64,000 nucleotides of DNA, taken from NCBI RefSeq assembly GCF_001282685.1, contig NZ_LN875034.1:55533-119532 (forward strand). The letters run 5' to 3'. The DNA comes from Niameybacter massiliensis (GTDB taxonomy: Bacteria; Bacillota; Clostridia; Lachnospirales; Cellulosilyticaceae). The stretch's first letter is position 1, and each line of letters starts with the position of its first letter. Positions 1-64,000 of this stretch are shown one piece after another. Both the position numbers and the translations under genes were made by a program. The notes below the pieces were generated by a model that saw only the letters and a list, made by a program, of their open reading frames with translations, ran no database searches and had not been told where the DNA came from.

Positions 1-1
1 G

Positions 2-28
2 AAAGGAACTTAATCAAGTTCCTTTTTT
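2..28 (+). terminator. Intrinsic terminator of an upstream gene outside the window
   Basis: Ten-base-pair stem (AAAGGAACTT paired with AAGTTCCTTT) around a four-base loop, followed directly by a T run. It closes a gene that lies before the window. The stretch from here to 204 holds no other gene. Confidence 0.8.
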
Positions 29-204
29 AATGAAAAAATGTTATGATACAAGGTAGTCTATTATATAGTAATAGTAAGCTATATATAGATTTAGTAATAT
101 TAGGAGTTTGGATGCTACTAAATTGAGTATGAGAGTAACAATTTAAAATATAAACAATGAATATGTTCAGCAGAACATAATGATAGAGAGGAAATATAAA
201 CTTT

Positions 205-2235
205 ATGAGCGAAAAAAACTTTTTGCCAATATCTAAAGAAGATATGATAGAGCGTGGTTGGGATCAATGTGACTTTGTACTTGTAACAGCAGATGCTTAT
301 GTAGATCATCATAGTTTTGGAACAGCTATTATATCTCGTGTGTTAGAGTCAGCAGGTTATAAGGTTGGGATTATTGCTCAACCAGATTGGAAAACAACAG
401 ATGATTTTATGAAGCTTGGGAAGCCAAGACTTGCTTTCCTAGTTAATGGTGGAAATATGGATCCTATGGTTAATCATTACTCTGTTTCTAAGAGGATGAG
501 AGATAAGGATCTTTATTCACCAGGTGGGAAAATGGGGCTTAGACCAGACCGTTCTACAATAGTATATTGTAATAAGATTAGAGAAGCTTATAGAGATGTA
601 GATATTGTAATTGGTGGTATTGAGGCGAGCCTTAGACGTTTTGCACATTATGATTACTGGAGTAATAGCGTACGTAAATCTATTTTAGTAGATAGTGGAG
701 CTGATTTACTTGTTTATGGTATGAGTGAAAACCAAATTGTTGAAGTAGCTAATGCTTTAAATGATGGCTTACGTGCAAAATATATTTCCTTTATTAATGG
801 GACATGTTTCTTAGTAGATGATAAAGAATATGTGTATGATTATGTAGAGATTCCTTCTTTTAAAGAAGTTAGTGAAGATAAGATTAAGTATGCACAAGCC
901 TTTAAAGTACAGTATCAAGAACAAGACCCTATTACAGGTAAAACAATCATTCAACAACATGGCAATAAGTACTTAGTACAAAATAAACCAGCAATGCCTT
1001 TAACAAGAGAAGAACTGGACAAAGTATATGCTTTACCTTATATGAAGACTTATCATCCAATTTATGAAAAAGATGGTGGTATTCCAGCTATAGAAGAAGT
1101 TAAGTTTAGTATTGTAAGTTCTAGAGGATGTTTTGGAAGTTGCCATTTCTGTGCCTTAACATTCCACCAAGGACGTATTGTACAAAGTAGAAGTGAAGAA
1201 TCTATTTTACAAGAAGCTGAAGAAATGACAAACTTACCAGACTTCAAAGGATATATTCATGACGTAGGTGGTCCTACAGCTAACTTTAGGGGACCAGCTT
1301 GTTCAAAGCAACTTAAGGCTGGTGTATGTAAGCATAAAGAATGCTTAGCTCCAACTTTATGTAAGAACATGGATGTAGATCATAAAGAATATTTAGGCGT
1401 ACTTAGAAAAATGCGTGAAATTCCTAAGGTTAAAAAAGTATTTGTACGTTCAGGATTACGCTATGACTACATTATGGCAGATAAGGATGACACATTCTTT
1501 AGAGAACTTATTGAGCATCATGTAAGTGGACAGCTTAAAGTTGCGCCAGAGCACATTTCAGCCAAAGTTCTAAAATACATGGGTAAACCAGCAGGTAAAA
1601 CTTATGACCGTTTTAGAGAAAAGTTCTTCAAGATTAATGAACAACTTGGTAAAAAACAATATATTATTCCATACCTTATGTCTAGTCATCCAGGTAGTAC
1701 ATTAGATACAGCTATTGAACTTGCAGAATATCTAAGAGATATCCATTACCAACCAGAACAAGTACAAGATTTTTATCCTACACCAGGGACACTTTCAACC
1801 ACTATGTTCTATACAGGATTAGATCCTATGACAATGGAAGAGGTATATATTCCACGTACTAAAGAAGAAAAAGCAATGCAACGTGCACTCCTTCAATTTA
1901 GCAATCCTAAGAAGTACGATATCGTATATGCGGCACTTGTTAAAGCAGAAAGATTAGATCTTATTGGATATGGGCCAAAATGTTTAATTAGACCACGCGA
2001 AGACCGCTTTGGTAGAGGTGGGCATGGCAAAGGACAAGGTCAAGGACAAGGAAGAAATGATGGTAGAGGTCAAGCTCAAGGCAATAATAGAGGCCAAAAA
2101 TCATTAAGAAATAATAGTGGTTCAAGAAAACAAACAAGTGGTAAATCACAAGGTCATCAAAAAGGTAAAACAGTAAATACCAATACGAATAGAAGTAGTA
2201 GTAAAACTTCAAGTAGACCGTCTAAAAAACGCTAA
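205..2235 (+). CDS. YgiQ family radical SAM protein
   Basis: 676 aa. The radical-SAM cluster motif CxxxCxxC is visible at Cys309, Cys313 and Cys316 (CFGSCHFC), preceded by the conserved SSRGC context. The N-terminal half carries the UPF0313/YgiQ signature ([10 protein letters not shown] near residue 31, then a B12-binding-like region with GGIEASLRR). The last 75 or so residues are low-complexity, rich in Gly, Gln, Arg, Ser and Lys, and look like a disordered, perhaps RNA-binding, tail. The exact reaction of YgiQ proteins is not settled. The start is supported by GAGAGGAAA upstream. It is a single gene, ending in a bidirectional terminator shared with the converging L,D-transpeptidase. Confidence 0.93.
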
Positions 2236-2245
2236 ATTTAATAGA

Positions 2246-2280
2246 AATAAAAAAGCTCACATTTAATGTGAGCTTTTTTA
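2246..2280. terminator. Bidirectional terminator
   Basis: AAAAAGCTCACATT pairs with AATGTGAGCTTTTT around a TA centre, with A and T runs on both sides. It therefore works for the YgiQ gene on the plus strand and for the converging L,D-transpeptidase on the minus strand. Confidence 0.9.
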
Positions 2281-3495
2281 TTAATCTATAAATACCTTAG
2301 TACCACTTAACATATTACTATAGAACCATTCACTATTTTCAACAGAGAGACGTATGCAACCAGCAGAGGCACGTGCTCCAAGTTCACCTTTACCTTGAAG
2401 AAGATAAGAACCTGTTTTATCAAACATTACAGAATGATAGAGATAAGTTGTACCTATAAAACCGAATGCATTCTTACAACGATATCCTTTTTCAACGCCA
2501 AAGTAAGGAACTTTTCGAGTGAGTTCATAAGATCCTTTTGGTGTTGGAGAAGAACTCTTGCCCGTTGAGCAGAGGAAGTATTTTTTTAACTTCCAATTTC
2601 CAGTACTACCTTCAAAAATAAATGTTCGTTGTAAATCTATATTGGTCCAAACGAGGTACTTAGTCTTACTAGACATATTCTTAGAATTTATGGTAGATTC
2701 AGCCCATATCAATGTATCAAAATCAATAGGATCACCCAAAGAAGATAAATCTAAATATTTTAGCTTAGTATAATAGTCAAAGAGTAAGTCATTTGTTTGG
2801 CCAAACATACTTCCATTATTATAATTGAGTTCTCGACCAGTAGCTTGCTTAATAATAGTAGTAATATACTTTTTATTATCATGTAATACATTCATTGTAC
2901 GAGAACGTGTTTCTAGAGGAGAGAGGTCATAGTTACTAGGTTGCATAATAAAACCATTATCCCAATATAAATCAATGAGGGATACAGTGATAGGTGTGGG
3001 AAGATTGTTGGTAATAGTATTAGAGTTAGCAATAATATGTAGAGGTTCTTTTGGGGTCATGTGGTAAGTAGTATCAGTAATATCTATATGATAAAGCTGG
3101 CGTAGAGCACCTATAGGAATAAGAACATTATCTTCGGATACAATAGCATGGGTTTTAAAATCGCCAATCCATACGTCGGATTCATAAAGAGCAAAAGAGT
3201 TATTTTTAAAGGAAAGAGCTTGGGAAGTAGGTGAAGAAATTAGAGAAGGACTATTGATAACGACTTTACCAGAGGTGATATCATAATCAATGGGAAATCC
3301 TATAGAGCGTAATGAAGAAACAGGGACATAATCAGATTTAAATGCTGTATAGGTAGAAACTTTTTCACCATTAAAATCTAATTCAACATTGGATTGTGAG
3401 AGCTTACCCAATGGATTAGTAGACATTATATTAGCAGCAAATAAAGGAGTTGTTAAGAAAAAACAAAATAACAGAATGACACTAACTTTTTTCAT
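2281..3495 (-). CDS. Secreted L,D-transpeptidase (YkuD domain) with N-terminal copper-amine-oxidase-N-like domain
   Basis: 404 aa. An N-terminal signal peptide (MKKVSVILLF..., cleavage near the AAN at about residue 21) is followed by a region like the copper amine oxidase N-terminal domain (DYVPVSSLRSIGFPIDYD near 55-72), a module that in Firmicutes often anchors to or senses the cell wall. The C-terminal 120 residues are a YkuD L,D-transpeptidase domain: HSVMFD, then ASAGCIRL with the catalytic Cys at 380. The common SHGC is SAGC here, which is frequent in clostridial members. The family forms 3-3 peptidoglycan cross-links outside the membrane. The RBS AGAGGTG lies just upstream. Convergent with the YgiQ gene. 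Confidence 0.88.
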   Translation of the reverse strand: MKKVSVILLFCFFLTTPLFAANIMSTNPLGKLSQSNVELDFNGEKVSTYTAFKSDYVPVSSLRSIGFPIDYDITSGKVVINSPSLISSPTSQALSFKNNSFALYESDVWIGDFKTHAIVSEDNVLIPIGALRQLYHIDITDTTYHMTPKEPLHIIANSNTITNNLPTPITVSLIDLYWDNGFIMQPSNYDLSPLETRSRTMNVLHDNKKYITTIIKQATGRELNYNNGSMFGQTNDLLFDYYTKLKYLDLSSLGDPIDFDTLIWAESTINSKNMSSKTKYLVWTNIDLQRTFIFEGSTGNWKLKKYFLCSTGKSSSPTPKGSYELTRKVPYFGVEKGYRCKNAFGFIGTTYLYHSVMFDKTGSYLLQGKGELGARASAGCIRLSVENSEWFYSNMLSGTKVFID

Positions 3496-3660
3496 AGGAC
3501 ACCTCTTTACAGAAATAGAATTGATATTATATATATTGAAGGAGAAGTTTAATTATACGCATTGTAATATTACGTTTATTTTACACTAGTATTTTGTATA
3601 AATAATGATATAATATATCTTGGTAAAAAATAATAATTATTATTAAATTAGAGGTGGAAA

Positions 3661-4062
3661 ATGAAAAAGTATTATAATACAGCGTTTATTTATCTGGTTT
3701 TAGGATTAGGTTTAGGTGTATTCTATAGAGAATTTACTAAAATGCTAGGATTTGAAGGGCAAACTGTATTAAGAGGTTTACATACTCATGTAATCGTATT
3801 AGGATTTATCTTTTTTATGATTGTATTATTACTTGAAAAAAACTTCAATATAAATGGGCTAAAACAAAGTAAAGTATGGTTTATATTCTATAATATTTCA
3901 TTCGTAGCAGTTATTGTAACTATGCTAGTAAGAGGTATTTTAGAAGTTAAAGGGCTAGATATGGCTGGACTAAGCCATATGGCTGGGCTTGCACATGCTC
4001 TTATGGGTGGTGCTTTAATTTGGTTTATGATTTTATTAGGAAAAGCAATTAAAGATAATTAA
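3661..4062 (+). CDS. DUF2871 family four-helix membrane protein
   Basis: 133 aa with four hydrophobic segments (about 7-24, 40-58, 72-92 and 103-127). Conserved-looking histidines sit at the membrane faces (HTHV near residue 41; HMAGLAHA near 106-113), so metal or haem binding is conceivable. The sequence fits DUF2871, whose function is unknown. The start follows AGAGGTGGAAA. Single gene with its own strong terminator. Confidence 0.8.
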   Translation: MKKYYNTAFIYLVLGLGLGVFYREFTKMLGFEGQTVLRGLHTHVIVLGFIFFMIVLLLEKNFNINGLKQSKVWFIFYNISFVAVIVTMLVRGILEVKGLDMAGLSHMAGLAHALMGGALIWFMILLGKAIKDN

Positions 4063-4070
4063 TAATAGAA

Positions 4071-4104
4071 AAGAGGTGTTGCATTCATGCAACACCTCTT
4101 TCTT
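4071..4104. terminator. Bidirectional terminator
   Basis: Nearly perfect 14-bp inverted repeat (AAGAGGTGTTGCAT and its complement) separated by two bases, followed by TTTC. It serves the DUF2871 gene and, on the other strand, the converging membrane protein gene. Confidence 0.85.
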
Positions 4105-4111
4105 TAGGTAG

Positions 4112-4777
4112 TTATTTACTACGTCTAAAGTCTTTATATCCAATTAATACAATCCATACATAAGCTAATGTTTTAGGAATCATAAGCATACCTACGATTC
4201 TAATAGTTGTGCCCCAAAGAACAACTGGAACATAGAAGAAGAATGAAAGAAATACTGCGATAGCCATGTAGATATAGTCTTTATCTTGATGTTTACGAGC
4301 TTCTTGATACATAATAACAATCATAATAATTCCCATGATAGCAAAAGGAATATTACGATAGATACCCCAAGAGATAGGAGCATTATAGTTAAGCCAATCA
4401 TTAGCAGGGAAGAAACAAAGAATAATACGAATGAGTGCTAAAGTATAAATACTGGTAGTAAGAACTTTAGTTTCTTCTTTTGTCTTATTAAATCGTACTT
4501 GCCAGATCTTATAAAGTACAACGTAGAAGATAGTCATTGTGATAGAAGTAATAAACTTACCAATTCCAAGGGCAGTAGCATTAGCCTCAAGACCTATAGT
4601 AAGTAGGCCGTATGCTCTAGGAATGAGATGGAATGCATCACCAAATCCAAGTAAGACAGACATATAACCAAATAATTTTACATATGTATTTTTCCCTTTT
4701 AAAATCATTTGTAGTCCCAAAATAATAACTGTTGATAAATAAACCACATCAAATAATGTTTCCATAATAGCTTGCAT
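4112..4777 (-). CDS. Multi-pass membrane protein of unknown function, TetR-controlled
   Basis: 221 aa, predominantly hydrophobic, with about six to seven transmembrane segments and a basic C-terminus (YKDFRRSK). I do not recognise the family. It lies 70 bp downstream of a tetR gene on the same strand. An operator-like palindrome in that gap is identical in its half-sites to the one at the tetR promoter, so it is very likely the main target of that regulator. RBS AAGGAGGAT is well placed on the minus strand. By context it may be a stress-induced or efflux-associated membrane protein, but nothing in the sequence proves transport. Confidence 0.75.
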   Translation of the reverse strand: MQAIMETLFDVVYLSTVIILGLQMILKGKNTYVKLFGYMSVLLGFGDAFHLIPRAYGLLTIGLEANATALGIGKFITSITMTIFYVVLYKIWQVRFNKTKEETKVLTTSIYTLALIRIILCFFPANDWLNYNAPISWGIYRNIPFAIMGIIMIVIMYQEARKHQDKDYIYMAIAVFLSFFFYVPVVLWGTTIRIVGMLMIPKTLAYVWIVLIGYKDFRRSK

Positions 4778-4795
4778 AAAAAATCCTCCTTGTTT

Positions 4796-4808
4796 TGAAC
4801 GATGTTCA
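4796..4808. promoter_or_regulatory. Putative TetR operator before the membrane protein gene
   Basis: TGAAC-GAT-GTTCA, a perfect 5-bp inverted repeat with a 3-bp centre, located about 18 bp upstream of the membrane protein start. The same half-sites occur at 5432-5444 before tetR. Confidence 0.7.
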
Positions 4809-4847
4809 TTTAGATGGCTGAAAAAATCATATCTATAAAAGATATGA

Positions 4848-5414
4848 TTAAGGCAGTAAAAGTTTTTTTAAAATAAGATCAAAGTATTGATAGTCACGTT
4901 GACGTTTTTTAAGCATTATTAAAAAATTCGAGAGAATAAAGTCTACAATTTGATGTTTGCCTAAGGATTCATAAATATTAGGTTCAAATTGTAGGCGATG
5001 TGTTTCTAAAAGTTCCTCAAAAACTTGTAAAAAATGCCTCATATAAGCAAGTTCTCGTTCCTTTCCATACTGTTTATTTAGATCAGTAAGATTAGCTAAT
5101 TCTTTTAACCAAGAACTTCTAAATTGTTCTAGATAATTAAACATATAGAAATAAAGAACTTCAAGCTGTTTAAAAAAGTCTAGATTAGGATCATAAGCAT
5201 GGTGAAACTCTTTAAAACAATTATTCCAAAAATCTTCAATAATAGCAACGATGAGATCCATCTTATTTGGAAAATAATTATAAATCGTACCTAATGCAAT
5301 ATCACATTCTTTGGCCACTCGACGCATATTAACAGCAGATAGCCCTTCTTCGTGTGCGATATTAGAAGAGGTAGACAAAATTAATTCCCTTGGGTTATTA
5401 ATAGTACGTGACAT
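4848..5414 (-). CDS. TetR/AcrR family transcriptional regulator
   Basis: 188 aa. The N-terminal helix-turn-helix typical of TetR proteins is clear (AHEEGLSAVNMRRVAKECD followed by IALGTIYNYFPNKMDLI, about residues 20-58). The C-terminal ligand domain is unspecific. It heads a two-gene unit with the downstream membrane protein gene. A promoter and a palindromic operator overlapping its start region indicate negative autoregulation. The inducer cannot be predicted. Confidence 0.92.
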   Translation of the reverse strand: MSRTINNPRELILSTSSNIAHEEGLSAVNMRRVAKECDIALGTIYNYFPNKMDLIVAIIEDFWNNCFKEFHHAYDPNLDFFKQLEVLYFYMFNYLEQFRSSWLKELANLTDLNKQYGKERELAYMRHFLQVFEELLETHRLQFEPNIYESLGKHQIVDFILSNFLIMLKKRQRDYQYFDLILKKLLLP

Positions 5415-5431
5415 ATTTTCACCTCTCTAAA

Positions 5432-5444
5432 TGAACTATGTTCA
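5432..5444. promoter_or_regulatory. Putative TetR operator at the tetR promoter
   Basis: TGAAC-TAT-GTTCA, a perfect inverted repeat immediately downstream of the tetR -10 box, where a bound repressor would block transcription. It matches the operator at 4796-4808 in both half-sites. Confidence 0.75.
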
Positions 5445-5445
5445 T

Positions 5446-5474
5446 ATAATAAAATATTAATACGCTATAGTCAA
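5446..5474 (-). promoter_or_regulatory. Promoter of the tetR operon
   Basis: On the minus strand, TTGACT (5469-5474) and TATTAT (5446-5451) are separated by exactly 17 bp. The operator abuts the -10 element. Confidence 0.7.
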
Positions 5475-5601
5475 TAGCTTTTGTATAGATTTAAGAAATA
5501 TAAATTCAGCTCTAGTTTATTAAATTAGCTTAAGAGAATAAATGAATAGAATAAGGTTAATAAATGACATACTAAGAGAGCACATACAATAAGCACATAA
5601 C

Positions 5602-5663
5602 AAAAACTGTTTCAACTAAACAAGGAGTAGGAGCCATGTTTTGATTGAAACAGTTTTTATTTA
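5602..5663 (+). terminator. Long-loop hairpin followed by T run; terminator or short RNA of unknown parent
   Basis: AAAAACTGTTTCAA (5602-5615) pairs with TTGAAACAGTTTTT (5644-5657) across a 28-base loop and runs into T-rich sequence. No open reading frame precedes it on the plus strand, since tetR reads away from it. It would therefore terminate a short non-coding transcript. The loop contains GGAGTAGGAG followed by ATG TTT TGA, a start with only two codons. The rest of 5475-5803 shows only a TATAAT at 5765-5770, a likely -10 for prsA. Confidence 0.5.
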
Positions 5664-5803
5664 TTGTTAAAATAGTATAGCATAATTAGAAAAAAACAAG
5701 TATCATAGATAGTATCATCATAAAGTATATATATTTTATTTAAATGTTGTTAAGATTTTTAAGTTATAATAAGAATAATTAAAAATACGTAGGGAGAATC
5801 AAG

Positions 5804-6859
5804 ATGAAAAAATTTAAGAAACTCGTTGCAATCTTAGGATTAGCAGCAATCACTGTAGCAGCTGTAGGATGTAGCCAAGCAGAAGCAAAATCAAATGAAG
5901 ATACAACAAATGCAGCAGCACAAGAAAAAACTCAAGAAGAAACAGATAAAGAAAAAGCGGAACAAGAAAAAATTGTTGTTGCTGATGTTAATGGTGAGAC
6001 AATCTCTCTTGCTGATTTAAATTCTGAGCTTGTATACCTTGAGCAACTTCTTATGATGCAATTTGGAGAAAACTTCAAAGAAAATGAAGATGCTATGGCT
6101 TACTATAAAGAACAACAAAAACTTATTTTAGATTACTTAATTGAGTCTAAATTAGTTGTTCAACAAGCAGGTGAAAATGGCATTAATGTTACAGATGAAG
6201 AAATAAAAGAACAAATTGAGCAAGTTAAACAAGCTAATGGTATTACAACAGATGAAGCATATGAAACAGCATTAGCACAACAAGGTTTAACACCAGAAAC
6301 TTACTCCCAATTCATTAAAGAAAGCTTAATTATTGCTCAAACAATGGAATTAGTTACAAAAGATGTAACTACTAATGAAGATGAAGTTAAAGCTTATTAT
6401 GATGACAACATTGCAAAATATACAAAAGCGGCTGGAGCAAATATGGCTCACATCTTAGTTGCAACAGAAGATGAAGCCAAACAAGTTAAAAAAGAATATG
6501 AAGAAGGTAAAACATTCGAAGAACTTGCTTCAACATATGGAACTGATGGAACAAAAGACCAAGGTGGAAGCTTAGGCTACATTCCTTATGACTCACAACA
6601 ATATGATGCAGACTTCTTAGCAGGAGCTAAAGGCCTTAAAGAAGGAGAAGTATCAGCACCAGTAAAAACACAATTTGGTTACCACCTTATTAAAGTTACA
6701 GATGTACAAAGTGAGCCAGTTGTAACACCATTTGAGGATGTAAAAGCAGCGGCAGAACAAACTGTTTTACAAGACAAGCAATATGGTGTATTTGAAGAAT
6801 ATCTTAAAGGTATTAGAGAAAAAGCTACTATAGAAATTTTTGAAGATAAATTAAATTAG
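5804..6859 (+). CDS. prsA: PrsA/SurA-like peptidyl-prolyl isomerase lipoprotein
   Basis: 351 aa. The lipoprotein signal ends in a lipobox, VAAVGC, with the lipidated Cys at residue 23. A charged linker rich in Glu, Lys and Thr leads to a SurA-N-like helical region (residues about 55-190). A parvulin (rotamase) domain follows (AHILVATEDEAKQV near 217, GGSLGYIP, and FGYHLIKVTD near 300). The family folds exported proteins on the outer face of the membrane. RBS GGGAGAATC lies upstream, and a TATAAT at 5765-5770 is probably the -10. Monocistronic, with its own terminator. Confidence 0.9.
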   Translation: MKKFKKLVAILGLAAITVAAVGCSQAEAKSNEDTTNAAAQEKTQEETDKEKAEQEKIVVADVNGETISLADLNSELVYLEQLLMMQFGENFKENEDAMAYYKEQQKLILDYLIESKLVVQQAGENGINVTDEEIKEQIEQVKQANGITTDEAYETALAQQGLTPETYSQFIKESLIIAQTMELVTKDVTTNEDEVKAYYDDNIAKYTKAAGANMAHILVATEDEAKQVKKEYEEGKTFEELASTYGTDGTKDQGGSLGYIPYDSQQYDADFLAGAKGLKEGEVSAPVKTQFGYHLIKVTDVQSEPVVTPFEDVKAAAEQTVLQDKQYGVFEEYLKGIREKATIEIFEDKLN

Positions 6860-6866
6860 TAAAGTA

Positions 6867-6899
6867 AAAATGGGGTCGTTTAGAACGGCCTCATTTTTT
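6867..6899 (+). terminator. Intrinsic terminator of prsA
   Basis: AATGGGGTCGTT pairs with AACGGCCTCATT (two wobble pairs) around TAG, followed by six Ts. Confidence 0.85.
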
Positions 6900-7050
6900 A
6901 TTTATTATAAGAATTAGAAAGCTGAAAACGACATTTCAAAGGGAAAAGTGTATAAGTCAGAAGCTAAATATGGTAAACAATAGATAAATGAATTATGATA
7001 AGGATAAGAGATATAATTAGAAGATAGTATAAGAAAATGAGGGGATTTAT

Positions 7051-9123
7051 ATGAAAAAGAAGTGGTTATTAAGTTTAGCAGTATTGCTTGCAGCACAAGT
7101 AATGCCAGTACAGCCAATTCAAGCCCAGGAGGTAGTAGCAATCAAACAAGAGAATACAAATACTCTAGAACAGATTGCACAAGCTAAGGCTAAAATACAA
7201 ACGACTATGTTAGGGACTACCAGTTTACAGTATGCTTTGATAGATAATGGTGATATTGTCCTATCAGGCGTAGAAGGTGTATATAGTAAAACTGAAACAG
7301 GGACATTAGATCAAAATACTATGTATGGTATAGGCTCTACAAGTAAAATGTTCACTACAGCAGCTGTTATGAAATTAGTTGAAGAAGGTAAAGTAGACCT
7401 AGATAAATCAGTTACAACATATATTCCGGAATTTAAAATGAAAGATGAACGTTATAAAGAAATTACAGTTAGAATGTTACTTAATCATTCATCAGGTTTA
7501 ATGGGATCTACTTTTAATAATGCATTTTTACTTGATGATTTTGACACAGAGGCACATGATAATTTATTAAAACAATTATCTACACAACGTTTAAAGGCTA
7601 ATCCAGGAGAGTATTCAACTTATTGTAATGATGGGTTTACCTTAGCAGAAATAATAGTAGAACGCGTAAGTAATATGGACTTTACAAGTTTTCTACATAC
7701 ATATATAACAACGCCAATGGAATTAGACAATACTAAAACATCTCAAGATGAAGTGAATGATGAACAATTTGCAAGAACATATACAGCAACGACAGGTGGA
7801 TTAACACCTAGGGATTGTGCTAATGTTATTGGGACTGGTGGTATTTATTCAACAGCAGAAGATCTTTGTAAGTTCTCTAATCTATTTATGAGAGATAGTG
7901 AAAAAAGCTTATTAGATGTATCTTTAGATGCAATGGAAGTAAATGAAGCTGAAAAAGGTATCTGGGCTGAGGCAGAAAATACTGGATTAGCATTTGGGTT
8001 AGGATGGGATAATGTAAATACATACCCATTTAACGAATATGGCATTAAAGCGCTTGTAAAAGGTGGGGATACCTTATTGTATCATGCAAGCTTAATTGTG
8101 CTACCAGAGTATAATATGGCAGCAGCAGTTGTATCATCAGGTGGAGCAAGTACCTATAATCAGTTTTTAGCAACTGATATATTGTTAGAACAACTTAAGG
8201 CAAAAGGTATTATTGATGAAATTAAGCCAACACCTACAGTAGAGGTACCTGAGCAAGTAGAAATGCCACAAGAGCTTATACAACAAAATAACATATATAT
8301 CAATAGCATGGGTGTATATGGAGTAGAGATTACTTCCGAAGGTGTATTAAATCTTATTTGTTATAATATGACTGTTCCAGTACAAAGCTTTGTTTATACA
8401 ACCGATGGGGATTTTGTAAGTAAAGAAACAGGTGTAAGAGTTAGCGTTGTAACAGAAGAAAATGGAAAAGATTATTTATATGTAGAAGGTATACAAACTA
8501 TTCCAGGGCTTGGTAGCATACCTGTGTCAGAGTATCAACTAGAAAAGGTTGAAGCTATAAGTGTTGATCAAAAAATAGAGGATGCATGGAAAAATAGAGT
8601 AGGTAAGCCTTATTACCTTCTTAATGAAAAATATTCAAGCCAAGTTTACTTAAATGCTCCAGTGGGAATGTTAACTATGACAAATGAATTACCGGGCTAT
8701 GTAAGTAATAATAAAATCATTAGTGAAAATGAGGCACAAGCAGTGGTTCAACTTCCAAGTGGTGGCGGGCGTGATTTAGGTGATATCTCTATGTATGAAA
8801 AAGAGGGTATAGAATATATGAACCTACAAGGTGGTATATATATGCCAATAGATGCAATTAAAGATTTAGCAAATGCTAAAGAAGCCATTTGTACAATTGG
8901 TGAAGAAGGATACACAAGATGGTTTAAGATACCAAGTACATTAGCAGGAAAAACCATTGTAGTGGAAGTACCAGAAGAAAGTGCAATTATGGTTTATGAT
9001 AAAAATGGTTTGAATGTAGAAAATACTTATCTTACAAAAAGTAATAACGTTGTTTTACCAGAAGGCGGAATGATTGGATTTGTAGGAGAAGCAGGTGCAC
9101 AATTTAGTTACAAATTAAAATAA
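7051..9123 (+). CDS. Secreted serine hydrolase, class C beta-lactamase-like, with extra C-terminal region
   Basis: 690 aa. A signal peptide (MKKKWLLSLAVLLAAQ..., cleavage near IQAQE at about 26) precedes a beta-lactamase/penicillin-binding-like domain. The catalytic S-x-x-K is Ser96-Thr-Ser-Lys99. The second motif is Tyr191-Cys-Asn193, and the third-motif equivalent is KGGD at 337-340 followed by YHAS. MLLNHSSGL near residue 148 is the typical HSSG loop of the family. The remaining 300 or so residues after the catalytic domain have no family I recognise. Members cleave D-amino peptides or esters, and true beta-lactam resistance is not implied. RBS GAGGGGATT. Monocistronic. Confidence 0.87.
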   Translation: MKKKWLLSLAVLLAAQVMPVQPIQAQEVVAIKQENTNTLEQIAQAKAKIQTTMLGTTSLQYALIDNGDIVLSGVEGVYSKTETGTLDQNTMYGIGSTSKMFTTAAVMKLVEEGKVDLDKSVTTYIPEFKMKDERYKEITVRMLLNHSSGLMGSTFNNAFLLDDFDTEAHDNLLKQLSTQRLKANPGEYSTYCNDGFTLAEIIVERVSNMDFTSFLHTYITTPMELDNTKTSQDEVNDEQFARTYTATTGGLTPRDCANVIGTGGIYSTAEDLCKFSNLFMRDSEKSLLDVSLDAMEVNEAEKGIWAEAENTGLAFGLGWDNVNTYPFNEYGIKALVKGGDTLLYHASLIVLPEYNMAAAVVSSGGASTYNQFLATDILLEQLKAKGIIDEIKPTPTVEVPEQVEMPQELIQQNNIYINSMGVYGVEITSEGVLNLICYNMTVPVQSFVYTTDGDFVSKETGVRVSVVTEENGKDYLYVEGIQTIPGLGSIPVSEYQLEKVEAISVDQKIEDAWKNRVGKPYYLLNEKYSSQVYLNAPVGMLTMTNELPGYVSNNKIISENEAQAVVQLPSGGGRDLGDISMYEKEGIEYMNLQGGIYMPIDAIKDLANAKEAICTIGEEGYTRWFKIPSTLAGKTIVVEVPEESAIMVYDKNGLNVENTYLTKSNNVVLPEGGMIGFVGEAGAQFSYKLK

Positions 9124-9136
9124 AGATTTAATTTAT

Positions 9137-9172
9137 AAAAGAACACTACATAAACATGTAGTGTTCTTTTAA
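9137..9172 (+). terminator. Intrinsic terminator of the serine hydrolase gene
   Basis: AAAAGAACACTACAT pairs with ATGTAGTGTTCTTTT around a 4-base loop. Confidence 0.88.
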
Positions 9173-9189
9173 TGTTTCCTACTAAGTTC

Positions 9190-9221
9190 TTAAGTGAAGT
9201 CCTTAGAAGTGCTTCACTTAA
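9190..9221. other. Perfect 10-bp inverted repeat in the intergenic gap
   Basis: TTAAGTGAAG and CTTCACTTAA separated by 12 bases. There is no U run, so it is not an obvious terminator. It lies between two convergent genes. Confidence 0.4.
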
Positions 9222-9243
9222 CTCTAATTAAAAAGAGAATTAA

Positions 9244-9274
9244 ATAAGGAGTGTAACACATAGTGCCACACTCC
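9244..9274 (-). terminator. Probable terminator of glnS
   Basis: Read on the minus strand, GGAGTGT pairs with ACACTCC and is followed by TTATTT. The U tract is short, so this is a moderate call. Confidence 0.5.
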
Positions 9275-9296
9275 TCTATAAAATGGAAAGGAAACG

Positions 9297-10958
9297 TTAA
9301 CCGAGTTTAAAAGAACTTTTAAGTGGTACGATACGGTTGAATACAAGGTGATCAGGTGTAGTATATTTATTATCTACATTGAAGAAACCATGACGTACGA
9401 ATTGGAATTTATCTAAAGGTTTAATGTCTTTACTACCAGTTGATTCAATGAATCCTTGAACAATTTCAAGAGAATTTGGATTGATTTGTTCTAAGAAGTG
9501 TTTACCTTCGTTTTCTGGTAGGTCATCTAAAATAAGTGGCTCAAATAATCTAAACTCACATGGTACTGCATCATTTGCATTAACCCAATGGATAGTAGCT
9601 TTAACTTTACGCCCTGTAAAGCCAGAACCACTCTTTGTTTCAGGGTCATAAGTACAGTGGATTTCTGTAACATTACCGTTTTCATCTTTGATAACATCTG
9701 TACATTTAACAAAGTAAGCACCTTTAAGGCGAACTTCATTACCAGGGTAGAGACGGAAGTATTTTTTTGCCGGTTCTTCCATGAAATCTTCTTGTTCAAT
9801 GTAAATTTCACGAGAGAATGGCACAAGACGTGTACCCATAGTCTCATCTTTAGCATTGTTTTCGATTTCAAGCATTTCTACTTGTCCTTCAGGATAGTTA
9901 GTAATAACAAGTTTAAGTGGTTTCATAACTGCCATAAGAAGAGGTGCCTTTGGAAGAAGGTCTTCACGAAGGAAGTAATCTAACATTTGGCTATCTACAG
10001 TAGAATCTGCTTTAGAAACACCAATTTCACGACAGAATGTACGAATAGCTTCAGGTGTGTAACCACGTCTTCTAAGACCAGCAATAGTAGGCATACGAGG
10101 GTCGTCCCAACCATCAACTACATGCTCGTCTACAAGTTGTTTAAGTTTACGTTTACTCATAACTGTGTTTGTCATGTTAAGACGTGCAAACTCGATTTGG
10201 CGAGGAGTGCTTTCCATCTCACATTCACGAACAAACCAATCATAGAGAGGTCTATGGTCTTCAAACTCTAATGTACAAATAGAGTGTGTAATGCCTTCAA
10301 TAGCATCTTCTAATGGATGAGCAAAGTCATACATTGGATAGATACACCATTTATCACCTGTATTGTGGTGAGTAGAATGTGCAATACGGTAGATAATAGG
10401 GTCACGGAAGTTGATATTTGGAGAAGCCATATCAATTTTCGCACGAAGCACTTTAGAACCATCTGGGAATTCACCATTTTTCATACGTTCAAGAAGGTCT
10501 AAGTTTTCTTCTACAGTACGGTCTCTATATGGGCTTGGTTTACCAGGTTGGCTAAGTGTACCACGATATTCACGCATTTCTTCTGGTGTAAGGTCACATA
10601 CATATGCTAGCCCCTTTTTAATAAGAAGGATGGCTTTAGCATACATAATATCAAAGTAATCAGATGCAAAGTAAAGGTTGTCCCAATCAAAGCCAAGCCA
10701 TTTTACGTCTTCTTTGATAGATTCAACGTACTCTGTATCCTCTTTTACAGGGTTTGTATCATCAAAACGAAGGTTTGTTTTTCCATTAAATTCGTCACCT
10801 AAACCAAAGTTAAGGCAGATTGATTTGGCATGTCCAATATGAAGGTAGCCATTTGGTTCAGGTGGGAAACGTGTAATAATTTCTTTATGTTTTCCACTGT
10901 TAAGATCATCAATAACAATGTTTTTAACAAAGTTAGATGAATTTATTTCATTTGACAT
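9297..10958 (-). CDS. glnS: Glutaminyl-tRNA synthetase
   Basis: 553 aa from the chosen ATG at 10958, which follows AGAGAGG by 8 bases. An upstream in-frame ATG at 11030 has no RBS and would add 24 unrelated residues. The class I signatures are HIGH at residues 40-43 ([15 protein letters not shown]) and MSKR of the KMSKS loop. The length and the C-terminal anticodon-binding beta barrel agree with GlnRS (E. coli 554 aa). It charges tRNA-Gln directly. Most Firmicutes instead use GatCAB transamidation, so this gene was probably acquired from proteobacteria, as proposed for other clostridia. Confidence 0.96.
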
Positions 10959-11027
10959 AAGAAGTACCTCTCTAATCTTCAAAAAGAATTCATTTCTATA
11001 TATTACCTCTATTTTAATCCAATCGAC

Positions 11028-11054
11028 CAAAAAAATAAAGGGCTAAAGCCCTTT
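11028..11054 (-). terminator. Terminator of the 48-aa zinc-ribbon gene
   Basis: On the minus strand AAAGGGC-TTTA-GCCCTTT is followed by ATTTTTTTGG. It insulates glnS from the small upstream gene. Confidence 0.85.
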
Positions 11055-11077
11055 GAAATGAAAAATTTATGAAGAAT

Positions 11078-11224
11078 TTAATCTTTTTTAGCTGCACATT
11101 GCTTACAAACTTTAGTTTTATTTTTTTCCCACATGAGTTTAACACGTGGTCTATTACAGAGTGGACAAGTACCTCGCCAATTTTTTTCTTTTTTAGCCCA
11201 AGGGCCACGTTTTGTTTTTGCCAT
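11078..11224 (-). CDS. Small zinc-ribbon-like protein, 48 aa
   Basis: The 48-aa frame starts MAKTKRGPWAKK and ends CKQCAAKKD. The four cysteines are paired as CPLC (residues 20-23) and CKQC (residues 40-43), spaced like a zinc ribbon, and the protein is very basic. The start is supported by a strong AGGGGG 7 bases before ATG, and a terminator follows directly. It resembles small ribosome- or nucleic-acid-associated zinc-ribbon proteins, but I cannot name the family. A longer overlapping frame at 11014-11208 is rejected as its shadow. Confidence 0.7.
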   Translation of the reverse strand: MAKTKRGPWAKKEKNWRGTCPLCNRPRVKLMWEKNKTKVCKQCAAKKD

Positions 11225-11408
11225 TTTTTATCCCCCTAATATAAAACAAGATTATAGTTAAATATATTAAGCTTTGGACAAGATTATGCAGATTGATTGA
11301 AATAAAAGTGTTAATTTAATCCGATTAAGGAAGTAATAAGCTATAATAAATATAAAAAAACTACTAATAATAAGAATGTAACAAGGTATTCATTTAAGGA
11401 GGGATTGA

Positions 11409-11495
11409 ATGATGGCTAATACACGTTCAGCAATGAAAGAAATGGTTAGAGATATTAAAAGAGTTATGAAAAAAACCATAAGAAAAATAAGCTAA
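11409..11495 (+). CDS. 28-aa basic peptide with a near-perfect RBS
   Basis: The frame reads MMANTRSAMKEMVRDIKRVM and continues KKTIRKIS. An ideal AAGGAGGG lies 5-6 bases before the first ATG, and a second ATG follows at once. The peptide is strongly cationic with regularly spaced Met, Val and Ile, compatible with an amphipathic helix. A terminator follows 18 bp after the stop, so it looks like a self-contained transcription unit. Family and role are unknown; a small toxin-like or membrane-binding peptide or a nucleic-acid-binding peptide are both possible. Confidence 0.6.
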   Translation: MMANTRSAMKEMVRDIKRVMKKTIRKIS

Positions 11496-11513
11496 TTGTA
11501 CTCTCCCTTTAAG

Positions 11514-11552
11514 GTGAAGCAGATGGTATAAACCAATTGCTTCACTTTTTTT
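11514..11552 (+). terminator. Terminator after the 28-aa gene
   Basis: GTGAAGCA pairs with TGCTTCAC, with an inner GGT-ATAA-ACC helix, followed by seven Ts. Confidence 0.85.
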
Positions 11553-11644
11553 ATACCTATTATCATTTATTGCAAAAATGTTTAATTTAAGTATAATAGA
11601 GGTATTGGAATTTAGTTGGGAGAAAATGTAAAGGGGTTAGTATA

Positions 11645-12754
11645 ATGAAAGCAAACAAAAGAATATATATAGCATACATTTTACTAGTTACTATTCTTAT
11701 TAGTCCGAGATTATTTGCAAGTCAAAAAGTTATGATTCAGGGAGTACCCATTATTAATCAACATCCAGAACTACCAACAGGATGTGAGTTAACAGCATTG
11801 ACTATGCTACTGCAATATAATGGAGTTAAAGTTTCTAAACAACAAGTGGCTAAAGAAGTTGTAAAGGTTCCAATACCCTATACAAGTAACGGAAAGTTAT
11901 ACGGAGGAGATCCGAATAAAGGATTTATAGGAGATCCATTTAGTAAAAATGGATTTGGTGTTTATAAAGATGCTATTCTTCCTATAATAGAAAAATACTT
12001 ACCAGGTAGAGCAGAAGATTTAAGTGGTGGGGACTTTAGCCAAATATATAAGGCATTAGATGAGGGGAAACCAGTTATGCTCTGGACTACCATAGCTATG
12101 CTGAATGTAGATGAGAAAAAAAACTATTGGACTACATTAGAAGGTAAAACAATAGAATGGAAAACACCAGAACATGCAATGGTGGCTATAGGGTACGATG
12201 ATGAATACATCTATCTTAACGATCCTTACGTTGGTAAGCAAAGGCAATATAAAAAGGAAATTGTTATTAATAGATGGTCTGATATGGGCAAACAAGCGAT
12301 AGCTATTAAACCTAGTAAAGCACTTCCAAAGGTTGAGGTTCTTAAGAAGCAAAATGCTCTAATTGAAAATATTACATATATAAACTTTATTACAGTAGAT
12401 GAACAAGGTACTTGGATACAGGCAAGAATGTTACCTAATGTTTTCCCTTCTACAGGTGTTTCTTATGATGAAAAAACATATTCAGTAGTTATAGATGTAA
12501 AAGCAAAGAATATTGATCCACAACTTTTTAAATCTATTCAAGTAGATAAGAGTATCAATCAAGCAATACCAAAAATAGAACAGATAAATTATCATAGTCA
12601 ATTAAAACTACAGCCTACGGATAAGGACCTAGTGACTTATAATATGGAAGGTAAAAGAGTAGATATGGTCTATAAGATGATTGATGGTATTACCTATATA
12701 AATAAAGAATGGGTAGAAAATTTTTATAGTATGCCTATTAAAGTAATAGATTAA
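11645..12754 (+). CDS. Secreted C39-like (peptidase_C39_2) cysteine peptidase
   Basis: 369 aa. A signal peptide or anchor (residues about 5-22) is followed by a papain-like fold of the C39_2 type. The nucleophile context is LPTGCELTALTML (Cys near 48), and the histidine and aspartate are in EHAMVAIGYDD and LNDPYVG (near 178-200). The C-terminal 150 residues are not recognised and may be a substrate or wall-binding module. No ABC transporter is adjacent, so it is not a bacteriocin leader peptidase of the transporter-fused kind. RBS AAAGGGGTT. Confidence 0.83.
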   Translation: MKANKRIYIAYILLVTILISPRLFASQKVMIQGVPIINQHPELPTGCELTALTMLLQYNGVKVSKQQVAKEVVKVPIPYTSNGKLYGGDPNKGFIGDPFSKNGFGVYKDAILPIIEKYLPGRAEDLSGGDFSQIYKALDEGKPVMLWTTIAMLNVDEKKNYWTTLEGKTIEWKTPEHAMVAIGYDDEYIYLNDPYVGKQRQYKKEIVINRWSDMGKQAIAIKPSKALPKVEVLKKQNALIENITYINFITVDEQGTWIQARMLPNVFPSTGVSYDEKTYSVVIDVKAKNIDPQLFKSIQVDKSINQAIPKIEQINYHSQLKLQPTDKDLVTYNMEGKRVDMVYKMIDGITYINKEWVENFYSMPIKVID

Positions 12755-12756
12755 TT

Positions 12757-12816
12757 AAATAAAAAGCCATCTACAATGAGGTTATTGTTTATACTCATTG
12801 TAGATGGCTTTTATTA
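12757..12816. terminator. Bidirectional terminator
   Basis: A 19-bp perfect stem (AAAAGCCATCTACAATGAG and its complement) with a 12-base loop. It is flanked by A and T runs and serves the C39 peptidase gene and the converging 50-aa gene. Confidence 0.88.
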
Positions 12817-12826
12817 ATTAGAGAAA

Positions 12827-12979
12827 CTAATTAATATGTTGACTTTGGAAGCCTTCACGAGGAATAGAATGTTTTTTTGCATTACGATTATGGTTTTGAT
12901 TTTCTGCTGTAAGAGGAGTTTGATAATTACATTTTTCCATACGTTTTTGTTTATTGTCTATTTGACTATCTTTAGGCAT
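12827..12979 (-). CDS. 50-aa hydrophilic protein of unknown function
   Basis: A frame of 50 codons begins MPKDSQIDNKQKRMEKCNYQ and ends FQSQHIN. It is very rich in Asn, Gln, Lys and His, with one Cys and no hydrophobic core, so probably disordered. RBS AAAGGAG sits 9 bases before the start, and a shared terminator follows. Small Asn/Gln-rich proteins of this kind in clostridia are often sporulation-associated, but that is inference. I do not recognise the family. Confidence 0.6.
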   Translation of the reverse strand: MPKDSQIDNKQKRMEKCNYQTPLTAENQNHNRNAKKHSIPREGFQSQHIN

Positions 12980-13158
12980 GTTGAAAATCTCCTTTAATAA
13001 ACATATTTAAATTCTAACTACTATTAGGATGGATTACTAAAGCTCTTTATATACTGGAAATATTAGATAAGCGATTATTTAGAGAATGAAATAAGACACA
13101 CTTACACATAGTAAAATAAGAATGAGAGAAAATATAAAATATAGTAAGAGGTTAAAGA

Positions 13159-13791
13159 ATGAAACAAGTGATAGTTGCTTTTGGAGGTTCTTTTAATCCG
13201 CCTACTAATTCACACTTTTCCTTAGCAGAGCAAATTTACTGTAACTTTGAAGAAGTAGATTGCATTATGTTTGTACCAGTATCAGATTTATATCCTAAAA
13301 AGGACTTACTAAGTGCTCATTATAGAGTTGAGATGCTTAATTTAGTATGCAAACGTAATTCACATTTTAAAGTATCAACCATAGAAATAGATTCACCCGT
13401 ATTACTCAATAGTATTGAAACTTTAAGAGGTCTTCAAGAAGCTTATGAAGATCATGAAATCTGGTTAACATTAGGAACAGACAATTTAAAGGTACTAACT
13501 TCTTGGCCAGGGTACCAAGAAATTTTAGAAAGGTTTAAGTGTTTAGTATTAGAGCGAGATCAAGATGATTTTAATACGATTGTTATGCAAGATGAAATAT
13601 TAAAGAAACACAAAGATAGGTTGATTAAAGTAAAAGATAGTATTCATAGTGATTCTAGTGCCACGTTGCTTCGAAATAAATTAAGAGAGGGAAAAAGCAT
13701 ACGTTATATGTTACCCGATGAAATTTATTTTTATATCAAGGAAAAAGGACTCTATACAGTTGTAGAGACCTCACATAATAAAATTGGGTAA
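13159..13791 (+). CDS. nadD: Nicotinate-nucleotide adenylyltransferase
   Basis: 210 aa. The nucleotidyltransferase signature GGSFNPPTNSH is at residues 9-19 (the canonical GxFxPxHxGH variant). TLGTDNLKVLTSWPGYQEI is the conserved GxDNL/W stretch, and SSATLLRNKLREG is the C-terminal adenylate-binding motif (the usual ISSTxxR). It joins nicotinate mononucleotide and ATP to make deamido-NAD. The next gene, nadE, performs the following step, so the two form a cytoplasmic NAD-completion pair. RBS AAGAGG. Confidence 0.9.
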   Translation: MKQVIVAFGGSFNPPTNSHFSLAEQIYCNFEEVDCIMFVPVSDLYPKKDLLSAHYRVEMLNLVCKRNSHFKVSTIEIDSPVLLNSIETLRGLQEAYEDHEIWLTLGTDNLKVLTSWPGYQEILERFKCLVLERDQDDFNTIVMQDEILKKHKDRLIKVKDSIHSDSSATLLRNKLREGKSIRYMLPDEIYFYIKEKGLYTVVETSHNKIG

Positions 13792-13897
13792 AATGATATA
13801 CTATGATATAATGATTTTGAAAGAAATATGGATTTACACTAGCTTTTATTATGAAAAGAACATAATTTGCAATACTTGAAGAAAGGAATGACAGTAA

Positions 13898-14629
13898 ATG
13901 GATGAAAAGAGATTAGAACACAGATTAAATTGGATTCGTGAGCATGTCAAAGCCTCTGGATGTAAAGGTGTTGTAGTTGGAGAAAGTGGTGGAAAAGATT
14001 CGGCTACAGTAACTGCACTTTGTGTACGTGCTTTGGGAAAAGAGAATGTAGTAGGAGTTACTATGCCTTGTAATTCTTTATCTACAGATATGGAACATGC
14101 TCGCCTTGTAGCAGATGCATTTGGTATTAAACTACTTGAAGTAAATATTGCAAGTACCTTTAATACATTAAAAGAAACAATACAACAAGAGCAAGAAATT
14201 AGTGACTTAGCAGCTGCTAATATTAAACCACGTATTCGTATGACAACTTTATATGCAGTAGCTCAATCATTAAACTATCTTGTTATTGGAACAGATAATT
14301 TAAGCGAAATGGTGATGGGGTATTTCACTAAGTGGGGCGATGGAGGCTATGACTTTAATCCTCTAGGTGATTTAACAATGCAAGAAGTGTTAGAACTAGG
14401 ACGTGAACTAGGTGTTCCAGAACCAATCCTAACAAAAGCACCATCCGCAGGCCTTTGGGAAGGACAAACAGATGAAAAAGAGATGGGTGTAACCTATAAA
14501 GCAATAGAAGAATACATTAAAACAGGGACAACGGATAAAGAGTCACTTGCAATTATTGAAAGAACTCACCGAAATACCCAACATAAACGTGAAATGCCAT
14601 ATATTTATAGAGGGTATACTGAAGAATAG
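13898..14629 (+). CDS. nadE: NH3-dependent NAD(+) synthetase
   Basis: 243 aa, the size of the ammonia-dependent form without a glutaminase domain. The PP-loop is SGGKDSATV near residues 31-39. GTDNLSEMVMGYFTKWGDGG and the KAPSAGLW loop are characteristic. It amidates deamido-NAD using ATP. It lies 106 bp after nadD in the same orientation. RBS GAAAGGAATG, with start ATGGATGAA. Confidence 0.95.
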   Translation: MDEKRLEHRLNWIREHVKASGCKGVVVGESGGKDSATVTALCVRALGKENVVGVTMPCNSLSTDMEHARLVADAFGIKLLEVNIASTFNTLKETIQQEQEISDLAAANIKPRIRMTTLYAVAQSLNYLVIGTDNLSEMVMGYFTKWGDGGYDFNPLGDLTMQEVLELGRELGVPEPILTKAPSAGLWEGQTDEKEMGVTYKAIEEYIKTGTTDKESLAIIERTHRNTQHKREMPYIYRGYTEE

Positions 14630-14642
14630 GTATAACTCAAGC

Positions 14643-14671
14643 ATCCCTCTTGCTAACTACCCAAGAGGGAT
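14643..14671. other. Inverted repeat between nadE and the GNAT gene
   Basis: ATCCCTCTTG pairs with CAAGAGGGAT around a 9-base loop. A T-poor tail follows, so it may be a weak terminator or an mRNA-stabilising hairpin. Confidence 0.45.
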
Positions 14672-14700
14672 ATAGTTATTAAAAGGAGAGAAGAATAAAG

Positions 14701-15141
14701 ATGACATGGCAAATCAAAAGATTTGATAAGCTTACTCCAGAAGAAATATATGATGTAATTAAGTTAAGATTAGAGGTATTTATAGGAGAACAAGGGTGTT
14801 CTTATGAAGATTTAGATGATAGGGATAAGAAAGCTTCACATGTCTTTTTATATGATGCTGATAATGTTGTTGCGTATTGCCGTATACTAGATGCCGGAGT
14901 AGCTTATGATGAGCATTCTATAGGACGTGTATGTATACATAAAAACTATAGAAATCAAGGTCTCGCAAGAGAAATGATGAAAAGAGCAATGGAATTTGTT
15001 AAAGAAGAGAATAGGGATAATCAAATCAAGATTTCCGCACAAAGTTATATCCTTCCATTTTATGAAAGTTTAGGATTTGAAGTCATATCAGAGCCTTACT
15101 TAGAAGAAGGAATTGAGCATAGAAAGATGAAATGGAAATAA
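14701..15141 (+). CDS. GNAT family N-acetyltransferase (ElaA-like)
   Basis: 146 aa. The acetyl-CoA loop is visible as RVCIHKNYRNQGLAREMMKRAM (about 80-101, the R/Q-x-x-G-x-A/G motif being RNQGLA). The N-terminal LRLEVFIGEQGCSYEDLDDRD matches the ElaA-type GNAT subfamily. The acceptor substrate cannot be predicted. RBS AAAGGAGAG. It precedes udk by about 70 bp. Confidence 0.87.
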   Translation: MTWQIKRFDKLTPEEIYDVIKLRLEVFIGEQGCSYEDLDDRDKKASHVFLYDADNVVAYCRILDAGVAYDEHSIGRVCIHKNYRNQGLAREMMKRAMEFVKEENRDNQIKISAQSYILPFYESLGFEVISEPYLEEGIEHRKMKWK

Positions 15142-15214
15142 CATAATGTAGAAACTGAACATGACATATGTTATGATAGATGAAAAAAGTTATAACTATT
15201 GAGTGGAGGAAACT

Positions 15215-15832
15215 ATGGAACATATAATTGTAATTGGTATGGCTGGAGGCACAGGTTCAGGTAAAACTACTTTAGCAAATAAAATAAAAGAGGCTTTTGG
15301 TGATGATGTTGTAATGCTTTGCCATGATTATTACTATAAATCAAATTCAAATTTACCATTTGAAGAACGTGTCAAATTAAATTATGACCACCCAGATGCT
15401 TTTGATACTGATTTAATGATTGAACATATTCAAAGGCTTAAAGATGGAGAAATTATTCATCATCCAGTGTACTCATTTGTGGAGCACACAAGACTTGAAG
15501 AATGTGTAGAAGTAAAACCTGCTAAAGTTATTATCGTAGAAGGAATTTTAATCTTTGAGAACAAAGAACTTTGTGACCTTTGTGATATTAAAGTATTTGT
15601 AGATACAGATGCAGATGTACGTATTTTACGTAGAGTAATTAGAGACGTAAAAGACAGAGGAAGAGACATTGATTCTGTAGTAAGCCAATACTTAAATACT
15701 GTTAAGCCAATGCATGAACAATTTGTAGACCCTAGTAAAAAAAGAGCAGATGTTATTATACCAGAAGGTGGATTTAATTCTGTAGCATTAGAAATGCTTT
15801 TAGAAAGAATTCGTACTTTTGTTAACCGCTAA
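15215..15832 (+). CDS. udk: Uridine kinase
   Basis: 205 aa from the ATG at 15215. The in-frame GTG at 15203 lies inside the GTGGAGG ribosome binding site itself, so the later start is preferred. P-loop GGTGSGKTT is near residue 9, followed by CHDYYYKSN, YDHPDAFD and DVRILRRVIRDVKDRGRD, all typical of uridine/cytidine kinase. It phosphorylates uridine and cytidine with ATP or GTP for pyrimidine salvage in the cytoplasm. Confidence 0.94.
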   Translation: MEHIIVIGMAGGTGSGKTTLANKIKEAFGDDVVMLCHDYYYKSNSNLPFEERVKLNYDHPDAFDTDLMIEHIQRLKDGEIIHHPVYSFVEHTRLEECVEVKPAKVIIVEGILIFENKELCDLCDIKVFVDTDADVRILRRVIRDVKDRGRDIDSVVSQYLNTVKPMHEQFVDPSKKRADVIIPEGGFNSVALEMLLERIRTFVNR

Positions 15833-15932
15833 AGAAGTTAAATAATATAACAACAGTAAGCTACACCAAAACTTAATATAATTTTAAATACTATAAATAG
15901 ACTAGAATGTGACTTTGAGGAGAGCCATTACT

Positions 15933-17000
15933 ATGAATAACTATAATATTTTAACTATTAACCCAGGATCAACTTCAACAAAAGTATCCTTATTTAAAAA
16001 TAATGAGTTAGTATTTGAACAAGTATTAAGACATCCAGCAGAAGAACTTAATGCCTATGCTACATTACTTGATCAATATGAGTATCGTAAAGAAAAAATT
16101 GAAAGTTTTCTTGAAGAAAAAGGAATCAAATTAACAGATTTAAATGCTATTTCTTGTAGAGGTGGTCTTATTGGACCTATTCCAAGTGGTACGTATGCAA
16201 TTGATGAAGCTTTATTTACAAGATTATCTACAGATGTAGTACATGCTTCTAACTTAGCAGGTATTATTGGATATAATATGGCTAAAGAACTTAATATTCC
16301 ATCATACATTACAGACCCAGTAACAGTAGATGAAATGGCACCTATTGCAAAAGTAACAGGTATTCCAGGTGTTAGAAGAAAGAGTAAATTCCATGCTCTT
16401 AACCAAAAAGCAGTAGCAAGACGTGCAGCAAAACAACTTAATAAACGTTACGATGAAAGCAACTTTATTGTAGTACACATTGGTGGCGGTATTAGTATTG
16501 GTGCTCATGAGCTTGGTAAAGTAGTAGATGTGAATAACGTTATTGATGGTGATGGACCTCTTGCACCAACACGTGCAGGTTCAATTCCAGTGGAATCAGT
16601 AATTGATTTATGTTTCTCAGGAGAGTATAAATCAGCACAAGAATTTAAAGAATTTGTTTCTCAACGTGCAGGACTTACTGCATACCTTGGAACAAGTGAT
16701 GTTAGAGACGTTCAAGATATGATGGAACAAGGAAATGAAGAAGCAAAAATGCTTTATGAAGCAATGGCTTATCAAATTTCTAAGAATGTAGGTGCAATGG
16801 CTACAGTTCTTAGAGGAAAAGTAGATGCTATTGTTATTACAGGTGGTGTAGCTTACTCAAAACAATTTATACGTCTTCTTAAAGAACGTATTGATTTCAT
16901 TGGAGAAGTTATTATTATTCCAGGTGAAGAAGAAATGTTAGCTTTAGCTGAAGGTGCATTACGTGTATTAAGAGGCGAAGAAGCAGCAAAAACATTATAA
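15933..17000 (+). CDS. buk: Butyrate kinase
   Basis: 355 aa from the ATG at 15933, preceded by GAGGAGAG; a start at 15909 would span the RBS. It belongs to the acetokinase fold family: LTINPGSTSTKVSLF at the N-terminus, SCRGGLIGPIPSGTY, HIGGGISIGAHELG and DGDGPLAPTRAGSIP are the characteristic butyrate-kinase blocks. It converts butyryl phosphate and ADP to butyrate and ATP. A phosphotransbutyrylase gene (ptb) usually lies beside it but is not present here. It could also act on other branched short-chain acids. Confidence 0.93.
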   Translation: MNNYNILTINPGSTSTKVSLFKNNELVFEQVLRHPAEELNAYATLLDQYEYRKEKIESFLEEKGIKLTDLNAISCRGGLIGPIPSGTYAIDEALFTRLSTDVVHASNLAGIIGYNMAKELNIPSYITDPVTVDEMAPIAKVTGIPGVRRKSKFHALNQKAVARRAAKQLNKRYDESNFIVVHIGGGISIGAHELGKVVDVNNVIDGDGPLAPTRAGSIPVESVIDLCFSGEYKSAQEFKEFVSQRAGLTAYLGTSDVRDVQDMMEQGNEEAKMLYEAMAYQISKNVGAMATVLRGKVDAIVITGGVAYSKQFIRLLKERIDFIGEVIIIPGEEEMLALAEGALRVLRGEEAAKTL

Positions 17001-17009
17001 AATAAATAT

Positions 17010-17078
17010 AAATCCCTCCTTATCTTGAAATATTCAGACAAGTGTGTCATGATTGAGTATAGATAAGGGGGGATTTTT
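17010..17078 (+). terminator. Hairpin after buk that includes the next gene's RBS
   Basis: AAATCCCTCCTTATCT (17010-17025) pairs with AGATAAGGGGGGATTT (17061-17076), then TTATG. The right arm holds GGGGGG, the only RBS for the next gene (ATG at 17079). The structure can end buk mRNA and also mask translation initiation downstream. Confidence 0.6.
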
Positions 17079-17996
17079 ATGTTTCAAAAGAAAAAATATC
17101 TATTAGGAATAGTATTATTAGGAATAAGCTTGCTATTAAATGGTTGTTCGTCAGCATCATACATATCTAATACAGACAAAGCCACTTCAGAAATTGCTAC
17201 AGAAGAAATAAAGCAAGAGTCAACTATGGATACTTTAAATAGTACAACAGGAAATAGTAATATACAGTTTGATACAAGCAATAAGCTTAATAGAAAAGTC
17301 ATAAAAACAGGAATAATTAATTTACAGACTAAGACATTTGATGTAACAGTACAACAAGTCATGGATAAGGTAAATAATATAGGTGGATTCATTCAAAATT
17401 GCTCTATAGGAGGGAATGACCTATATGATACATATAGTAGGAGGTCTGCTTATTTAAGTATCCGAATTCCTAATATTGAATTTGATCAATTTATGAATGA
17501 GAGTGAGCAATTTGGAAATGTAACATCAAAGAGTATCGAAGGTGAAGATGTTACAGATAAATACATGGATACAGAAATTAGATTAGAAACATTAGAGATA
17601 CAAGCAGAACGACTTAAAGAATTACTTAAACAAGCAGGAGACTTAGATAAGTTATTCAAGATAGAAAAGGAGTTAGCTAATGTAACTTATGAAATAGAAT
17701 CTCTTAAAGGTACACTTAAAAAGTATGATAGCTTGATTGACTATTCAACAATAGAAATTTATATTGATGAAGCAGATGTTTATGTGGAACCTATAAAAGA
17801 AGATACTTTTGGAGAACGCATTAAAAACACATTTATGAGGTCTGTACAAGGCTTGGTAGATCTTTTGCAAAATTTATGCGTAGTTATTGTAGGAAGCCTA
17901 CCATTTCTTATCATACTTATACCAATTATAGTCATTGTAATAAAGATCATACGAAGCAAAAGAAACAAACAAAATCATACAGATAATGATAAATAA
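17079..17996 (+). CDS. DUF4349 domain lipoprotein
   Basis: 305 aa. The lipoprotein signal has lipobox LLNGC with Cys23. A linker rich in Thr and Ser is followed by the DUF4349 region: RKVIKTGIINLQTKTFD, IGGFIQNCS, YLSIRIPN and then a helical segment (about 165-225) with coiled-coil-like heptads (QAERLKELLKQAGDL, EKELANVTYEIESLKG). A transmembrane helix near 265-290 and a basic tail RSKRNK end the protein. It is thus both lipidated and membrane-spanning. Function unknown. Confidence 0.85.
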   Translation: MFQKKKYLLGIVLLGISLLLNGCSSASYISNTDKATSEIATEEIKQESTMDTLNSTTGNSNIQFDTSNKLNRKVIKTGIINLQTKTFDVTVQQVMDKVNNIGGFIQNCSIGGNDLYDTYSRRSAYLSIRIPNIEFDQFMNESEQFGNVTSKSIEGEDVTDKYMDTEIRLETLEIQAERLKELLKQAGDLDKLFKIEKELANVTYEIESLKGTLKKYDSLIDYSTIEIYIDEADVYVEPIKEDTFGERIKNTFMRSVQGLVDLLQNLCVVIVGSLPFLIILIPIIVIVIKIIRSKRNKQNHTDNDK

Positions 17997-18033
17997 AAAA
18001 GGTGCCACTATCATAGTGGCACCTTTTTTATAA
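17995..18033. terminator. Bidirectional terminator
   Basis: AAAAAAGGTGCCACTAT pairs with ATAGTGGCACCTTTTTT. It serves the DUF4349 gene and the converging aldolase gene. Confidence 0.9.
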
Positions 18034-18039
18034 AAAGAA

Positions 18040-18903
18040 TTAAGCTTGGTTTACAGAACCGAATAATTCCATTTTTTCTTTAACTGTAGCTTTGATAGCT
18101 TCGAAACCTGGTCCTAAAAGTTTACGAGGGTCAAATCCTTTACCTTGTAAGTCTTTACCAGCTTCGATATATTTACGTGTAGCTTCAGCGAATGATAATT
18201 GACATTCTGTGTTAACGTTGATTTTAGCTACGCCTAAAGAGATAGCTTTTTTGATCATTTCTTCAGGAATACCTGTACCACCATGTAATACTAAAGGCAT
18301 ATCACCTGTAGCAGCAGCGATATCTGCTAATGCATCAAATGCTAAACCTTTCCAGTTCTCTGGGTATTGACCATGGATATTACCGATACCAGCAGCAAGC
18401 ATTGTTACACCTAAGTCAGCAATAGCTTTACATTCGTTAGCATCAGCGATTTCACCAGCACCAACAACACCATCTTCTTCTCCACCGATTGAACCAACTT
18501 CAGCTTCTAAAGAAAGACCTTTTTCTGAAGTTAAACCAACTAATTCAGTAGTTTTAGCAATGTTTTCTTCGATAGCGTAGTGTGAACCATCGAACATGAT
18601 TGAAGAGAAACCAGCAGCCATAGCAGCTTTAGCTCCTTCGTAGCTACCGTGATCTAAGTGAAGAGCAACTGGAACAGTAATGTTTAATTCTTCGATTAAA
18701 CCGTTTACCATACCAACGATAGTTTTGTAACCACCCATGTATTTACCAGCACCTTCTGATACACCTAAGATAACTGGTGAGTTATTTTCTTGAGCTGTTA
18801 ATAATACTGCTTTTGTCCATTCTAAGTTGTTGATGTTGAATTGACCTACAGCGTATTTACCAGCACGAGCTTTAGTAAGCATTTCTTTTGCAGAAACTAA
18901 CAT
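18040..18903 (-). CDS. fba: Class II fructose-1,6-bisphosphate aldolase
   Basis: 287 aa. Zinc-ligand context VALHLDHGSYEG, substrate-loop GEEDGVVGAGEIAD, LVLHGGTGIPEEMI and KINVNTECQLSF are the class II blocks. It splits fructose-1,6-bisphosphate into dihydroxyacetone phosphate and glyceraldehyde 3-phosphate in glycolysis. Codons look highly optimised compared with neighbours, as expected for an abundant enzyme. RBS CGGAGG on the minus strand. Monocistronic, sharing a terminator with the DUF4349 gene. Confidence 0.95.
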   Translation of the reverse strand: MLVSAKEMLTKARAGKYAVGQFNINNLEWTKAVLLTAQENNSPVILGVSEGAGKYMGGYKTIVGMVNGLIEELNITVPVALHLDHGSYEGAKAAMAAGFSSIMFDGSHYAIEENIAKTTELVGLTSEKGLSLEAEVGSIGGEEDGVVGAGEIADANECKAIADLGVTMLAAGIGNIHGQYPENWKGLAFDALADIAAATGDMPLVLHGGTGIPEEMIKKAISLGVAKINVNTECQLSFAEATRKYIEAGKDLQGKGFDPRKLLGPGFEAIKATVKEKMELFGSVNQA

Positions 18904-19194
18904 GATATAAAACCTCCGTATAATGGAATTCTATTTGGAGAAAAATGATAAATTCTATCGATTTTTCCTTGCCTTTTCTTATTATACCCCAAATGTCAAG
19001 TTGTGAAAATATAAACCAACAATTTTAATATACTAAAAATGGAAGTGAAAATAGAGATTTAATAGTTAAATTATATAAGAAATATCAATAAGATATAATT
19101 TATAATAATTAAATAGTTTGATAATTATACAGAAGTAGTATAATTAAGGTAAGAATAGGGATAGTAATCAATGTATAAAATGGGGGAAGGATCA

Positions 19195-20355
19195 ATGGAA
19201 TATACCTATAAGATTGTGCCGTATATGTATTGGCAAACCACAGAATTTGAAAAATGGTTATCGGATTTGGCATTAGAGGGGCTAGAAGTTGTAAAGTTAG
19301 GGGAAACTTGGATAAAGTTAAAGCGAATACAACCTAAGCGACTTATCTATAAAATTATGTTAGATGAAGAATCCATAGAAAAAGAATATAAGGAAACAGA
19401 TGGATGGAACAAGGTTCATACACCCAATAAATTTTGTTTGTATGTTTCAGAAGAAGAACAGGCAAAGGTATGGTTAGAATATGACCATAAAAAAGAAATA
19501 CAAAAAGTAGAAGGCCTTTTAAATGCATGTAAAATAGATGGAATTATGACACTGCTTTTATTAGTTGTATGGGCTGTTATGTTCAGTTTTAGTATTGGGC
19601 AGGGGCTCGTATATAAGCTACTAACAGGTAGTTTGACAGCCTATATTATATTGTTTATTACCTATATTATATTATTACCTCAAAAGATTAAGGAATTTAG
19701 GGGGTTAAAAGCTTTAAAGTTAAGATTAGAGGGGAAAGTTAAACAAATTAATAATCAAGAATATGAAAAAATACATAAAGATAATCTTATACGAGTCGTT
19801 ACTTCATGGATAACAATAATCATATTTATACTTACCTTTATAAGTATTTTAAGTGAAGATGATGGGTATATGAAACACTCTATAGAATTTATTGATATAC
19901 CTATTGTGAGCTTAGCCTCTTTAGAAACAGATAGTACTTTTAGTAGAATGCACCAGGAAAATAAAGAAGACATTGATTGGAAGAATAGTTATGAAAAGAA
20001 AAGTAATTTATTTTTAAGCACGCAATATGAAATGAGGGAGACTGGTAAAGTAGAAAATTCAAAGCTTAAAGTGGATGAACCTTTTATCAATCAAACCATT
20101 TATGAAATAAACTTTAAGAGCATGGTAAAGCCTTTTACTAATAGTTTGTTAAAGCGTAGAATCACAAGAGGTTATCGTGAGATGGAAGCAATGGAGGATA
20201 AAGGTTTAGATAGCCTTTACATACATGAAATATGGAATGGTATAGAGATAATAGCTGTAAAGGGTAAAGTGGTTATGGAATTATATTATCGTGGGAATGG
20301 AGATAAGGAAGAAGTTATAGAACAAGTAATACAGACATTAGACTGCTATCAATAA
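19195..20355 (+). CDS. DUF2812 membrane protein
   Basis: 386 aa from the ATG at 19195, chosen because GGGGGAAGGA precedes it; an ATG at 19171 would add eight residues with a poorer RBS. The N-terminal 100 residues (YMYWQTTEFEKWLSDLALEG...) match DUF2812, a domain common in Firmicutes. Two membrane helices lie near 112-158 and one near 205-222, followed by an extracytoplasmic or cytoplasmic domain of about 160 residues. DUF2812 proteins are often next to PadR regulators; none is present here. Function unknown. Confidence 0.78.
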   Translation: MEYTYKIVPYMYWQTTEFEKWLSDLALEGLEVVKLGETWIKLKRIQPKRLIYKIMLDEESIEKEYKETDGWNKVHTPNKFCLYVSEEEQAKVWLEYDHKKEIQKVEGLLNACKIDGIMTLLLLVVWAVMFSFSIGQGLVYKLLTGSLTAYIILFITYIILLPQKIKEFRGLKALKLRLEGKVKQINNQEYEKIHKDNLIRVVTSWITIIIFILTFISILSEDDGYMKHSIEFIDIPIVSLASLETDSTFSRMHQENKEDIDWKNSYEKKSNLFLSTQYEMRETGKVENSKLKVDEPFINQTIYEINFKSMVKPFTNSLLKRRITRGYREMEAMEDKGLDSLYIHEIWNGIEIIAVKGKVVMELYYRGNGDKEEVIEQVIQTLDCYQ

Positions 20356-20370
20356 TAAGAATAGACATAG

Positions 20371-20399
20371 AAAAAGGACCGTACTTTACGGCCCTTAAT
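20371..20399 (-). terminator. Terminator of the YjiH-like gene (weak on the other strand)
   Basis: On the minus strand GGGCCGTA-AAG-TACGGTCC is followed by TTTTTC. The plus-strand tail (TTAATTATTT) is weaker but may also serve the DUF2812 gene. Confidence 0.8.
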
Positions 20400-20402
20400 T
20401 AT

Positions 20403-21746
20403 TTAGAATAATAAGTGTGCTACAAGTGCAATTACTGGAAGCGTTACTAAAGTTCTTTGGATAAAGATAATGAAGAGTTCTTTTAAGTTTACTGGAATCT
20501 TTGATCCGAGTAAAAGTGCCCCAACTTCTGATAAGTAGATAAGCTGTGATACAGATGTACAAGCAACTACAAAACGTGTCATATCAGAAGCAATGTCACC
20601 AGCTAAAATGGAAGGTAGGAGCATATCTGCAAAACCAGCCATAAGTGTACTAGAAGCTGCCATAGCTTCAGGAATACCAAGTAATGCAAGTACTGGATAG
20701 AATGGTAATCCAATGATTTTGAAGAATGGTGTGTATTCTGCAATAATCAGTGTGATTGTCCCAACACCCATAACAATTGGAATAACTGCAAACCACATAT
20801 CAATTACATTTTTAACACCATCTTTAAAGATACAAGTTGTGATACTTTGATGCTCAGCTTTATCAATAGCATTTTTAAATCCAAAAGTAAAAGCATTATG
20901 ACCTTGTGGAAGTGTTTCTTGCATATTAGGTTTTGTACCATTTACAAGAACATCTTTTTTCTTAGCAAGAGGTCCAAACTTAGGTACTACGATTGCAGCT
21001 ACGATACTTGCAAGTGTTACTGTTAAATAAAATGGAATGAACATATGGCTAAGCCCTACTGTTTCTGCAATAACAAGTGTAAATGTAATAGAAACAAGAG
21101 AGAATGTTGTTCCGATAACGCAAGCTTCTCTTTCTGTATAGAAGCCTTCTTCGTATTGTTTACTTGTAAGAAGAACGCCGATAGTACCATCTCCAAGCCA
21201 AGACGCAATACAGTCAATTGCTGAACGTCCTGGTAATTTGAACACTGGGCGCATAACTTTAACAAGTAATGAACCTACAAATTCAAGTAATCCGAAGTTA
21301 AGTAAAAGTGGAAGAAATAATCCTGCAAAAAGGAAGATTGTAAAGAGAATAGGAAGTAAATCGTTAAGAATAAGTCCTCCTGTTAATTCTCCATAGATCA
21401 TTTCTGGCCCAACTTCAAATACTGCACAAGTTAAGAATACAACACTTAAAAGACGAATAACTACCCATACAGGTGTTACATTAAAGAGAGTATTTAAAAA
21501 TTTATTTTCCATAATAAATTTAGGTTTTATACATTTTGTTACAATAGTTCCAATACCTGTTACAATAGTAATCCCTAATAGGATAGCAGGTAATAAACTA
21601 GCGAGTTGTCCTTGCAACCATTTAGATAGAATAGCTACAGGAATTGTAATTCCCCCATCGACTGAAAAAGGAATCATAAATAAGAATATCCCAATTAATG
21701 ATGGGATAATGAACTTTATGATTGAACTAGTCTTATACGTTTTCAT
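20403..21746 (-). CDS. YjiH family membrane protein (nucleoside recognition/Gate domain)
   Basis: 447 aa with ten or more hydrophobic segments. The Gate-like block LPGRSAIDCIASWLGDGTIGVLLTSKQYEEGFYT (about 172-205) and the C-terminal GFADMLLPSILAGDIASDMTRF with VCTSVSQLIYLSEVG are typical of YjiH and spore-maturation-A-like proteins. Substrate unknown; nucleoside or nucleobase transport is a family-level guess. RBS AGGGGAAATC on the minus strand. Monocistronic. Confidence 0.85.
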   Translation of the reverse strand: MKTYKTSSIIKFIIPSLIGIFLFMIPFSVDGGITIPVAILSKWLQGQLASLLPAILLGITIVTGIGTIVTKCIKPKFIMENKFLNTLFNVTPVWVVIRLLSVVFLTCAVFEVGPEMIYGELTGGLILNDLLPILFTIFLFAGLFLPLLLNFGLLEFVGSLLVKVMRPVFKLPGRSAIDCIASWLGDGTIGVLLTSKQYEEGFYTEREACVIGTTFSLVSITFTLVIAETVGLSHMFIPFYLTVTLASIVAAIVVPKFGPLAKKKDVLVNGTKPNMQETLPQGHNAFTFGFKNAIDKAEHQSITTCIFKDGVKNVIDMWFAVIPIVMGVGTITLIIAEYTPFFKIIGLPFYPVLALLGIPEAMAASSTLMAGFADMLLPSILAGDIASDMTRFVVACTSVSQLIYLSEVGALLLGSKIPVNLKELFIIFIQRTLVTLPVIALVAHLLF

Positions 21747-21989
21747 AATGATTTCCCCTCTATATTTAAATTTGTTATGTTAAGTATTATCTTGTATCAT
21801 TATAAATTAATACTAATAAAAATGCAATAATGAATTTACATAAACATGCATAAAAATAAGTAACTTATGTAACCTTCATAAAAGTAGAATTACTACCTAG
21901 TGCTAGAAGTAAGTTCTTGCTATAATAAGAAAGAATTAATAATAACAAAGATAACCTATTAAATAGGTTTGGATAAAGGAGATAAAAGT

Positions 21990-22727
21990 ATGCTACATGC
22001 TTTCCAAAGAACAGAAATGCTACTTGGTACAGAGGCATTAGAAAAATTAAAAAATAGTAAAGTAGCTGTTTTTGGTGTAGGAGGAGTAGGCTCTTATACA
22101 GTTGAAGCACTTGCTAGAACAGGTGTAGGTAATTTAGTGCTTATTGATAGTGATACTGTTTGTGTATCTAATATTAATAGACAAATCCATGCTACGGTAG
22201 AAACAGTAGGTAAACCAAAAGTTGAAGTTATGAAAGAACGTGTGCTTCTTATTAATCCAGAAGCCAATGTGACAACTTATGAAGCACTCTATAATGCAGA
22301 AACAGCAGAAAGTCTATTAAATGAAGACTATGATTATGTTGTAGATGCTATTGATATGGTAACTTCTAAAATTGATCTTATTGTAAGATGTAAAGAAAAG
22401 AATATTCCAATCATTAGTGCTATGGGTGCAGCGAACAAATTAGATCCAACACAATTAGAAGTAACAGATATCTATAAAACAAGTGTGTGCCCATTAGCAA
22501 AAGTTATGCGTCATGAGCTTAAAAAACGTAGGGTAAAGAAACTTAAAGTTGTATATTCTAAAGAACCAGCACTCAAACCAACACAACCAGAACCAACAGG
22601 TGAAGCGCCAGAACCAGGTACATGGACAAGAAGACAAATCCCTGCATCTGTAGCTTTTGTACCATCTGTATCAGGGTTGATTATTGCAGGTGAAGTAATT
22701 AAAGAACTTATAGGTTATAAAAAATAA
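21990..22727 (+). CDS. tcdA: tRNA threonylcarbamoyladenosine dehydratase (TcdA/CsdL)
   Basis: 245 aa from ATG 21990, which has AAGGAG eight bases upstream; the in-frame ATG at 21969 has none. The E1-like Rossmann motif GVGGVGS is at residues 29-35, followed by DSDTVCVSNINRQ, the adenylation loop. KTSVCPLAKVMRHELKKR and the terminal PASVAFVPSVSGLIIAGEVIK are TcdA features. It cyclises t6A at position 37 of ANN-decoding tRNAs using ATP. It is distinct from the ThiF found at 37019. Confidence 0.92.
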   Translation: MLHAFQRTEMLLGTEALEKLKNSKVAVFGVGGVGSYTVEALARTGVGNLVLIDSDTVCVSNINRQIHATVETVGKPKVEVMKERVLLINPEANVTTYEALYNAETAESLLNEDYDYVVDAIDMVTSKIDLIVRCKEKNIPIISAMGAANKLDPTQLEVTDIYKTSVCPLAKVMRHELKKRRVKKLKVVYSKEPALKPTQPEPTGEAPEPGTWTRRQIPASVAFVPSVSGLIIAGEVIKELIGYKK

Positions 22728-22742
22728 TTAGATAAAAATTAC

Positions 22743-22777
22743 GAGGACACTGATATTAAAATCAGTGTCCTTTTTTT
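22743..22777 (+). terminator. Terminator of tcdA
   Basis: GGACACTGAT pairs with ATCAGTGTCC and is followed by seven Ts. Confidence 0.9.
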
Positions 22778-22855
22778 GCTAAGTAGGTTTATAAGCAGAA
22801 GAATGAAAAGCCTTTTTGAGGACAGACTAATTTATAGGAGAGATGAAAAGAGTAG

Positions 22856-22884
22856 TTGACAAAAGAAAAAAAACAAATTACACT
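22856..22884 (+). promoter_or_regulatory. copA promoter
   Basis: TTGACA (22856-22861), 17-bp spacer, TACACT (22879-22884). A GC-rich operator follows within 12 bp. Confidence 0.7.
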
Positions 22885-22895
22885 AACTTTAAAAT

Positions 22896-22918
22896 AACCC
22901 CCCAGGAGGGGGAGGGTA
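22896..22918. promoter_or_regulatory. Probable CsoR operator
   Basis: TAACCCCCCAGGAGGGGGAGGG, a GC-rich inverted repeat (CCCCC-NNNNN-GGGGG) in an otherwise AT-rich gap, lies between the promoter and the copA RBS. Copper-sensing CsoR proteins bind such G/C-tract pseudopalindromes, and csoR is encoded two genes along. Confidence 0.72.
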
Positions 22919-22927
22919 GGTGGAAAG

Positions 22928-25510
22928 ATGAAAGATCAAAAATTTAAAGTAAATGGTATGACCTGTTCGGCTTGTGTCGCTCATGTTGAGAAGAGTGTAG
23001 GCAAGCTAGAGGGTGTTAATAAAGTAAACGTTAATTTGTTTAATAACACGATGCAAGTTAGCTATGATGTAGATAAATTAAATCCTGAAGCTATTATTGC
23101 TGCCGTTGAAAGTGGTGGATATAGCGCAGAATTAGAACAAAACAATAATCAAATAGCAAAGAGTAAAATAAATCAAGTAGATCCTGTGCAAGAAGAAATC
23201 AAAGATATGAAGAGACGTCTTATTATTTCTTTCATATTTGCAATACCTTTATTCTATATTTCGATGGGACACATGATGGGATGGCCATTTTTAGAAGCTT
23301 TCCATGGGAATGAGAATGCCTTAAGTTTTGCATTTACACAATTCTTACTGGCATTACCAGTTGTCATTGTAAATAGTAAGTACTATAAGGTAGGTTTTAG
23401 AGCACTTATTAAAGGTGCTTCTAATATGGATACATTAATCGCAATAGGTTCAGCTGCAGCACTTATCTATGGCGTCTTTGCAATTTATAAAATGAGTTAT
23501 GGATTAGGGCATGGAGATATGGAGCTAGTAATGCAATATTCCATGGACCTCTATTTTGAATCAGCAGCTGTCATTCTAGCACTTATAACATTAGGTAAGT
23601 TCTTAGAAACACGTGCAAAAGGGAAAACGTCTGAAGCTATTAAAAAGCTTATGGACTTAGCACCTAAAACAGCAATCGTGATAAGGGATGGGCAAGAGAT
23701 AGAAGTTGCTATTGAGCAGGTAGTAGTAGGTGATATTATCCTTGTGAAACCAGGTCAAAGTATTCCTGTAGATGGTGTTATTGTAGAAGGGACTTCATCA
23801 GTAGATGAATCAATGCTTACAGGAGAAAGTATTCCTGTTGAGAAGCAAGCAGGTGATAAAGTTATTGGTGCAAGCATGAATAAGACGGGAACATTTAAGT
23901 TTAAGGCTGTTCATGTTGGAAGTGATACGACCTTATCACAAATTATTAAGTTAGTAGAAGATGCAAGTGGTTCAAAAGCACCAATCGCAAAATTAGCAGA
24001 TCAAATCAGTAGTGTATTCGTACCAGTAGTTATAGGTATAGCTATAGTGGCAACGATTGTATGGTTATTCCTTGGAGCACCATTTGAGTTTGCACTGTCT
24101 ATTGGTATTTCTGTATTAGTTATTTCTTGCCCATGTGCATTAGGGCTTGCAACACCAACAGCTATCATGGTTGCTACAGGTAAAGGTGCAGAAAATGGCA
24201 TTCTGATTAAATCAGCAGAGGCACTTGAAACCTTACACAAAGTAGACCGTATTGTTTTAGATAAAACAGGAACGATTACAGAGGGGAAACCTCGTGTAAC
24301 AGATATTATTGTAAGACAAGGACTTGATGAACAAGAATTCTTAATCTTTGCAGCATCAGCAGAAAAACAATCTGAACATCCTTTAGCAGAGGCTATTGTT
24401 TTAGAAGCAAATGAACGTAACTTAACATTAAAGCAAGCAACTAACTTTAAGGCTTTAGTAGGTCAAGGGCTAGAAGTTGTCGTAGAAAATAAAAAATTAT
24501 ATATAGGAAATGCTAAGCTTATGAAAGAGCAAGGCATTACTATGGAAGCTTTTGAAGCAAAGGCAATTCAATTAGCTGAGGACGGAAAAACACCTCTTTA
24601 CTTTGCAGATGAAAAAGGAATAATGGGTATTATTGCAGTAGCAGATACAATTAAGCCAACAAGTAAAGAAGCCATTACACAGATGCAGGAAATGGGTATT
24701 GAAGTCATCATGCTCACTGGAGATAATAGAAGAACTGCAGAAGCAATCCAAAAACAGTTAGGTATAGCAAAAGTTATAGCAGAGGTATTACCACAAGATA
24801 AAGAACAAGAAGTACGTAAGCTTCAAGAAGCAGGCCATGTTGTAGCTATGGTTGGTGATGGTATTAATGATGCACCGGCATTAGCACGTGCAGACGTAGG
24901 GGTTGCCATTGGTGCAGGAACTGATGTAGCTATTGAATCAGCGGACATTGTTCTTATTAAGAGTGACTTACTTGATGCAGTATCAGCAGTATCTTTAAGT
25001 CGTGCTACAATCAAAAATATTAAACAAAACTTATTCTGGGCATTCTTCTATAATGTTGTAGGTATTCCACTTGCAGCAGGTGTATTCTATACACTTTTAG
25101 GATGGAAGTTAAATCCTATGTTTGCAGCTGCAGCGATGAGTTTAAGCTCAGTCACAGTTGTAAGTAATGCACTTAGATTAAAGTTTTTTAAACCTAAAAC
25201 ATCTAATAGAGTAGTAGAAAATAATAAAAATGTACAACAACAATTAACAAGTAAAGTTAATAGTGATATGATTAAAATAGAAGAGAAAGAGGAGAGTAAA
25301 AAGATGACAAAACATATGGTTATTGAAGGTATGAGCTGTGGACATTGTTCAGGAAGAGTAGAAAAAGCATTAAATGCACTTGAAGGTGTAACAGCAACAG
25401 TAAATCTTGAAACAAAAACAGCAACAGTAGAACTTACTCAAGAAGTAAGTGATACAGTGCTTAAAGAAACAGTAGAAAACGCAGGATATGATGTAATAAG
25501 TATTAATTAA
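22928..25510 (+). CDS. copA: Copper-exporting P1B-type ATPase with fused C-terminal CopZ-like domain
   Basis: 860 aa. An N-terminal heavy-metal-associated domain has GMTCSAC (Cys13, Cys16). Eight transmembrane helices surround TGES, the ion-binding SCPCAL (Cys401, Cys403), the phosphorylated DKTGT (Asp445), the HP motif SEHPLAEA and [12 protein letters not shown]. The core ends near residue 765. A hydrophilic linker then joins a second heavy-metal domain, GMSCGHC (Cys804, Cys807). The final 68 residues are a complete CopZ chaperone with its own RBS and ATG (see the separate entry). The protein exports Cu(I) from the cytoplasm. It forms an operon with csoR, 19 bp downstream. RBS AGGTGGAAAG. 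Confidence 0.95.
25304..25510 (+). CDS. copZ: Internal in-frame CopZ copper chaperone within copA
   Basis: 68 codons from ATG 25304 (residue 793 of CopA) to the shared stop. GAGGAG lies nine bases upstream of this ATG, an ideal RBS spacing inside a coding region, and the product begins [19 protein letters not shown], the size and layout of free CopZ. The cell could thus make both a fused and a free chaperone from one mRNA. That free CopZ is made is inference. Confidence 0.5.
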
Positions 25511-25529
25511 GTAAGAATAGGGGATTCCT

Positions 25530-25790
25530 ATGAAAGCAGATAAAGATAAAGTAGGCAGATACCTGAAAACTGCAAAAGGGCAGATTGAAGGGGTTCTTAA
25601 AATGATAGAAGAAGATCGCTATTGTATAGATGTTTCCAATCAATTGCTTGCAGTAGAGGCACTTCTAAAAAAAGCAAACCGCGAAGTACTCAAAGCACAT
25701 ATGGAACACTGTGTAGTTGAGGCTGTAGAGGATAATAAATCACAAAAGATAGAAGAAGTCCTCGCTATTATTGATAAATTAACGAAGTAA
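25530..25790 (+). CDS. csoR: CsoR copper-sensing repressor
   Basis: 86 aa, all-helical DUF156 protein. The Cu(I) ligand triad Cys-His-Cys is present: Cys32 (RYCIDV), His57 and Cys61 (AHMEHC). Apo-CsoR binds GC-rich operators and is released by Cu(I). The probable site lies upstream of copA at 22896-22918. Nineteen bp after copA, with RBS AGGGGATTCC. Confidence 0.92.
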   Translation: MKADKDKVGRYLKTAKGQIEGVLKMIEEDRYCIDVSNQLLAVEALLKKANREVLKAHMEHCVVEAVEDNKSQKIEEVLAIIDKLTK

Positions 25791-25794
25791 TATA

Positions 25795-25838
25795 AAGATT
25801 GAATATAGGTATGAAGCCTATATTCAATCTTTTTTTAT
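25795..25838 (+). terminator. Terminator of the copA-csoR operon
   Basis: AAGATTGAATATAGG pairs with CCTATATTCAATCTT, then a run of Ts. Confidence 0.92.
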
Positions 25839-25950
25839 ACCATAAAACTAATCTACCTATATAGAAAAATTTTCCACTCATATTTTTTCAACAAAATAGG
25901 TGACTTAAGTGTATTACATATATAAAACAAAAACTTTGGAGGAAAAGATT

Positions 25951-26901
25951 ATGAATACAAAATTATTAAATACACTTAAAACATTATGCGTAGTAGGGGC
26001 TTTAGCAGCAACAAGTTTCTCTGTTATAGCAGCACCGGTTGAAGGCCAAACTAAAGTGATTAAAGAGAAGGCAGCAGTTGTATGTAATGTAGGCTACATT
26101 GAGGATACTATTGTAAAAATTGATGAGAAAAATAAGCAAGTTATCGTAGGTGATGCAGAGGATAAAGGTGCACAGATCATTATTAATGTAACAAAACAAA
26201 CGAATATACTTTCTGTGAAAGATAAGAAGGTATACACATTTAGTGATCTAGAAGTAGGACAAAAAATAGGAATTGAATCAAATGGCATGATGACAAATGG
26301 TCAACTTACGGCTTTTGTCCTGACAGTGATGGAAGATGAAAATGAAGAAGAAGAAAACTTAGCTATTTGTCCTGTAGCAGGCTATATCACAGATACAATT
26401 GTAGGTATTGATGCTGATGCACAAACTATCATCTTAGGTGATGCAACAGATAAAGAAGCACAAATTGTTGTAAAGGTAAATGAAGATACTCAAATTAGTC
26501 ATGAATTAAATAAAAGAGCTTATACTTTTGCAGACTTTGAGGTAGGTCAACAAGTTATACTTGAATCAAACGGTATAATGACAAACGGCCAAGTAACGGC
26601 TTTCTTCCTCACAATATTAGATGAGCAAGAAGAAAATTTAGTAACATGTCCTGTAGCAGGCTATCTTACAGAACAAATTGCAAAAATTGATAAAGAAGCT
26701 AAAACCATCACTCTTGGTGATAAAAAAGATGAGGAATCACAAATTATAGTGAAAGTCACAGAAAATACTAAGATTACAGATGCTAAAAATAAAAAAGTAG
26801 TTAAATTTAGTGACTTAAAAGTATGCCAAACCATTTCAGTAGAATCAAATGGTATGATGATAAATGGACAAGTAGAAGCTTTTGAAATTACAATTCAATA
26901 A
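25951..26901 (+). CDS. Secreted protein with three tandem repeats of about 80 residues
   Basis: 316 aa from ATG 25951 (GGAGG eight bases upstream; the in-frame start at 25909 has no RBS). A signal peptide ends near ALAATSFSVIAAPVEG. Three repeats start at VVCNVGYIEDTIV, AICPVAGYITDTIV and VTCPVAGYLTEQIA, each with a Cys before GY, then a strand-rich block ending in GQxxxxESNGxMxNGQxxAF. The pattern resembles DUF3221/DUF5666 beta-barrel modules. It follows copA-csoR after a terminator. The Cys-bearing repeats make an extracytoplasmic metal-binding role conceivable but unproven. Confidence 0.72.
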   Translation: MNTKLLNTLKTLCVVGALAATSFSVIAAPVEGQTKVIKEKAAVVCNVGYIEDTIVKIDEKNKQVIVGDAEDKGAQIIINVTKQTNILSVKDKKVYTFSDLEVGQKIGIESNGMMTNGQLTAFVLTVMEDENEEEENLAICPVAGYITDTIVGIDADAQTIILGDATDKEAQIVVKVNEDTQISHELNKRAYTFADFEVGQQVILESNGIMTNGQVTAFFLTILDEQEENLVTCPVAGYLTEQIAKIDKEAKTITLGDKKDEESQIIVKVTENTKITDAKNKKVVKFSDLKVCQTISVESNGMMINGQVEAFEITIQ

Positions 26902-26993
26902 AACTTTCGGTATTAAAGTATATGTTAGATTATTTTAAATTAAGGTATAATAAAATTAGAAGTTAAAATTTCCGATAAGAGGAGTGAGGGGAA

Positions 26994-27299
26994 ATGGTTA
27001 GACATATTGTAATGTGGAAGGTAGCAGAACATCCTGAACATGGTTCTAAAGAAGAAATTATGGCTAAAATTAAAGAAAGACTTGAAGCTCTAAAAGGGGA
27101 AATAGAAGGGCTTGTTGAGATTGAGGTGGGGATTAACTTTAATCCTTCAGAAGCTAGCTATGATTTAGCATTAGATTCAGTATTTACAGATGCTGAAGCA
27201 CTTAACTATTATCAGGGGCATCCAAAGCATTTAGAAGTGGCTAATAGCTTAGTAAGACAAGTGGCAATATCAAGAGCAGTAGTAGATTATGAAATGTAA
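26994..27299 (+). CDS. Dabb (stress-responsive alpha-beta barrel) protein
   Basis: 101 aa. MVRHIVMWKVAE, a central GLVEIEVGINF and a C-terminal YYQGHPKHLEVANSLV followed by A-x-x-R are the Dabb signature, a dimeric ferredoxin-like fold. No specific substrate is known for bacterial members. RBS GAGTGAGGGG. A bidirectional terminator follows. Confidence 0.85.
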   Translation: MVRHIVMWKVAEHPEHGSKEEIMAKIKERLEALKGEIEGLVEIEVGINFNPSEASYDLALDSVFTDAEALNYYQGHPKHLEVANSLVRQVAISRAVVDYEM

Positions 27300-27308
27300 T
27301 TAAAGCAT

Positions 27309-27351
27309 AAAAAAGATCAGCAAGCCATGAGGTGCTTGCTGATCTTTTTCT
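27309..27351. terminator. Bidirectional terminator
   Basis: AAAAGATCAGCAAGC pairs with GCTTGCTGATCTTTTT around CATGAGGT. It ends the Dabb gene and the converging ROK gene. Confidence 0.9.
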
Positions 27352-27378
27352 ATCTAGTCATCACTTAAAAGTAATTTT

Positions 27379-28302
27379 CTACAATGTGTCTAGAAAGAGT
27401 TGTTTTACACCAAGAAGTGTACTTAAAGAAGAGTCTGTACTTAACTTTATATGAAAAGATGGGGGACTCGTCGCTAAAGAAGCTTTTAATCCAGACTCAA
27501 ATAAAGTATAACTTTTGGCTATTTGGCCACCAATAACTAAAGTATGAGGATTGAAAGTCTCCAAAAAATCATTAATCGCTTCGCCAAAACGTTTTCCAAA
27601 GTATTCAAAAGTGGTAAGAGCATACAGATTACCTTGTAAAGCAGAATCAGCGATAGATTTAACATCTGGCATTTGGATGCCATGAAGTTTTTCATGAAGA
27701 CTAAGAATACCTCTTGCTGAAATATGGTTATCAATGATACTACCTAAAAAAGGTGTATCATAAACCCAACCATTAGGTGGAACATCTTCTCTAGAGGTAA
27801 TGAGTTTACCATCTTCTAAAAAGGCAGACCCAAGGCCTGTACCAATACAGAGACAAAGAACTTTGCCTGACATTAGGCTTTCATCTAAAACAGTCTCTCC
27901 TAATGCATAAAGACTTGCATCATTTTCGAAGCGAATTGTGTAGTGAGGAGTGGTCTGAGAGATAAACGCTTCATGATGACTAAGTTTAAGCATAAGGGTT
28001 TGTCTTAAGTCTATGCCATAAAGTGCATCATACTTATTAATATTTTGCATAAGTGAAATGCCTTTTTCATAGTCAAAAGGACCAGGGAATGCCATGCCAA
28101 TGCCTTTAATAATAATAGGAAAAGGTATCTTTTTAAACTCATCTATAATAATAGACGTAAAGTGATCTAAAATAGTTCCCAAATCTTCATTAGATTTTGA
28201 AGGATAATGAGAAATTTTAGAACTAATTAGATGACCAGCTTCCGATATGACGCCAGCTTTGATAGAGGTACCACCTACATCAAGTGCAATAAATCCATTC
28301 AT
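27379..28302 (-). CDS. ROK family protein, sugar kinase-like
   Basis: 307 aa. The ATP-binding DVGGTSIKAG is at residues 8-17, and CIGTGLGSAFLEDGKL is the second phosphate motif. The zinc-binding CxCGxxGCxE found in most ROK kinases is absent. No N-terminal helix-turn-helix is present, so it is a kinase-type rather than a repressor-type ROK. It reads divergently from the GH38-like gene, with three operator palindromes between, so it belongs to the same glycan regulon. Phosphorylation of mannose or another hexose released by those hydrolases is inference. Confidence 0.85.
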   Translation of the reverse strand: MNGFIALDVGGTSIKAGVISEAGHLISSKISHYPSKSNEDLGTILDHFTSIIIDEFKKIPFPIIIKGIGMAFPGPFDYEKGISLMQNINKYDALYGIDLRQTLMLKLSHHEAFISQTTPHYTIRFENDASLYALGETVLDESLMSGKVLCLCIGTGLGSAFLEDGKLITSREDVPPNGWVYDTPFLGSIIDNHISARGILSLHEKLHGIQMPDVKSIADSALQGNLYALTTFEYFGKRFGEAINDFLETFNPHTLVIGGQIAKSYTLFESGLKASLATSPPSFHIKLSTDSSLSTLLGVKQLFLDTL

Positions 28303-28318
28303 AAGAAAATCCTTTCTA

Positions 28319-28334
28319 ATATGTTATAACATAT
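28319..28334. promoter_or_regulatory. Operator palindrome 1
   Basis: ATATGTTATAACATAT, a perfect 16-bp palindrome just upstream of the ROK gene. Likely GntR-type regulator binding site (see the regulator at 32685). Confidence 0.7.
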
Positions 28335-28350
28335 AATGGGTTAAATATAA

Positions 28351-28366
28351 ATATATTATAACATAT
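28351..28366. promoter_or_regulatory. Operator palindrome 2
   Basis: ATATATTATAACATAT, one mismatch from the other two copies. Directly precedes the -35 box of the GH38 promoter. Confidence 0.65.
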
Positions 28367-28394
28367 TGAAAAGGATAAGGATATATGTTATAAC
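28366..28394 (+). promoter_or_regulatory. Promoter of the glycan operon
   Basis: TTGAAA (28366-28371), 17 bp, TATAAC (28389-28394). The -10 element lies inside operator 3. Confidence 0.6.
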
Positions 28395-28398
28395 ATAT
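28383..28398. promoter_or_regulatory. Operator palindrome 3
   Basis: ATATGTTATAACATAT again, identical to copy 1, covering the -10 element of the plus-strand promoter. Confidence 0.72.
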
Positions 28399-28446
28399 TT
28401 ATATTGATTTATATTTTAAGAGAAGATAAGCGCTAGGAGGCCCTAC

Positions 28447-30816
28447 ATGTTAGATCGCAAATGGAAAGTATACGTTATTCACCACTCACACACAGATATA
28501 GGTTATACAGATTTACAAGAAAAAATCATGTACAACCATATGGATTACATTAAATCAGCAGTGACTATGACAGCCGAAAGACCAGCTTTTAAGTGGAATT
28601 GTGAAACATACTATTGTGTAGAAAAATTCTTAGAAGAAGCTACTGAAGAAGAGAGACTTGCATTTATTGAGCAAGTTAAAAAAGGTGGAATGGGACTTTC
28701 AGCAAGTTACCTTAACTTTACAGATTTAGTAGATAAACAAGTGCTACATAATCGTACAAAAGCGATGGTAGAGTACTTCAAGCAATATGATGTTCCTGTA
28801 AAAGTAGCTATGAATGCAGACGTAAATGGAATTTCATTAGGAAGCTTAGATGTATTCTTAGATAATGGAATTGAATTCTTATTTACAAATATTCACTGTC
28901 ACCATGGTATGTACCCTCTTTATCAAAATCAAAAACCATACTTCTGGGAAAATGAAGCAGGTAAAAAACTTCTTGTATGGAATGGGGAACATTATAACTT
29001 AGGTAATGCACTAGGACTTGTTCCAAATAAACATGCAAACTTCATGACAGAAAATTATTTTGGTAAAGAAAAACCAAAAACTCCAGTAGAATCATTTAAA
29101 GATAATTTATATGACTACTTAAAAGAATGCGTAGATAATGGCTATAAATATGACTTCATGGTTACAAGTGTATCAGGCGTATTCAGTGATAATGCACCTC
29201 CAAACATGGATATCCTTGACTTAATAGAAGAATTCAATGCCAACTATGGTGCTGAAGTTGAAGTTGAAATGGTAACAATAGCACAACTTTATGATGGTAT
29301 TAAAGATAAATTAGGAGATATTCCAACTTATAAAGGTGATTTAACAGACTGGTGGGCGCATGGGGTTGGTAGTACACCATATCCAGTTAAACACTATAAA
29401 GAAGCACAAAGAGCTTACCACCTTTGCGAACGTCTTGACCCAGAGCATAAAGTGATGAGAGAAGACTTTATAAAAGATGCAGAAGATAACTTACTTGTAT
29501 ATGCAGAACATACTTGGGGACATTCTTCAACGATTACAAATCCATACGATACAATGGTACAAAACTTAGATATTCGTAAAAATAGTTATGCTTCTAAAGC
29601 ACATGAAGCAACAGCTAAGAACTTAAACCGTATTCTACATAGCAAAGGTGATAAGTTAAGATACTATGACCGTGATGGTAGAATCAAAGCAATTAATGCT
29701 TCTGATAAAGCAGGTAAGAAAGTAGTTGAATTCTATATTGAAGTATGGAAATACGATGGTGTAGAAGTGACTTCAGAACTTACTGGTGAAGTAATGAACA
29801 CACAAATTTCTTCACATCCAAGAGGGGTACTTATTAGTTTTGTTGACCACTTTGAAGGAAACCAAGAAAAAACATATAAATTCGTTGAAAAAGCTGATGC
29901 ACCAGTTAAGAACAACACACGTATTGCTTACATGGGTTCAGAACGCGTTAAAGATATCGTTAACGAGTATGATCCTGTAACTTATACACTTCCTTATGGT
30001 GTTGAAAATGACTACTTCAAAATTAGCTATGAAGTAGGTAAAGGTGTAACATCTTTCTATAATAAAGTGGATGATGTAGAGATGCTTAAAGAAGGCGATG
30101 CACGTTTCTTCACACCAATTTATGAAAACACAGAGATTCGTACAGATATCTATGAAGAAAGACGTTTACTTGGAAGAAATATTAGAGGACTTCATGCTAA
30201 AAAATATATTGCAACACTTGATGACCTTAAGCTGATTAATAATGGTCCAGTGTTCACAACCATTGAACTTATTTACAAATTAGAGGGTACATTCTTCAGT
30301 TCAGTAGTGATTAAAATGTACAATACATTACCAAAAATCGAATTCAAATACAAAATCGCAAAAACACTTTCACAAGACGTAGAAAACATCTTATTACCAC
30401 TTACTTTAAACTTACCACAAAGTACACTTTATGTAGATAAGAGTGATGCATGCTTTAGACCAGGGATTGATCAACTTCCAGGAACATGTATGGAATACTA
30501 CCTTATCGACAATGGTCTTGTGTATGAAACTAAGGCTCACAATATCTTAATTCAAACAAAAGATGCACCTATGATTTACATGGGAGAACTTACACATCAC
30601 CCAATTACACTTTGTGATAACAAAGAAGCAAATAACCACCGTGATGTATACTCATGGATCATGAATAATATTTGGGAAACAAACTTTAAAATGGACTTAT
30701 CAGGTATTACAGAGTTTTGCTATAGCTTAACGATGACAGATAAAGAAGCAGCAAAAGATAGCTTCAAAACAATGAAAGACGAAGACTTTGGTGTTGTAAC
30801 ATTCATGACAAACTAA
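28447..30816 (+). CDS. GH38-like glycoside hydrolase (alpha-mannosidase-type)
   Basis: 789 aa. N-terminal HHSHTDIGYTD (residues about 12-22) is the GH38 metal-binding start block. MNADVNG near residue 120 and AEHTWGHSS near 353 correspond to other active-site loops, while the C-terminal half is the beta-sandwich region. No signal peptide is visible, so it should act on imported oligosaccharides in the cytoplasm. It is the first gene of a run with a mannose-6-phosphate isomerase-like gene and a GntR regulator, controlled by three palindromes. RBS TAGGAGG. The exact linkage cleaved is unknown. Confidence 0.82.
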   Translation: MLDRKWKVYVIHHSHTDIGYTDLQEKIMYNHMDYIKSAVTMTAERPAFKWNCETYYCVEKFLEEATEEERLAFIEQVKKGGMGLSASYLNFTDLVDKQVLHNRTKAMVEYFKQYDVPVKVAMNADVNGISLGSLDVFLDNGIEFLFTNIHCHHGMYPLYQNQKPYFWENEAGKKLLVWNGEHYNLGNALGLVPNKHANFMTENYFGKEKPKTPVESFKDNLYDYLKECVDNGYKYDFMVTSVSGVFSDNAPPNMDILDLIEEFNANYGAEVEVEMVTIAQLYDGIKDKLGDIPTYKGDLTDWWAHGVGSTPYPVKHYKEAQRAYHLCERLDPEHKVMREDFIKDAEDNLLVYAEHTWGHSSTITNPYDTMVQNLDIRKNSYASKAHEATAKNLNRILHSKGDKLRYYDRDGRIKAINASDKAGKKVVEFYIEVWKYDGVEVTSELTGEVMNTQISSHPRGVLISFVDHFEGNQEKTYKFVEKADAPVKNNTRIAYMGSERVKDIVNEYDPVTYTLPYGVENDYFKISYEVGKGVTSFYNKVDDVEMLKEGDARFFTPIYENTEIRTDIYEERRLLGRNIRGLHAKKYIATLDDLKLINNGPVFTTIELIYKLEGTFFSSVVIKMYNTLPKIEFKYKIAKTLSQDVENILLPLTLNLPQSTLYVDKSDACFRPGIDQLPGTCMEYYLIDNGLVYETKAHNILIQTKDAPMIYMGELTHHPITLCDNKEANNHRDVYSWIMNNIWETNFKMDLSGITEFCYSLTMTDKEAAKDSFKTMKDEDFGVVTFMTN

Positions 30817-30856
30817 AGCATATTAAGGGGTAGGCGATTAGGAAAGGACTAGAAAA

Positions 30857-32587
30857 ATGGCAAGATACGATAAATATCCAGAAGTAAGAGTAAAAGGTTA
30901 TGATGATCACGCTGTAGCAGGATATCCTGCTATAGCTGGCATTGTTCAAAAAGACTTAAAAGTAGGTACAAAAAATGTAGTTGTAGTAGATTGTTATCCA
31001 GGTGTAGATGAACAAGAAATTATTAAAGGGCTAGAAAGCCTTAACTTTGATAAAGTTATTTGTTCAGATTACTGTGCACTCAGAGAGGAAGCACTTACAC
31101 AAGCTATAGATGAGTACTTAACTGAAGACCGTGTGTTTGGGGTACTAACTACAAAGAATTTCAAAGATGTCTTTGTAACAGAAAAGATAGAGGCAGCTCG
31201 CGCTGAAATTGAAGAAGCTAAAGGTAATGTACTTGTAATTGGTGTAGGTGCAGGCTTAATTACAACAGGTGACTTATATATCTATGCAGATTTAGCAAGA
31301 TGGGAAATTCAACTTCGCTATCGCAAGGGTATGAGTAACTGGAATGTAAGTAATGCAGATGCTCCAATTTTAACAAAGTATAAAAGAGGTTTCTTTGTAG
31401 AGTGGCGTATGGCAGATAGACATAAGATGAGCCATTTCCAAAATTTTGACTATGTTCTAGATACAAATGTTGCCAATGAACCAAAGTTAATTACAGCAGA
31501 GAGTTTCTTTGCAGGCCTTAAACAAACAGCTAATCGTCCATTTAGAGTGGTACCATATTTTGACCCAGGTGTATGGGGTGGACAATGGATGAAAGAAGTA
31601 TGTGACCTTGATAAAGAACAAGAAAACTTTGCTTGGAGCTTTGACGGTGTACCAGAAGAAAACAGTCTTTTCTTACGTTATGGAGATATTAGAGTAGAAG
31701 TGCCATCTATTGATGTGGTATTTTATCAGCCAATAGAACTTCTAGGAACACGTGTACATGCTAGATTTGGAAAAGAATTCCCTATTCGCTTTGACTTCTT
31801 AGATACTATGGGAGGGCAAAACTTATCTCTTCAAGTACATCCTTTAACAGAGTATATTCAACAGACCTTTGGAATGCACTATACACAAGATGAAAGTTAT
31901 TATATCTTAGACTGTAAAGAAGGTGCAGATGTCTACTTAGGACTTAAAGAAGGCATTAATAAAGAAGAAATGATTGATGATCTTTATATTGCTCAAACGG
32001 GTGAAAAAAGCTTTGATGCAGATAAATATGTCAATCGTTTTAAAGCACATAAGCATGATCACTTCCTTATTCCAGCAGGGACAATACACTGTTCAGGTAG
32101 TGATACAATGGTACTTGAAATTAGTGCAACACCATATATCTTTACTTTTAAACTTTGGGATTGGGATAGACTTGGCTTAGATGGGCTACCACGTCCAATT
32201 CACGTAGAGCACGGAGAAAAGGTTATTGCTTGGGATCGTACAACAAAGTGGGTAGAAGAAAATTTAGTAAGCCCAGTACAAGTTGTAGGAGAAGGTGAGG
32301 GCTATGTAGAAGAAAGAACAGGTCTTCATGAACGTGAATTCATTGAAACGAGACGCCATTGGTTCACCGAAGCTGTACATCACACTACACATAATAGTGT
32401 AAATGTGTTAAATTTAGTAGAAGGTGAAGAAGCAATCGTAGAAAGTCCAACAGGAGCATTTGAACCATTTGTGGTACACTATGCAGAGACTTTCATTATC
32501 CCTGAAGCTGTAAAAGAGTATACTATTAAGCCTTATGGTGCTTCAGAAGGAAAGAAAATTGCTACGATTAAAGCTTTCGTGAGATAA
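30857..32587 (+). CDS. Mannose-6-phosphate isomerase-like protein with N-terminal kinase-like domain
   Basis: 576 aa, nearly twice a simple type I isomerase. The C-terminal half has the cupin metal ligands in Gln326-Val-His328, Glu346 and His411 (LSLQVHP, DESYYIL, TIHCSG). The N-terminal 220 residues look like a uridine-kinase-type nucleotide domain (VVVVDCYPG, DLARWEIQLRYRKG, FFVEWRMADRHK), but the P-loop lysine motif GxxGxGK is missing (it reads DCYPGVDEQE). It probably interconverts mannose 6-phosphate and fructose 6-phosphate to feed sugar from the GH38 enzymes into glycolysis. What the N-terminal domain does is unknown. Confidence 0.8.
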   Translation: MARYDKYPEVRVKGYDDHAVAGYPAIAGIVQKDLKVGTKNVVVVDCYPGVDEQEIIKGLESLNFDKVICSDYCALREEALTQAIDEYLTEDRVFGVLTTKNFKDVFVTEKIEAARAEIEEAKGNVLVIGVGAGLITTGDLYIYADLARWEIQLRYRKGMSNWNVSNADAPILTKYKRGFFVEWRMADRHKMSHFQNFDYVLDTNVANEPKLITAESFFAGLKQTANRPFRVVPYFDPGVWGGQWMKEVCDLDKEQENFAWSFDGVPEENSLFLRYGDIRVEVPSIDVVFYQPIELLGTRVHARFGKEFPIRFDFLDTMGGQNLSLQVHPLTEYIQQTFGMHYTQDESYYILDCKEGADVYLGLKEGINKEEMIDDLYIAQTGEKSFDADKYVNRFKAHKHDHFLIPAGTIHCSGSDTMVLEISATPYIFTFKLWDWDRLGLDGLPRPIHVEHGEKVIAWDRTTKWVEENLVSPVQVVGEGEGYVEERTGLHEREFIETRRHWFTEAVHHTTHNSVNVLNLVEGEEAIVESPTGAFEPFVVHYAETFIIPEAVKEYTIKPYGASEGKKIATIKAFVR

Positions 32588-32684
32588 ATAATAGAAGACA
32601 AGGGTATTAAACTCTTGCTTTTGAACACGAATAACAAGGCTATGCTTAAGTAAAATTGAAAGAGATAGAAAGTAGGAGGTATAT

Positions 32685-33410
32685 ATGCTACAAAGAGGTA
32701 AAGGAGCCCCTACCCTTAAAGAACAGTTGATTAGGATTATTGAAGAGGAAATTCAACAAGGCATCTACAAACAAGGAGAACTGCTTCCAAGGGAGATTGA
32801 TTACGAAGAAAAATATGGTGTAAGTCGTATTACAGTACGTGCAGCTATTGGCGACCTTGAGCAAAAAGGTTATGTAGAACGCATTAAGGGGAAAGGAACC
32901 ATTGTTTTAAAACAAAAACAATCAGAGCCCTTACTTAAAATAGAAGGCTTTACAGATGAGATGAAAGCCCAAGGTATTATACCAACTACAAAGAGCGCAA
33001 AGATTAGCCTAGTTAAAGCTGATGAAGTATGTGCGCGTGCATTACAAATAGATAAAGGCATGCCTGTATATGAACTGATACGTATAAGATGTATCAATGA
33101 TATTCCAGTGGTACGCTTTAAAACATACATTAAATGTCATATTGATTTAGAATTAGATAAAGACCTTTATTATGGGTCACTTTATGATTATCTTAGAACA
33201 AGGCATCAAGTAGAGATTTCTAAGATTACACAACGCATAACAGCAGGGCTTGCTGATGAGGTACTAGCAGAAGAACTAAATTGCAACAAAAAAGGTCCGA
33301 TGCTTATTTTAAAGAGAATAGGCTATGATCAAAAAGGCGAAGTATTTGAATATACAGAAGGCCAATATGTTGCTTCAAGATATGAATACTATATGGAACT
33401 TAATAAATAA
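32685..33410 (+). CDS. GntR/HutC family regulator with UTRA domain
   Basis: 241 aa. The N-terminal winged helix is clear (LKEQLIRIIEEEIQQG, LPREIDYEEKYGVSRITVRAAI, about 10-65). The UTRA effector domain occupies about 85-238 (EGFTDEMKAQG, YELIRIR, TEGQYVASRYEYY). UTRA domains bind sugar phosphates or related ligands. It sits inside the glycan gene cluster and is the best candidate to bind the ATATGTTATAACATAT palindromes upstream of the first gene. RBS TAGGAGGT. Confidence 0.9.
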   Translation: MLQRGKGAPTLKEQLIRIIEEEIQQGIYKQGELLPREIDYEEKYGVSRITVRAAIGDLEQKGYVERIKGKGTIVLKQKQSEPLLKIEGFTDEMKAQGIIPTTKSAKISLVKADEVCARALQIDKGMPVYELIRIRCINDIPVVRFKTYIKCHIDLELDKDLYYGSLYDYLRTRHQVEISKITQRITAGLADEVLAEELNCNKKGPMLILKRIGYDQKGEVFEYTEGQYVASRYEYYMELNK

Positions 33411-33412
33411 AA

Positions 33413-33470
33413 AGTGAGGGAGTTACCATAATCTTAATAAGGGTTAAAGGTGACTCCCCTTATTATTTAC
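33413..33470 (+). terminator. Imperfect terminator hairpin after the GntR gene
   Basis: GGGAGTTACC and GGTGACTCCC pair with one mismatch across a 21-base loop, followed by CTTATTATTTA. Weak call. Confidence 0.45.
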
Positions 33471-33506
33471 TTTAAACACAAAAGTTAATGGAAAGAGGCA
33501 TTAAAT

Positions 33507-35567
33507 ATGGATAAACATACAATCAAAAAAGTACATGTGGTCTATAAAACACATTTAGATATTGGATTTACTAACTTTGGGTATCAAGTATTAGATAATT
33601 ACCTTAATCAATTTATTCCAAAAGCTATAGACTTAGCCTTAAAGTTAAATACGAAGGAAGATAAGAAATTTATTTGGACAGTAGGCTCTTATCTAATAGA
33701 TTATTATTTAAAACATGCTTCACAAGCTGAACAAGAAAAGCTTGTTTGTGCGATTAAAGATGGTTCAATTAGATGGCATGGTATTGCTTGTACAACGCAT
33801 ACAGAAGCCATGAATGAAGCATTATTAGAATATAGCTTAAATATATCAACGAAGTTAGATGAACAGTTTGGAACACATACTATTTCAAGCAAAATGACAG
33901 ACGTACCTGGACATACACGTGGAATGGTGAAGCACTTAGCAAAAAGAGGTATATGTTATTTACACATAGGCGTTAATCCATCTTCTATGGTACCTAATGT
34001 ACCACCAATATTTAGATGGCAAGATGGGGAAGATGAAGTTATCGTACACTACTCAGCAGGGTATGGAAAAGAGTTACTTATCGATGGCTTTGATGAGGTA
34101 TTAGAGTTTGCTCATACAGGAGACAACTTAGGCCCTCAATCAGAAGAAGATATTTTAAATGAAATCGATAGAATACAGAAGTTATATCCTCATGCTACTA
34201 TTCAAGCTTCTTCATTAGATGAATTTGCAAAAAGTATTTTAACCATTAAAGATAGATTACCAGTAGTAAAAGAAGAAATAGGAGATACTTGGATTCATGG
34301 TATTTCTTCAGATCCTAAGAAAATTGCAGAGTATAAAGAACTTCTTAGACTAAGAGATGAATGGATGAAGGCAGGCTTACTTAAAGAAGAAGATCAAGCA
34401 TATGACGGATTCATGATGAATTTACTTATGATTGCTGAACATACATGGGGGCTAGACTTTAAAAAATACTTAGCAGACTTTAAAAATTGGTCTAAAGAAG
34501 ACTTTAAAGCAGCTAGAGAAGCAGATGCTACAACACTTGAATTTTTAACTTATAGAAATAATCATATGTTAGAGGTGCTTGAGTATGATATTGAAAAGTA
34601 CAGAGATGGACATTTTACAGGTTCCTATCAAACTTATGAAGCATCACATACAGAACAAAGAGACTATATCAAAAAAGCAGTAGAAGCATTACCATCTCAC
34701 TTACAGCAACAAGCACAAGAAGCACTAGAGAGACTTAGACCACAAGCATTTGATAGAAGTGGGGAAGAAGTCTTTACAAATCGTATCCTTGAAGTAGGTG
34801 GATGGAACGTTAAAGTAGGTGCTCATGGTCAACTTACATACTTAGAAAATAATGAGAAAGTATGGTTAGAACAAGGTGAAGTGGGAAGATTGCAATATGA
34901 TATCTATGACGTCGTAGATGTTGCTACAAACTACTATCAGTATAATAGAAACTTCTTAGAAACTTGCTCATGGTCTGAAGGAGACTTCTCTAAACCAGGT
35001 TTAGAGTTTGTAGAAGACCTTAAGAGTAGATGTTATGACTTTACAACAAGATATATTGTTAAAGATGGCAACCAACTTAAGGTAAGTCTATTTGGAGATG
35101 AGCAGGCAGCTAAGAAATATGGAATGCCTAACCAAGCTCAAATCTACTATACATTTGAAGCAGATAAAGTATCTATGCGTGTTGAATGGTTAGAAAAAGA
35201 GGCAAATAAAATACCAGAAGCCATCTGGTTGAAAGTACAATTTGACGTAGATAATCCATACAGATGGCAAATGAATAAATTAGGTGCATGGATAAGTCCA
35301 TTTGACGTAGTAAGAGGTGGAAATAGAAAGCAACATGGAGTAGAAGCCTTAGCGTATGATGGAGCAGATGGCGCTATTCATATCCATAACATTCACAGTC
35401 CAATAGTAAGTATTGGAGATAAGAATATTTATAAGATGGATAATAAGGTAGATTCATTAGAAGAAGGATTCTACTTCAATCTTTTCAACAACAGATGGGG
35501 AACTAACTTCTGTCAATGGTGTGAGGATGATTGTGCTTTTGAATATGAAATAACTTTTAATAAATAA
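33507..35567 (+). CDS. GH38-like protein, DUF5054 type
   Basis: 686 aa. VHVVYKTHLDIGFTNFGYQVLD near residues 8-30 is the start signature of the DUF5054/GH38-related group. DVPGHTRG near 132 and AEHTWGLDF near 311 are further active-site-like blocks. No signal peptide. It lies downstream of the GntR gene in the same direction and probably works with the first GH38-like protein on the same glycan, perhaps cleaving a different linkage. Activity not proven for the subfamily. RBS AAAGAGGC. Confidence 0.8.
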   Translation: MDKHTIKKVHVVYKTHLDIGFTNFGYQVLDNYLNQFIPKAIDLALKLNTKEDKKFIWTVGSYLIDYYLKHASQAEQEKLVCAIKDGSIRWHGIACTTHTEAMNEALLEYSLNISTKLDEQFGTHTISSKMTDVPGHTRGMVKHLAKRGICYLHIGVNPSSMVPNVPPIFRWQDGEDEVIVHYSAGYGKELLIDGFDEVLEFAHTGDNLGPQSEEDILNEIDRIQKLYPHATIQASSLDEFAKSILTIKDRLPVVKEEIGDTWIHGISSDPKKIAEYKELLRLRDEWMKAGLLKEEDQAYDGFMMNLLMIAEHTWGLDFKKYLADFKNWSKEDFKAAREADATTLEFLTYRNNHMLEVLEYDIEKYRDGHFTGSYQTYEASHTEQRDYIKKAVEALPSHLQQQAQEALERLRPQAFDRSGEEVFTNRILEVGGWNVKVGAHGQLTYLENNEKVWLEQGEVGRLQYDIYDVVDVATNYYQYNRNFLETCSWSEGDFSKPGLEFVEDLKSRCYDFTTRYIVKDGNQLKVSLFGDEQAAKKYGMPNQAQIYYTFEADKVSMRVEWLEKEANKIPEAIWLKVQFDVDNPYRWQMNKLGAWISPFDVVRGGNRKQHGVEALAYDGADGAIHIHNIHSPIVSIGDKNIYKMDNKVDSLEEGFYFNLFNNRWGTNFCQWCEDDCAFEYEITFNK

Positions 35568-35584
35568 ATACGAAAAAGATAAAA

Positions 35585-35634
35585 AGGAATTACTTTCAAC
35601 CTAAGGTGAGGTTAAAAGTAATTCCCTTATTTTT
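35585..35634. terminator. Terminator of the glycan cluster
   Basis: GGAATTACTTT pairs with AAAGTAATTCC, with an inner AACCT-AGGTT helix, followed by CTTATTTTT. Confidence 0.8.
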
Positions 35635-35971
35635 CAGGATCTGTACGTTCATGAGGTGAATCTTGCCTGATTTCCCAATGGATAATGAGTGTCATGAGAG
35701 CACGTAGGAGAATAATTGCACCTAGAATGATGATCTCATCAATAGTACGTACGAGAACAGTTTTTAGAATCTCAGCAGCAAGTTTAAATTCCAGGGAGAT
35801 GGCCATAGAACTAGCAAAGTGACTTCTAGAAGTTGATGGATTATGATGAAATAGGCTAACCATATAGTGATAAAAACCATTTGCTGCCCCAATGGTAAGG
35901 ACTATGATTCCCATGGCTTCTAGTACATGAATGAGTGCAGGGAGATAACGAGTAATGAGAAATTCTAACAT
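35627..35971 (-). CDS. DUF1622 membrane protein
   Basis: 114 aa. Two or three hydrophobic segments (about 10-30, 55-72 and 78-96) with the DUF1622-type block LEFKLAAEILKTVLVRT followed by LGAIILLRALMTLIIHWE. A hydrophilic C-terminal tail follows. Function unknown; found in many Firmicutes. RBS AAGGAGT. Confidence 0.8.
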   Translation of the reverse strand: MLEFLITRYLPALIHVLEAMGIIVLTIGAANGFYHYMVSLFHHNPSTSRSHFASSMAISLEFKLAAEILKTVLVRTIDEIIILGAIILLRALMTLIIHWEIRQDSPHERTDPEK

Positions 35972-36122
35972 AGGTGGACTCCTTTAGAATAAAATAGATT
36001 AAATTAAGCTAGTCTATAAATAGGATATGTAAGACAGGCAAAGAGTATAACTAGGAGATAGTAATAACATACATGGAATAAATAAAATGATCACATAATA
36101 CAAAGGTGAGGAGTGATAAGAG

Positions 36123-36689
36123 ATGGAAATTCCTTTTTTACTTAAACCTATTATTTTATTTGTAGTAGCAGTTTTTTTACTTAGGCTTACAGGACGTAGA
36201 TCGATTGCTCAAATGACCATTGCACAGACAGTAATGATTATTTCAATAGGTGCAATCATTGTAGAACCTTTTGCAGATAAGGATATTAAAAAGACCATAG
36301 CTACAGCGACTATTTATATTCTTTTACTAATTATATTTGAAGTGGCTTCATTCTATATGAAGTGGTTTAAAAAGCTGGCAGTAGGCAATAAAATAATTAT
36401 TATACAAGATGGGAAGTTTGATGAAGCAAAGCTTAAAAAGCTTCGATTAACAAAAGAGGAGGTACTTTCAAGGCTACGTCAAGAAGGTATACCCAAGTTA
36501 GAATATGTAGAAGAAGGTACGTTAGAATCTAATGGAGAATTTGGTTTTCGTTTAACACCAGGGGCTGAGCCATTACGTGTACAAGATATGGTTTATATTC
36601 TCAATGAGGTATTAAGTGAAGATATTAAAAATAGAGTAAACTTAACAGCAGAAGAAATTATTAAAGGGAAAGAAAAATATAAAATTTAA
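36123..36689 (+). CDS. YetF/DUF421 membrane protein
   Basis: 188 aa. Three N-terminal membrane helices with LRLTGRRSIAQMTIAQTV (residues 19-36), the DUF421 signature, then a soluble domain containing IIIIQDGKFDEAKLKKLRLTKEEVLSRLRQEGI. YetF-type proteins are reported in Bacillus in connection with spore and outer-membrane-independent stress functions; the mechanism is unclear. RBS GAGGAGTGAT. Monocistronic, followed by the thiamine leader. Confidence 0.85.
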   Translation: MEIPFLLKPIILFVVAVFLLRLTGRRSIAQMTIAQTVMIISIGAIIVEPFADKDIKKTIATATIYILLLIIFEVASFYMKWFKKLAVGNKIIIIQDGKFDEAKLKKLRLTKEEVLSRLRQEGIPKLEYVEEGTLESNGEFGFRLTPGAEPLRVQDMVYILNEVLSEDIKNRVNLTAEEIIKGKEKYKI

Positions 36690-36699
36690 TAATAAATTA

Positions 36700-36728
36700 T
36701 TGAATTGAATTAAAAAATATTTTATACT
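36700..36728 (+). promoter_or_regulatory. Promoter of the thiS operon
   Basis: TTGAAT (36700-36705), 17-bp spacer, TATACT (36723-36728). Transcription should start near 36735, only about five bases before a strong hairpin. Confidence 0.65.
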
Positions 36729-36737
36729 TAAAGGACA

Positions 36738-36797
36738 AAAGGCATAGATGGGGTACACCACCGCGGGTGTAGTACCTATCTATGCCTTTTTTTATGT
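36738..36797 (+). promoter_or_regulatory. thiS leader attenuator-like hairpin
   Basis: GGCATAGAT (36740-36748) pairs with ATCTATGCC (36777-36785), with an inner GGTAC/GTACC helix and an ACC/GGT tip, followed by seven Ts. It has the form of an intrinsic terminator at the very 5' end of the transcript, 40 bases before the thiS RBS. No TPP-riboswitch core (CTGAGA) is present. It may match a thiS-type leader motif; only a covariance search can tell. Confidence 0.6.
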
Positions 36798-36822
36798 GTT
36801 TTTTTAAGAAAGGAGTTAAAAC

Positions 36823-37017
36823 ATGCAATATAATGGTCAAATAGTATCATTAGAAAAAGGAATAGGGCTTATTAAATTTTTAAAGGAGAGAAATTATAAT
36901 CTATCCCAAATAGCTGTAGAACTTAATGGAAGTATTGTTTCTAAACAGAGTTATGAAGAGATCCTTTTACATGATGAAGATGTGCTAGAGGTTGTAAGTT
37001 TTGTAGGTGGAGGTTGA
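36823..37017 (+). CDS. thiS: Sulfur carrier protein ThiS
   Basis: 64 aa, ubiquitin-like. The essential C-terminal Gly-Gly is present (VGGG), and VELNGSIVS is the central strand. After adenylation by ThiF the terminal thiocarboxylate donates sulfur for the thiazole. RBS AAAGGAG. Overlaps the thiF translational start context (stop TGA two bases before the thiF ATG). Confidence 0.92.
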   Translation: MQYNGQIVSLEKGIGLIKFLKERNYNLSQIAVELNGSIVSKQSYEEILLHDEDVLEVVSFVGGG

Positions 37018-37018
37018 T

Positions 37019-37822
37019 ATGAAAATTTGTTTGAATGGTATTGTAACAGAGATAGAAGGACAATATATAGAAGCAATATGCTCCAAGAGCCAACAAAATC
37101 ATGATGTTTATATTGTAAATGGGTATCAAGTATCAAGGAATTATCAATTAAATGAAGGCGATGAAGTCTATCTCATTGAAAAAGGAATGATGCCAGATCA
37201 AGAAGTATTAGAAGCCATGATGGTAGCAAGGCATACTCCAGGAGTACATAGTAAGGTAAAGCAAGCTAAAGTAGTAGTAGCAGGATTAGGGGGTCTAGGT
37301 TCTCATATTGCAGTAAGCCTAGCAAGAACAGGTGTAGGACATTTACTTTTGGTAGACTTTGATGTAGTAGAACCTAGTAATTTAAATCGCCAAAATTATA
37401 GTATTAAGCATTTAGGTTTATTTAAAACTTTAGCATTAAAGGAACAGCTAGAAGATATTAATCCATTTATCCAAGTAGATGTGAAGACGGTACGGGTTAC
37501 AGAAGAAAATATAAAGGAGCTATTTGAAGCATATGACATTGTTTGTGAAGCATTTGATCAAGCAGAGGCAAAGGCAATGCTAGTGAACACTGTTCTAACG
37601 GAGTTACCACATATTAAAGTAGTTGCATCATCAGGGATGGCAGGGTACGAAAGTGCAAATCAAATTCAAACCTATAAAAGGATGTCTCGGCTATATGTAT
37701 GTGGAGATTTACAAAATGAAGCACAAGTAGGTAAAGGGTTAATGGCACCGCGTGTGCAAGTCTGTGCAGGGCATCAAGCCAATATGGTACTAAGGCTAAT
37801 TTTAGGAGAAGAGAATGCCTAA
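37019..37822 (+). CDS. thiF: ThiF-type sulfur carrier adenylyltransferase with N-terminal ThiS-like extension
   Basis: 267 aa from ATG 37019 (GGAGG seven bases before); an ATG at 37007 overlaps thiS and is not preferred. Residues 1-60 look like a degenerate ThiS/ubiquitin fold without a terminal GG. The E1-like domain follows: GLGGLGSH near residue 83 and DFDVVEPSNLNRQNY near 110. It adenylates the ThiS C-terminus. Family 2 ThiF proteins in Clostridia have this form. Directly coupled with thiS. Confidence 0.88.
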   Translation: MKICLNGIVTEIEGQYIEAICSKSQQNHDVYIVNGYQVSRNYQLNEGDEVYLIEKGMMPDQEVLEAMMVARHTPGVHSKVKQAKVVVAGLGGLGSHIAVSLARTGVGHLLLVDFDVVEPSNLNRQNYSIKHLGLFKTLALKEQLEDINPFIQVDVKTVRVTEENIKELFEAYDIVCEAFDQAEAKAMLVNTVLTELPHIKVVASSGMAGYESANQIQTYKRMSRLYVCGDLQNEAQVGKGLMAPRVQVCAGHQANMVLRLILGEENA

Positions 37823-37861
37823 GTTAAATAGATAGAGATAAAATTTAGAGGAGGAAAAGCA

Positions 37862-38632
37862 ATGAACAATGATGTATTAGTAATAGGTGGGCATAGTTTT
37901 AATTCAAGATTTATATTAGGGTCAGGAAAATTTTCATTAGAAATGATGAAACAGGTAGTAGAAAATGCAGGTGTTGAGATGGCTACAGTAGCATTACGAC
38001 GTGCTAATGTAGGTGGGGAAGAAAATATTCTAGATTATATCCCTAAGGAAGTGACACTCCTTCCAAATACTTCAGGGGCAAGAACAGCTGAAGAAGCTGT
38101 ACGCATTGCAAGACTATCACGTGAAATAGGATGTGGAAGTTTTGTAAAAATAGAGGTAATCCGTGATACAAGGTATTTATTACCGGACAACTATGAAACC
38201 ATAAGAGCTACTGAAATCTTAGCAAAAGAAGGGTTTATTGTCATGCCCTACATGTATCCAGATTTAAATGTAGCAAGGGAATTAAGAGAAGCAGGTGCGG
38301 CAGCAATTATGCCTTTAGGTGCACCTATTGGAAGTAATAAAGGACTTTGTACAAAAGATTTCATTAAAATATTAGTAGAAGAAATAGATTTACCAATCAT
38401 TGTTGATGCTGGAATTGGTAAGCCATCACAAGCATGTGAGGCTATGGAGATGGGTGCAAGTGCAATTATGGCTAATACTGCTATCGCAACGGCACAAGAT
38501 GTAGCAATGATGGCAAGAGCTTTTAAATTGGCAGTTGAGTCAGGAAGAGCTGCTTACTTAGCAGGATTAGGACGTGTACTAGAGTTTAAAGGAGAGGCAT
38601 CTAGTCCTCTTACTGGATTTTTGGAGGGCTAA
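37862..38632 (+). CDS. thiG: Thiazole synthase ThiG
   Basis: 256 aa TIM barrel. RFILGSGKF at the start, the Schiff-base lysine in FVKIEVIRD (near 97), [13 protein letters not shown], and [30 protein letters not shown] are ThiG blocks. It forms the thiazole phosphate from 1-deoxyxylulose 5-phosphate, dehydroglycine and ThiS thiocarboxylate. RBS GAGGAGG. The thiH start follows two bases after the stop. Confidence 0.95.
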
Positions 38633-38634
38633 AG

Positions 38635-39765
38635 ATGAAACAATTAGTAGAGATGGAGATGATAGAATCCTCCATAATGGAAGAAGTCTTATCACAAGTA
38701 GAAAGTTATGATTACAATCAGTACACAGTAGGTGATGTACATTATGTTTTAACTAAAGAACAATTAACTAAAGAGGACTTTGGCATTTTGCTCTCTCCAG
38801 TAGCATTAGAATGTTTAGAAGACATGGCACAAAGGTCAAAGGCACAGACCTTAAAGTACTTTGGGAATGCAATAAGCTTATTCACGCCACTTTATATCGC
38901 TAACTATTGTGAGAATCATTGTGTGTATTGTGGCTTTAACTGTAAAAATAAGATTAAGCGAGGAAAGCTAACTTTAGAAGAGATAGATAGAGAAATGCAA
39001 ACTATTGCTGAGACTGGGTTAAAGGAAATTTTGATATTAACAGGAGAATCAAGAGTTCAATCTGATGTAGACTACATAGGAGAAGCTATTAAGCTAGCTA
39101 GAAAGTACTTTTCAACTATAGGAATAGAAATTTATCCTTTAAATACAGATGAGTATACTTATCTTCAAGAGTGTGGGGCAGACTTTGTCAGTGTTTATCA
39201 AGAGACCTATAACCAAGCAACTTATAAGGAAATGCATTTGAGTGGACCTAAGAGAAACTTTGCCTATCGTTTTACAGCACAAGAACGTGCTCTAAAAGGA
39301 GGGATGCGAGGAGTAGCTTTTGGTGCACTTTTGGGCCTTGATGACTTTAGAAAGGATGCATTTGCAGCAGGTCTACACGCTTATTATATTCAGCAGAAGT
39401 ACCCACAAGCAGAAATAGCTTTTTCAGTACCAAGGTTACGTCCTTATATTAACCAAGCAGAAAATAATCCTAGAGATGTACATGAACCACAGCTTTTACA
39501 GGTGATGTTAGCTTATCGTTTGTTCCTGCCATTTGCAGGTATTACAATTTCTACAAGAGAAAATCAGAAATTTAGAGATAATGTAGTAGGGATGATTGCC
39601 ACAAAAATTTCAGGTGGTGTTAAAGTTGGAGTAGGTGGGCATGAAGAAGAACAAAAGGGTGATGAGCAGTTTGAAATTTCTGATCCTAGAAGTGTAGAAG
39701 AGATTCAAAAGATGCTCAAACAACGTGGCTTACAACCTGTCTATACAGATTATATAAGGGTGTAA
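38635..39765 (+). CDS. thiH: Radical SAM tyrosine lyase ThiH
   Basis: 376 aa. CENHCVYC provides the cluster cysteines C92, C96 and C99. TGESRVQSDVDYIGEAI and the C-terminal GVGGHEEEQKGDEQFEISD are typical of ThiH. It splits tyrosine to give dehydroglycine for ThiG, an anaerobic alternative to ThiO. It overlaps thiG in RBS (GGAGGG inside the last thiG codons), so the two are translationally coupled. Confidence 0.95.
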   Translation: MKQLVEMEMIESSIMEEVLSQVESYDYNQYTVGDVHYVLTKEQLTKEDFGILLSPVALECLEDMAQRSKAQTLKYFGNAISLFTPLYIANYCENHCVYCGFNCKNKIKRGKLTLEEIDREMQTIAETGLKEILILTGESRVQSDVDYIGEAIKLARKYFSTIGIEIYPLNTDEYTYLQECGADFVSVYQETYNQATYKEMHLSGPKRNFAYRFTAQERALKGGMRGVAFGALLGLDDFRKDAFAAGLHAYYIQQKYPQAEIAFSVPRLRPYINQAENNPRDVHEPQLLQVMLAYRLFLPFAGITISTRENQKFRDNVVGMIATKISGGVKVGVGGHEEEQKGDEQFEISDPRSVEEIQKMLKQRGLQPVYTDYIRV

Positions 39766-39775
39766 TGGAGGAGAT

Positions 39776-40354
39776 ATGATCTTAGTTGTAACGAATAGAA
39801 AAAGCTGCAAAGATGATTTTTTAGTAAGAATCGAAGCAATTGCTAGAAGGAAGCCTTACGGTATATTGCTAAGAGAAAAAGATTTATCAAAAGAAGATTA
39901 TTTAGAACTTGCAAGATCCTGCCAAAGCATTTGTGAAACTTACCAGGTACCTCTTATTGTTCATTCTTATATAGAGGTGGCACGTGAACTAAAAATTAAA
40001 GCCATTCATTTACCTTATGATAGATTTGTTGAACTAGGAGGGGAGCTACAAGGCTTTAGCGAAGTAGGTGTATCTATACATTCTAAAGAAGAGGCGAAAG
40101 TAGCAGAGCAAAAGGGTGCAACAAGGCTTATTGCAGGACATATTTATGAAACCACTTGTAAACCTAATTTAGAACCTAGAGGATTAGTTTATCTAAGAGA
40201 CATTGTTGATACAGTGAATATACCTGTTTTTGCAATAGGAGGGATTACTTTTGAACGCATTAAAGAAGTTGAGTCTGTTGGAGCAGAAGGTATATGCATG
40301 ATGTCTATGTTGATGTCATGTCCAGAAGAAAAACTAAATTTATTATTAAAATAA
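39776..40354 (+). CDS. ThiE/TenI family protein, thiamine phosphate synthase-like
   Basis: 192 aa TIM-barrel. LVVTNRKSC starts the first strand, and GILLREKDLSKEDY, HLPYDRF, AGHIYETTC and FAIGGITFERIKEV are ThiE/TenI blocks. It may join HMP-PP and thiazole phosphate (ThiE) or act as the thiazole tautomerase (TenI). The thiazole operon context and the AGHIYET sequence leave both open. Last gene of the thi operon, 11 bp after thiH. Confidence 0.82.
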   Translation: MILVVTNRKSCKDDFLVRIEAIARRKPYGILLREKDLSKEDYLELARSCQSICETYQVPLIVHSYIEVARELKIKAIHLPYDRFVELGGELQGFSEVGVSIHSKEEAKVAEQKGATRLIAGHIYETTCKPNLEPRGLVYLRDIVDTVNIPVFAIGGITFERIKEVESVGAEGICMMSMLMSCPEEKLNLLLK

Positions 40355-40360
40355 AGAGAT

Positions 40361-40413
40361 AACTATTAAAGTCTTAGTTAAGTAGAAAATTTTAACTAGG
40401 GCTTTAATGGTTA
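40361..40413 (+). terminator. Hairpin after the thi operon
   Basis: AACTATTAAAGTCTTAGTTA pairs with TTTAACTAGGGCTTTAATGG and adjoining bases, with a few mismatches. The T run is poor (TTATAAAAAT). Possible weak terminator. Confidence 0.4.
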
Positions 40414-40550
40414 TAAAAATAGAAACTAAGAAATATTAAATTTATATTAAAGGTATAAAAAATATTGAATTTATTGATTTAAGCTTTTATGCTATAGATG
40501 TAAAGTTTTTACAATAGCGTATAAAAATATAAAGCACTTAGGGGGAACAA

Positions 40551-42428
40551 ATGAAAGAACGCATATATAGAAAATTAATAGAAGATAGCCCAATACCGTA
40601 TATACACCTTAAAATGCTACAAGGGGAAAATAAAGTAGGTAAACAAATAAAGGTATTGGATATAAATAAAAGCTTCGAGCATGTTTTTAAAACATCTAAA
40701 GATAAAGCTATAAATGCGGATGTAGAAAAAATTTTAAATGATGAAGAGTATGCTAGATTAGTAAATAGACTAAATATAGCCAATAGCCAGGAATATAGTA
40801 CTTTTATAGTTGATGAATTAGGGGGAAGCTTTTTAAATTTAGAAATATATACATTTGAAAAAGATGAATATCATATAAGGGCAACTAGGATGAATAGGTA
40901 CAGTAATCAGCTTTCTACAATGATTAAACAGTCACCGTTTGCGGTATGGGTTAAAGATAGAGATGGTAGGTATATTGATGCAAATAGGCACTATTTGAGA
41001 AGCTTTAATATACAAGGTAATCATATCATTGGAAAATTGCCTGAAGAAGTATGGGAAATACAAGAAGCGAAAAGTTTTAGGGAAAAAGATAAAAAAGTTA
41101 TACAAGATAATATGGTCTATAGAGATGTGGAAGTTATAACAGTAGATAAAGATAAATCTTATTATTTTGAGGTAGTAAGATGGCCATATACAGATGAAAC
41201 AGGGAATACAATACTAGGTACTATGGGGATTGCCATAGAAGTTACAGATAAAATTAAGCTACGAGAAGCAATAGAAAAAAATCAGAAAAACTTCTTTGAT
41301 ATGGCAAATAATATAGATGAACTTATTATTATACGTGATGCAAAGAAAGCATTATATATAAGTCCATATTTTGAACAATTATATGGTTTTAAACCTGATG
41401 CTTTATATGAAGATATGGAGAACTGGTATAAACACTGGGATTATATTGAGTTCTTAGAAGAACCTAAAGCATATGAGTATAAAGAAATTGATACATGTAT
41501 ATTTAGGGTAGTGAAAAATGGACAAGTTGATAAATGGATACAAAGTAAATTTGTACCCATTTTTGATGAGCATGGAAATACTTTAAGGAAGATTGGAATG
41601 CTACGAGATATAACAGATAAAAAGAACATAGAAGATGAGTTAGAAAACTTAAGAATGGAATTCTTTGCAAATATTTCTCATGAACTTAGAACGCCAATCA
41701 ACATTATAATAAGTGCTCTTCAGATGATGAATTATAGCATAGAGCAATTAGAGCAATCCGTACTTGAAGATTTTAGAAGATATATGAATCTTATCTCACA
41801 AAATAGTTTAAGAATGTTGAGGTTAGTAAATAACCTAATTGATACAACAAAGATCAAAGCAGGTCATTTTGAGTATAAGCCTACGAATCAAGATATAATC
41901 AGTTTTGTTGAGGATATTTGTACATCCGTAATAGACTTTGTGGAACGCAATCAATTAGAAATTATATTTGATACAGATGTGGAAGAAAAGCTAGTAGCAT
42001 TTGATATGGATCAGATGGAACGTATTATACTCAATTTAATTTCAAACGCTATTAAATTTAATCAAGAGCATGGAAAAATTGAAGTTACAATATGTACAGA
42101 AGATCAGATTAAAATAAGTGTTAAAGATAGTGGATTAGGGATTCCACAAGATAAGTTGGAAAATATCTTTGAACGATTTGAGCAAGTTGATAAGAAGCAT
42201 AGAAGAGAAAAAGAAGGTAGTGGCATAGGCCTTGCGCTTGTAAAATCCCTAGTTGAAATGCATGAAGGGACAATAGAGGTAATAAGTACAGTAGGACAAG
42301 GTAGTGAATTTATTATTACATTACCAGAGGTATTAATGTCTGAGGAGATAGAAAATGAGAATAAAGCTAGCCACCATATAGGACAAGGGCATAAAGTTGA
42401 TGTAGAGTTTTCAGATATTTATTTATAA
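40551..42428 (+). CDS. Cytoplasmic sensor histidine kinase with PAS domains
   Basis: 625 aa and no membrane helix. Three PAS-like regions are seen (about 1-120; FAVWVKDRDGRYIDANRHYL near 130-240; DELIIIRDAKKALYISPYFEQLYGF near 255-360). A HisKA helix has the phospho-acceptor His377 in ISHELRTPIN. The ATPase domain has N-box NLISNAIKFN, G1 KDSGLGIP and G2 GSGIGLALV. The C-terminus is unremarkable. No response regulator is adjacent, so it is an orphan; output partner unknown. Ligand sensed (redox, small molecule) unknown. Confidence 0.9.
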   Translation: MKERIYRKLIEDSPIPYIHLKMLQGENKVGKQIKVLDINKSFEHVFKTSKDKAINADVEKILNDEEYARLVNRLNIANSQEYSTFIVDELGGSFLNLEIYTFEKDEYHIRATRMNRYSNQLSTMIKQSPFAVWVKDRDGRYIDANRHYLRSFNIQGNHIIGKLPEEVWEIQEAKSFREKDKKVIQDNMVYRDVEVITVDKDKSYYFEVVRWPYTDETGNTILGTMGIAIEVTDKIKLREAIEKNQKNFFDMANNIDELIIIRDAKKALYISPYFEQLYGFKPDALYEDMENWYKHWDYIEFLEEPKAYEYKEIDTCIFRVVKNGQVDKWIQSKFVPIFDEHGNTLRKIGMLRDITDKKNIEDELENLRMEFFANISHELRTPINIIISALQMMNYSIEQLEQSVLEDFRRYMNLISQNSLRMLRLVNNLIDTTKIKAGHFEYKPTNQDIISFVEDICTSVIDFVERNQLEIIFDTDVEEKLVAFDMDQMERIILNLISNAIKFNQEHGKIEVTICTEDQIKISVKDSGLGIPQDKLENIFERFEQVDKKHRREKEGSGIGLALVKSLVEMHEGTIEVISTVGQGSEFIITLPEVLMSEEIENENKASHHIGQGHKVDVEFSDIYL

Positions 42429-42458
42429 AGGTTGCTTATCTAAGCAACCTTTTATTGT
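42427..42458 (+). terminator. Terminator of the histidine kinase gene
   Basis: AAAGGTTGCTTA pairs with TAAGCAACCTTT, overlapping the stop codon, then TTATTG. Confidence 0.78.
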
Positions 42459-42513
42459 TTTTAGAAGGTATGTTATGATAGAACAAGATACAACGAAAAG
42501 GAGTACATTAAAC

Positions 42514-44688
42514 ATGGCAAAAAAACTTGTTTTAGCAGAAAAGCCTAGTGTTGCACGTGACATAGCACGAGTTTTAAAGTGTAGCAAAAAGGGTAATGGA
42601 TATATAGAAGGTAATGATTATATTGTGACATGGGCACTTGGGCATCTTGTAGGTCTTGCTGACCCAGAGGCTTATGATGATAGATATAAAACTTGGAGTA
42701 TGGAAAGCCTCCCAATGCTTCCAAAACAAATGAAGTTAGTTGTACTTAAAGGTGCAGGTAAGCAGTTTAATAGCGTAAAAGAGCAAATGCAACGTAAAGA
42801 TGTGGATGAGATTATTATTGCTACAGATGCTGGACGTGAAGGAGAGCTTGTAGCCAGATGGATTATTGAAAAAGCAAAAGTGAATAAGCCAATGAAGCGT
42901 CTTTGGATTTCATCTGTTACAGATAAAGCTATTTTAGAAGGATTTAAAAACTTAAAACCAGCCAAAGATTATCATAATCTTTATGAGGCTGCAGTGTGTC
43001 GTGCAGAAGGTGACTGGTTAGTGGGACTTAATGTGACCCGTGCGCTGACTTGTAAATATAATGCCCAACTTTCAGCAGGACGTGTACAGTCAGCAGCACT
43101 TGCTATGATTGTAACAAGAGAAGAAGAGATCAAAAACTTTAAAGCTGAAGATTACTTTAACATCAAAGTGAAAACACCAAGCTTTAGTTTAATGTGGCAA
43201 GGCACTAAAGGGCCTAATATCTGGAATGAAGAAGAAGCAAAGAAGCTTAAAAATCAACTTGAAGGTAAGTCACTTCAGATTGTGAAGGTAGATGAAAAAG
43301 ATAAAAAAGCCTATGCACCTGGTTTATACGATTTAACAGAATTACAACGAGACGCAAATAGATTGTATGGTATGAGTCCAAAAGAAACGCTTAATATTAT
43401 GCAAAGACTTTATGAAAATTACAAAGTATTAACTTACCCTCGTACAGATTCAAAGTATATTTCCCAGGACATAGTGCCTACACTTAAAGATAGATTACAA
43501 GCTGTCAATGTAGGGAACTTCCGCCCAGCTGTGCAAGCTGTACTTAAAAATGGGATTAAGACAGGCAAACACTTTGTAGATAATAACAAAGTATCTGATC
43601 ACCATGCGATTATCCCAACAGAAGAAAGTATTATGCTTTCAAAACTTTCAAATGATGAACGCAAAATTTATGAACTGGTTGTAAAACGTTTCTTAAGTGT
43701 GATGCTTCCTCCTTGTGAGTACAAACAAACCACTATTGAGGCTAAATCAGGAGAAGAAACCTTTGTAACAAAAGGCCAAGTAATGATCAATCAAGGGTTT
43801 AAAATTGTTTATGAAAAAGGTGAAGAAGAAACTGAAGAAGGTGAAAGTGATAACACACGTCTACCAGAAGTAAAAGTAGGTGATAGTTTAAAAATAGTGA
43901 ACGTTGAATGCAATAAACTTCAAACTAAGCCACCAGCACGTTTTAGTGAAGCAACACTTTTATCTGCAATGGAAAGCCCACATAAGTATGTAAAGGTAAG
44001 CAAAGAAGCAGCCAAAACACTTGGAGAAACAGGTGGTATTGGTACTGTTGCCACACGTGCAGACATTATAGAAAAACTCTATAATATGTTCTACATTGAG
44101 AAAAGCGGTAATAGCATCGTACCAACTTCAAAAGGTAAGCAACTTATAGACCTTGTACCAGAAGAACTCAAAACACCTCTTCTTACAGCTAAATGGGAAA
44201 GAGAACTAGAGCTTATTAGTAAAGGCAAACAAAATCCAAAAGACTTTATTACACGTATGCGCAAGTATAGCGGTGAATTAGTTGACACAGTAAAAGAGAG
44301 TACAGATAAGTTTAAACATGATAATATAGTAGGCAAACGTTGTCCTGACTGTGGTAAGAGTCTACTTGAAGTTAAAGGTAAGCATGGTAAACTCTATGTA
44401 TGCCAAGATAGAGCATGTGGCTATAGAGAAAATGTAAGTAAATTTACAAATGCACGTTGCCCAGAGTGTCACAAAAAACTTGAGTTACGCGGTCAAGGAG
44501 ATGGGCAAATCTATGTATGTACAACTTGTACCTTTAGAGAAAAGGCAAGTACCTTTAATAATCGCTTTAAAGATAAACAAGGTAAAGGTGACAAGAAATC
44601 TGTACAAAAATACCTTAAGCAGCAACAAAAAGAAGATGAAGGTAACTTCGCTTTTGCGGATTTATTCGCAAATTTAAATAAGAAATAG
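42514..44688 (+). CDS. topB: DNA topoisomerase III (type IA)
   Basis: 724 aa from ATG 42514 (AAGGAG ten bases before); an in-frame ATG at 42475 has no RBS. Toprim start KKLVLAEKPSVARDIA, acidic DAGREGELVARW, and the catalytic Tyr308 in LTYPRTDSKY. Two C-terminal zinc ribbons: CPDCGK followed by CQDRACG, and CPECHK followed by CTTC. The enzyme decatenates DNA and relaxes negative supercoils at single strands. A dedicated terminator follows. Confidence 0.94.
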   Translation: MAKKLVLAEKPSVARDIARVLKCSKKGNGYIEGNDYIVTWALGHLVGLADPEAYDDRYKTWSMESLPMLPKQMKLVVLKGAGKQFNSVKEQMQRKDVDEIIIATDAGREGELVARWIIEKAKVNKPMKRLWISSVTDKAILEGFKNLKPAKDYHNLYEAAVCRAEGDWLVGLNVTRALTCKYNAQLSAGRVQSAALAMIVTREEEIKNFKAEDYFNIKVKTPSFSLMWQGTKGPNIWNEEEAKKLKNQLEGKSLQIVKVDEKDKKAYAPGLYDLTELQRDANRLYGMSPKETLNIMQRLYENYKVLTYPRTDSKYISQDIVPTLKDRLQAVNVGNFRPAVQAVLKNGIKTGKHFVDNNKVSDHHAIIPTEESIMLSKLSNDERKIYELVVKRFLSVMLPPCEYKQTTIEAKSGEETFVTKGQVMINQGFKIVYEKGEEETEEGESDNTRLPEVKVGDSLKIVNVECNKLQTKPPARFSEATLLSAMESPHKYVKVSKEAAKTLGETGGIGTVATRADIIEKLYNMFYIEKSGNSIVPTSKGKQLIDLVPEELKTPLLTAKWERELELISKGKQNPKDFITRMRKYSGELVDTVKESTDKFKHDNIVGKRCPDCGKSLLEVKGKHGKLYVCQDRACGYRENVSKFTNARCPECHKKLELRGQGDGQIYVCTTCTFREKASTFNNRFKDKQGKGDKKSVQKYLKQQQKEDEGNFAFADLFANLNKK

Positions 44689-44695
44689 AACACAT

Positions 44696-44735
44696 TAAAA
44701 AGAGAGCGATGCATACTTATCGCTCTCTTTTTAAT
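44696..44735 (+). terminator. Terminator of topB
   Basis: AAAAAGAGAGCGAT pairs with ATCGCTCTCTTTTT around an eight-base loop. Confidence 0.9.
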
Positions 44736-44809
44736 ATGCTATTTGATAGATTGTTTTAAAGGTTATTATCGTTTCGAATAAGGCAGTTACCAGATTCGAC
44801 TAGATTATT

Positions 44810-45799
44810 TCAAGCTTCTTCACCCAATATATCCTTTAATGAGATTGTATTCTTTCTAGGCTTTAATTTCTCAACAAACTCTATAAAAGCTGGAGAATAC
44901 TGAGTATGATCTAGCTCAGGGAGTACAAGTACTTTTAAATGCTTTAAATTCATAAGTGATTCAGGTACTTTATTGGTTTGTAAGCCATCTAAATACAGCT
45001 CTTGCAATAGAGGAAGTTCAGTAATTTCGTTAGGAAAGTGTTCAAGAGGCATGGCACCCAAGTCTAATGCTTTTAGATTTTTTAGTTTACCGATGTTAAA
45101 ACCTAAATTTTTAACTTTATTTCTTGTTAATCTTAAAAGTTCTAAGTGTATTAGTTTTTCTAAGGACACATTCAAAGATACCAATTGATTACTAAAAATT
45201 TCTAAGCTTTTTAAGTAGGTTAATTGCCCTATGTTATCAGGTATAGACTGTATCGTGGGATTTACCATACTTAGTTTTGTTCTGTCTTGATAAGCGTATT
45301 CCTTGAGGAGATCTTCAAAGCTAGGTTGTTCTTTAGCATTATAGAGGTCATGTGGAATACGTAAATGATAAAAGATATTGTATTGATCTTTGGTTAAAAA
45401 TAAGCATCCTATTTTTTCATGAGAACAAATAGAACAAAGTAATTCACCCTGTTTATAAAAAGCAGGGTCTTCTACGATTTCGGCACCTACCTCATCAATG
45501 TGGAGCTGCTCATAAATATCCTTCAGCGTATCAAATTTATGCTTAATTTGATGATCATTTTTTATGTGAAAAATAGTAGTAAGAGGACCTTGTGTGCAGT
45601 GGGTTTGATTTGTTTCTTCAGACCTAAGTAATTGAATGTTATTTAATACCTTTGGTGAGTGGTCACCAACCTTTAGTTGACAAAGTACAATTTCGTCACT
45701 TTCCTTAAAGCAAAAGTCGATAAGGCTTTTAACTTTCTCTGTAGTTAGTTTTTCATCAGCTAATCTTATGAAAATCTTTTCTTCATCCTCTAAAAACAT
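44810..45799 (-). CDS. Leucine-rich repeat protein
   Basis: 329 aa. Residues about 185-300 hold five or six LRR units (IGQLTYLKSLEIFSNQLVSL, LEKLIHLELLRLTRNKVKNL, IGKLKNLKALDLGAMPLEHF, ITELPLLQELYLDGLQ, LMNLKHLKVLVLPELD). The first 180 residues are of unknown fold and contain three cysteines near CSICSHEK. No signal peptide, so cytoplasmic. LRRs imply a protein-binding role. Divergent from the downstream helicase gene. Confidence 0.78.
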   Translation of the reverse strand: MFLEDEEKIFIRLADEKLTTEKVKSLIDFCFKESDEIVLCQLKVGDHSPKVLNNIQLLRSEETNQTHCTQGPLTTIFHIKNDHQIKHKFDTLKDIYEQLHIDEVGAEIVEDPAFYKQGELLCSICSHEKIGCLFLTKDQYNIFYHLRIPHDLYNAKEQPSFEDLLKEYAYQDRTKLSMVNPTIQSIPDNIGQLTYLKSLEIFSNQLVSLNVSLEKLIHLELLRLTRNKVKNLGFNIGKLKNLKALDLGAMPLEHFPNEITELPLLQELYLDGLQTNKVPESLMNLKHLKVLVLPELDHTQYSPAFIEFVEKLKPRKNTISLKDILGEEA

Positions 45800-46020
45800 C
45801 TACGTTTCCCCCAGTGTCTTTGAAATTATTATTTCTAAGTCTATACTATAAGATTAGATGTTTCAATAAATAAGTTATACTAAAAACCTAGTTTTTGAGT
45901 ATTGAATAAAGTTATTAGGGCTAAGGCTATTTTGAAATTAATAAAAGCAGTATAATAGAATACAGACAAGAACAGAAAAACAAAATAAGATAGATCAAGA
46001 TAAAAGAAAAGGAACACACT

Positions 46021-48528
46021 ATGCGTATTACAGATGGGTTAGTTAACATATCGGTTAGAGAACTTGTAGAATTTGTAATGCGTTCAGGGAGCATCTTTGC
46101 ATCTTTTGTGAGTCGTGCCAGAGCAGTAGAGGGGACTAAGGCTCATAAGAAAATTCAAAATGCTATGGACGCAAATTATGAGAAAGAAGTTAAGCTTGTT
46201 CATGAATATGTAGCACAGGACATTACCTTTGTCGTAGAAGGAAGAGCAGATGGTATTATTCGTGATTTGATTGCTGTAACCATTGATGAAATTAAATCTA
46301 CAAGGACAAGTTTAGAGGTTATAGATGAAGATTATAATCCACTTCACTGGGCACAAGCGAAATGCTATGCCTACTTTTATGCTGCACAAAACCATCTAAA
46401 AGATATGAATGTAAGACTAACCTATTATAATTTGGATACAAAGGAAACTAAGCATTTACTTAAAGTGTATCAATTCGATGAGTTAGAGTGTTTCTTTAAA
46501 GAAATAATAGAAAAGTATGCAATATGGATACGTTTTTATATGGACTGGAGCAAGGAGAGGACAAGCTATTTGAAGGCATTGACCTTTCCTTTTGAAGGCT
46601 ATCGCATAGGACAAAGAGAGCTTGCCGTTAATGTGTACAAGAGCATTACCAATGAGTCTAACCTCTACGTGAATGCACCTACAGGGATAGGAAAAACCAT
46701 ATCTACGCTTTTTCCTGCCCTTAAAGCAATGGGTGAAGGGCATGTGGGTAAAATCTTTTATCTTACAGCTAAGACCATTACTAGAACTGTTGCAGAAAAA
46801 AGCATTCAGATGATTTATGATAAGGGAACCAGGGTTAAAGCCATTACTTTAACAGCGAAGGATAAGATATGCTTTTTGGATGAAAGAAGCTGCCATCCAG
46901 ACTTTTGTCATTATGCAGAAGGGCACTTTGATCGTGTAGATGAAGCAGTCTATGATGCGATTACACATACAGACCTATTTACAAGAGATGTAATAGAGGA
47001 CTATGCCAAAAAGTATAATGTGTGTCCTTTTGAGCTATCCCTTGACCTTGCCATCTATGCAGATGTGGTTATTTGTGATTATAACTATATCTTTGACCCA
47101 ACAGTTGCTTTAAAACGTTTTCTAGACCAAAGGGATTTTGTAATATTGGTAGATGAAGCCCATAACTTAGTTGATCGTGCAAGAGAAATGTACTCAGAAA
47201 GCCTATCTAAAAGACAATTTTTGAGTGTTAAAAAATCTGTCAGTAAGCAATATCCGACTATTTCAAAAGAGCTAGGCAAGCTAAATGAGTATTTACTAAG
47301 TATAAGAAAAGACTACATTGACTTAACGGGAAGTATGATTAGCAAAGAAGCACCTACAAAGTTTAATCGTATGGTGAGACAGTTTATTAATGAGTGTGAT
47401 AAGAAGCTCCAAAAGGGTGCTATGCATAAGTTACCACAAGATTTATTAGAGCTTTATTTTAGAGCCTATAATTTTAATAAGATTTATGAGTTCTTTGATG
47501 AAAGGTATATCACCTATGCAGACCAAGTAGATGGTGATATTATTTTTAAACTTTTTTGTATGGATCCATCTTATTTAATTGGAAATATGGTAAGTGCTTG
47601 TAAAAGTGTTATATTCTTTTCTGCCACATTGATGCCTATTGATTACTATAAGTACATGTTAAGTGGCGAAGGGGAGAGAGCTATTGCGCTTCCTTCACCG
47701 TTTGATCAGACCAAGTCCCTAAAACTTATGGCAACAGATGTCTCTACTAGATATCAGCATAGAGAGGGTAGCTATAAGAAGATTTGTGAGTACATTATAA
47801 AAGTAAGCCAAGCTAAAGTAGGGAATTATATGGTGTTTTTCCCATCTTATAAGTACATGAAAGATGTATATGGATACTATATGGAACACTACGGAGAGAC
47901 AAATTTAGAGGTAGGACAAGAGGTCCCATCTGAAAGCAGTATGCAACAAGTAGGGGAAGAGATCCCATATATGATAAGCAGACGAGAGGTTAAGCAAGAC
48001 GGAAGAGAGAGAGTACAAGGACAGCAATGGCATAAAGAGGATAGTCCGCAAATTGAGCTGATTATGCAAGATACCAATATGGATGAAGAGGCACGTGAAG
48101 CCTTTCTAGCTCAGTTTGAAAAGAATCCAACTAAGACAAAAATAGGATTTTGCGTATTGGGAGGTATCTTTTCTGAGGGGATAGATTTGACAGAAGATCG
48201 TCTTATTGGCGTAGTTATAGTAAGTGTAGGTTTGCCTCAGATTGGATTAGAAAAGGACCTTATTAAATACCATTTTGAAGATCAAGAAAAAGAAGGTTAT
48301 CACTATGCCTATACTTATCCAGGTATGAATAAGGTACTTCAAGCAATAGGAAGACTAATCCGTACAGAAAAAGATAAAGGGGTCATCCTTTTAATAGATG
48401 ACCGCTTCAATACACCGTTATATAGTAGCTTAATGCCGGCAGAGTATTCAGATAGAAAGTGTACCCAACTAAGATATGTTACAGAACAGGTAGAGGGCTT
48501 TTGGGACGAACGGGAAAAACACATTTAG
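46021..48528 (+). CDS. DinG/Rad3-type iron-sulfur helicase with N-terminal nuclease-like domain
   Basis: 835 aa. The N-terminal 170 residues resemble a PD-(D/E)XK (Cas4/RecB-like) nuclease: EGTKAHKKIQNAM, VVEGRADGI, TIDEIKST (the D..ExK pair). A superfamily 2 helicase follows: Walker A NAPTGIGKT (Lys225), Fe-S cysteines C284, C292, C297 and C335, the DEAH box (378-381), and the C-terminal QAIGRLIRTEKDKGVI. It presumably unwinds 5'-3' and may cleave flaps or repair intermediates. The four-Cys cluster matches XPD. RBS AAAAGG. Confidence 0.88.
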   Translation: MRITDGLVNISVRELVEFVMRSGSIFASFVSRARAVEGTKAHKKIQNAMDANYEKEVKLVHEYVAQDITFVVEGRADGIIRDLIAVTIDEIKSTRTSLEVIDEDYNPLHWAQAKCYAYFYAAQNHLKDMNVRLTYYNLDTKETKHLLKVYQFDELECFFKEIIEKYAIWIRFYMDWSKERTSYLKALTFPFEGYRIGQRELAVNVYKSITNESNLYVNAPTGIGKTISTLFPALKAMGEGHVGKIFYLTAKTITRTVAEKSIQMIYDKGTRVKAITLTAKDKICFLDERSCHPDFCHYAEGHFDRVDEAVYDAITHTDLFTRDVIEDYAKKYNVCPFELSLDLAIYADVVICDYNYIFDPTVALKRFLDQRDFVILVDEAHNLVDRAREMYSESLSKRQFLSVKKSVSKQYPTISKELGKLNEYLLSIRKDYIDLTGSMISKEAPTKFNRMVRQFINECDKKLQKGAMHKLPQDLLELYFRAYNFNKIYEFFDERYITYADQVDGDIIFKLFCMDPSYLIGNMVSACKSVIFFSATLMPIDYYKYMLSGEGERAIALPSPFDQTKSLKLMATDVSTRYQHREGSYKKICEYIIKVSQAKVGNYMVFFPSYKYMKDVYGYYMEHYGETNLEVGQEVPSESSMQQVGEEIPYMISRREVKQDGRERVQGQQWHKEDSPQIELIMQDTNMDEEAREAFLAQFEKNPTKTKIGFCVLGGIFSEGIDLTEDRLIGVVIVSVGLPQIGLEKDLIKYHFEDQEKEGYHYAYTYPGMNKVLQAIGRLIRTEKDKGVILLIDDRFNTPLYSSLMPAEYSDRKCTQLRYVTEQVEGFWDEREKHI

Positions 48529-48572
48529 ATAAAAGTGTATGAGTAGCTTGAAGTAGACAAGAAGATAAAAGG

Positions 48573-49475
48573 TTAGATTAAAGCAGGTAGTAAATTAGCT
48601 GCTTGGAGTAGAAGTTCACCATAATCTACATTAAATAGATACTCTTCCCCAGGACAGGCAAGTACACTTTTTAGAGGTGTACAGCTATCGCCTTCAAGTG
48701 TAGAAGTACAATCTATAACTTTTCCATCACTCCACTTATCAAGAGCACAAGCGGGGAAAACTTGAAGCGTATCCACAGTGTCACAACCACGGCCTCCAAC
48801 AAGTATAACTTTAGAGACACGTTCTTGAAGTAAGTTGCTAGATGTATTTAGATCATCGAGAAAAGTATTTTGAAGTTGCATAGATTGATAAGGTATAGAG
48901 AAGCAGTCTTGTCCACGAGAATATATTAAATAATCTCCATAACTTTTAGACGGAAGAAATTCAGATAAAGCAGGAAATTCACTCGTACTAATAATCTTAA
49001 GAAAAAGCGTTAGATTGAGAGAAATAAAATCAGGTTCACCAGCAAAAGGATAAGGAAAGTTACCACCACTTAAGTAATTAAAAGGCGCTACAAAACCAGC
49101 ATTGGGTGTACCAACTAAAATTAAGTGTTTAATACTGGGAGTAAAAAGGTCAGATTGAATGTAATAACGGCCAATCAACCCACCGGTACCATGACAAAGT
49201 AAATTAACTTTTGTACAACTATTTAGTTTAAGTACTTTATAAATAAGAGGAGCGAGAGCTAGTTCAGCAACGTCTTTAGTGCTTTGACGCCAGTTATAAA
49301 ACATAATAAAGAAATTTTTATTAAGAGTATAACCTTGCTTCTCCATTTCTTTTATAAAGCGAACACCTGTATAGCGTGAAGGTCCAAAATGCCATTTGCC
49401 AGTATGGGGTATAACTTCTGATCCTAAAGAACCAAATAAACCAGGAATAAAAATCAAAGGTAATTTAAGTGACAT
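48573..49475 (-). CDS. Alpha/beta hydrolase (lipase-like) with threonine at the nucleophile position
   Basis: 300 aa. IFIPGLFGSLG near residue 8 is the oxyanion-hole block, and LLCHGTGGLIGRYY (93-106) is the nucleophile elbow, where the usual GHSxGG reads CHGTGG, giving Thr97 instead of Ser. The sequence was checked on the nucleotides (ACC codon). SKVILVGGRG and the following Asp are typical of LCAT/PGAP1-like lipases. No signal peptide. Substrates unknown; activity with Thr may be reduced or altered. RBS AAGGAGGTG on the minus strand. Confidence 0.75.
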   Translation of the reverse strand: MSLKLPLIFIPGLFGSLGSEVIPHTGKWHFGPSRYTGVRFIKEMEKQGYTLNKNFFIMFYNWRQSTKDVAELALAPLIYKVLKLNSCTKVNLLCHGTGGLIGRYYIQSDLFTPSIKHLILVGTPNAGFVAPFNYLSGGNFPYPFAGEPDFISLNLTLFLKIISTSEFPALSEFLPSKSYGDYLIYSRGQDCFSIPYQSMQLQNTFLDDLNTSSNLLQERVSKVILVGGRGCDTVDTLQVFPACALDKWSDGKVIDCTSTLEGDSCTPLKSVLACPGEEYLFNVDYGELLLQAANLLPALI

Positions 49476-49617
49476 ATATTCACCTCCTTAGTGAATAGCA
49501 TAACAAAAGCCTTAGCTTATATAGTTTATGCTAGAAACATAACAAGGTGATAAAATCCTTGAAATTAAGGATAAATATAGATATGATGAAGGAAGTAAAA
49601 CAACAAGGGGTGACTAT

Positions 49618-50610
49618 ATGCATAAGCCAAAAGTATGTATTATCTTTACAGGTGGGACTATTTCAATGACAGTAGATGACACGATAGGAGCGGCTATTCC
49701 AACGTTGTCAGGAGAACAAATTTTATCTATGGTATCAAATATAGATAAAATAGCAGATATAGAAGTAGTAAATTTTTGTGAGATTCCAGGTCCACATATG
49801 ACCTTTAATAAGTTACTAGAACTTAAAAATCTTATTAAACAAACATTAGATAGACAAGATATTACAGGTGTTATTGTTACACATGGAACAGATACATTAG
49901 AAGAAACAGCGTATTTCTTAGATCTTACTATCAGACATCATAAACCCGTTGTTGTAGTTGGAGCAATGCGTAATAGTTCAGAACTCGGCTATGATGGCTC
50001 AAGTAATTTAGCAGCAGCAGTATGTACAGCAATTTCACCTAAAGCTATTGATAAAGGTGTACTCGTTGTGTTAAACAATGAAGTTAATATTGCTTCAGAG
50101 GTAACAAAAACAAATACATTATCTCTTAACACATTTCAATCCCCATATGGACCACTTGGGATTATTGACACTAATGATCTGATTGTTTATAGAGATATTG
50201 CATTTAGACAACATATAGATACAAATACTGTTGAACGTAGAGTAGACTTAATTAAAACAGTACTAGATATGGATGATAGATTTATTAGACTTTCAGTAGA
50301 TGCAGGTGCAAAAGGCATTATCGTAGAAGCAATGGGGAGAGGGAATCTACCTCTTAAAATGCTAGAAGGCGTGAAATATGCCCTTTCAAAAGATGTAGTA
50401 GTTGTTATTGTATCAAGATGTAGTTCAGGTCGTGTATTTGAATCGTATGGCTATGCAGGTGGTGGCAAAGAACTCTCAGACTTAGGTGCCATCATGGGTG
50501 GTGAAATGAGAGGACCAAAAGCACGTATCAAATTGATGCTTGGTTTAGGAAAGACACAAGATATAGAAGAAATTAAAAAACTCTTCTCAGAAGAGAGTTA
50601 CGTACTATAA
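49618..50610 (+). CDS. ansA: Asparaginase
   Basis: 330 aa. IIFTGGTISM near residue 8 holds the catalytic threonine; VTHGTDTLEETAYF near 94 is the second. Residues GAMRNSSELGYDGSSNL and the C-terminal half match the L-asparaginase/glutaminase family. It hydrolyses asparagine to aspartate and ammonia in the cytoplasm. No signal peptide. RBS AAGGGGTGA. Its terminator is at 50609-50643. Confidence 0.9.
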   Translation: MHKPKVCIIFTGGTISMTVDDTIGAAIPTLSGEQILSMVSNIDKIADIEVVNFCEIPGPHMTFNKLLELKNLIKQTLDRQDITGVIVTHGTDTLEETAYFLDLTIRHHKPVVVVGAMRNSSELGYDGSSNLAAAVCTAISPKAIDKGVLVVLNNEVNIASEVTKTNTLSLNTFQSPYGPLGIIDTNDLIVYRDIAFRQHIDTNTVERRVDLIKTVLDMDDRFIRLSVDAGAKGIIVEAMGRGNLPLKMLEGVKYALSKDVVVVIVSRCSSGRVFESYGYAGGGKELSDLGAIMGGEMRGPKARIKLMLGLGKTQDIEEIKKLFSEESYVL

Positions 50611-50643
50611 AAAGAGGACTGTAAATATACAGTCCTCTTTTAT
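50609..50643 (+). terminator. Terminator of ansA
   Basis: AAAAGAGGACTGT pairs with ACAGTCCTCTTTT around AAATAT, then TATG. Confidence 0.9.
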
Positions 50644-50664
50644 GATTTTAGGTAATAAATATTT

Positions 50665-51305
50665 GGTTAAGTGTGAGGGCATGTAGGCAAGCTTATTATA
50701 TTCCAACTTTTAGTCCTCATCTTTTAAGACAGGCTAAGTTCATTTCATCAAACTAACGGTCAAAACTCAGAAAAGAAGTTCACTTTTCTTCAGACATTTC
50801 CCTAAAACCAGTTTGATTCCATTCGCTAAGCCTCTCTAAAAAGTCTGCGGAGGAAGTTTCCATACAATAACTTACCTTACAGCCCATCACATCATAACCC
50901 CTTGTGGTAGAAAGATAGCTAAACTTTCTAAGTAGAAAAGGGCGGTAATGCGTGGGTGACCTCCATGGAGCTTTTTTCGAGGATGGACTTAGAATATAAG
51001 CTACATGCAGTTTAGCAATCTCTCTGACGGTGCAGTCCACAAAGTGAGGGAGGCATATTTGTAGACTTGATTCAGTGAGCTGGATAGGTGCATTCTCCGG
51101 AACCTGCCTACGTAGCTTTCAGATAAGAAATGTTCGAAATGAAAAAATAATGGTTTTAGGTGTGCTGTCTGAACGAAGTGAGTTCACACCGTTATTATTT
51201 TTGAATGAGTTACATTTCTCTGAAAGCGAAGTGAAGCAGGTGAAGGAGAATCTAACTAACCAACTCACGTAAGTAGACTAAATATAAGCACCTCCTCACT
51301 TAACC
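50665..51305. ncRNA. Large structured element of about 640 nt, RNA or small mobile element
   Basis: The 640-base gap between ansA and the transaldolase gene has no convincing gene. GGTTAAGTG (50665-50673) and CACTTAACC (51297-51305) pair end to end, extended by GAGG/CCTC. Inside are ATCAAACT/AGTTTGAT (50747/50810), AGAAAAG/CTTTTCT (50769/50783), TAGAAAG/CTTTCTA (50908/50924), TGGACT/AGTCCA (50984/51034) and a long arm at 51115-51227 of four stacked helices (9, 7, 9 and 6 bp). Base composition is more GC-rich than its flanks. Flanks AAATATTT and AATTATTT differ at one base, which could be a target duplication. Strand is undecided. Confidence 0.6.
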
Positions 51306-51307
51306 AA

Positions 51308-51955
51308 TTATTTATTTTGCAGTGTAGCCCAGTCAGCTAAGAAGCGTTCAATCCCACTTGCAGTTAAAGGATGTTTAATCATCTGTAGAATAACAGAGTA
51401 AGGTACGGTTGCAATATGAGCACCGGCTTTAGCTGCTTCAAGAACGTGGATAGGATGGCGTACACTAGCAGCAATAATCTCTGTTTGAATACCATGGATT
51501 TCAAAGATTTCAACAATGTCTTGGATAAGTCCCATGCCATCAAAGCCAATATCATCTAGGCGTCCAATAAATGGACTGACATAAGTAGCACCTGCACGGG
51601 CTGCTAAAAGTGCTTGTGTTGCAGAGAAAATAAGGGTTACATTTGTTTTAATGCCTCTAGAAGTAAGTATTTTAGTAGCTTTAAGACCTTCTTCAGTCAT
51701 AGGAAGTTTGATAACAATATTCTTATGAATGGCTGCTAACTTTTCAGCTTCTTCTACCATTTTAGGTGCTTCTAGGCTAATGACTTCAGCACTAATAGGC
51801 CCATCCACAATGGTTGTAATCTCTTGAATAACTTCTTCAAAAACTAACCCTTCTTTAGCAATCAATGAAGGATTAGTAGTAACGCCACAAATGACACCTA
51901 ATTCATATGCTTTGCGAATATCTTCAGTATGTGCTGTATCAATAAAAAATTTCAT
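51308..51955 (-). CDS. Transaldolase/fructose-6-phosphate aldolase (TalC-like)
   Basis: 215 aa, the short TalC/FSA type. [22 protein letters not shown], the Schiff-base lysine in [14 protein letters not shown] (near 85), and [15 protein letters not shown] are the family blocks. It interconverts sugar phosphates in the non-oxidative pentose phosphate route, or cleaves fructose 6-phosphate. No terminator separates it from the structured element that begins two bases beyond its stop, so its mRNA probably runs into that element. RBS AAAGGAGAT. Confidence 0.92.
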
Positions 51956-52085
51956 TTGTTAATCTCCTTTAAGTAATCTTTTGATTAGGATATGTGAAAT
52001 TAAAAAAGGATATACAAAGGTTTGAAAAACATACTGTGAACTGATAGACTCAAAGTAGACAAATCACATCAAGGGGGAATTTAGA

Positions 52086-52523
52086 ATGAAACTATTAATC
52101 GATGCAGATGGATGTCCAGTAGTGGATTTAACAATCAAAATAGGGAATATGTATAAAAAGGAAGTTATAATTTTTTGCGATACTGCACATGTAATAGAGA
52201 GAGAGAATATAAAAACTATATTGGTTCAAAAGGGAATGGATGCTGTTGACTTTGTAATCGCTAATCATGTAGAAAAGGGAGACATTGTTATTACTCAAGA
52301 TTATGGATTAGCAACTATGATTTTGGCTAAGAAGGGTTTGCCAATTAATCAAAATGGACTTATCTATACAGAAGACAATATTGATGAACTTCTGTTTAGA
52401 AGACATGTAGCTAAAACAGTAAGAAAATCAGGTAATAAAACAAAAGGACCTAGAAAACGTACATCAGAAGATGATGAAAAGTTCCAAAAAGGGTTAAAGT
52501 ATCTTATAGAATCACATAGTTAA
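52086..52523 (+). CDS. YqxD/UPF0178 (YaiI) family protein
   Basis: 145 aa. Block LLIDADGCPVVDLT near residue 3 and the middle GDIVITQDYGLATMILAKKG are typical of DUF188/UPF0178, a PIN-related fold. RHVAKTVRKSGNKTKGPRKR is the conserved basic tail. Function unknown; nuclease-like acidic residues are present. RBS AAGGGGGAAT. Confidence 0.9.
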   Translation: MKLLIDADGCPVVDLTIKIGNMYKKEVIIFCDTAHVIERENIKTILVQKGMDAVDFVIANHVEKGDIVITQDYGLATMILAKKGLPINQNGLIYTEDNIDELLFRRHVAKTVRKSGNKTKGPRKRTSEDDEKFQKGLKYLIESHS

Positions 52524-52552
52524 ATGCTTTTATAAGAAAAGAGGAAATAGCA

Positions 52553-54586
52553 ATGACAAGAAAAATACTATCGATTATACTTGCATCGATTTACATGTTT
52601 ACACCTCTTATGCCAGTCAAAGCAGAAGAAGTAAGGAATCAACATGTAGCTGTCAAAAAAGAAGTGAATACTGTAAGATTACAAGATGATTTTTATCAAG
52701 CTGTAAATAAAGAATGGTTAGCCAGTGCACATATTAAGCCAGGTTATACCGAGTCTTCTGCCATGACGGATTTGACGGATAAGTCTGATGCAAATGTCAG
52801 AGCTATTTTTGATGAAATTTTAGCAAAAGAATCAACCTATAAAAATAATGATACCGAGAAGAAGATGATTAATCTCTATAAAAATGAGCTCAATTGGGAA
52901 GCAAGAAATAAACAAGGTTGTGAGCCTATTAAAAAGTACTTAGAGCAAATTGATAAGGTTCAAACAATAGAAGAGTTTTCTAAGTTACTTCAAGATGAAG
53001 AGATTAGTTTGTTTGATGGACTTATTAATATGGGTATTGATCAAGACATTCAAGATAGTACTCAAAATGTACTTTATATAGGTTCAAGTTCTTTGCAATT
53101 AGAAGATGCCGACCACTATACTATGCCATCTGAAATGGCAACAAAGATGAAGCAAGCTTTAGATGAATATAATCAAAAGATACTAGAACTTGTAGGATAT
53201 AGCAAAGATGAAGCAAAACAAACAATCGAAAATGTCTATAAGCTAGAAAGTGTAATGGCACCCTTCATTATGGGAACTAAAGAAATTAATGCACATTTAG
53301 ATTATTATAGAGCAACTTATAATGAATATACCATCAAAGAGTTAGAAGCCTTGGCACCTAATTTAGGACTAAAGAAATTATTAAAAGCTAATGGTGTAGA
53401 TAAAGCAAAGAAGATTATTGTAGAAGAGCCTAAATGGTTAAGGGCACTCAATTCGCTCTACACTCAAGAGCACTTAGAACTCTTAAAGGATTACTTGAAG
53501 CTTAATCTAATCCAAGATACAAGTGGATGCTTGACTAAAGAATTTGAAGAAGCACATCATCTATTAAAAGCGAAACTATTAGGTGTAAATGGAAAGTTAA
53601 CAGAAGAAGAAGTTGCTTTTCAAACCGTGAATACAGTATTTAGTAATGCACTTGGCAAAGAGTATGTAGAAAGATATTTTTCACCAGAAGCTAAAGCAGA
53701 TGTTGAGCAGATGATAGATGAGATTATTGCTAAATATGGAGAACGTATTAGCAAACTAGAATGGATGGGAGACTCCACTAAGAAAAATGCAATCCAGAAA
53801 TTAGAAGCTATTAAAGTAAAGGTAGGGTATCCAAAGAAATGGGAAGACTACAAAAAACTAGAAGTTAAAACATTTGAAGAAGGTAGTAATCTCTTTGAAA
53901 ATAATCTAAGCGTTCTTAAATATTTAAGAGATAAACAAGTCAATAAGCTTAACAAACCAGTAGATAGAGATAAGTTTAGCATGCCGCCTCAAATGGTCAA
54001 TGCCTATTATAATCCATCCAATAATGAAATTGTATTTCCAGCAGGTATTTTGCAAGCACCTTATTATGATATCAATCAATCTAAAGAAGCTAACTTAGGA
54101 GGGATAGGTGCTGTTATAGGGCATGAAATTAGCCATGCCTTTGATAATTCAGGTGCAAGATTTGATAAAGATGGAAATTTAAATAATTGGTGGACTTACG
54201 ATGACTATAAAGTCTTTGAAAAAAAAGAAAAGGCTGTTAGAGAGTACTATAATCATGTTGAAGTAAGTCCAGGAAAATATGTAGATGGTAACTTAACAGT
54301 GGGTGAAAATATAGCAGACATTGGTGGTTTAGCTTGTGTAATTGATATATTAAATGATAATGAGAAAGCTGATTTTAAAGCATTCTTCAATAACTGGGCA
54401 ACTATATGGAGAGGTATTCAAAGTCCAGAGTATGCAGCCTACTTATTGACCGTTGATGCACATTCACCTTATAAAGTCAGAGTAAATGAAGCAATCAAGC
54501 AATTTGAAGAGTTTTATAAAACCTACGGTATAACTGAAAAAGATGGAATGTATTTAGCACCAGAGAAAAGATTAGGAATTTGGTAG
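52553..54586 (+). CDS. M13 family zinc endopeptidase (neprilysin/PepO-like)
   Basis: 677 aa. A hydrophobic N-terminal segment ends in LMPVKAEE, a cleavable signal. Zinc motif GHEISH (His524, Glu525, His528) with third ligand Glu585 in GENIAD. NAYYNPSNNEIVFPAG is the substrate-binding NAYY block upstream. The family cleaves small peptides outside the cell. The terminal CxxW of eukaryotic members is absent; the protein ends RLGIW. RBS GAGGAAATAG. 30 bp downstream of yqxD. Confidence 0.92.
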   Translation: MTRKILSIILASIYMFTPLMPVKAEEVRNQHVAVKKEVNTVRLQDDFYQAVNKEWLASAHIKPGYTESSAMTDLTDKSDANVRAIFDEILAKESTYKNNDTEKKMINLYKNELNWEARNKQGCEPIKKYLEQIDKVQTIEEFSKLLQDEEISLFDGLINMGIDQDIQDSTQNVLYIGSSSLQLEDADHYTMPSEMATKMKQALDEYNQKILELVGYSKDEAKQTIENVYKLESVMAPFIMGTKEINAHLDYYRATYNEYTIKELEALAPNLGLKKLLKANGVDKAKKIIVEEPKWLRALNSLYTQEHLELLKDYLKLNLIQDTSGCLTKEFEEAHHLLKAKLLGVNGKLTEEEVAFQTVNTVFSNALGKEYVERYFSPEAKADVEQMIDEIIAKYGERISKLEWMGDSTKKNAIQKLEAIKVKVGYPKKWEDYKKLEVKTFEEGSNLFENNLSVLKYLRDKQVNKLNKPVDRDKFSMPPQMVNAYYNPSNNEIVFPAGILQAPYYDINQSKEANLGGIGAVIGHEISHAFDNSGARFDKDGNLNNWWTYDDYKVFEKKEKAVREYYNHVEVSPGKYVDGNLTVGENIADIGGLACVIDILNDNEKADFKAFFNNWATIWRGIQSPEYAAYLLTVDAHSPYKVRVNEAIKQFEEFYKTYGITEKDGMYLAPEKRLGIW

Positions 54587-54627
54587 GGGATAGTCCCAAA
54601 GAAATAATTGTTTAACCTATATAAAAG

Positions 54628-54710
54628 GCATATAAGCTAGTGGCATATGAAATACTTCTTATCTACATGATAAAGGAGTAAATCAATTCCCTAACTTATA
54701 TGCTTTTTTG
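54628..54710 (+). terminator. Long-range terminator after the M13 peptidase gene
   Basis: GCATATAAG (54628-54636) and CTTATATGC (54695-54703) pair across a 58-base loop, then six Ts. The large loop is unusual and may hold further structure (GGCATATG, CATGATAAAGG). Confidence 0.55.
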
Positions 54711-54844
54711 TTTATAAATCAGTATAAAAAATATGTGGAAGAGTTTTTTTGCATACAAGATTATGGGAGAATACATGACATTACAAAAAAATGCTCATAC
54801 TAACTTTTAATACTGCAACTAGAAGTGACTAAAAGGAGACTAAC

Positions 54845-55474
54845 ATGAGTGTAGAATTACAACCTATACATTATTGGGTCCTATATAAAATACAGTTACA
54901 AGAAACACTTATAGAAGAGCTATTAAGATGGAGTAATGAAAAAGGAGGACATAGTACAGAATTACAAGCAGAAAGCTATAGGTTATATGGGAAACCAATA
55001 GATGAAAATTTTCACCGATCTTTAGAAAATACTAACGTAGATCGATGCCTTCAAGAGAAATTAAGAAGTGCACAATATAGATTAGCTTATATATTTACTA
55101 AGCTTTTAGAAGAAAAATATATTACATTAGATGAAACAAAGGATATTTTTAGAGAGAATGGAATAATAACAGCTAGAAAAATAGGACTTTATGAAAAAGG
55201 GATCAGAGATGCTCGTGAAGTTTATAAGAGGCTTTATGATTGTCTACCCGAAGGAAGGCCTAGTGATGAAATTAATGAGGTTATTATCTCAACACCAGAG
55301 GAAGTTGTTTGGAGGACAAAGGAGTGTATACAAGAAACTTATTGGAACCAGGTTGGTGGAGATAGTATTTACTTTTATGTGCTAAGACAAGTGTGGATAG
55401 AAGGTTTTTTACAAGAAGGTTCTATGTATTGTGAAGAACTTAAAAAATCTGTTTACACTATTAGAAAAAAATAA
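54845..55474 (+). CDS. Uncharacterised 209-aa cytoplasmic protein
   Basis: 209 aa, no signal or membrane segment, largely helical. Segments IHYWVLYKIQLQETLIEELLRW (8-29) and YRLAYIFTKLLEEKYITLDETKDIFRENGI are notable. RVLRQVWIEGFLQEGSMYCEELKKS-like C-terminus (here YVLRQVWIEGF). I do not recognise the family. It precedes the cupin gene by 34 bp, so the two may be cotranscribed. RBS AAAGGAGAC. Confidence 0.7.
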   Translation: MSVELQPIHYWVLYKIQLQETLIEELLRWSNEKGGHSTELQAESYRLYGKPIDENFHRSLENTNVDRCLQEKLRSAQYRLAYIFTKLLEEKYITLDETKDIFRENGIITARKIGLYEKGIRDAREVYKRLYDCLPEGRPSDEINEVIISTPEEVVWRTKECIQETYWNQVGGDSIYFYVLRQVWIEGFLQEGSMYCEELKKSVYTIRKK

Positions 55475-55507
55475 ATTAACAAATGAGAAGAGAAGGATGG
55501 ATATTTT

Positions 55508-55795
55508 ATGGAAGTAGTAAACATTAATGATTTAACAGCACAATCAACTTTAGCATCACACAATGGATGCCAAACAACTTGTTTGGTATTTGAAGAAGAA
55601 TCTGCTATTCCTCAACGTACCTATAGAGGAATGGGAACACTTCAAGTTGTATGTGGAGAAGTTGAGATGCATTTTGTAAATGGGGAAAGTTATACACTTA
55701 GACAAGGTGACTATATGCCTTTTGATGCAAGAGTAGATCACTATGTTATAGCAAAAGAAAATACAAAAGCATTGTTAACTATTCAAGAATGTTGA
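55508..55795 (+). CDS. Small cupin-domain protein
   Basis: 95 aa. The cupin barrel shows YRGMGTLQVVCGEVEMHF near 40-57 and RQGDYMPFDARVDHYVIAKE near 66-85. The metal ligands of classical cupins are partly missing (no HxH). Probably a small-molecule or sensor cupin; ligand unknown. 34 bp after the 209-aa protein gene. RBS AAGGATGG. Confidence 0.75.
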   Translation: MEVVNINDLTAQSTLASHNGCQTTCLVFEEESAIPQRTYRGMGTLQVVCGEVEMHFVNGESYTLRQGDYMPFDARVDHYVIAKENTKALLTIQEC

Positions 55796-55813
55796 TAATT
55801 ATCCCGAAAAAGT

Positions 55814-55873
55814 TGTGGAAACTGTGGATGATAAGTAAAACAGAAAAAAATAAAATATACCCATTGTGGATAA
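55814..55873. other. Cluster of DnaA-box-like sequences
   Basis: TGTGGATAA (55865-55873) is an exact DnaA box (complement TTATCCACA). TGTGGATGA (55823-55831) differs by one base, and TTGTGGAAA (55814-55822) is a weaker relative. All lie on the same strand within 60 bp of an intergenic gap. Confidence 0.45.
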
Positions 55874-55908
55874 AAATAAAGGAAGAATAATCTTCCTTTA
55901 TTTTTATT
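55870..55908. terminator. Bidirectional terminator
   Basis: AAATAAAGGAAGA pairs with TCTTCCTTTATTT around ATAA, with A and T tails. It ends the cupin gene and the converging superoxide dismutase gene. Confidence 0.85.
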
Positions 55909-56446
55909 TATTGTATTCATCTAAAATGGGAACTGCATAAGCATAAATATTACCACAAGCTAACCTTGCACCAGAATTACCACTAGGTTGAGTTTTAAAA
56001 TCATCAGCATCTTCATGTAAAACAATGGATCTACCAATAATATCTCTAATATTAAATTGGCTTGCATAGACACTCATAAAAGCTGTTCCATTAGTAGACA
56101 TAATGGGAGGGAGATCACCTGCATGTAAAGGATGAGGTTGATTGGTAGGATTATAATGACCACCAGCTGCTGCAAAAGCTGCTGTACTATCACTCATTCC
56201 GGTACAACTCATTTCATGAATATGGAATCCATGAAAAGCAGTCGGATTACCACTATTATTAACAAGAGGAATACCTGTTATATAAGTACGAATAAGCACA
56301 CCATCAGTTAATTGATAAAAGAATACAAGGCCGACTAAATTAGGTGCAAGAGGGCCAGCTTTTAATTCTGCATAGGCATCTGGTTGAAGATGATCAAAGT
56401 TTTGGAAGACTTCAGTGATACTACATTTTCCTTTGGATCTATCCAT
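55904..56446 (-). CDS. Cu/Zn superoxide dismutase family protein
   Basis: 180 aa. Copper ligands HGFHIHE (about 72-78), AAGGHYNP, zinc region HPLHAGDLPP, and GRSIVLHEDADDFKTQPSGNSGARLACG with the active-site Arg. The usual disulfide cysteines (CTGM..., ACGN) are present. There is no signal peptide, which is unusual because bacterial SodC proteins are typically exported. It could act in the cytoplasm or in the spore coat, as known for Bacillus SOD-like coat proteins. RBS AGGAGCTTT. Confidence 0.85.
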   Translation of the reverse strand: MDRSKGKCSITEVFQNFDHLQPDAYAELKAGPLAPNLVGLVFFYQLTDGVLIRTYITGIPLVNNSGNPTAFHGFHIHEMSCTGMSDSTAAFAAAGGHYNPTNQPHPLHAGDLPPIMSTNGTAFMSVYASQFNIRDIIGRSIVLHEDADDFKTQPSGNSGARLACGNIYAYAVPILDEYNK

Positions 56447-56611
56447 CTAAAAGCTCCTATTCTAATTAAAGGGATCTATAGTAGTTTATGGTTAAAAGAG
56501 GAGTTGAGTGCTTGTTGATAGCAACTTGTAATGGAAGAAATAATAAGTTGTAGCATAGGAAGAACCATTGTCCACATATACTATATAGAATAGGACAAGG
56601 TAGGTGACGAA

Positions 56612-58156
56612 ATGAAAAAACAAGGATTAGCCTTAAGTGCCTTTATTTCAACGCTAGGATCCGTTATTACAAAGGCTTTGGGGATAGTTTCGACTATTTA
56701 TATATCTAATGCAATAGGACCAGAAGGAGTAGGTCTTTACCACTTAACAACAACCGTATATATGATGGCGTATATGATTGCTTCAGCAGGTATGAGTACT
56801 TCTGTTTCTAAGATGGTAGCAGAAGAAATTGGGCACAATAATGGAAAAGGCATCAAGAAGATTATGAAGATATTCTTTGCTATAAGTATTATAGCGAGTA
56901 TATTGATTACGTCAGGTATATTCACTTTTGCAGATGTAATAGGAGCTAAAGTAGTAAATGATAGTCGTACAGTACTAGGACTTAGAGTGCTCTCATTAAG
57001 TATTCCATTTATGACAGTATCTTGCTGTATTAAAGGATACTTTTATGCTGTTAAGAAAATGATTAAGCCAGTAAGCTCAGATGTTATGGAGCAAATTGTA
57101 AAGGTGATTCTAGTTATTGTTTTTTTACGTACATGGGGCGGAGGAGACTTAGTCTATGCATGTGCAGCCATAGGACTAGGAATAACTTTAGGTGAAGTAT
57201 TTTCATTTTCTTATATGTTGATTCTATATTTAACAGATCCTGATAGAAGAGCAAGAAGAGAACATAAGGATATAGGTACAACTAATGTTTTGACGAATAT
57301 CATAAAATTGCTTTTACCTATTACTTTAACTGCTTATATTAGTTCAATGATTACTTTATTACAAAACATATTAATCCCAGTAGGATTTAGAAAATCAGGA
57401 TTAACAGCAATGGAATCTATGAGTATGTATGGTATGATACAAGGCATGGTATTTCCTATTTTGTTCTTCCCAGTCGCTCTTTTAACCGCGTGTTCAACTG
57501 TTTTGACACCTGAAATTGCAAGGGCACAAGCAAGAAATATTAGAGGAAGAGTAGAAAGCTTATCTGGTAGGACCATACACTTGATTATGGTATTAGCTAT
57601 GATTGTAGTAAGTATCTTTTTAAACTTTGGTAGAGAATTTGGAGTATTAATTTATCATAATAGTCAAGTAGGACAATTGCTTCAATTATTAGTTATTGTA
57701 ACACCTTTTATGTACATAGAAATTGTAATAGACGGTATCCTAAAGGGGCTGGGAGAACAAAACAGTTGCTTAATCTATAGAATTATAGAGTCAGTTTTAA
57801 GTATTGGCCTCATTTACTTCTTAATTCCTATTAAAGGGGTAGAAGGATTTATCGTATTAAACATAGGTATTAGTATTCTAACAGCTACCTTAAAAGTAAG
57901 ACGCTTAATAGCAGTAACAGATATAAAGATACAGCTCATTAAATGGTTTGTACATCCAGCACTAGCAGCAACAGCAGCAGGTATGACAGCTAAAGTAATT
58001 GTTTTATATTTATTGCCACAAACAGCAGCACTCGGGTTACAAATAACATTAGGAATAGGGATAACACTTTGTATTTACTATATTGCATTAACTTTACTTG
58101 AGAATGTTACTAAAGAGGATTTAGCTGTATTAGATATTAGAGGGAAGAATTGTTAA
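56612..58156 (+). CDS. SpoVB/MATE-like polysaccharide flippase
   Basis: 514 aa with about 13-14 transmembrane helices. The N-terminal block GSVITKALGIVSTIYISNAIGPEGVGLYHL and ASAGMSTSVSKMVAEE match the stage V sporulation protein B/MurJ-like oligosaccharidyl-lipid flippase family. In B. subtilis SpoVB is needed for spore cortex synthesis. RBS TAGGTGACGA. No sporulation operon is adjacent, so the assignment to SpoVB rests on family only. Confidence 0.88.
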   Translation: MKKQGLALSAFISTLGSVITKALGIVSTIYISNAIGPEGVGLYHLTTTVYMMAYMIASAGMSTSVSKMVAEEIGHNNGKGIKKIMKIFFAISIIASILITSGIFTFADVIGAKVVNDSRTVLGLRVLSLSIPFMTVSCCIKGYFYAVKKMIKPVSSDVMEQIVKVILVIVFLRTWGGGDLVYACAAIGLGITLGEVFSFSYMLILYLTDPDRRARREHKDIGTTNVLTNIIKLLLPITLTAYISSMITLLQNILIPVGFRKSGLTAMESMSMYGMIQGMVFPILFFPVALLTACSTVLTPEIARAQARNIRGRVESLSGRTIHLIMVLAMIVVSIFLNFGREFGVLIYHNSQVGQLLQLLVIVTPFMYIEIVIDGILKGLGEQNSCLIYRIIESVLSIGLIYFLIPIKGVEGFIVLNIGISILTATLKVRRLIAVTDIKIQLIKWFVHPALAATAAGMTAKVIVLYLLPQTAALGLQITLGIGITLCIYYIALTLLENVTKEDLAVLDIRGKNC

Positions 58157-58174
58157 AAGCATTAATAATTTTTT

Positions 58175-58300
58175 ATGCCAAATTTAAACTTTATCTCTCG
58201 TGGTAGGTATTATAACGGTTTATATGAACTTGAATTTTATGTAAGGTATAAATTTGATGAGCTTGGGCAAAATCGTAGTAAAAAGGAGATGATGACATGA
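58175..58300 (+). CDS. Possible 41-aa peptide overlapping the next gene
   Basis: Frame MPNLNFISRGRYYNGLYELE ... KKEMMT, ending in the ATGA overlap of the next small gene. The peptide has a normal composition, but there is no RBS before its ATG and a stop lies just upstream. Low confidence. Confidence 0.25.
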   Translation: MPNLNFISRGRYYNGLYELEFYVRYKFDELGQNRSKKEMMT

Positions 58301-58440
58301 GTAAACACAAAACAGAAGAAGCAAAACTCCAAAGTAAAATAGATAATACAAGAGATGCGATGAATTCGTCTCATGGATTTAAAGCCGGTATCAGCTCAGG
58401 TACACATGGAGCTGGAGACAGCTTTAGAAATAAACGATAA
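58297..58440 (+). CDS. 47-aa hydrophilic protein
   Basis: Frame MSKHKTEEAKLQSKIDNTRD ... GDSFRNKR, 47 codons. RBS AAGGAGATGATGAC is strong. The C-terminal half is Gly/Ser-rich (GFKAGISSGTHGAGDSF). The composition resembles small acid-soluble or spore-associated proteins, and the SpoVB-like gene is upstream, but this is inference. I do not recognise the family. Confidence 0.6.
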   Translation: MSKHKTEEAKLQSKIDNTRDAMNSSHGFKAGISSGTHGAGDSFRNKR

Positions 58441-58455
58441 AAATTATTTATAAGC

Positions 58456-58982
58456 ACAAGAAGCTACCCTAAGACAGTCTTTTCCTCCCTGTGATGCACA
58501 AAGACTAGACTTAAGGTAGCTTCTTGTATGTGTGGCAAAATCTTCAACTTAGAAGAGACTTCTTAAGAGGGTGCTACAGCTTTAGAGATAAGCAAGGAGT
58601 GACTGAAGGCGAAGTAATCTTGGAGTTACCGCACTATACGCTTGCTGCGTTGGTGTGCCTGCTATGAAAGGGATCCCATTGGATTTATCATGTTAGGTGT
58701 CCAAGCTAGCCTTGTATATGCTGGATTTACCTCATAAGTTGCCGTAAGTTACACATTACTTATCATGTGGGCATGAGCATTTGAAGGTAGAAGTCACTAT
58801 TTAGTTAAAGGATACCCAGACACTGAGGTTGCCACCACCTACAGCACTGGGGCTAAGAGAAAATAAAGTTTAAGATCAGGGAGGAGGAACCTTATCATTT
58901 ATTTTTCTTAGCATAGTATCTCAAGTTCAAGGGGCCTAGGACTTGTCCCATTGATACCGATAAGGTTATTGATAAACACCTT
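58456..58982 (+). ncRNA. Second large structured non-coding region of about 530 nt
   Basis: Non-coding and relatively GC-rich. It begins with a strong hairpin (ACAAGAAGCTACC/GGTAGCTTCTTGT, 58456/58515, inner AGTCTTT/AAAGACT). Later helices: GCAC-ACGC/GCGT-GTGC (58631-58658), TTGGA/TCCAA, ATAAGT/ACTTAT (58734/58758), CCCAG-AGGT/ACCT-CTGGG, GCTAAGA-AAAATAAA/TTTATTTT-TCTTAGC (58852/58898), and GTATC-CAAGT/ACTTG-GATAC (58916/58953). AACCTTATC (58888-58896), in a loop, can pair with GATAAGGTT (58959-58967), a possible pseudoknot. No terminator or promoter is clear. The remaining gap to 59189 is AT-rich with nothing else recognised. Confidence 0.6.
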
Positions 58983-59189
58983 ATATATATACATACTTTT
59001 TAACTTCCTTAAATTCGTCTAAAAATAAATAAAAAAGTTTTATTTGTTACACTTATACAAATGAATAAAGTAGCTATTGGGCAAAATAACAATGAAAAAT
59101 GGACTACTCCTATTAAATGAGGAAAATGGAAGTCTACTATGATATAATTAGGGGAATACTAATTTTACAAAGAGAAGAAAGAGGACCAA

Positions 59190-60542
59190 ATGGTGAAGGA
59201 TTATAGAGAGATTCCACAGGATGCCCTATATATTATAGATACTTTAGAACAACATGGATTTGAGGCTTATGTAGTAGGTGGATGTGTGCGTGATATGATT
59301 ATGGGGCGTACACCTAATGATTGGGATATTACTACTTCTGCAAAGCCAGAAGATGTAAAAAGTGTATTTAAGAGAACTTATGATACGGGTATTCAACATG
59401 GAACAGTAACAGTTATTGTAGATACAGAACATTATGAAGTTACCACTTATCGTATCGAAGGTGAATATAAAGATTCAAGAAGGCCAGAAAGTGTAAGTTT
59501 TGTAGAAGATATTACACTAGACTTATCTCGTCGTGACTTTACAATGAATGCCATTGCATATCATCCTGTAAGGGGATTCATTGACCCTTATAATGGCCAA
59601 AAACATATAAAAGAAGAATGTATTAAGTCTGTAAGAGATGCTAAAGAACGTTTTACAGAAGATGCCCTTCGTATCTTAAGAGCAGTACGTTTTGCAGCAC
59701 AGCTAGGCTTTAAAATTTCAAATAATACTATAGAAGGAATTAAGGCTTGTAAGCACCTTCTTGCTAATATTAGTAAAGAGCGTATTCGTGATGAATTTAT
59801 TAAAATCTGCATGTCAGATTCACCAGAAGCGATTAATATGCTCTATGAATTAGGGCTTCTAGAATACATTTTACCAGAGTTTATTAAAGCCTATGAAACA
59901 CCTCAAAATCACCCTCATCATATTTACAACGTAGCACAGCACACATTAGTAGCTATGAAGCATACACCAAAGGATGAGGTATTAAGATTAGCTGTACTTT
60001 TACATGATATTGGGAAACCTCTTACAAGAACAACAGATGCAAAAGGAATAGATCATTTCTACAATCATCCAGAAAAAGGTACTGACATTGCTAAGCGTGT
60101 CCTAAAGGATTTGAGATTAGATAACCAGACTATAAAGGAAGTAACGCTTTTAGTCAGCCTACATGATTATCATCTTAGAAAGAAAATTAATAAGTTTTAT
60201 ATTAAACAAATTCTGAAGGTAACAGGTGAAGAACTATTTGATAAGCTTCTTATTATTAATGAGGTAGATGCAAAGGCTCAAAATCCAGATAAGTATCTTG
60301 AGAAAGAAAAAATGATTCAAATAATACGTGGAATGAAAGAAGAAATTGTAGCGAATCAAGAGTGTTATAACTTAAAGATGCTTAAAGTTAATGGAGGAGA
60401 TCTGATTAAGATGGGTATTACTCCAGGTAAAGAAGTAGGTGATAAGTTAGAAGAACTATTAACTTATGTCATGAAGCATCCAGAAGCGAATGATAAAGTT
60501 ACATTAGAAAAGTATATACAAGAGTCTGCACGAGCTATATAG
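59190..60542 (+). CDS. cca: CCA tRNA nucleotidyltransferase
   Basis: 450 aa. The nucleotidyltransferase block VVGGCVRDMIMGR and the DxD in NDWDITTSA are at 26-55. RRDFTMNAIAY and EDALRILRAVRFAAQLGF follow, then an HD phosphohydrolase domain (LLHDIGKP near 272; FYNHPEKGTDIA). It adds or repairs the CCA end of tRNAs. No tRNA gene is adjacent. RBS AGAAAGAGG. Confidence 0.95.
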   Translation: MVKDYREIPQDALYIIDTLEQHGFEAYVVGGCVRDMIMGRTPNDWDITTSAKPEDVKSVFKRTYDTGIQHGTVTVIVDTEHYEVTTYRIEGEYKDSRRPESVSFVEDITLDLSRRDFTMNAIAYHPVRGFIDPYNGQKHIKEECIKSVRDAKERFTEDALRILRAVRFAAQLGFKISNNTIEGIKACKHLLANISKERIRDEFIKICMSDSPEAINMLYELGLLEYILPEFIKAYETPQNHPHHIYNVAQHTLVAMKHTPKDEVLRLAVLLHDIGKPLTRTTDAKGIDHFYNHPEKGTDIAKRVLKDLRLDNQTIKEVTLLVSLHDYHLRKKINKFYIKQILKVTGEELFDKLLIINEVDAKAQNPDKYLEKEKMIQIIRGMKEEIVANQECYNLKMLKVNGGDLIKMGITPGKEVGDKLEELLTYVMKHPEANDKVTLEKYIQESARAI

Positions 60543-60570
60543 AATGTTGGACTAATCTATAATAATATAT

Positions 60571-60618
60571 GAAAAGCCCTTATCAACTAATAGGATTGAG
60601 TTGATAAGGGCTTTGTTG
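60571..60618 (+). terminator. Terminator of cca
   Basis: AAAAGCCCTTATCAACT pairs with AGTTGATAAGGGCTTT around a ten-base loop. Confidence 0.9.
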
Positions 60619-60652
60619 CTAACATTTATAAATACTAATTCCTAAACATCCC

Positions 60653-61549
60653 CTAGTTTAGAAGAAAGAGTACTTTATAAATACTGTTTTTAGAATGATC
60701 TAAAGCATAATAAGATGAACTATCTTGAATTTTTACAAAAGAAAAGACAGTAGCATTTCCCGAGAAATCATAAATTTTCACCTTAAGATTAGGTTGGTTA
60801 AAGCCATATGAAGAAATAATATGTTCTGAAGCATCATCAATAATAAATTGATCTACTTTTGATAGTGATAAAAAGTTAATCAACTCATCAACCTCTTTTT
60901 GAGATAAATTTTCTCCATAAAAAGCTTTATTACCTTCAATAGATACTGGTTCTATAGCATAGTGTGTATCTGGTGTTGTTACATTAATTTTTGCAACTTG
61001 TTCTGGATTAAAAGGAATATATTGTTTTGTTCTCCAAGAAGCAAGGTCTGAGGAAACAAAATCAAAAATATCTTTTTTAATCGTATAAATGCATCTAGTC
61101 AAAGGACTATATGCGTAATAAGTGGTGTCACTTGCAGCACTACCAGCAATTAATGTATACTCAGCTCCATTTTCATCAACAAGCGTCATTGTAGGAGAAT
61201 AGTCATAAATACCATAAGAAGAAGGATCAGTAACTTCTGTTTCTATAGTATGAATAAGACCTGGACTAACAAACTGAGAAATAACATTATAAACATATGT
61301 AGAGTCTGCAATGGACTGAATAGGGTTTGTAATAAACCATTCGTTATCTATTCTTTCTGCTACAAAGGAAGAAGAATGAGCAGAAAAATGAACTTGTTGT
61401 ATCTCCGAAATATCTTTGTCCCATGGTAGTTGAGCCAAGTTAGAAGTATGTGCTAAATATGGCTCGTTAGTACTTTGTTCATACATGATTAAGAACCATG
61501 TACATACAAAAAATACTGCAATTGGTATAAACCATCCCTTACGTTTCAT
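60653..61549 (-). CDS. DUF4340 membrane-anchored protein
   Basis: 298 aa. An N-terminal membrane helix (about 7-22) is followed by DUF4340-type extracytoplasmic repeats: ISEIQQVHFSAHSSSF, ERIDNEWFITNP and VDENGAEYTLIAGSAAS. The fold is mainly beta. In many bacteria DUF4340 genes accompany gliding-type ABC transporter genes; none is adjacent here. RBS AGGTGATC on the minus strand. Confidence 0.82.
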   Translation of the reverse strand: MKRKGWFIPIAVFFVCTWFLIMYEQSTNEPYLAHTSNLAQLPWDKDISEIQQVHFSAHSSSFVAERIDNEWFITNPIQSIADSTYVYNVISQFVSPGLIHTIETEVTDPSSYGIYDYSPTMTLVDENGAEYTLIAGSAASDTTYYAYSPLTRCIYTIKKDIFDFVSSDLASWRTKQYIPFNPEQVAKINVTTPDTHYAIEPVSIEGNKAFYGENLSQKEVDELINFLSLSKVDQFIIDDASEHIISSYGFNQPNLKVKIYDFSGNATVFSFVKIQDSSSYYALDHSKNSIYKVLFLLN

Positions 61550-61708
61550 GTGATCACCTCAAAAGTTGTATGCTTGACAGGGTCTATTGTATCACATAAT
61601 TGTGAACGAATAATAGAAAAGAATTTTAAAATAGATATTTTTTTTTAGGACTTATCATATACATAAGAAAGGTGAGGAAATAAAACACTGGAGGGGGGGA
61701 GAAATGGA

Positions 61709-62704
61709 ATGAAACAAGTAGGGAATGAGCTGTTTAATCAGTATGACATTAGTATAAAAAAATTCCAATATAGTCGTAGCAATTATTACTTGGATACGAA
61801 GCAAGGGCAACTCTTACTTAGAAAGACGTTAATTCCAAAAGAGCAAATTGTTTTTGAGCATGAAGTAACCCAACAGTTGTTGGATAAAGGATTTAATGAG
61901 ATTAATAAAATCTATTTAAATAAAAAACAATTGCCGTATGGTACTTATCTAGATAAGTGCTTTGTCCTACAATCTTATGATAAAATTACAGAGATAGACT
62001 TTGCAAATCGTGAAGAACTTAAAGCAAGTATGCAAGTATTAGCAAGATTTCATAAAGCTGCATGTCATATTGAGTCTAAAGTACGTGACATAGAAAATAT
62101 TGGTTCAAAAAATATATACGAATATTTTCAAAAACGTATGTTAGATGCAAAAAGAATGAAAAAGAAGATTTCTGGTTTCTCACAAAAGACCAAATTTGAA
62201 ATCATGTTTTTAGAAAGCTATAGAGACTATGAAGAATTGCAGTATAGTGCACTAGACTTGGTAAATACTGAAATAGCAAATCAATTAATTACAAAAGCTA
62301 AAGTAAATAAAACAATTATGCATAATGATTTTACTTACCATGCAGTAGGAAGATTAGAAGACAATACCTATAAGATTATGAATCTAGATAATTGCACTTA
62401 TAATATTCAACTGTTAGACTTAAGTAATGTATTAACAAAGATTATGCAAAAAAATAATTGGGATATTGGGCTCTTAGATGAGCTTATTAATAGTTATGCA
62501 TGCATTAATACATTAGAAGAAGATGAAGTAAGAGCACTTAAAGCAATGCTTATTTTCCCAGAAAAATATTCTAATATCTGTTTTAAGTATGCCACATCTA
62601 AACATCGTAATAACTACAGCATGTTTGAACATAAGTGGGAGAACATGTTAGTCTATAAAGATGAGCAATTAACTGCTGCAAAAGAACTTATTAAACATTT
62701 ATAA
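61709..62704 (+). CDS. CotS-like spore coat kinase
   Basis: 331 aa. The phosphotransferase fold: LLRKTLIP, a lysine region near 35, catalytic-loop MHNDFTYHAVG near 208 (Asp210) and NLDNCTYN near 227. It matches the CotS/YsxE group of aminoglycoside-phosphotransferase-like proteins in spore coats. RBS GGAGGGGGG, eight bases before the ATG. Probably cotranscribed with the PEGA gene 70 bp downstream. Confidence 0.82.
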   Translation: MKQVGNELFNQYDISIKKFQYSRSNYYLDTKQGQLLLRKTLIPKEQIVFEHEVTQQLLDKGFNEINKIYLNKKQLPYGTYLDKCFVLQSYDKITEIDFANREELKASMQVLARFHKAACHIESKVRDIENIGSKNIYEYFQKRMLDAKRMKKKISGFSQKTKFEIMFLESYRDYEELQYSALDLVNTEIANQLITKAKVNKTIMHNDFTYHAVGRLEDNTYKIMNLDNCTYNIQLLDLSNVLTKIMQKNNWDIGLLDELINSYACINTLEEDEVRALKAMLIFPEKYSNICFKYATSKHRNNYSMFEHKWENMLVYKDEQLTAAKELIKHL

Positions 62705-62774
62705 GAGGTACAGATGGTTAGATACTAAGAAATTTAAACTAGGAATAAAATAGAAAAATACAAAGGAGTATAAA

Positions 62775-64000
62775 GTGAAAAAGAATAAGACTTTTATTAC
62801 AACTGTAATTATCTCATCAATAGTGGGATTTATGGTGCTTCTCATTGTCATGCTTGTAGGGATTAAGTATTTTGTAACGGAAACAGTTCCAAAAGAACCC
62901 TATAAAGCAATAACAAATGAAGTAAAAGACGATAATTTTTATATAACAATTACAGGGGTTATAAGAAATTTAGAAGAACAAAGCATTGATATCTTAGATA
63001 TAGAAAAAAGAGAAATAAAGACTTATCAAGTTCAAACAACAACTAGGGTACAAGATAGTACTGAAAAGACAATGCCATATTCAGCATTAAAAGTAGGAGA
63101 TATTGTAGAACTTATTTACCAATCACAAAAAGATAATTTAGTATGTGTTAGAATCTCACCGAACGCTTTTACAAAGACAGACATGAAGAATTTAGACATT
63201 GATCGATCTAATCGTACCCTTAAAATAGGGAGTGTACTCTATCATTATACCGGTCATACCAATATTGTTGATGAAGAAGATAACATGATTAATATGCATG
63301 AGGTTAATGACTACGATATCTTAGAATTAAAAGGAATAGATGATCAAGTATTCTCTGTTAAGGTACTAGCTAGAGAAGGCTATATACATATAGGTAAGTT
63401 ACCTATATATGATGGTTATCTAGAAATTAATAGAAATAGGCAAGTTCCACTTTCAGAGGATATGAATCCATTACCATTAGTTGCAGGAGAACATAATGTA
63501 GTACTTCAACTTAAAGGGTATGAACCAATTACAAGGACTATTACTATTGAATCAGGCAAGACATTAGAGCTTGATCATGAAGAGTTTAAAAGACTTCAAA
63601 CTACTCTTACTATTCAGGTGCTTAATACAGATCAAGATTATAAGGTAAAGATAAAGGATAAAGTTTATAAAAAAGGTGAAGTGATCACACTACCTACAGA
63701 TACCTATACAGTAGAAATTACAGCATCAGGGTTTAAACCTTATGTACAAACCTTAAACTTACAAGAAGGCAATGTAGTGATGAAAGCTAATTTAGTATCA
63801 GAAGTAAGTGAAGAGGAAGAAAGTTCAAGTGAGTCTGAGAGTAAGAAAGAAGAGCAAGATAATAATCAAGCGAATCAAGTAGATTACAAAGTAAGCATTT
63901 CAAGTGACCCAAAGGATGCTGAAGTCTATATTAATGGAGCGTATAAAGGTATAACACCTTTTAAAGGAACTTTAGAAGTAGGTGAATATAGTATTATCCT
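62775..64000 (+). CDS. Membrane-anchored PEGA-domain protein, cut by the window edge
   Basis: GTG start at 62775 with AAGGAG six bases before; frame open to the window end (408 codons). An N-terminal membrane helix (residues about 10-32) leads to an extracytoplasmic region with beta-rich repeats. PEGA-type modules appear near the end: SDPKDAEVYINGAYKGITPF, and an earlier copy with YEPITRTITIESG. An acidic low-complexity linker (SEEEESSSESESKKEEQ) separates them. PEGA domains are surface-layer or wall-associated in Firmicutes. Follows the CotS-like gene. Confidence 0.75.
   Translation, partial: MKKNKTFITTVIISSIVGFMVLLIVMLVGIKYFVTETVPKEPYKAITNEVKDDNFYITITGVIRNLEEQSIDILDIEKREIKTYQVQTTTRVQDSTEKTMPYSALKVGDIVELIYQSQKDNLVCVRISPNAFTKTDMKNLDIDRSNRTLKIGSVLYHYTGHTNIVDEEDNMINMHEVNDYDILELKGIDDQVFSVKVLAREGYIHIGKLPIYDGYLEINRNRQVPLSEDMNPLPLVAGEHNVVLQLKGYEPITRTITIESGKTLELDHEEFKRLQTTLTIQVLNTDQDYKVKIKDKVYKKGEVITLPTDTYTVEITASGFKPYVQTLNLQEGNVVMKANLVSEVSEEEESSSESESKKEEQDNNQANQVDYKVSISSDPKDAEVYINGAYKGITPFKGTLEVGEYSII

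Follow-up and report, generated by a model that had tools for sequence, protein, structure and literature searches.

A two-armed, gene-free repeat at the 3′ end of a transaldolase gene in Niameybacter massiliensis carries a hairpin tip found in several bacterial phyla

Results

The window analysed here is the whole stretch of 64 kb, part of a source genome of 4.57 Mb (G000, 11 contigs, 98% complete). At 50654–51316 it holds a two-armed, gene-free repeat, assigned to neither strand, whose boundaries are common to other copies in the genome. Upstream lies a neighbour outside the element, the intrinsic terminator of an asparaginase gene identified by Pfam (50610–50641, + strand), which ends 12 nt before the element's left end. 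The element is bounded by terminal inverted repeats of 20 nt: the left one, AATAAATATTTGGTTAAGTG (50654–50673, +), is 95% complementary to the right one (51297–51316, +), and the latter contains the stop codon (51308–51310) of the transaldolase gene (Pfam TAL_FSA). A sequence-only reading of this DNA had placed a structured element with complementary ends exactly at the end of the transaldolase gene. That placement is correct and the pairing of the ends is real, even longer than proposed, whereas the ends given (50665 and 51305) were wrong and are corrected to 50654 and about 51316 by comparison of the genomic copies. The near-identical 8-bp flanks AAATATTT and AATTATTT, which had been offered as a target duplication, lie within the terminal inverted repeat, and copies elsewhere have them too.

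The claim that the element has no gene is borne out, the longest open reading frames in the window copy being 86 and 65 aa long and neither forming a convincing gene. The shorter of these frames (51075–51272, +) runs across the right arm and renders its tip as ...LSERSEF...; peptides of this kind may surface as spurious annotated proteins. The folding of the element is far beyond chance on both strands, with z-scores of −6.7 (+ strand) and −7.9 (− strand) and none of 20 shuffles reaching so low an energy on either. The compound arm noticed earlier at 51115–51227 proved to be the core of a larger right arm with a basal stem (51075–51268, +; inverted repeats I2, I5 and I9). Its part recognised by the covariance model R2, described below, is 51103–51246 (+), the structured strand reading rightward and so outward, and its tip, TGTCTGA-ACGAAGT-GAGTT (51166–51184, +), closes on a GAA triloop. 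The left arm, also delimited by R2 (50700–50857, −), has a structured strand that reads leftward, again outward; its tip, read from the sequence (50764–50796, −), is TGTCTGA-hairpin-GAGTT with a 7-nt loop. Between the arms lies a central module without assigned strand (50858–51102), which is exchanged or absent in other copies.

When positions 50600–51400 were used as a query against the source genome, 49 nucleotide matches were obtained, which after merging of pieces by hand correspond to the window and 29 other places, full or partial, several of them fragments. The copies have a sharp left end, AATAAATATTTGGTTAAGTGTGAGGGC, in common and a right end of one of two kinds, ...CACTTAAACAAATATTTATT or ...CACTCCATAAAATATTTATT; the 25-nt left end occurs at 19 places including the window (with up to 3 mismatches), in addition to 3 inverted right ends. 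A left part of about 270 nt is common among them; the centre varies, being exchanged, enlarged or missing, and the right half comes in two kinds, the copies parting company between query positions 326/329 and after 396. Two short copies (L028 and L030) consist of the left part and the right end only, and two others (L033 and L035) keep only 42–58 nt of the left end. No target duplication was detectable in 16 copies (128 settings, best z 2.3), the ends of 3 of the 16 having been misplaced by one or two bases, a shift that the tested offsets cover. Neither did an autonomous relative with the same ends appear in this genome, all 22 left-end and 9 right-end pattern matches lying in known copy places, and the longest open reading frame overlapping any genomic copy is 104 aa. 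The proposal of a small non-autonomous mobile element is thus upheld by the shared-end copies, and by an occupied and an empty site described below, but not in its target duplication. Descent from a DNA transposon with terminal inverted repeats, as an ordinary MITE-like element with incidental interior palindromes, would fit the terminal repeats, the many copies and the lack of a gene. Such an origin is nevertheless improbable given the lack of a target duplication and of any further place with these ends, and it is strained by the covariation reported below, the arms being conserved and covarying in lineages where no such terminal repeats are seen.

The gene context was classified for 27 of the 30 places by simple ORF calling (L026, L029 and L036 were left out). 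All 27 copies are intergenic or overlap a gene end only; 9 lie in convergent and 18 in tandem gaps, and none in divergent gaps, which make up 35% of the gap length in the window. The chance of such an absence is about 1e-5 by gap length and 2e-4 by gap number, and the copies in this genome sit at the 3′ ends of genes. A neighbouring reading frame ends 2–16 nt inside the element in 10 of the 27 copies, as the transaldolase does here, and in 16 a terminator-like hairpin lies 8–49 nt away on at least one side, a count made without a control for terminator density. Group IIC introns target terminators, and a retroelement moved in like manner by a reverse transcriptase could account for these hairpins, as well as for the end-fragments L033 and L035, which resemble truncations. 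This route is very unlikely because RVT_1 has no match either in the copy-rich source genome or in G245, a genome with 84 exact copies of the tip; in addition, the window gave no Rfam match to a group II ribozyme, and inverted arms would be hard to make from one RNA.

A nucleotide search of 58 relatives returned only short matches to the tip region of the right arm, in two genomes, so a covariance model was needed. An alignment (A1) was made of 12 right arms from a single sub-family, whose right-arm type differs from that of the window, and gave the model R1; 9 of the 46 pairs in A1 are changed on both sides, which exceeds every one of 500 shuffles. At E ≤ 0.001, R1 had matches in 7 of the 24 family genomes searched, among them the source genome. 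From these, 40 matching stretches were taken, including 7 more distant arms from the source genome, and the resulting alignment to R1 (A2) comprises 50 arms from three genera, 30 of them from a single genome, G002. In A2, 43 of the 46 pairs change on both sides, and the covariation score is 0.634, as against 0.189 for shuffles and no more than 0.117 with slid partners; A2 was fitted to the structure and so leans towards it, an advantage that the slid controls lack, and the margin is very large. The sequence-only reading was right to suspect a selected fold: compensatory changes are numerous among the homologues. A second model, R2, was built from A2 and includes no copy of the window's element family, its structure and members having been found through R1, itself built from that family. 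Searched with R2 at E ≤ 1, the 64-kb window gives two matches and no more, at 51103–51246 on the + strand (66.0 bits, E 1.3e-15) and at 50700–50857 on the − strand (61.2 bits, E 2.9e-14), E-values that by the tool's own statement are rough. Because these are the only two and lie on opposite strands, the element consists of two homologous, outward-reading arms in inverted orientation, such arms being 140–230 nt long.

An Infernal search of the window against Rfam, at the gathering threshold and with E up to 10, yielded nothing above any family threshold. This result bears on the first suggestion of the sequence-only reading, one large ornate RNA of the OLE, ROOL or GOLLD type spanning the whole element, which the very low folding energy and the closing terminal helix would suit. 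With two inverted arms whose wobble pairs favour opposite strands, and which occur alone elsewhere, we regard such an RNA as hardly credible.

With R2 at E ≤ 1e-4, arms were found in 33 of 392 genomes of the order and in 15 of 398 genomes drawn from the phylum, both samples containing the source genome and no more than eight candidates per genome being scored. The most conspicuous part of the arm is its tip, TGTYTGA-hairpin-GAGTT, present in 87 of 90 related arms. The exact tip string TGTYTGAGCGNAGCGAGTT occurs 159 times in 25 of the 392 genomes of the order, against no occurrence of the reversed string used as a control; 84 of the 159 are in G245 and show no overall strand bias there (45 vs 39). 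In named GTDB genomes the tip string lengthened by one base is found in at least 117 stretches, where about four would be expected by chance (our own estimate, for even base composition). The tip is common to genomes of several bacterial phyla: among the matches listed, the titles include Variovorax, Ralstonia, Luteimonas, Parabacteroides, Sphingobacterium, Flammeovirga, Fusobacterium, Desulfobacula and Cellulosilyticum ruminicola JCM 14822, and span Bacillota, Bacteroidota, Pseudomonadota and others. The listed stretches contain 140 tips, of which 120 could be folded with both flanks. Among these 120 the flanks form a hairpin with a median z of −4.8 relative to shuffled flanks, z lying below −3 in 92 and above −2 in 16. 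These flank folds, rather than a covariance model of the phyla concerned, lead us to infer that tips in distant phyla belong to arms of one and the same kind.

Ten of the at least 117 tip-bearing stretches were compared with Rfam at the gathering threshold and gave no match, and the exact core pattern of the window's sub-family did not occur in named GTDB genome contigs, among which the source genome is possibly not included. Six viral contigs (L276–L281) carry the exact tip. In the open-licence PMC literature, a search with the tip sequence gave no relevant report, the matches listed being on eukaryotic topics, and searches for Cellulosilyticum with noncoding RNA, or broader, gave nothing; a systematic survey of stem-loops has been published (PMC2267715).

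A palindrome acting only as a duplex would not prefer a strand, so equal numbers of G.T and A.C departures from pairing are expected. The arms instead pair preferentially on the outward-reading strand. In A2, G.T fills 202 cells and A.C 13, and in A3, a set of 43 matches in 20 more loci, the counts are 104 and 21; dropping columns rich in G.T shrinks the asymmetry (to 61:13 and 63:21, respectively), and A.C exceeds G.T in none of the 90 sequences, with 8 ties. In the source genome the G.T:A.C ratio on the + strand is 34:16 for 12 right halves of one kind, 7:0 for 6 right arms of the window's kind and 10:28 for 23 left arms, that is, 28:10 on the − strand. RNA folding energies are lower for the outward strand in 49 of 50 arms, by 17 kcal/mol on average. 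Part of this strand bias could stem from the strand having been chosen by the model, a choice of which the wobble counts in the source genome and the 120 named-genome occurrences, folded with the tip removed, are independent; among the latter, drawn from the matches listed, 91 favour the sense strand and 28 the other, with 1 tie.

An asymmetry of the G.U type together with covariation is a classic mark of RNA, and the arms could be RNA elements, either an outward-transcribed structured noncoding RNA or a 3′ regulatory hairpin, transcribed from inside the element or by read-through and dispersed by a DNA route. Covariation and wobble asymmetry suit RNA and DNA equally; the small loops of the tip point to DNA. 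The 53 distinct tips comprise 22 triloops, 14 tetraloops and 17 longer loops. In DNA, mini-hairpins of the GNA and GNNA types have been described as extraordinarily stable (PMC4686876), and GNNA and GNAB loops are stable DNA counterparts of the RNA GNRA loop (PMC8373063). Of the distinct triloops 13 are GNA and 9 are not, while all 14 tetraloops are GNNA or GNAB, with GNRA accounting for only 2 of them. The right arm of the window closes on GAA, and its left-arm tip is among the longer loops and is not of the small DNA type. Since most small tip loops belong to the DNA-stable classes, folded single-stranded DNA is the likelier form rather than RNA, on a small sample of 36 distinct small loops from partly related sequences. 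Nor were promoters enriched ahead of solo arms (1 of 49, the same as in the mirror control), which also speaks against RNA elements.

Arms are found singly or in pairs, and the pairs are typically in (−,+) order, with the sense strands outward, as in all 10 two-arm loci among the 20 loci in G002 and in all 6 pairs less than 600 nt apart in G245. The exceptions are (+,+) neighbours in L137 and L135 and, among the matches listed, inward pairs in two Luteimonas records (L165 and L233). An array of alternating arms (−,+,−,+ ...) with repeat units of about 560–740 bp is present in G328 (L133, 2713–5170). All 26 R1 matches in G002 fall at 0.18–0.74 Mb or 3.29–4.49 Mb of the 4.71-Mb chromosome, zones possibly making up the half nearer the origin, provided that the origin is where the numbering begins. 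At three places in the same genome (L072, about 1430–1850; L077, about 940–1390; and L079), a two-armed element contains or adjoins a second repeat without a gene (GGGATTCGGATTCGTGGCC... in L077).

In genomes of the order the arms are mostly near gene 3′ ends, and the rule is weaker outside the source genome, divergent gaps holding 9 of 90 arms and 9 of 91 tips. Among 51 solo arms, a gene 3′ end within 100 nt faces the outer end in 20 and the inner end in 5, and a solo arm that closely abuts a gene 3′ end is mostly antisense to that gene, an orientation that counts against RNA elements. At one site the element's presence can be compared between species. In G002 a two-armed element begins directly after the stop codon of a thiE-like gene; in the source genome the thiE- and thiD-like genes (Pfam TMP-TENI and Phos_pyr_kin) overlap with nothing between them. 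The site is thus occupied in one and empty in the other, which shows past gain or loss rather than current movement because the species differ.

In two species belonging to the same genus, a further arm separates a galE-like from a galT-like gene; all 73 of its predicted pairs are identical, and the differences between the species are, by eye, denser in the flanks. No compensatory change is to be seen in these two orthologous arms because they are nearly identical, and their preservation would agree with a functional RNA. Taking these observations with those on loops, promoters and orientation, we consider RNA elements a possible but doubtful explanation of the arms. Galactose genes (an epimerase, and galT by Pfam) adjoin arms in L138 (2340–2494 and 4838–4991) and L140, from two genomes of one genus (G170 and G096), and in the window's own genome an arm fragment (L029, 4086–4389) adjoins a galT homologue.

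A mobilising protein was sought among the neighbours of the arms. Clustering of neighbour proteins of arm loci and of named-genome tips revealed no recurrent mobile-element neighbour: the largest cluster, of 7 loci, consists of AraC-type and response regulators (five members scanned) and the next-largest of ABC transporter parts (three members scanned), and around the named-genome tips, among the matches listed, the largest clusters span 4 loci and are by eye tRNA synthetases and ABC ATPases. A crude scan of 505 neighbouring reading frames for an HUH motif found none. Where arms lie about 1.5 kb apart (in G078 and G012), the genes between them were considered as a possible transposase and rejected, being an M29 peptidase, a transglutaminase-like protein and one other with no Pfam match at E 1e-10.

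Searches of 20 chosen genomes for Y1_Tnp (PF01797) and RVT_1 brought out no partner. Y1_Tnp is present in 14 of the 20 and had no match in four tip-bearing genomes (G328, G061, G350 and G163). The source genome encodes a Y1_Tnp-like protein of roughly 300 aa (C10:578644–578976, 44 bits) that could be a distant relative of TnpA_REP; Y1_Tnp-like proteins of similar length are found in G002, G008 and G019, the last of which has no R1 or R2 match.

Discussion

On balance we favour, with modest confidence, a non-autonomous mobile repeat resembling a REPIN, whose two inverted arms act as strand-specific folded single strands. In this genus the unit would carry short terminal inverted repeats outside the arms and an exchangeable centre between them. 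Each arm would work as a fold of one single strand, as the wobble asymmetry suggests, and the DNA might become accessible as a single strand at replication forks or in an intermediate of transposition. The tip, with the internal loop formed by TGTYTGA and GAGTT, would be the recognition site of a putative trans-acting protein, which may excise, copy or insert the unit downstream of genes, by analogy with TnpA_REP and REP hairpins. The mobile unit would then be the pair of arms, from which single arms would derive, and insertion next to a terminator or stop codon would be either tolerated or targeted. Against a REPIN-like repeat stand the neighbours, which include no mobilising protein, the four tip-bearing genomes lacking Y1_Tnp, the arms in divergent gaps outside the source genome and the neighbouring pairs that are not in (−,+) order.

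More tentatively, the arms may be part of a bacteria-wide class of signals in which one particular strand of DNA folds and presents a shared tip (TGTYTGA, a mini-hairpin often closed by a DNA-stable GNA, GNNA or GNAB loop, and GAGTT). A putative widespread protein or host machine would read the signal and so let gene-free repeats spread to gene 3′ ends in unrelated phyla; we hold this broader proposal to be somewhat less probable than its converse. A covarying fold with a sharply conserved, multi-phylum tip, no Rfam match and no relevant report among the open-licence papers searched by tip sequence points to a recognition event perhaps not yet named, and the single 20-nt tip offers a direct handle for finding the protein partner. 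With this element one could also test in which form, folded DNA or RNA, the dispersed palindromes of bacteria are maintained. The tip, shared by many kinds of bacteria, hints at an uncatalogued, widespread folded-DNA (or RNA) signal.

The element is of the dispersed-palindrome kind and has no Rfam match. In size and in the density of its helices it resembles OLE, ROOL and GOLLD RNAs, from which it differs in matching no covariance model and in being made of two units that lie on opposite strands. With MITEs, and with modular repeats of the BOX and bcr type, it shares modularity, multiple copies, the lack of a gene and inverted ends; in contrast to them as they are generally described, the element here has large covarying arms, a multi-phylum tip and no target duplication. 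Terminal inverted repeats link it to transposons and MITEs; no target duplication was detectable in 16 copies, and pattern searches of the source genome brought out no autonomous relative with the same ends. Integron attC and other folded single-strand recombination sites are strand-specific, folded imperfect hairpins, in which attC sites, by their usual description, have conserved base boxes where the arms here have a conserved tip. With group IIC introns there is no such correspondence, neither a group II ribozyme in the window nor RVT_1 in the source genome or G245 being found.

Judged by likeness of build, the nearest analogue is the REP/BIME/REPIN system with TnpA_REP. REP sequences are dispersed extragenic palindromes whose inverted doublets, REPINs, form a mobile unit, and one strand of the REP is recognised as a hairpin by TnpA_REP, or RAYT (PMC8266576, PMC3116915). 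They differ from the arms in their length of 20–50 nt, in a conserved tetranucleotide tag, usually GTAG, of which no counterpart was recognised by eye at the arm bases, and in a linked TnpA_REP (Y1_Tnp) gene, no linked Y1 transposase having been found for the arms. The arms, for their part, share one tip across phyla, and the family in the window has terminal inverted repeats. By size, tag and linked Y1 gene the element thus stands apart from REP/REPIN, and by its many-copy palindromes and inverted doublets it belongs beside them. Like REPs and REPINs, the arms are dispersed, extragenic, imperfect palindromes, single or in inverted doublets, non-autonomous and gene-free, and the strand-specific recognition of REP hairpins in single-stranded DNA would, by analogy, have its counterpart in the outward-reading strands of the arms.
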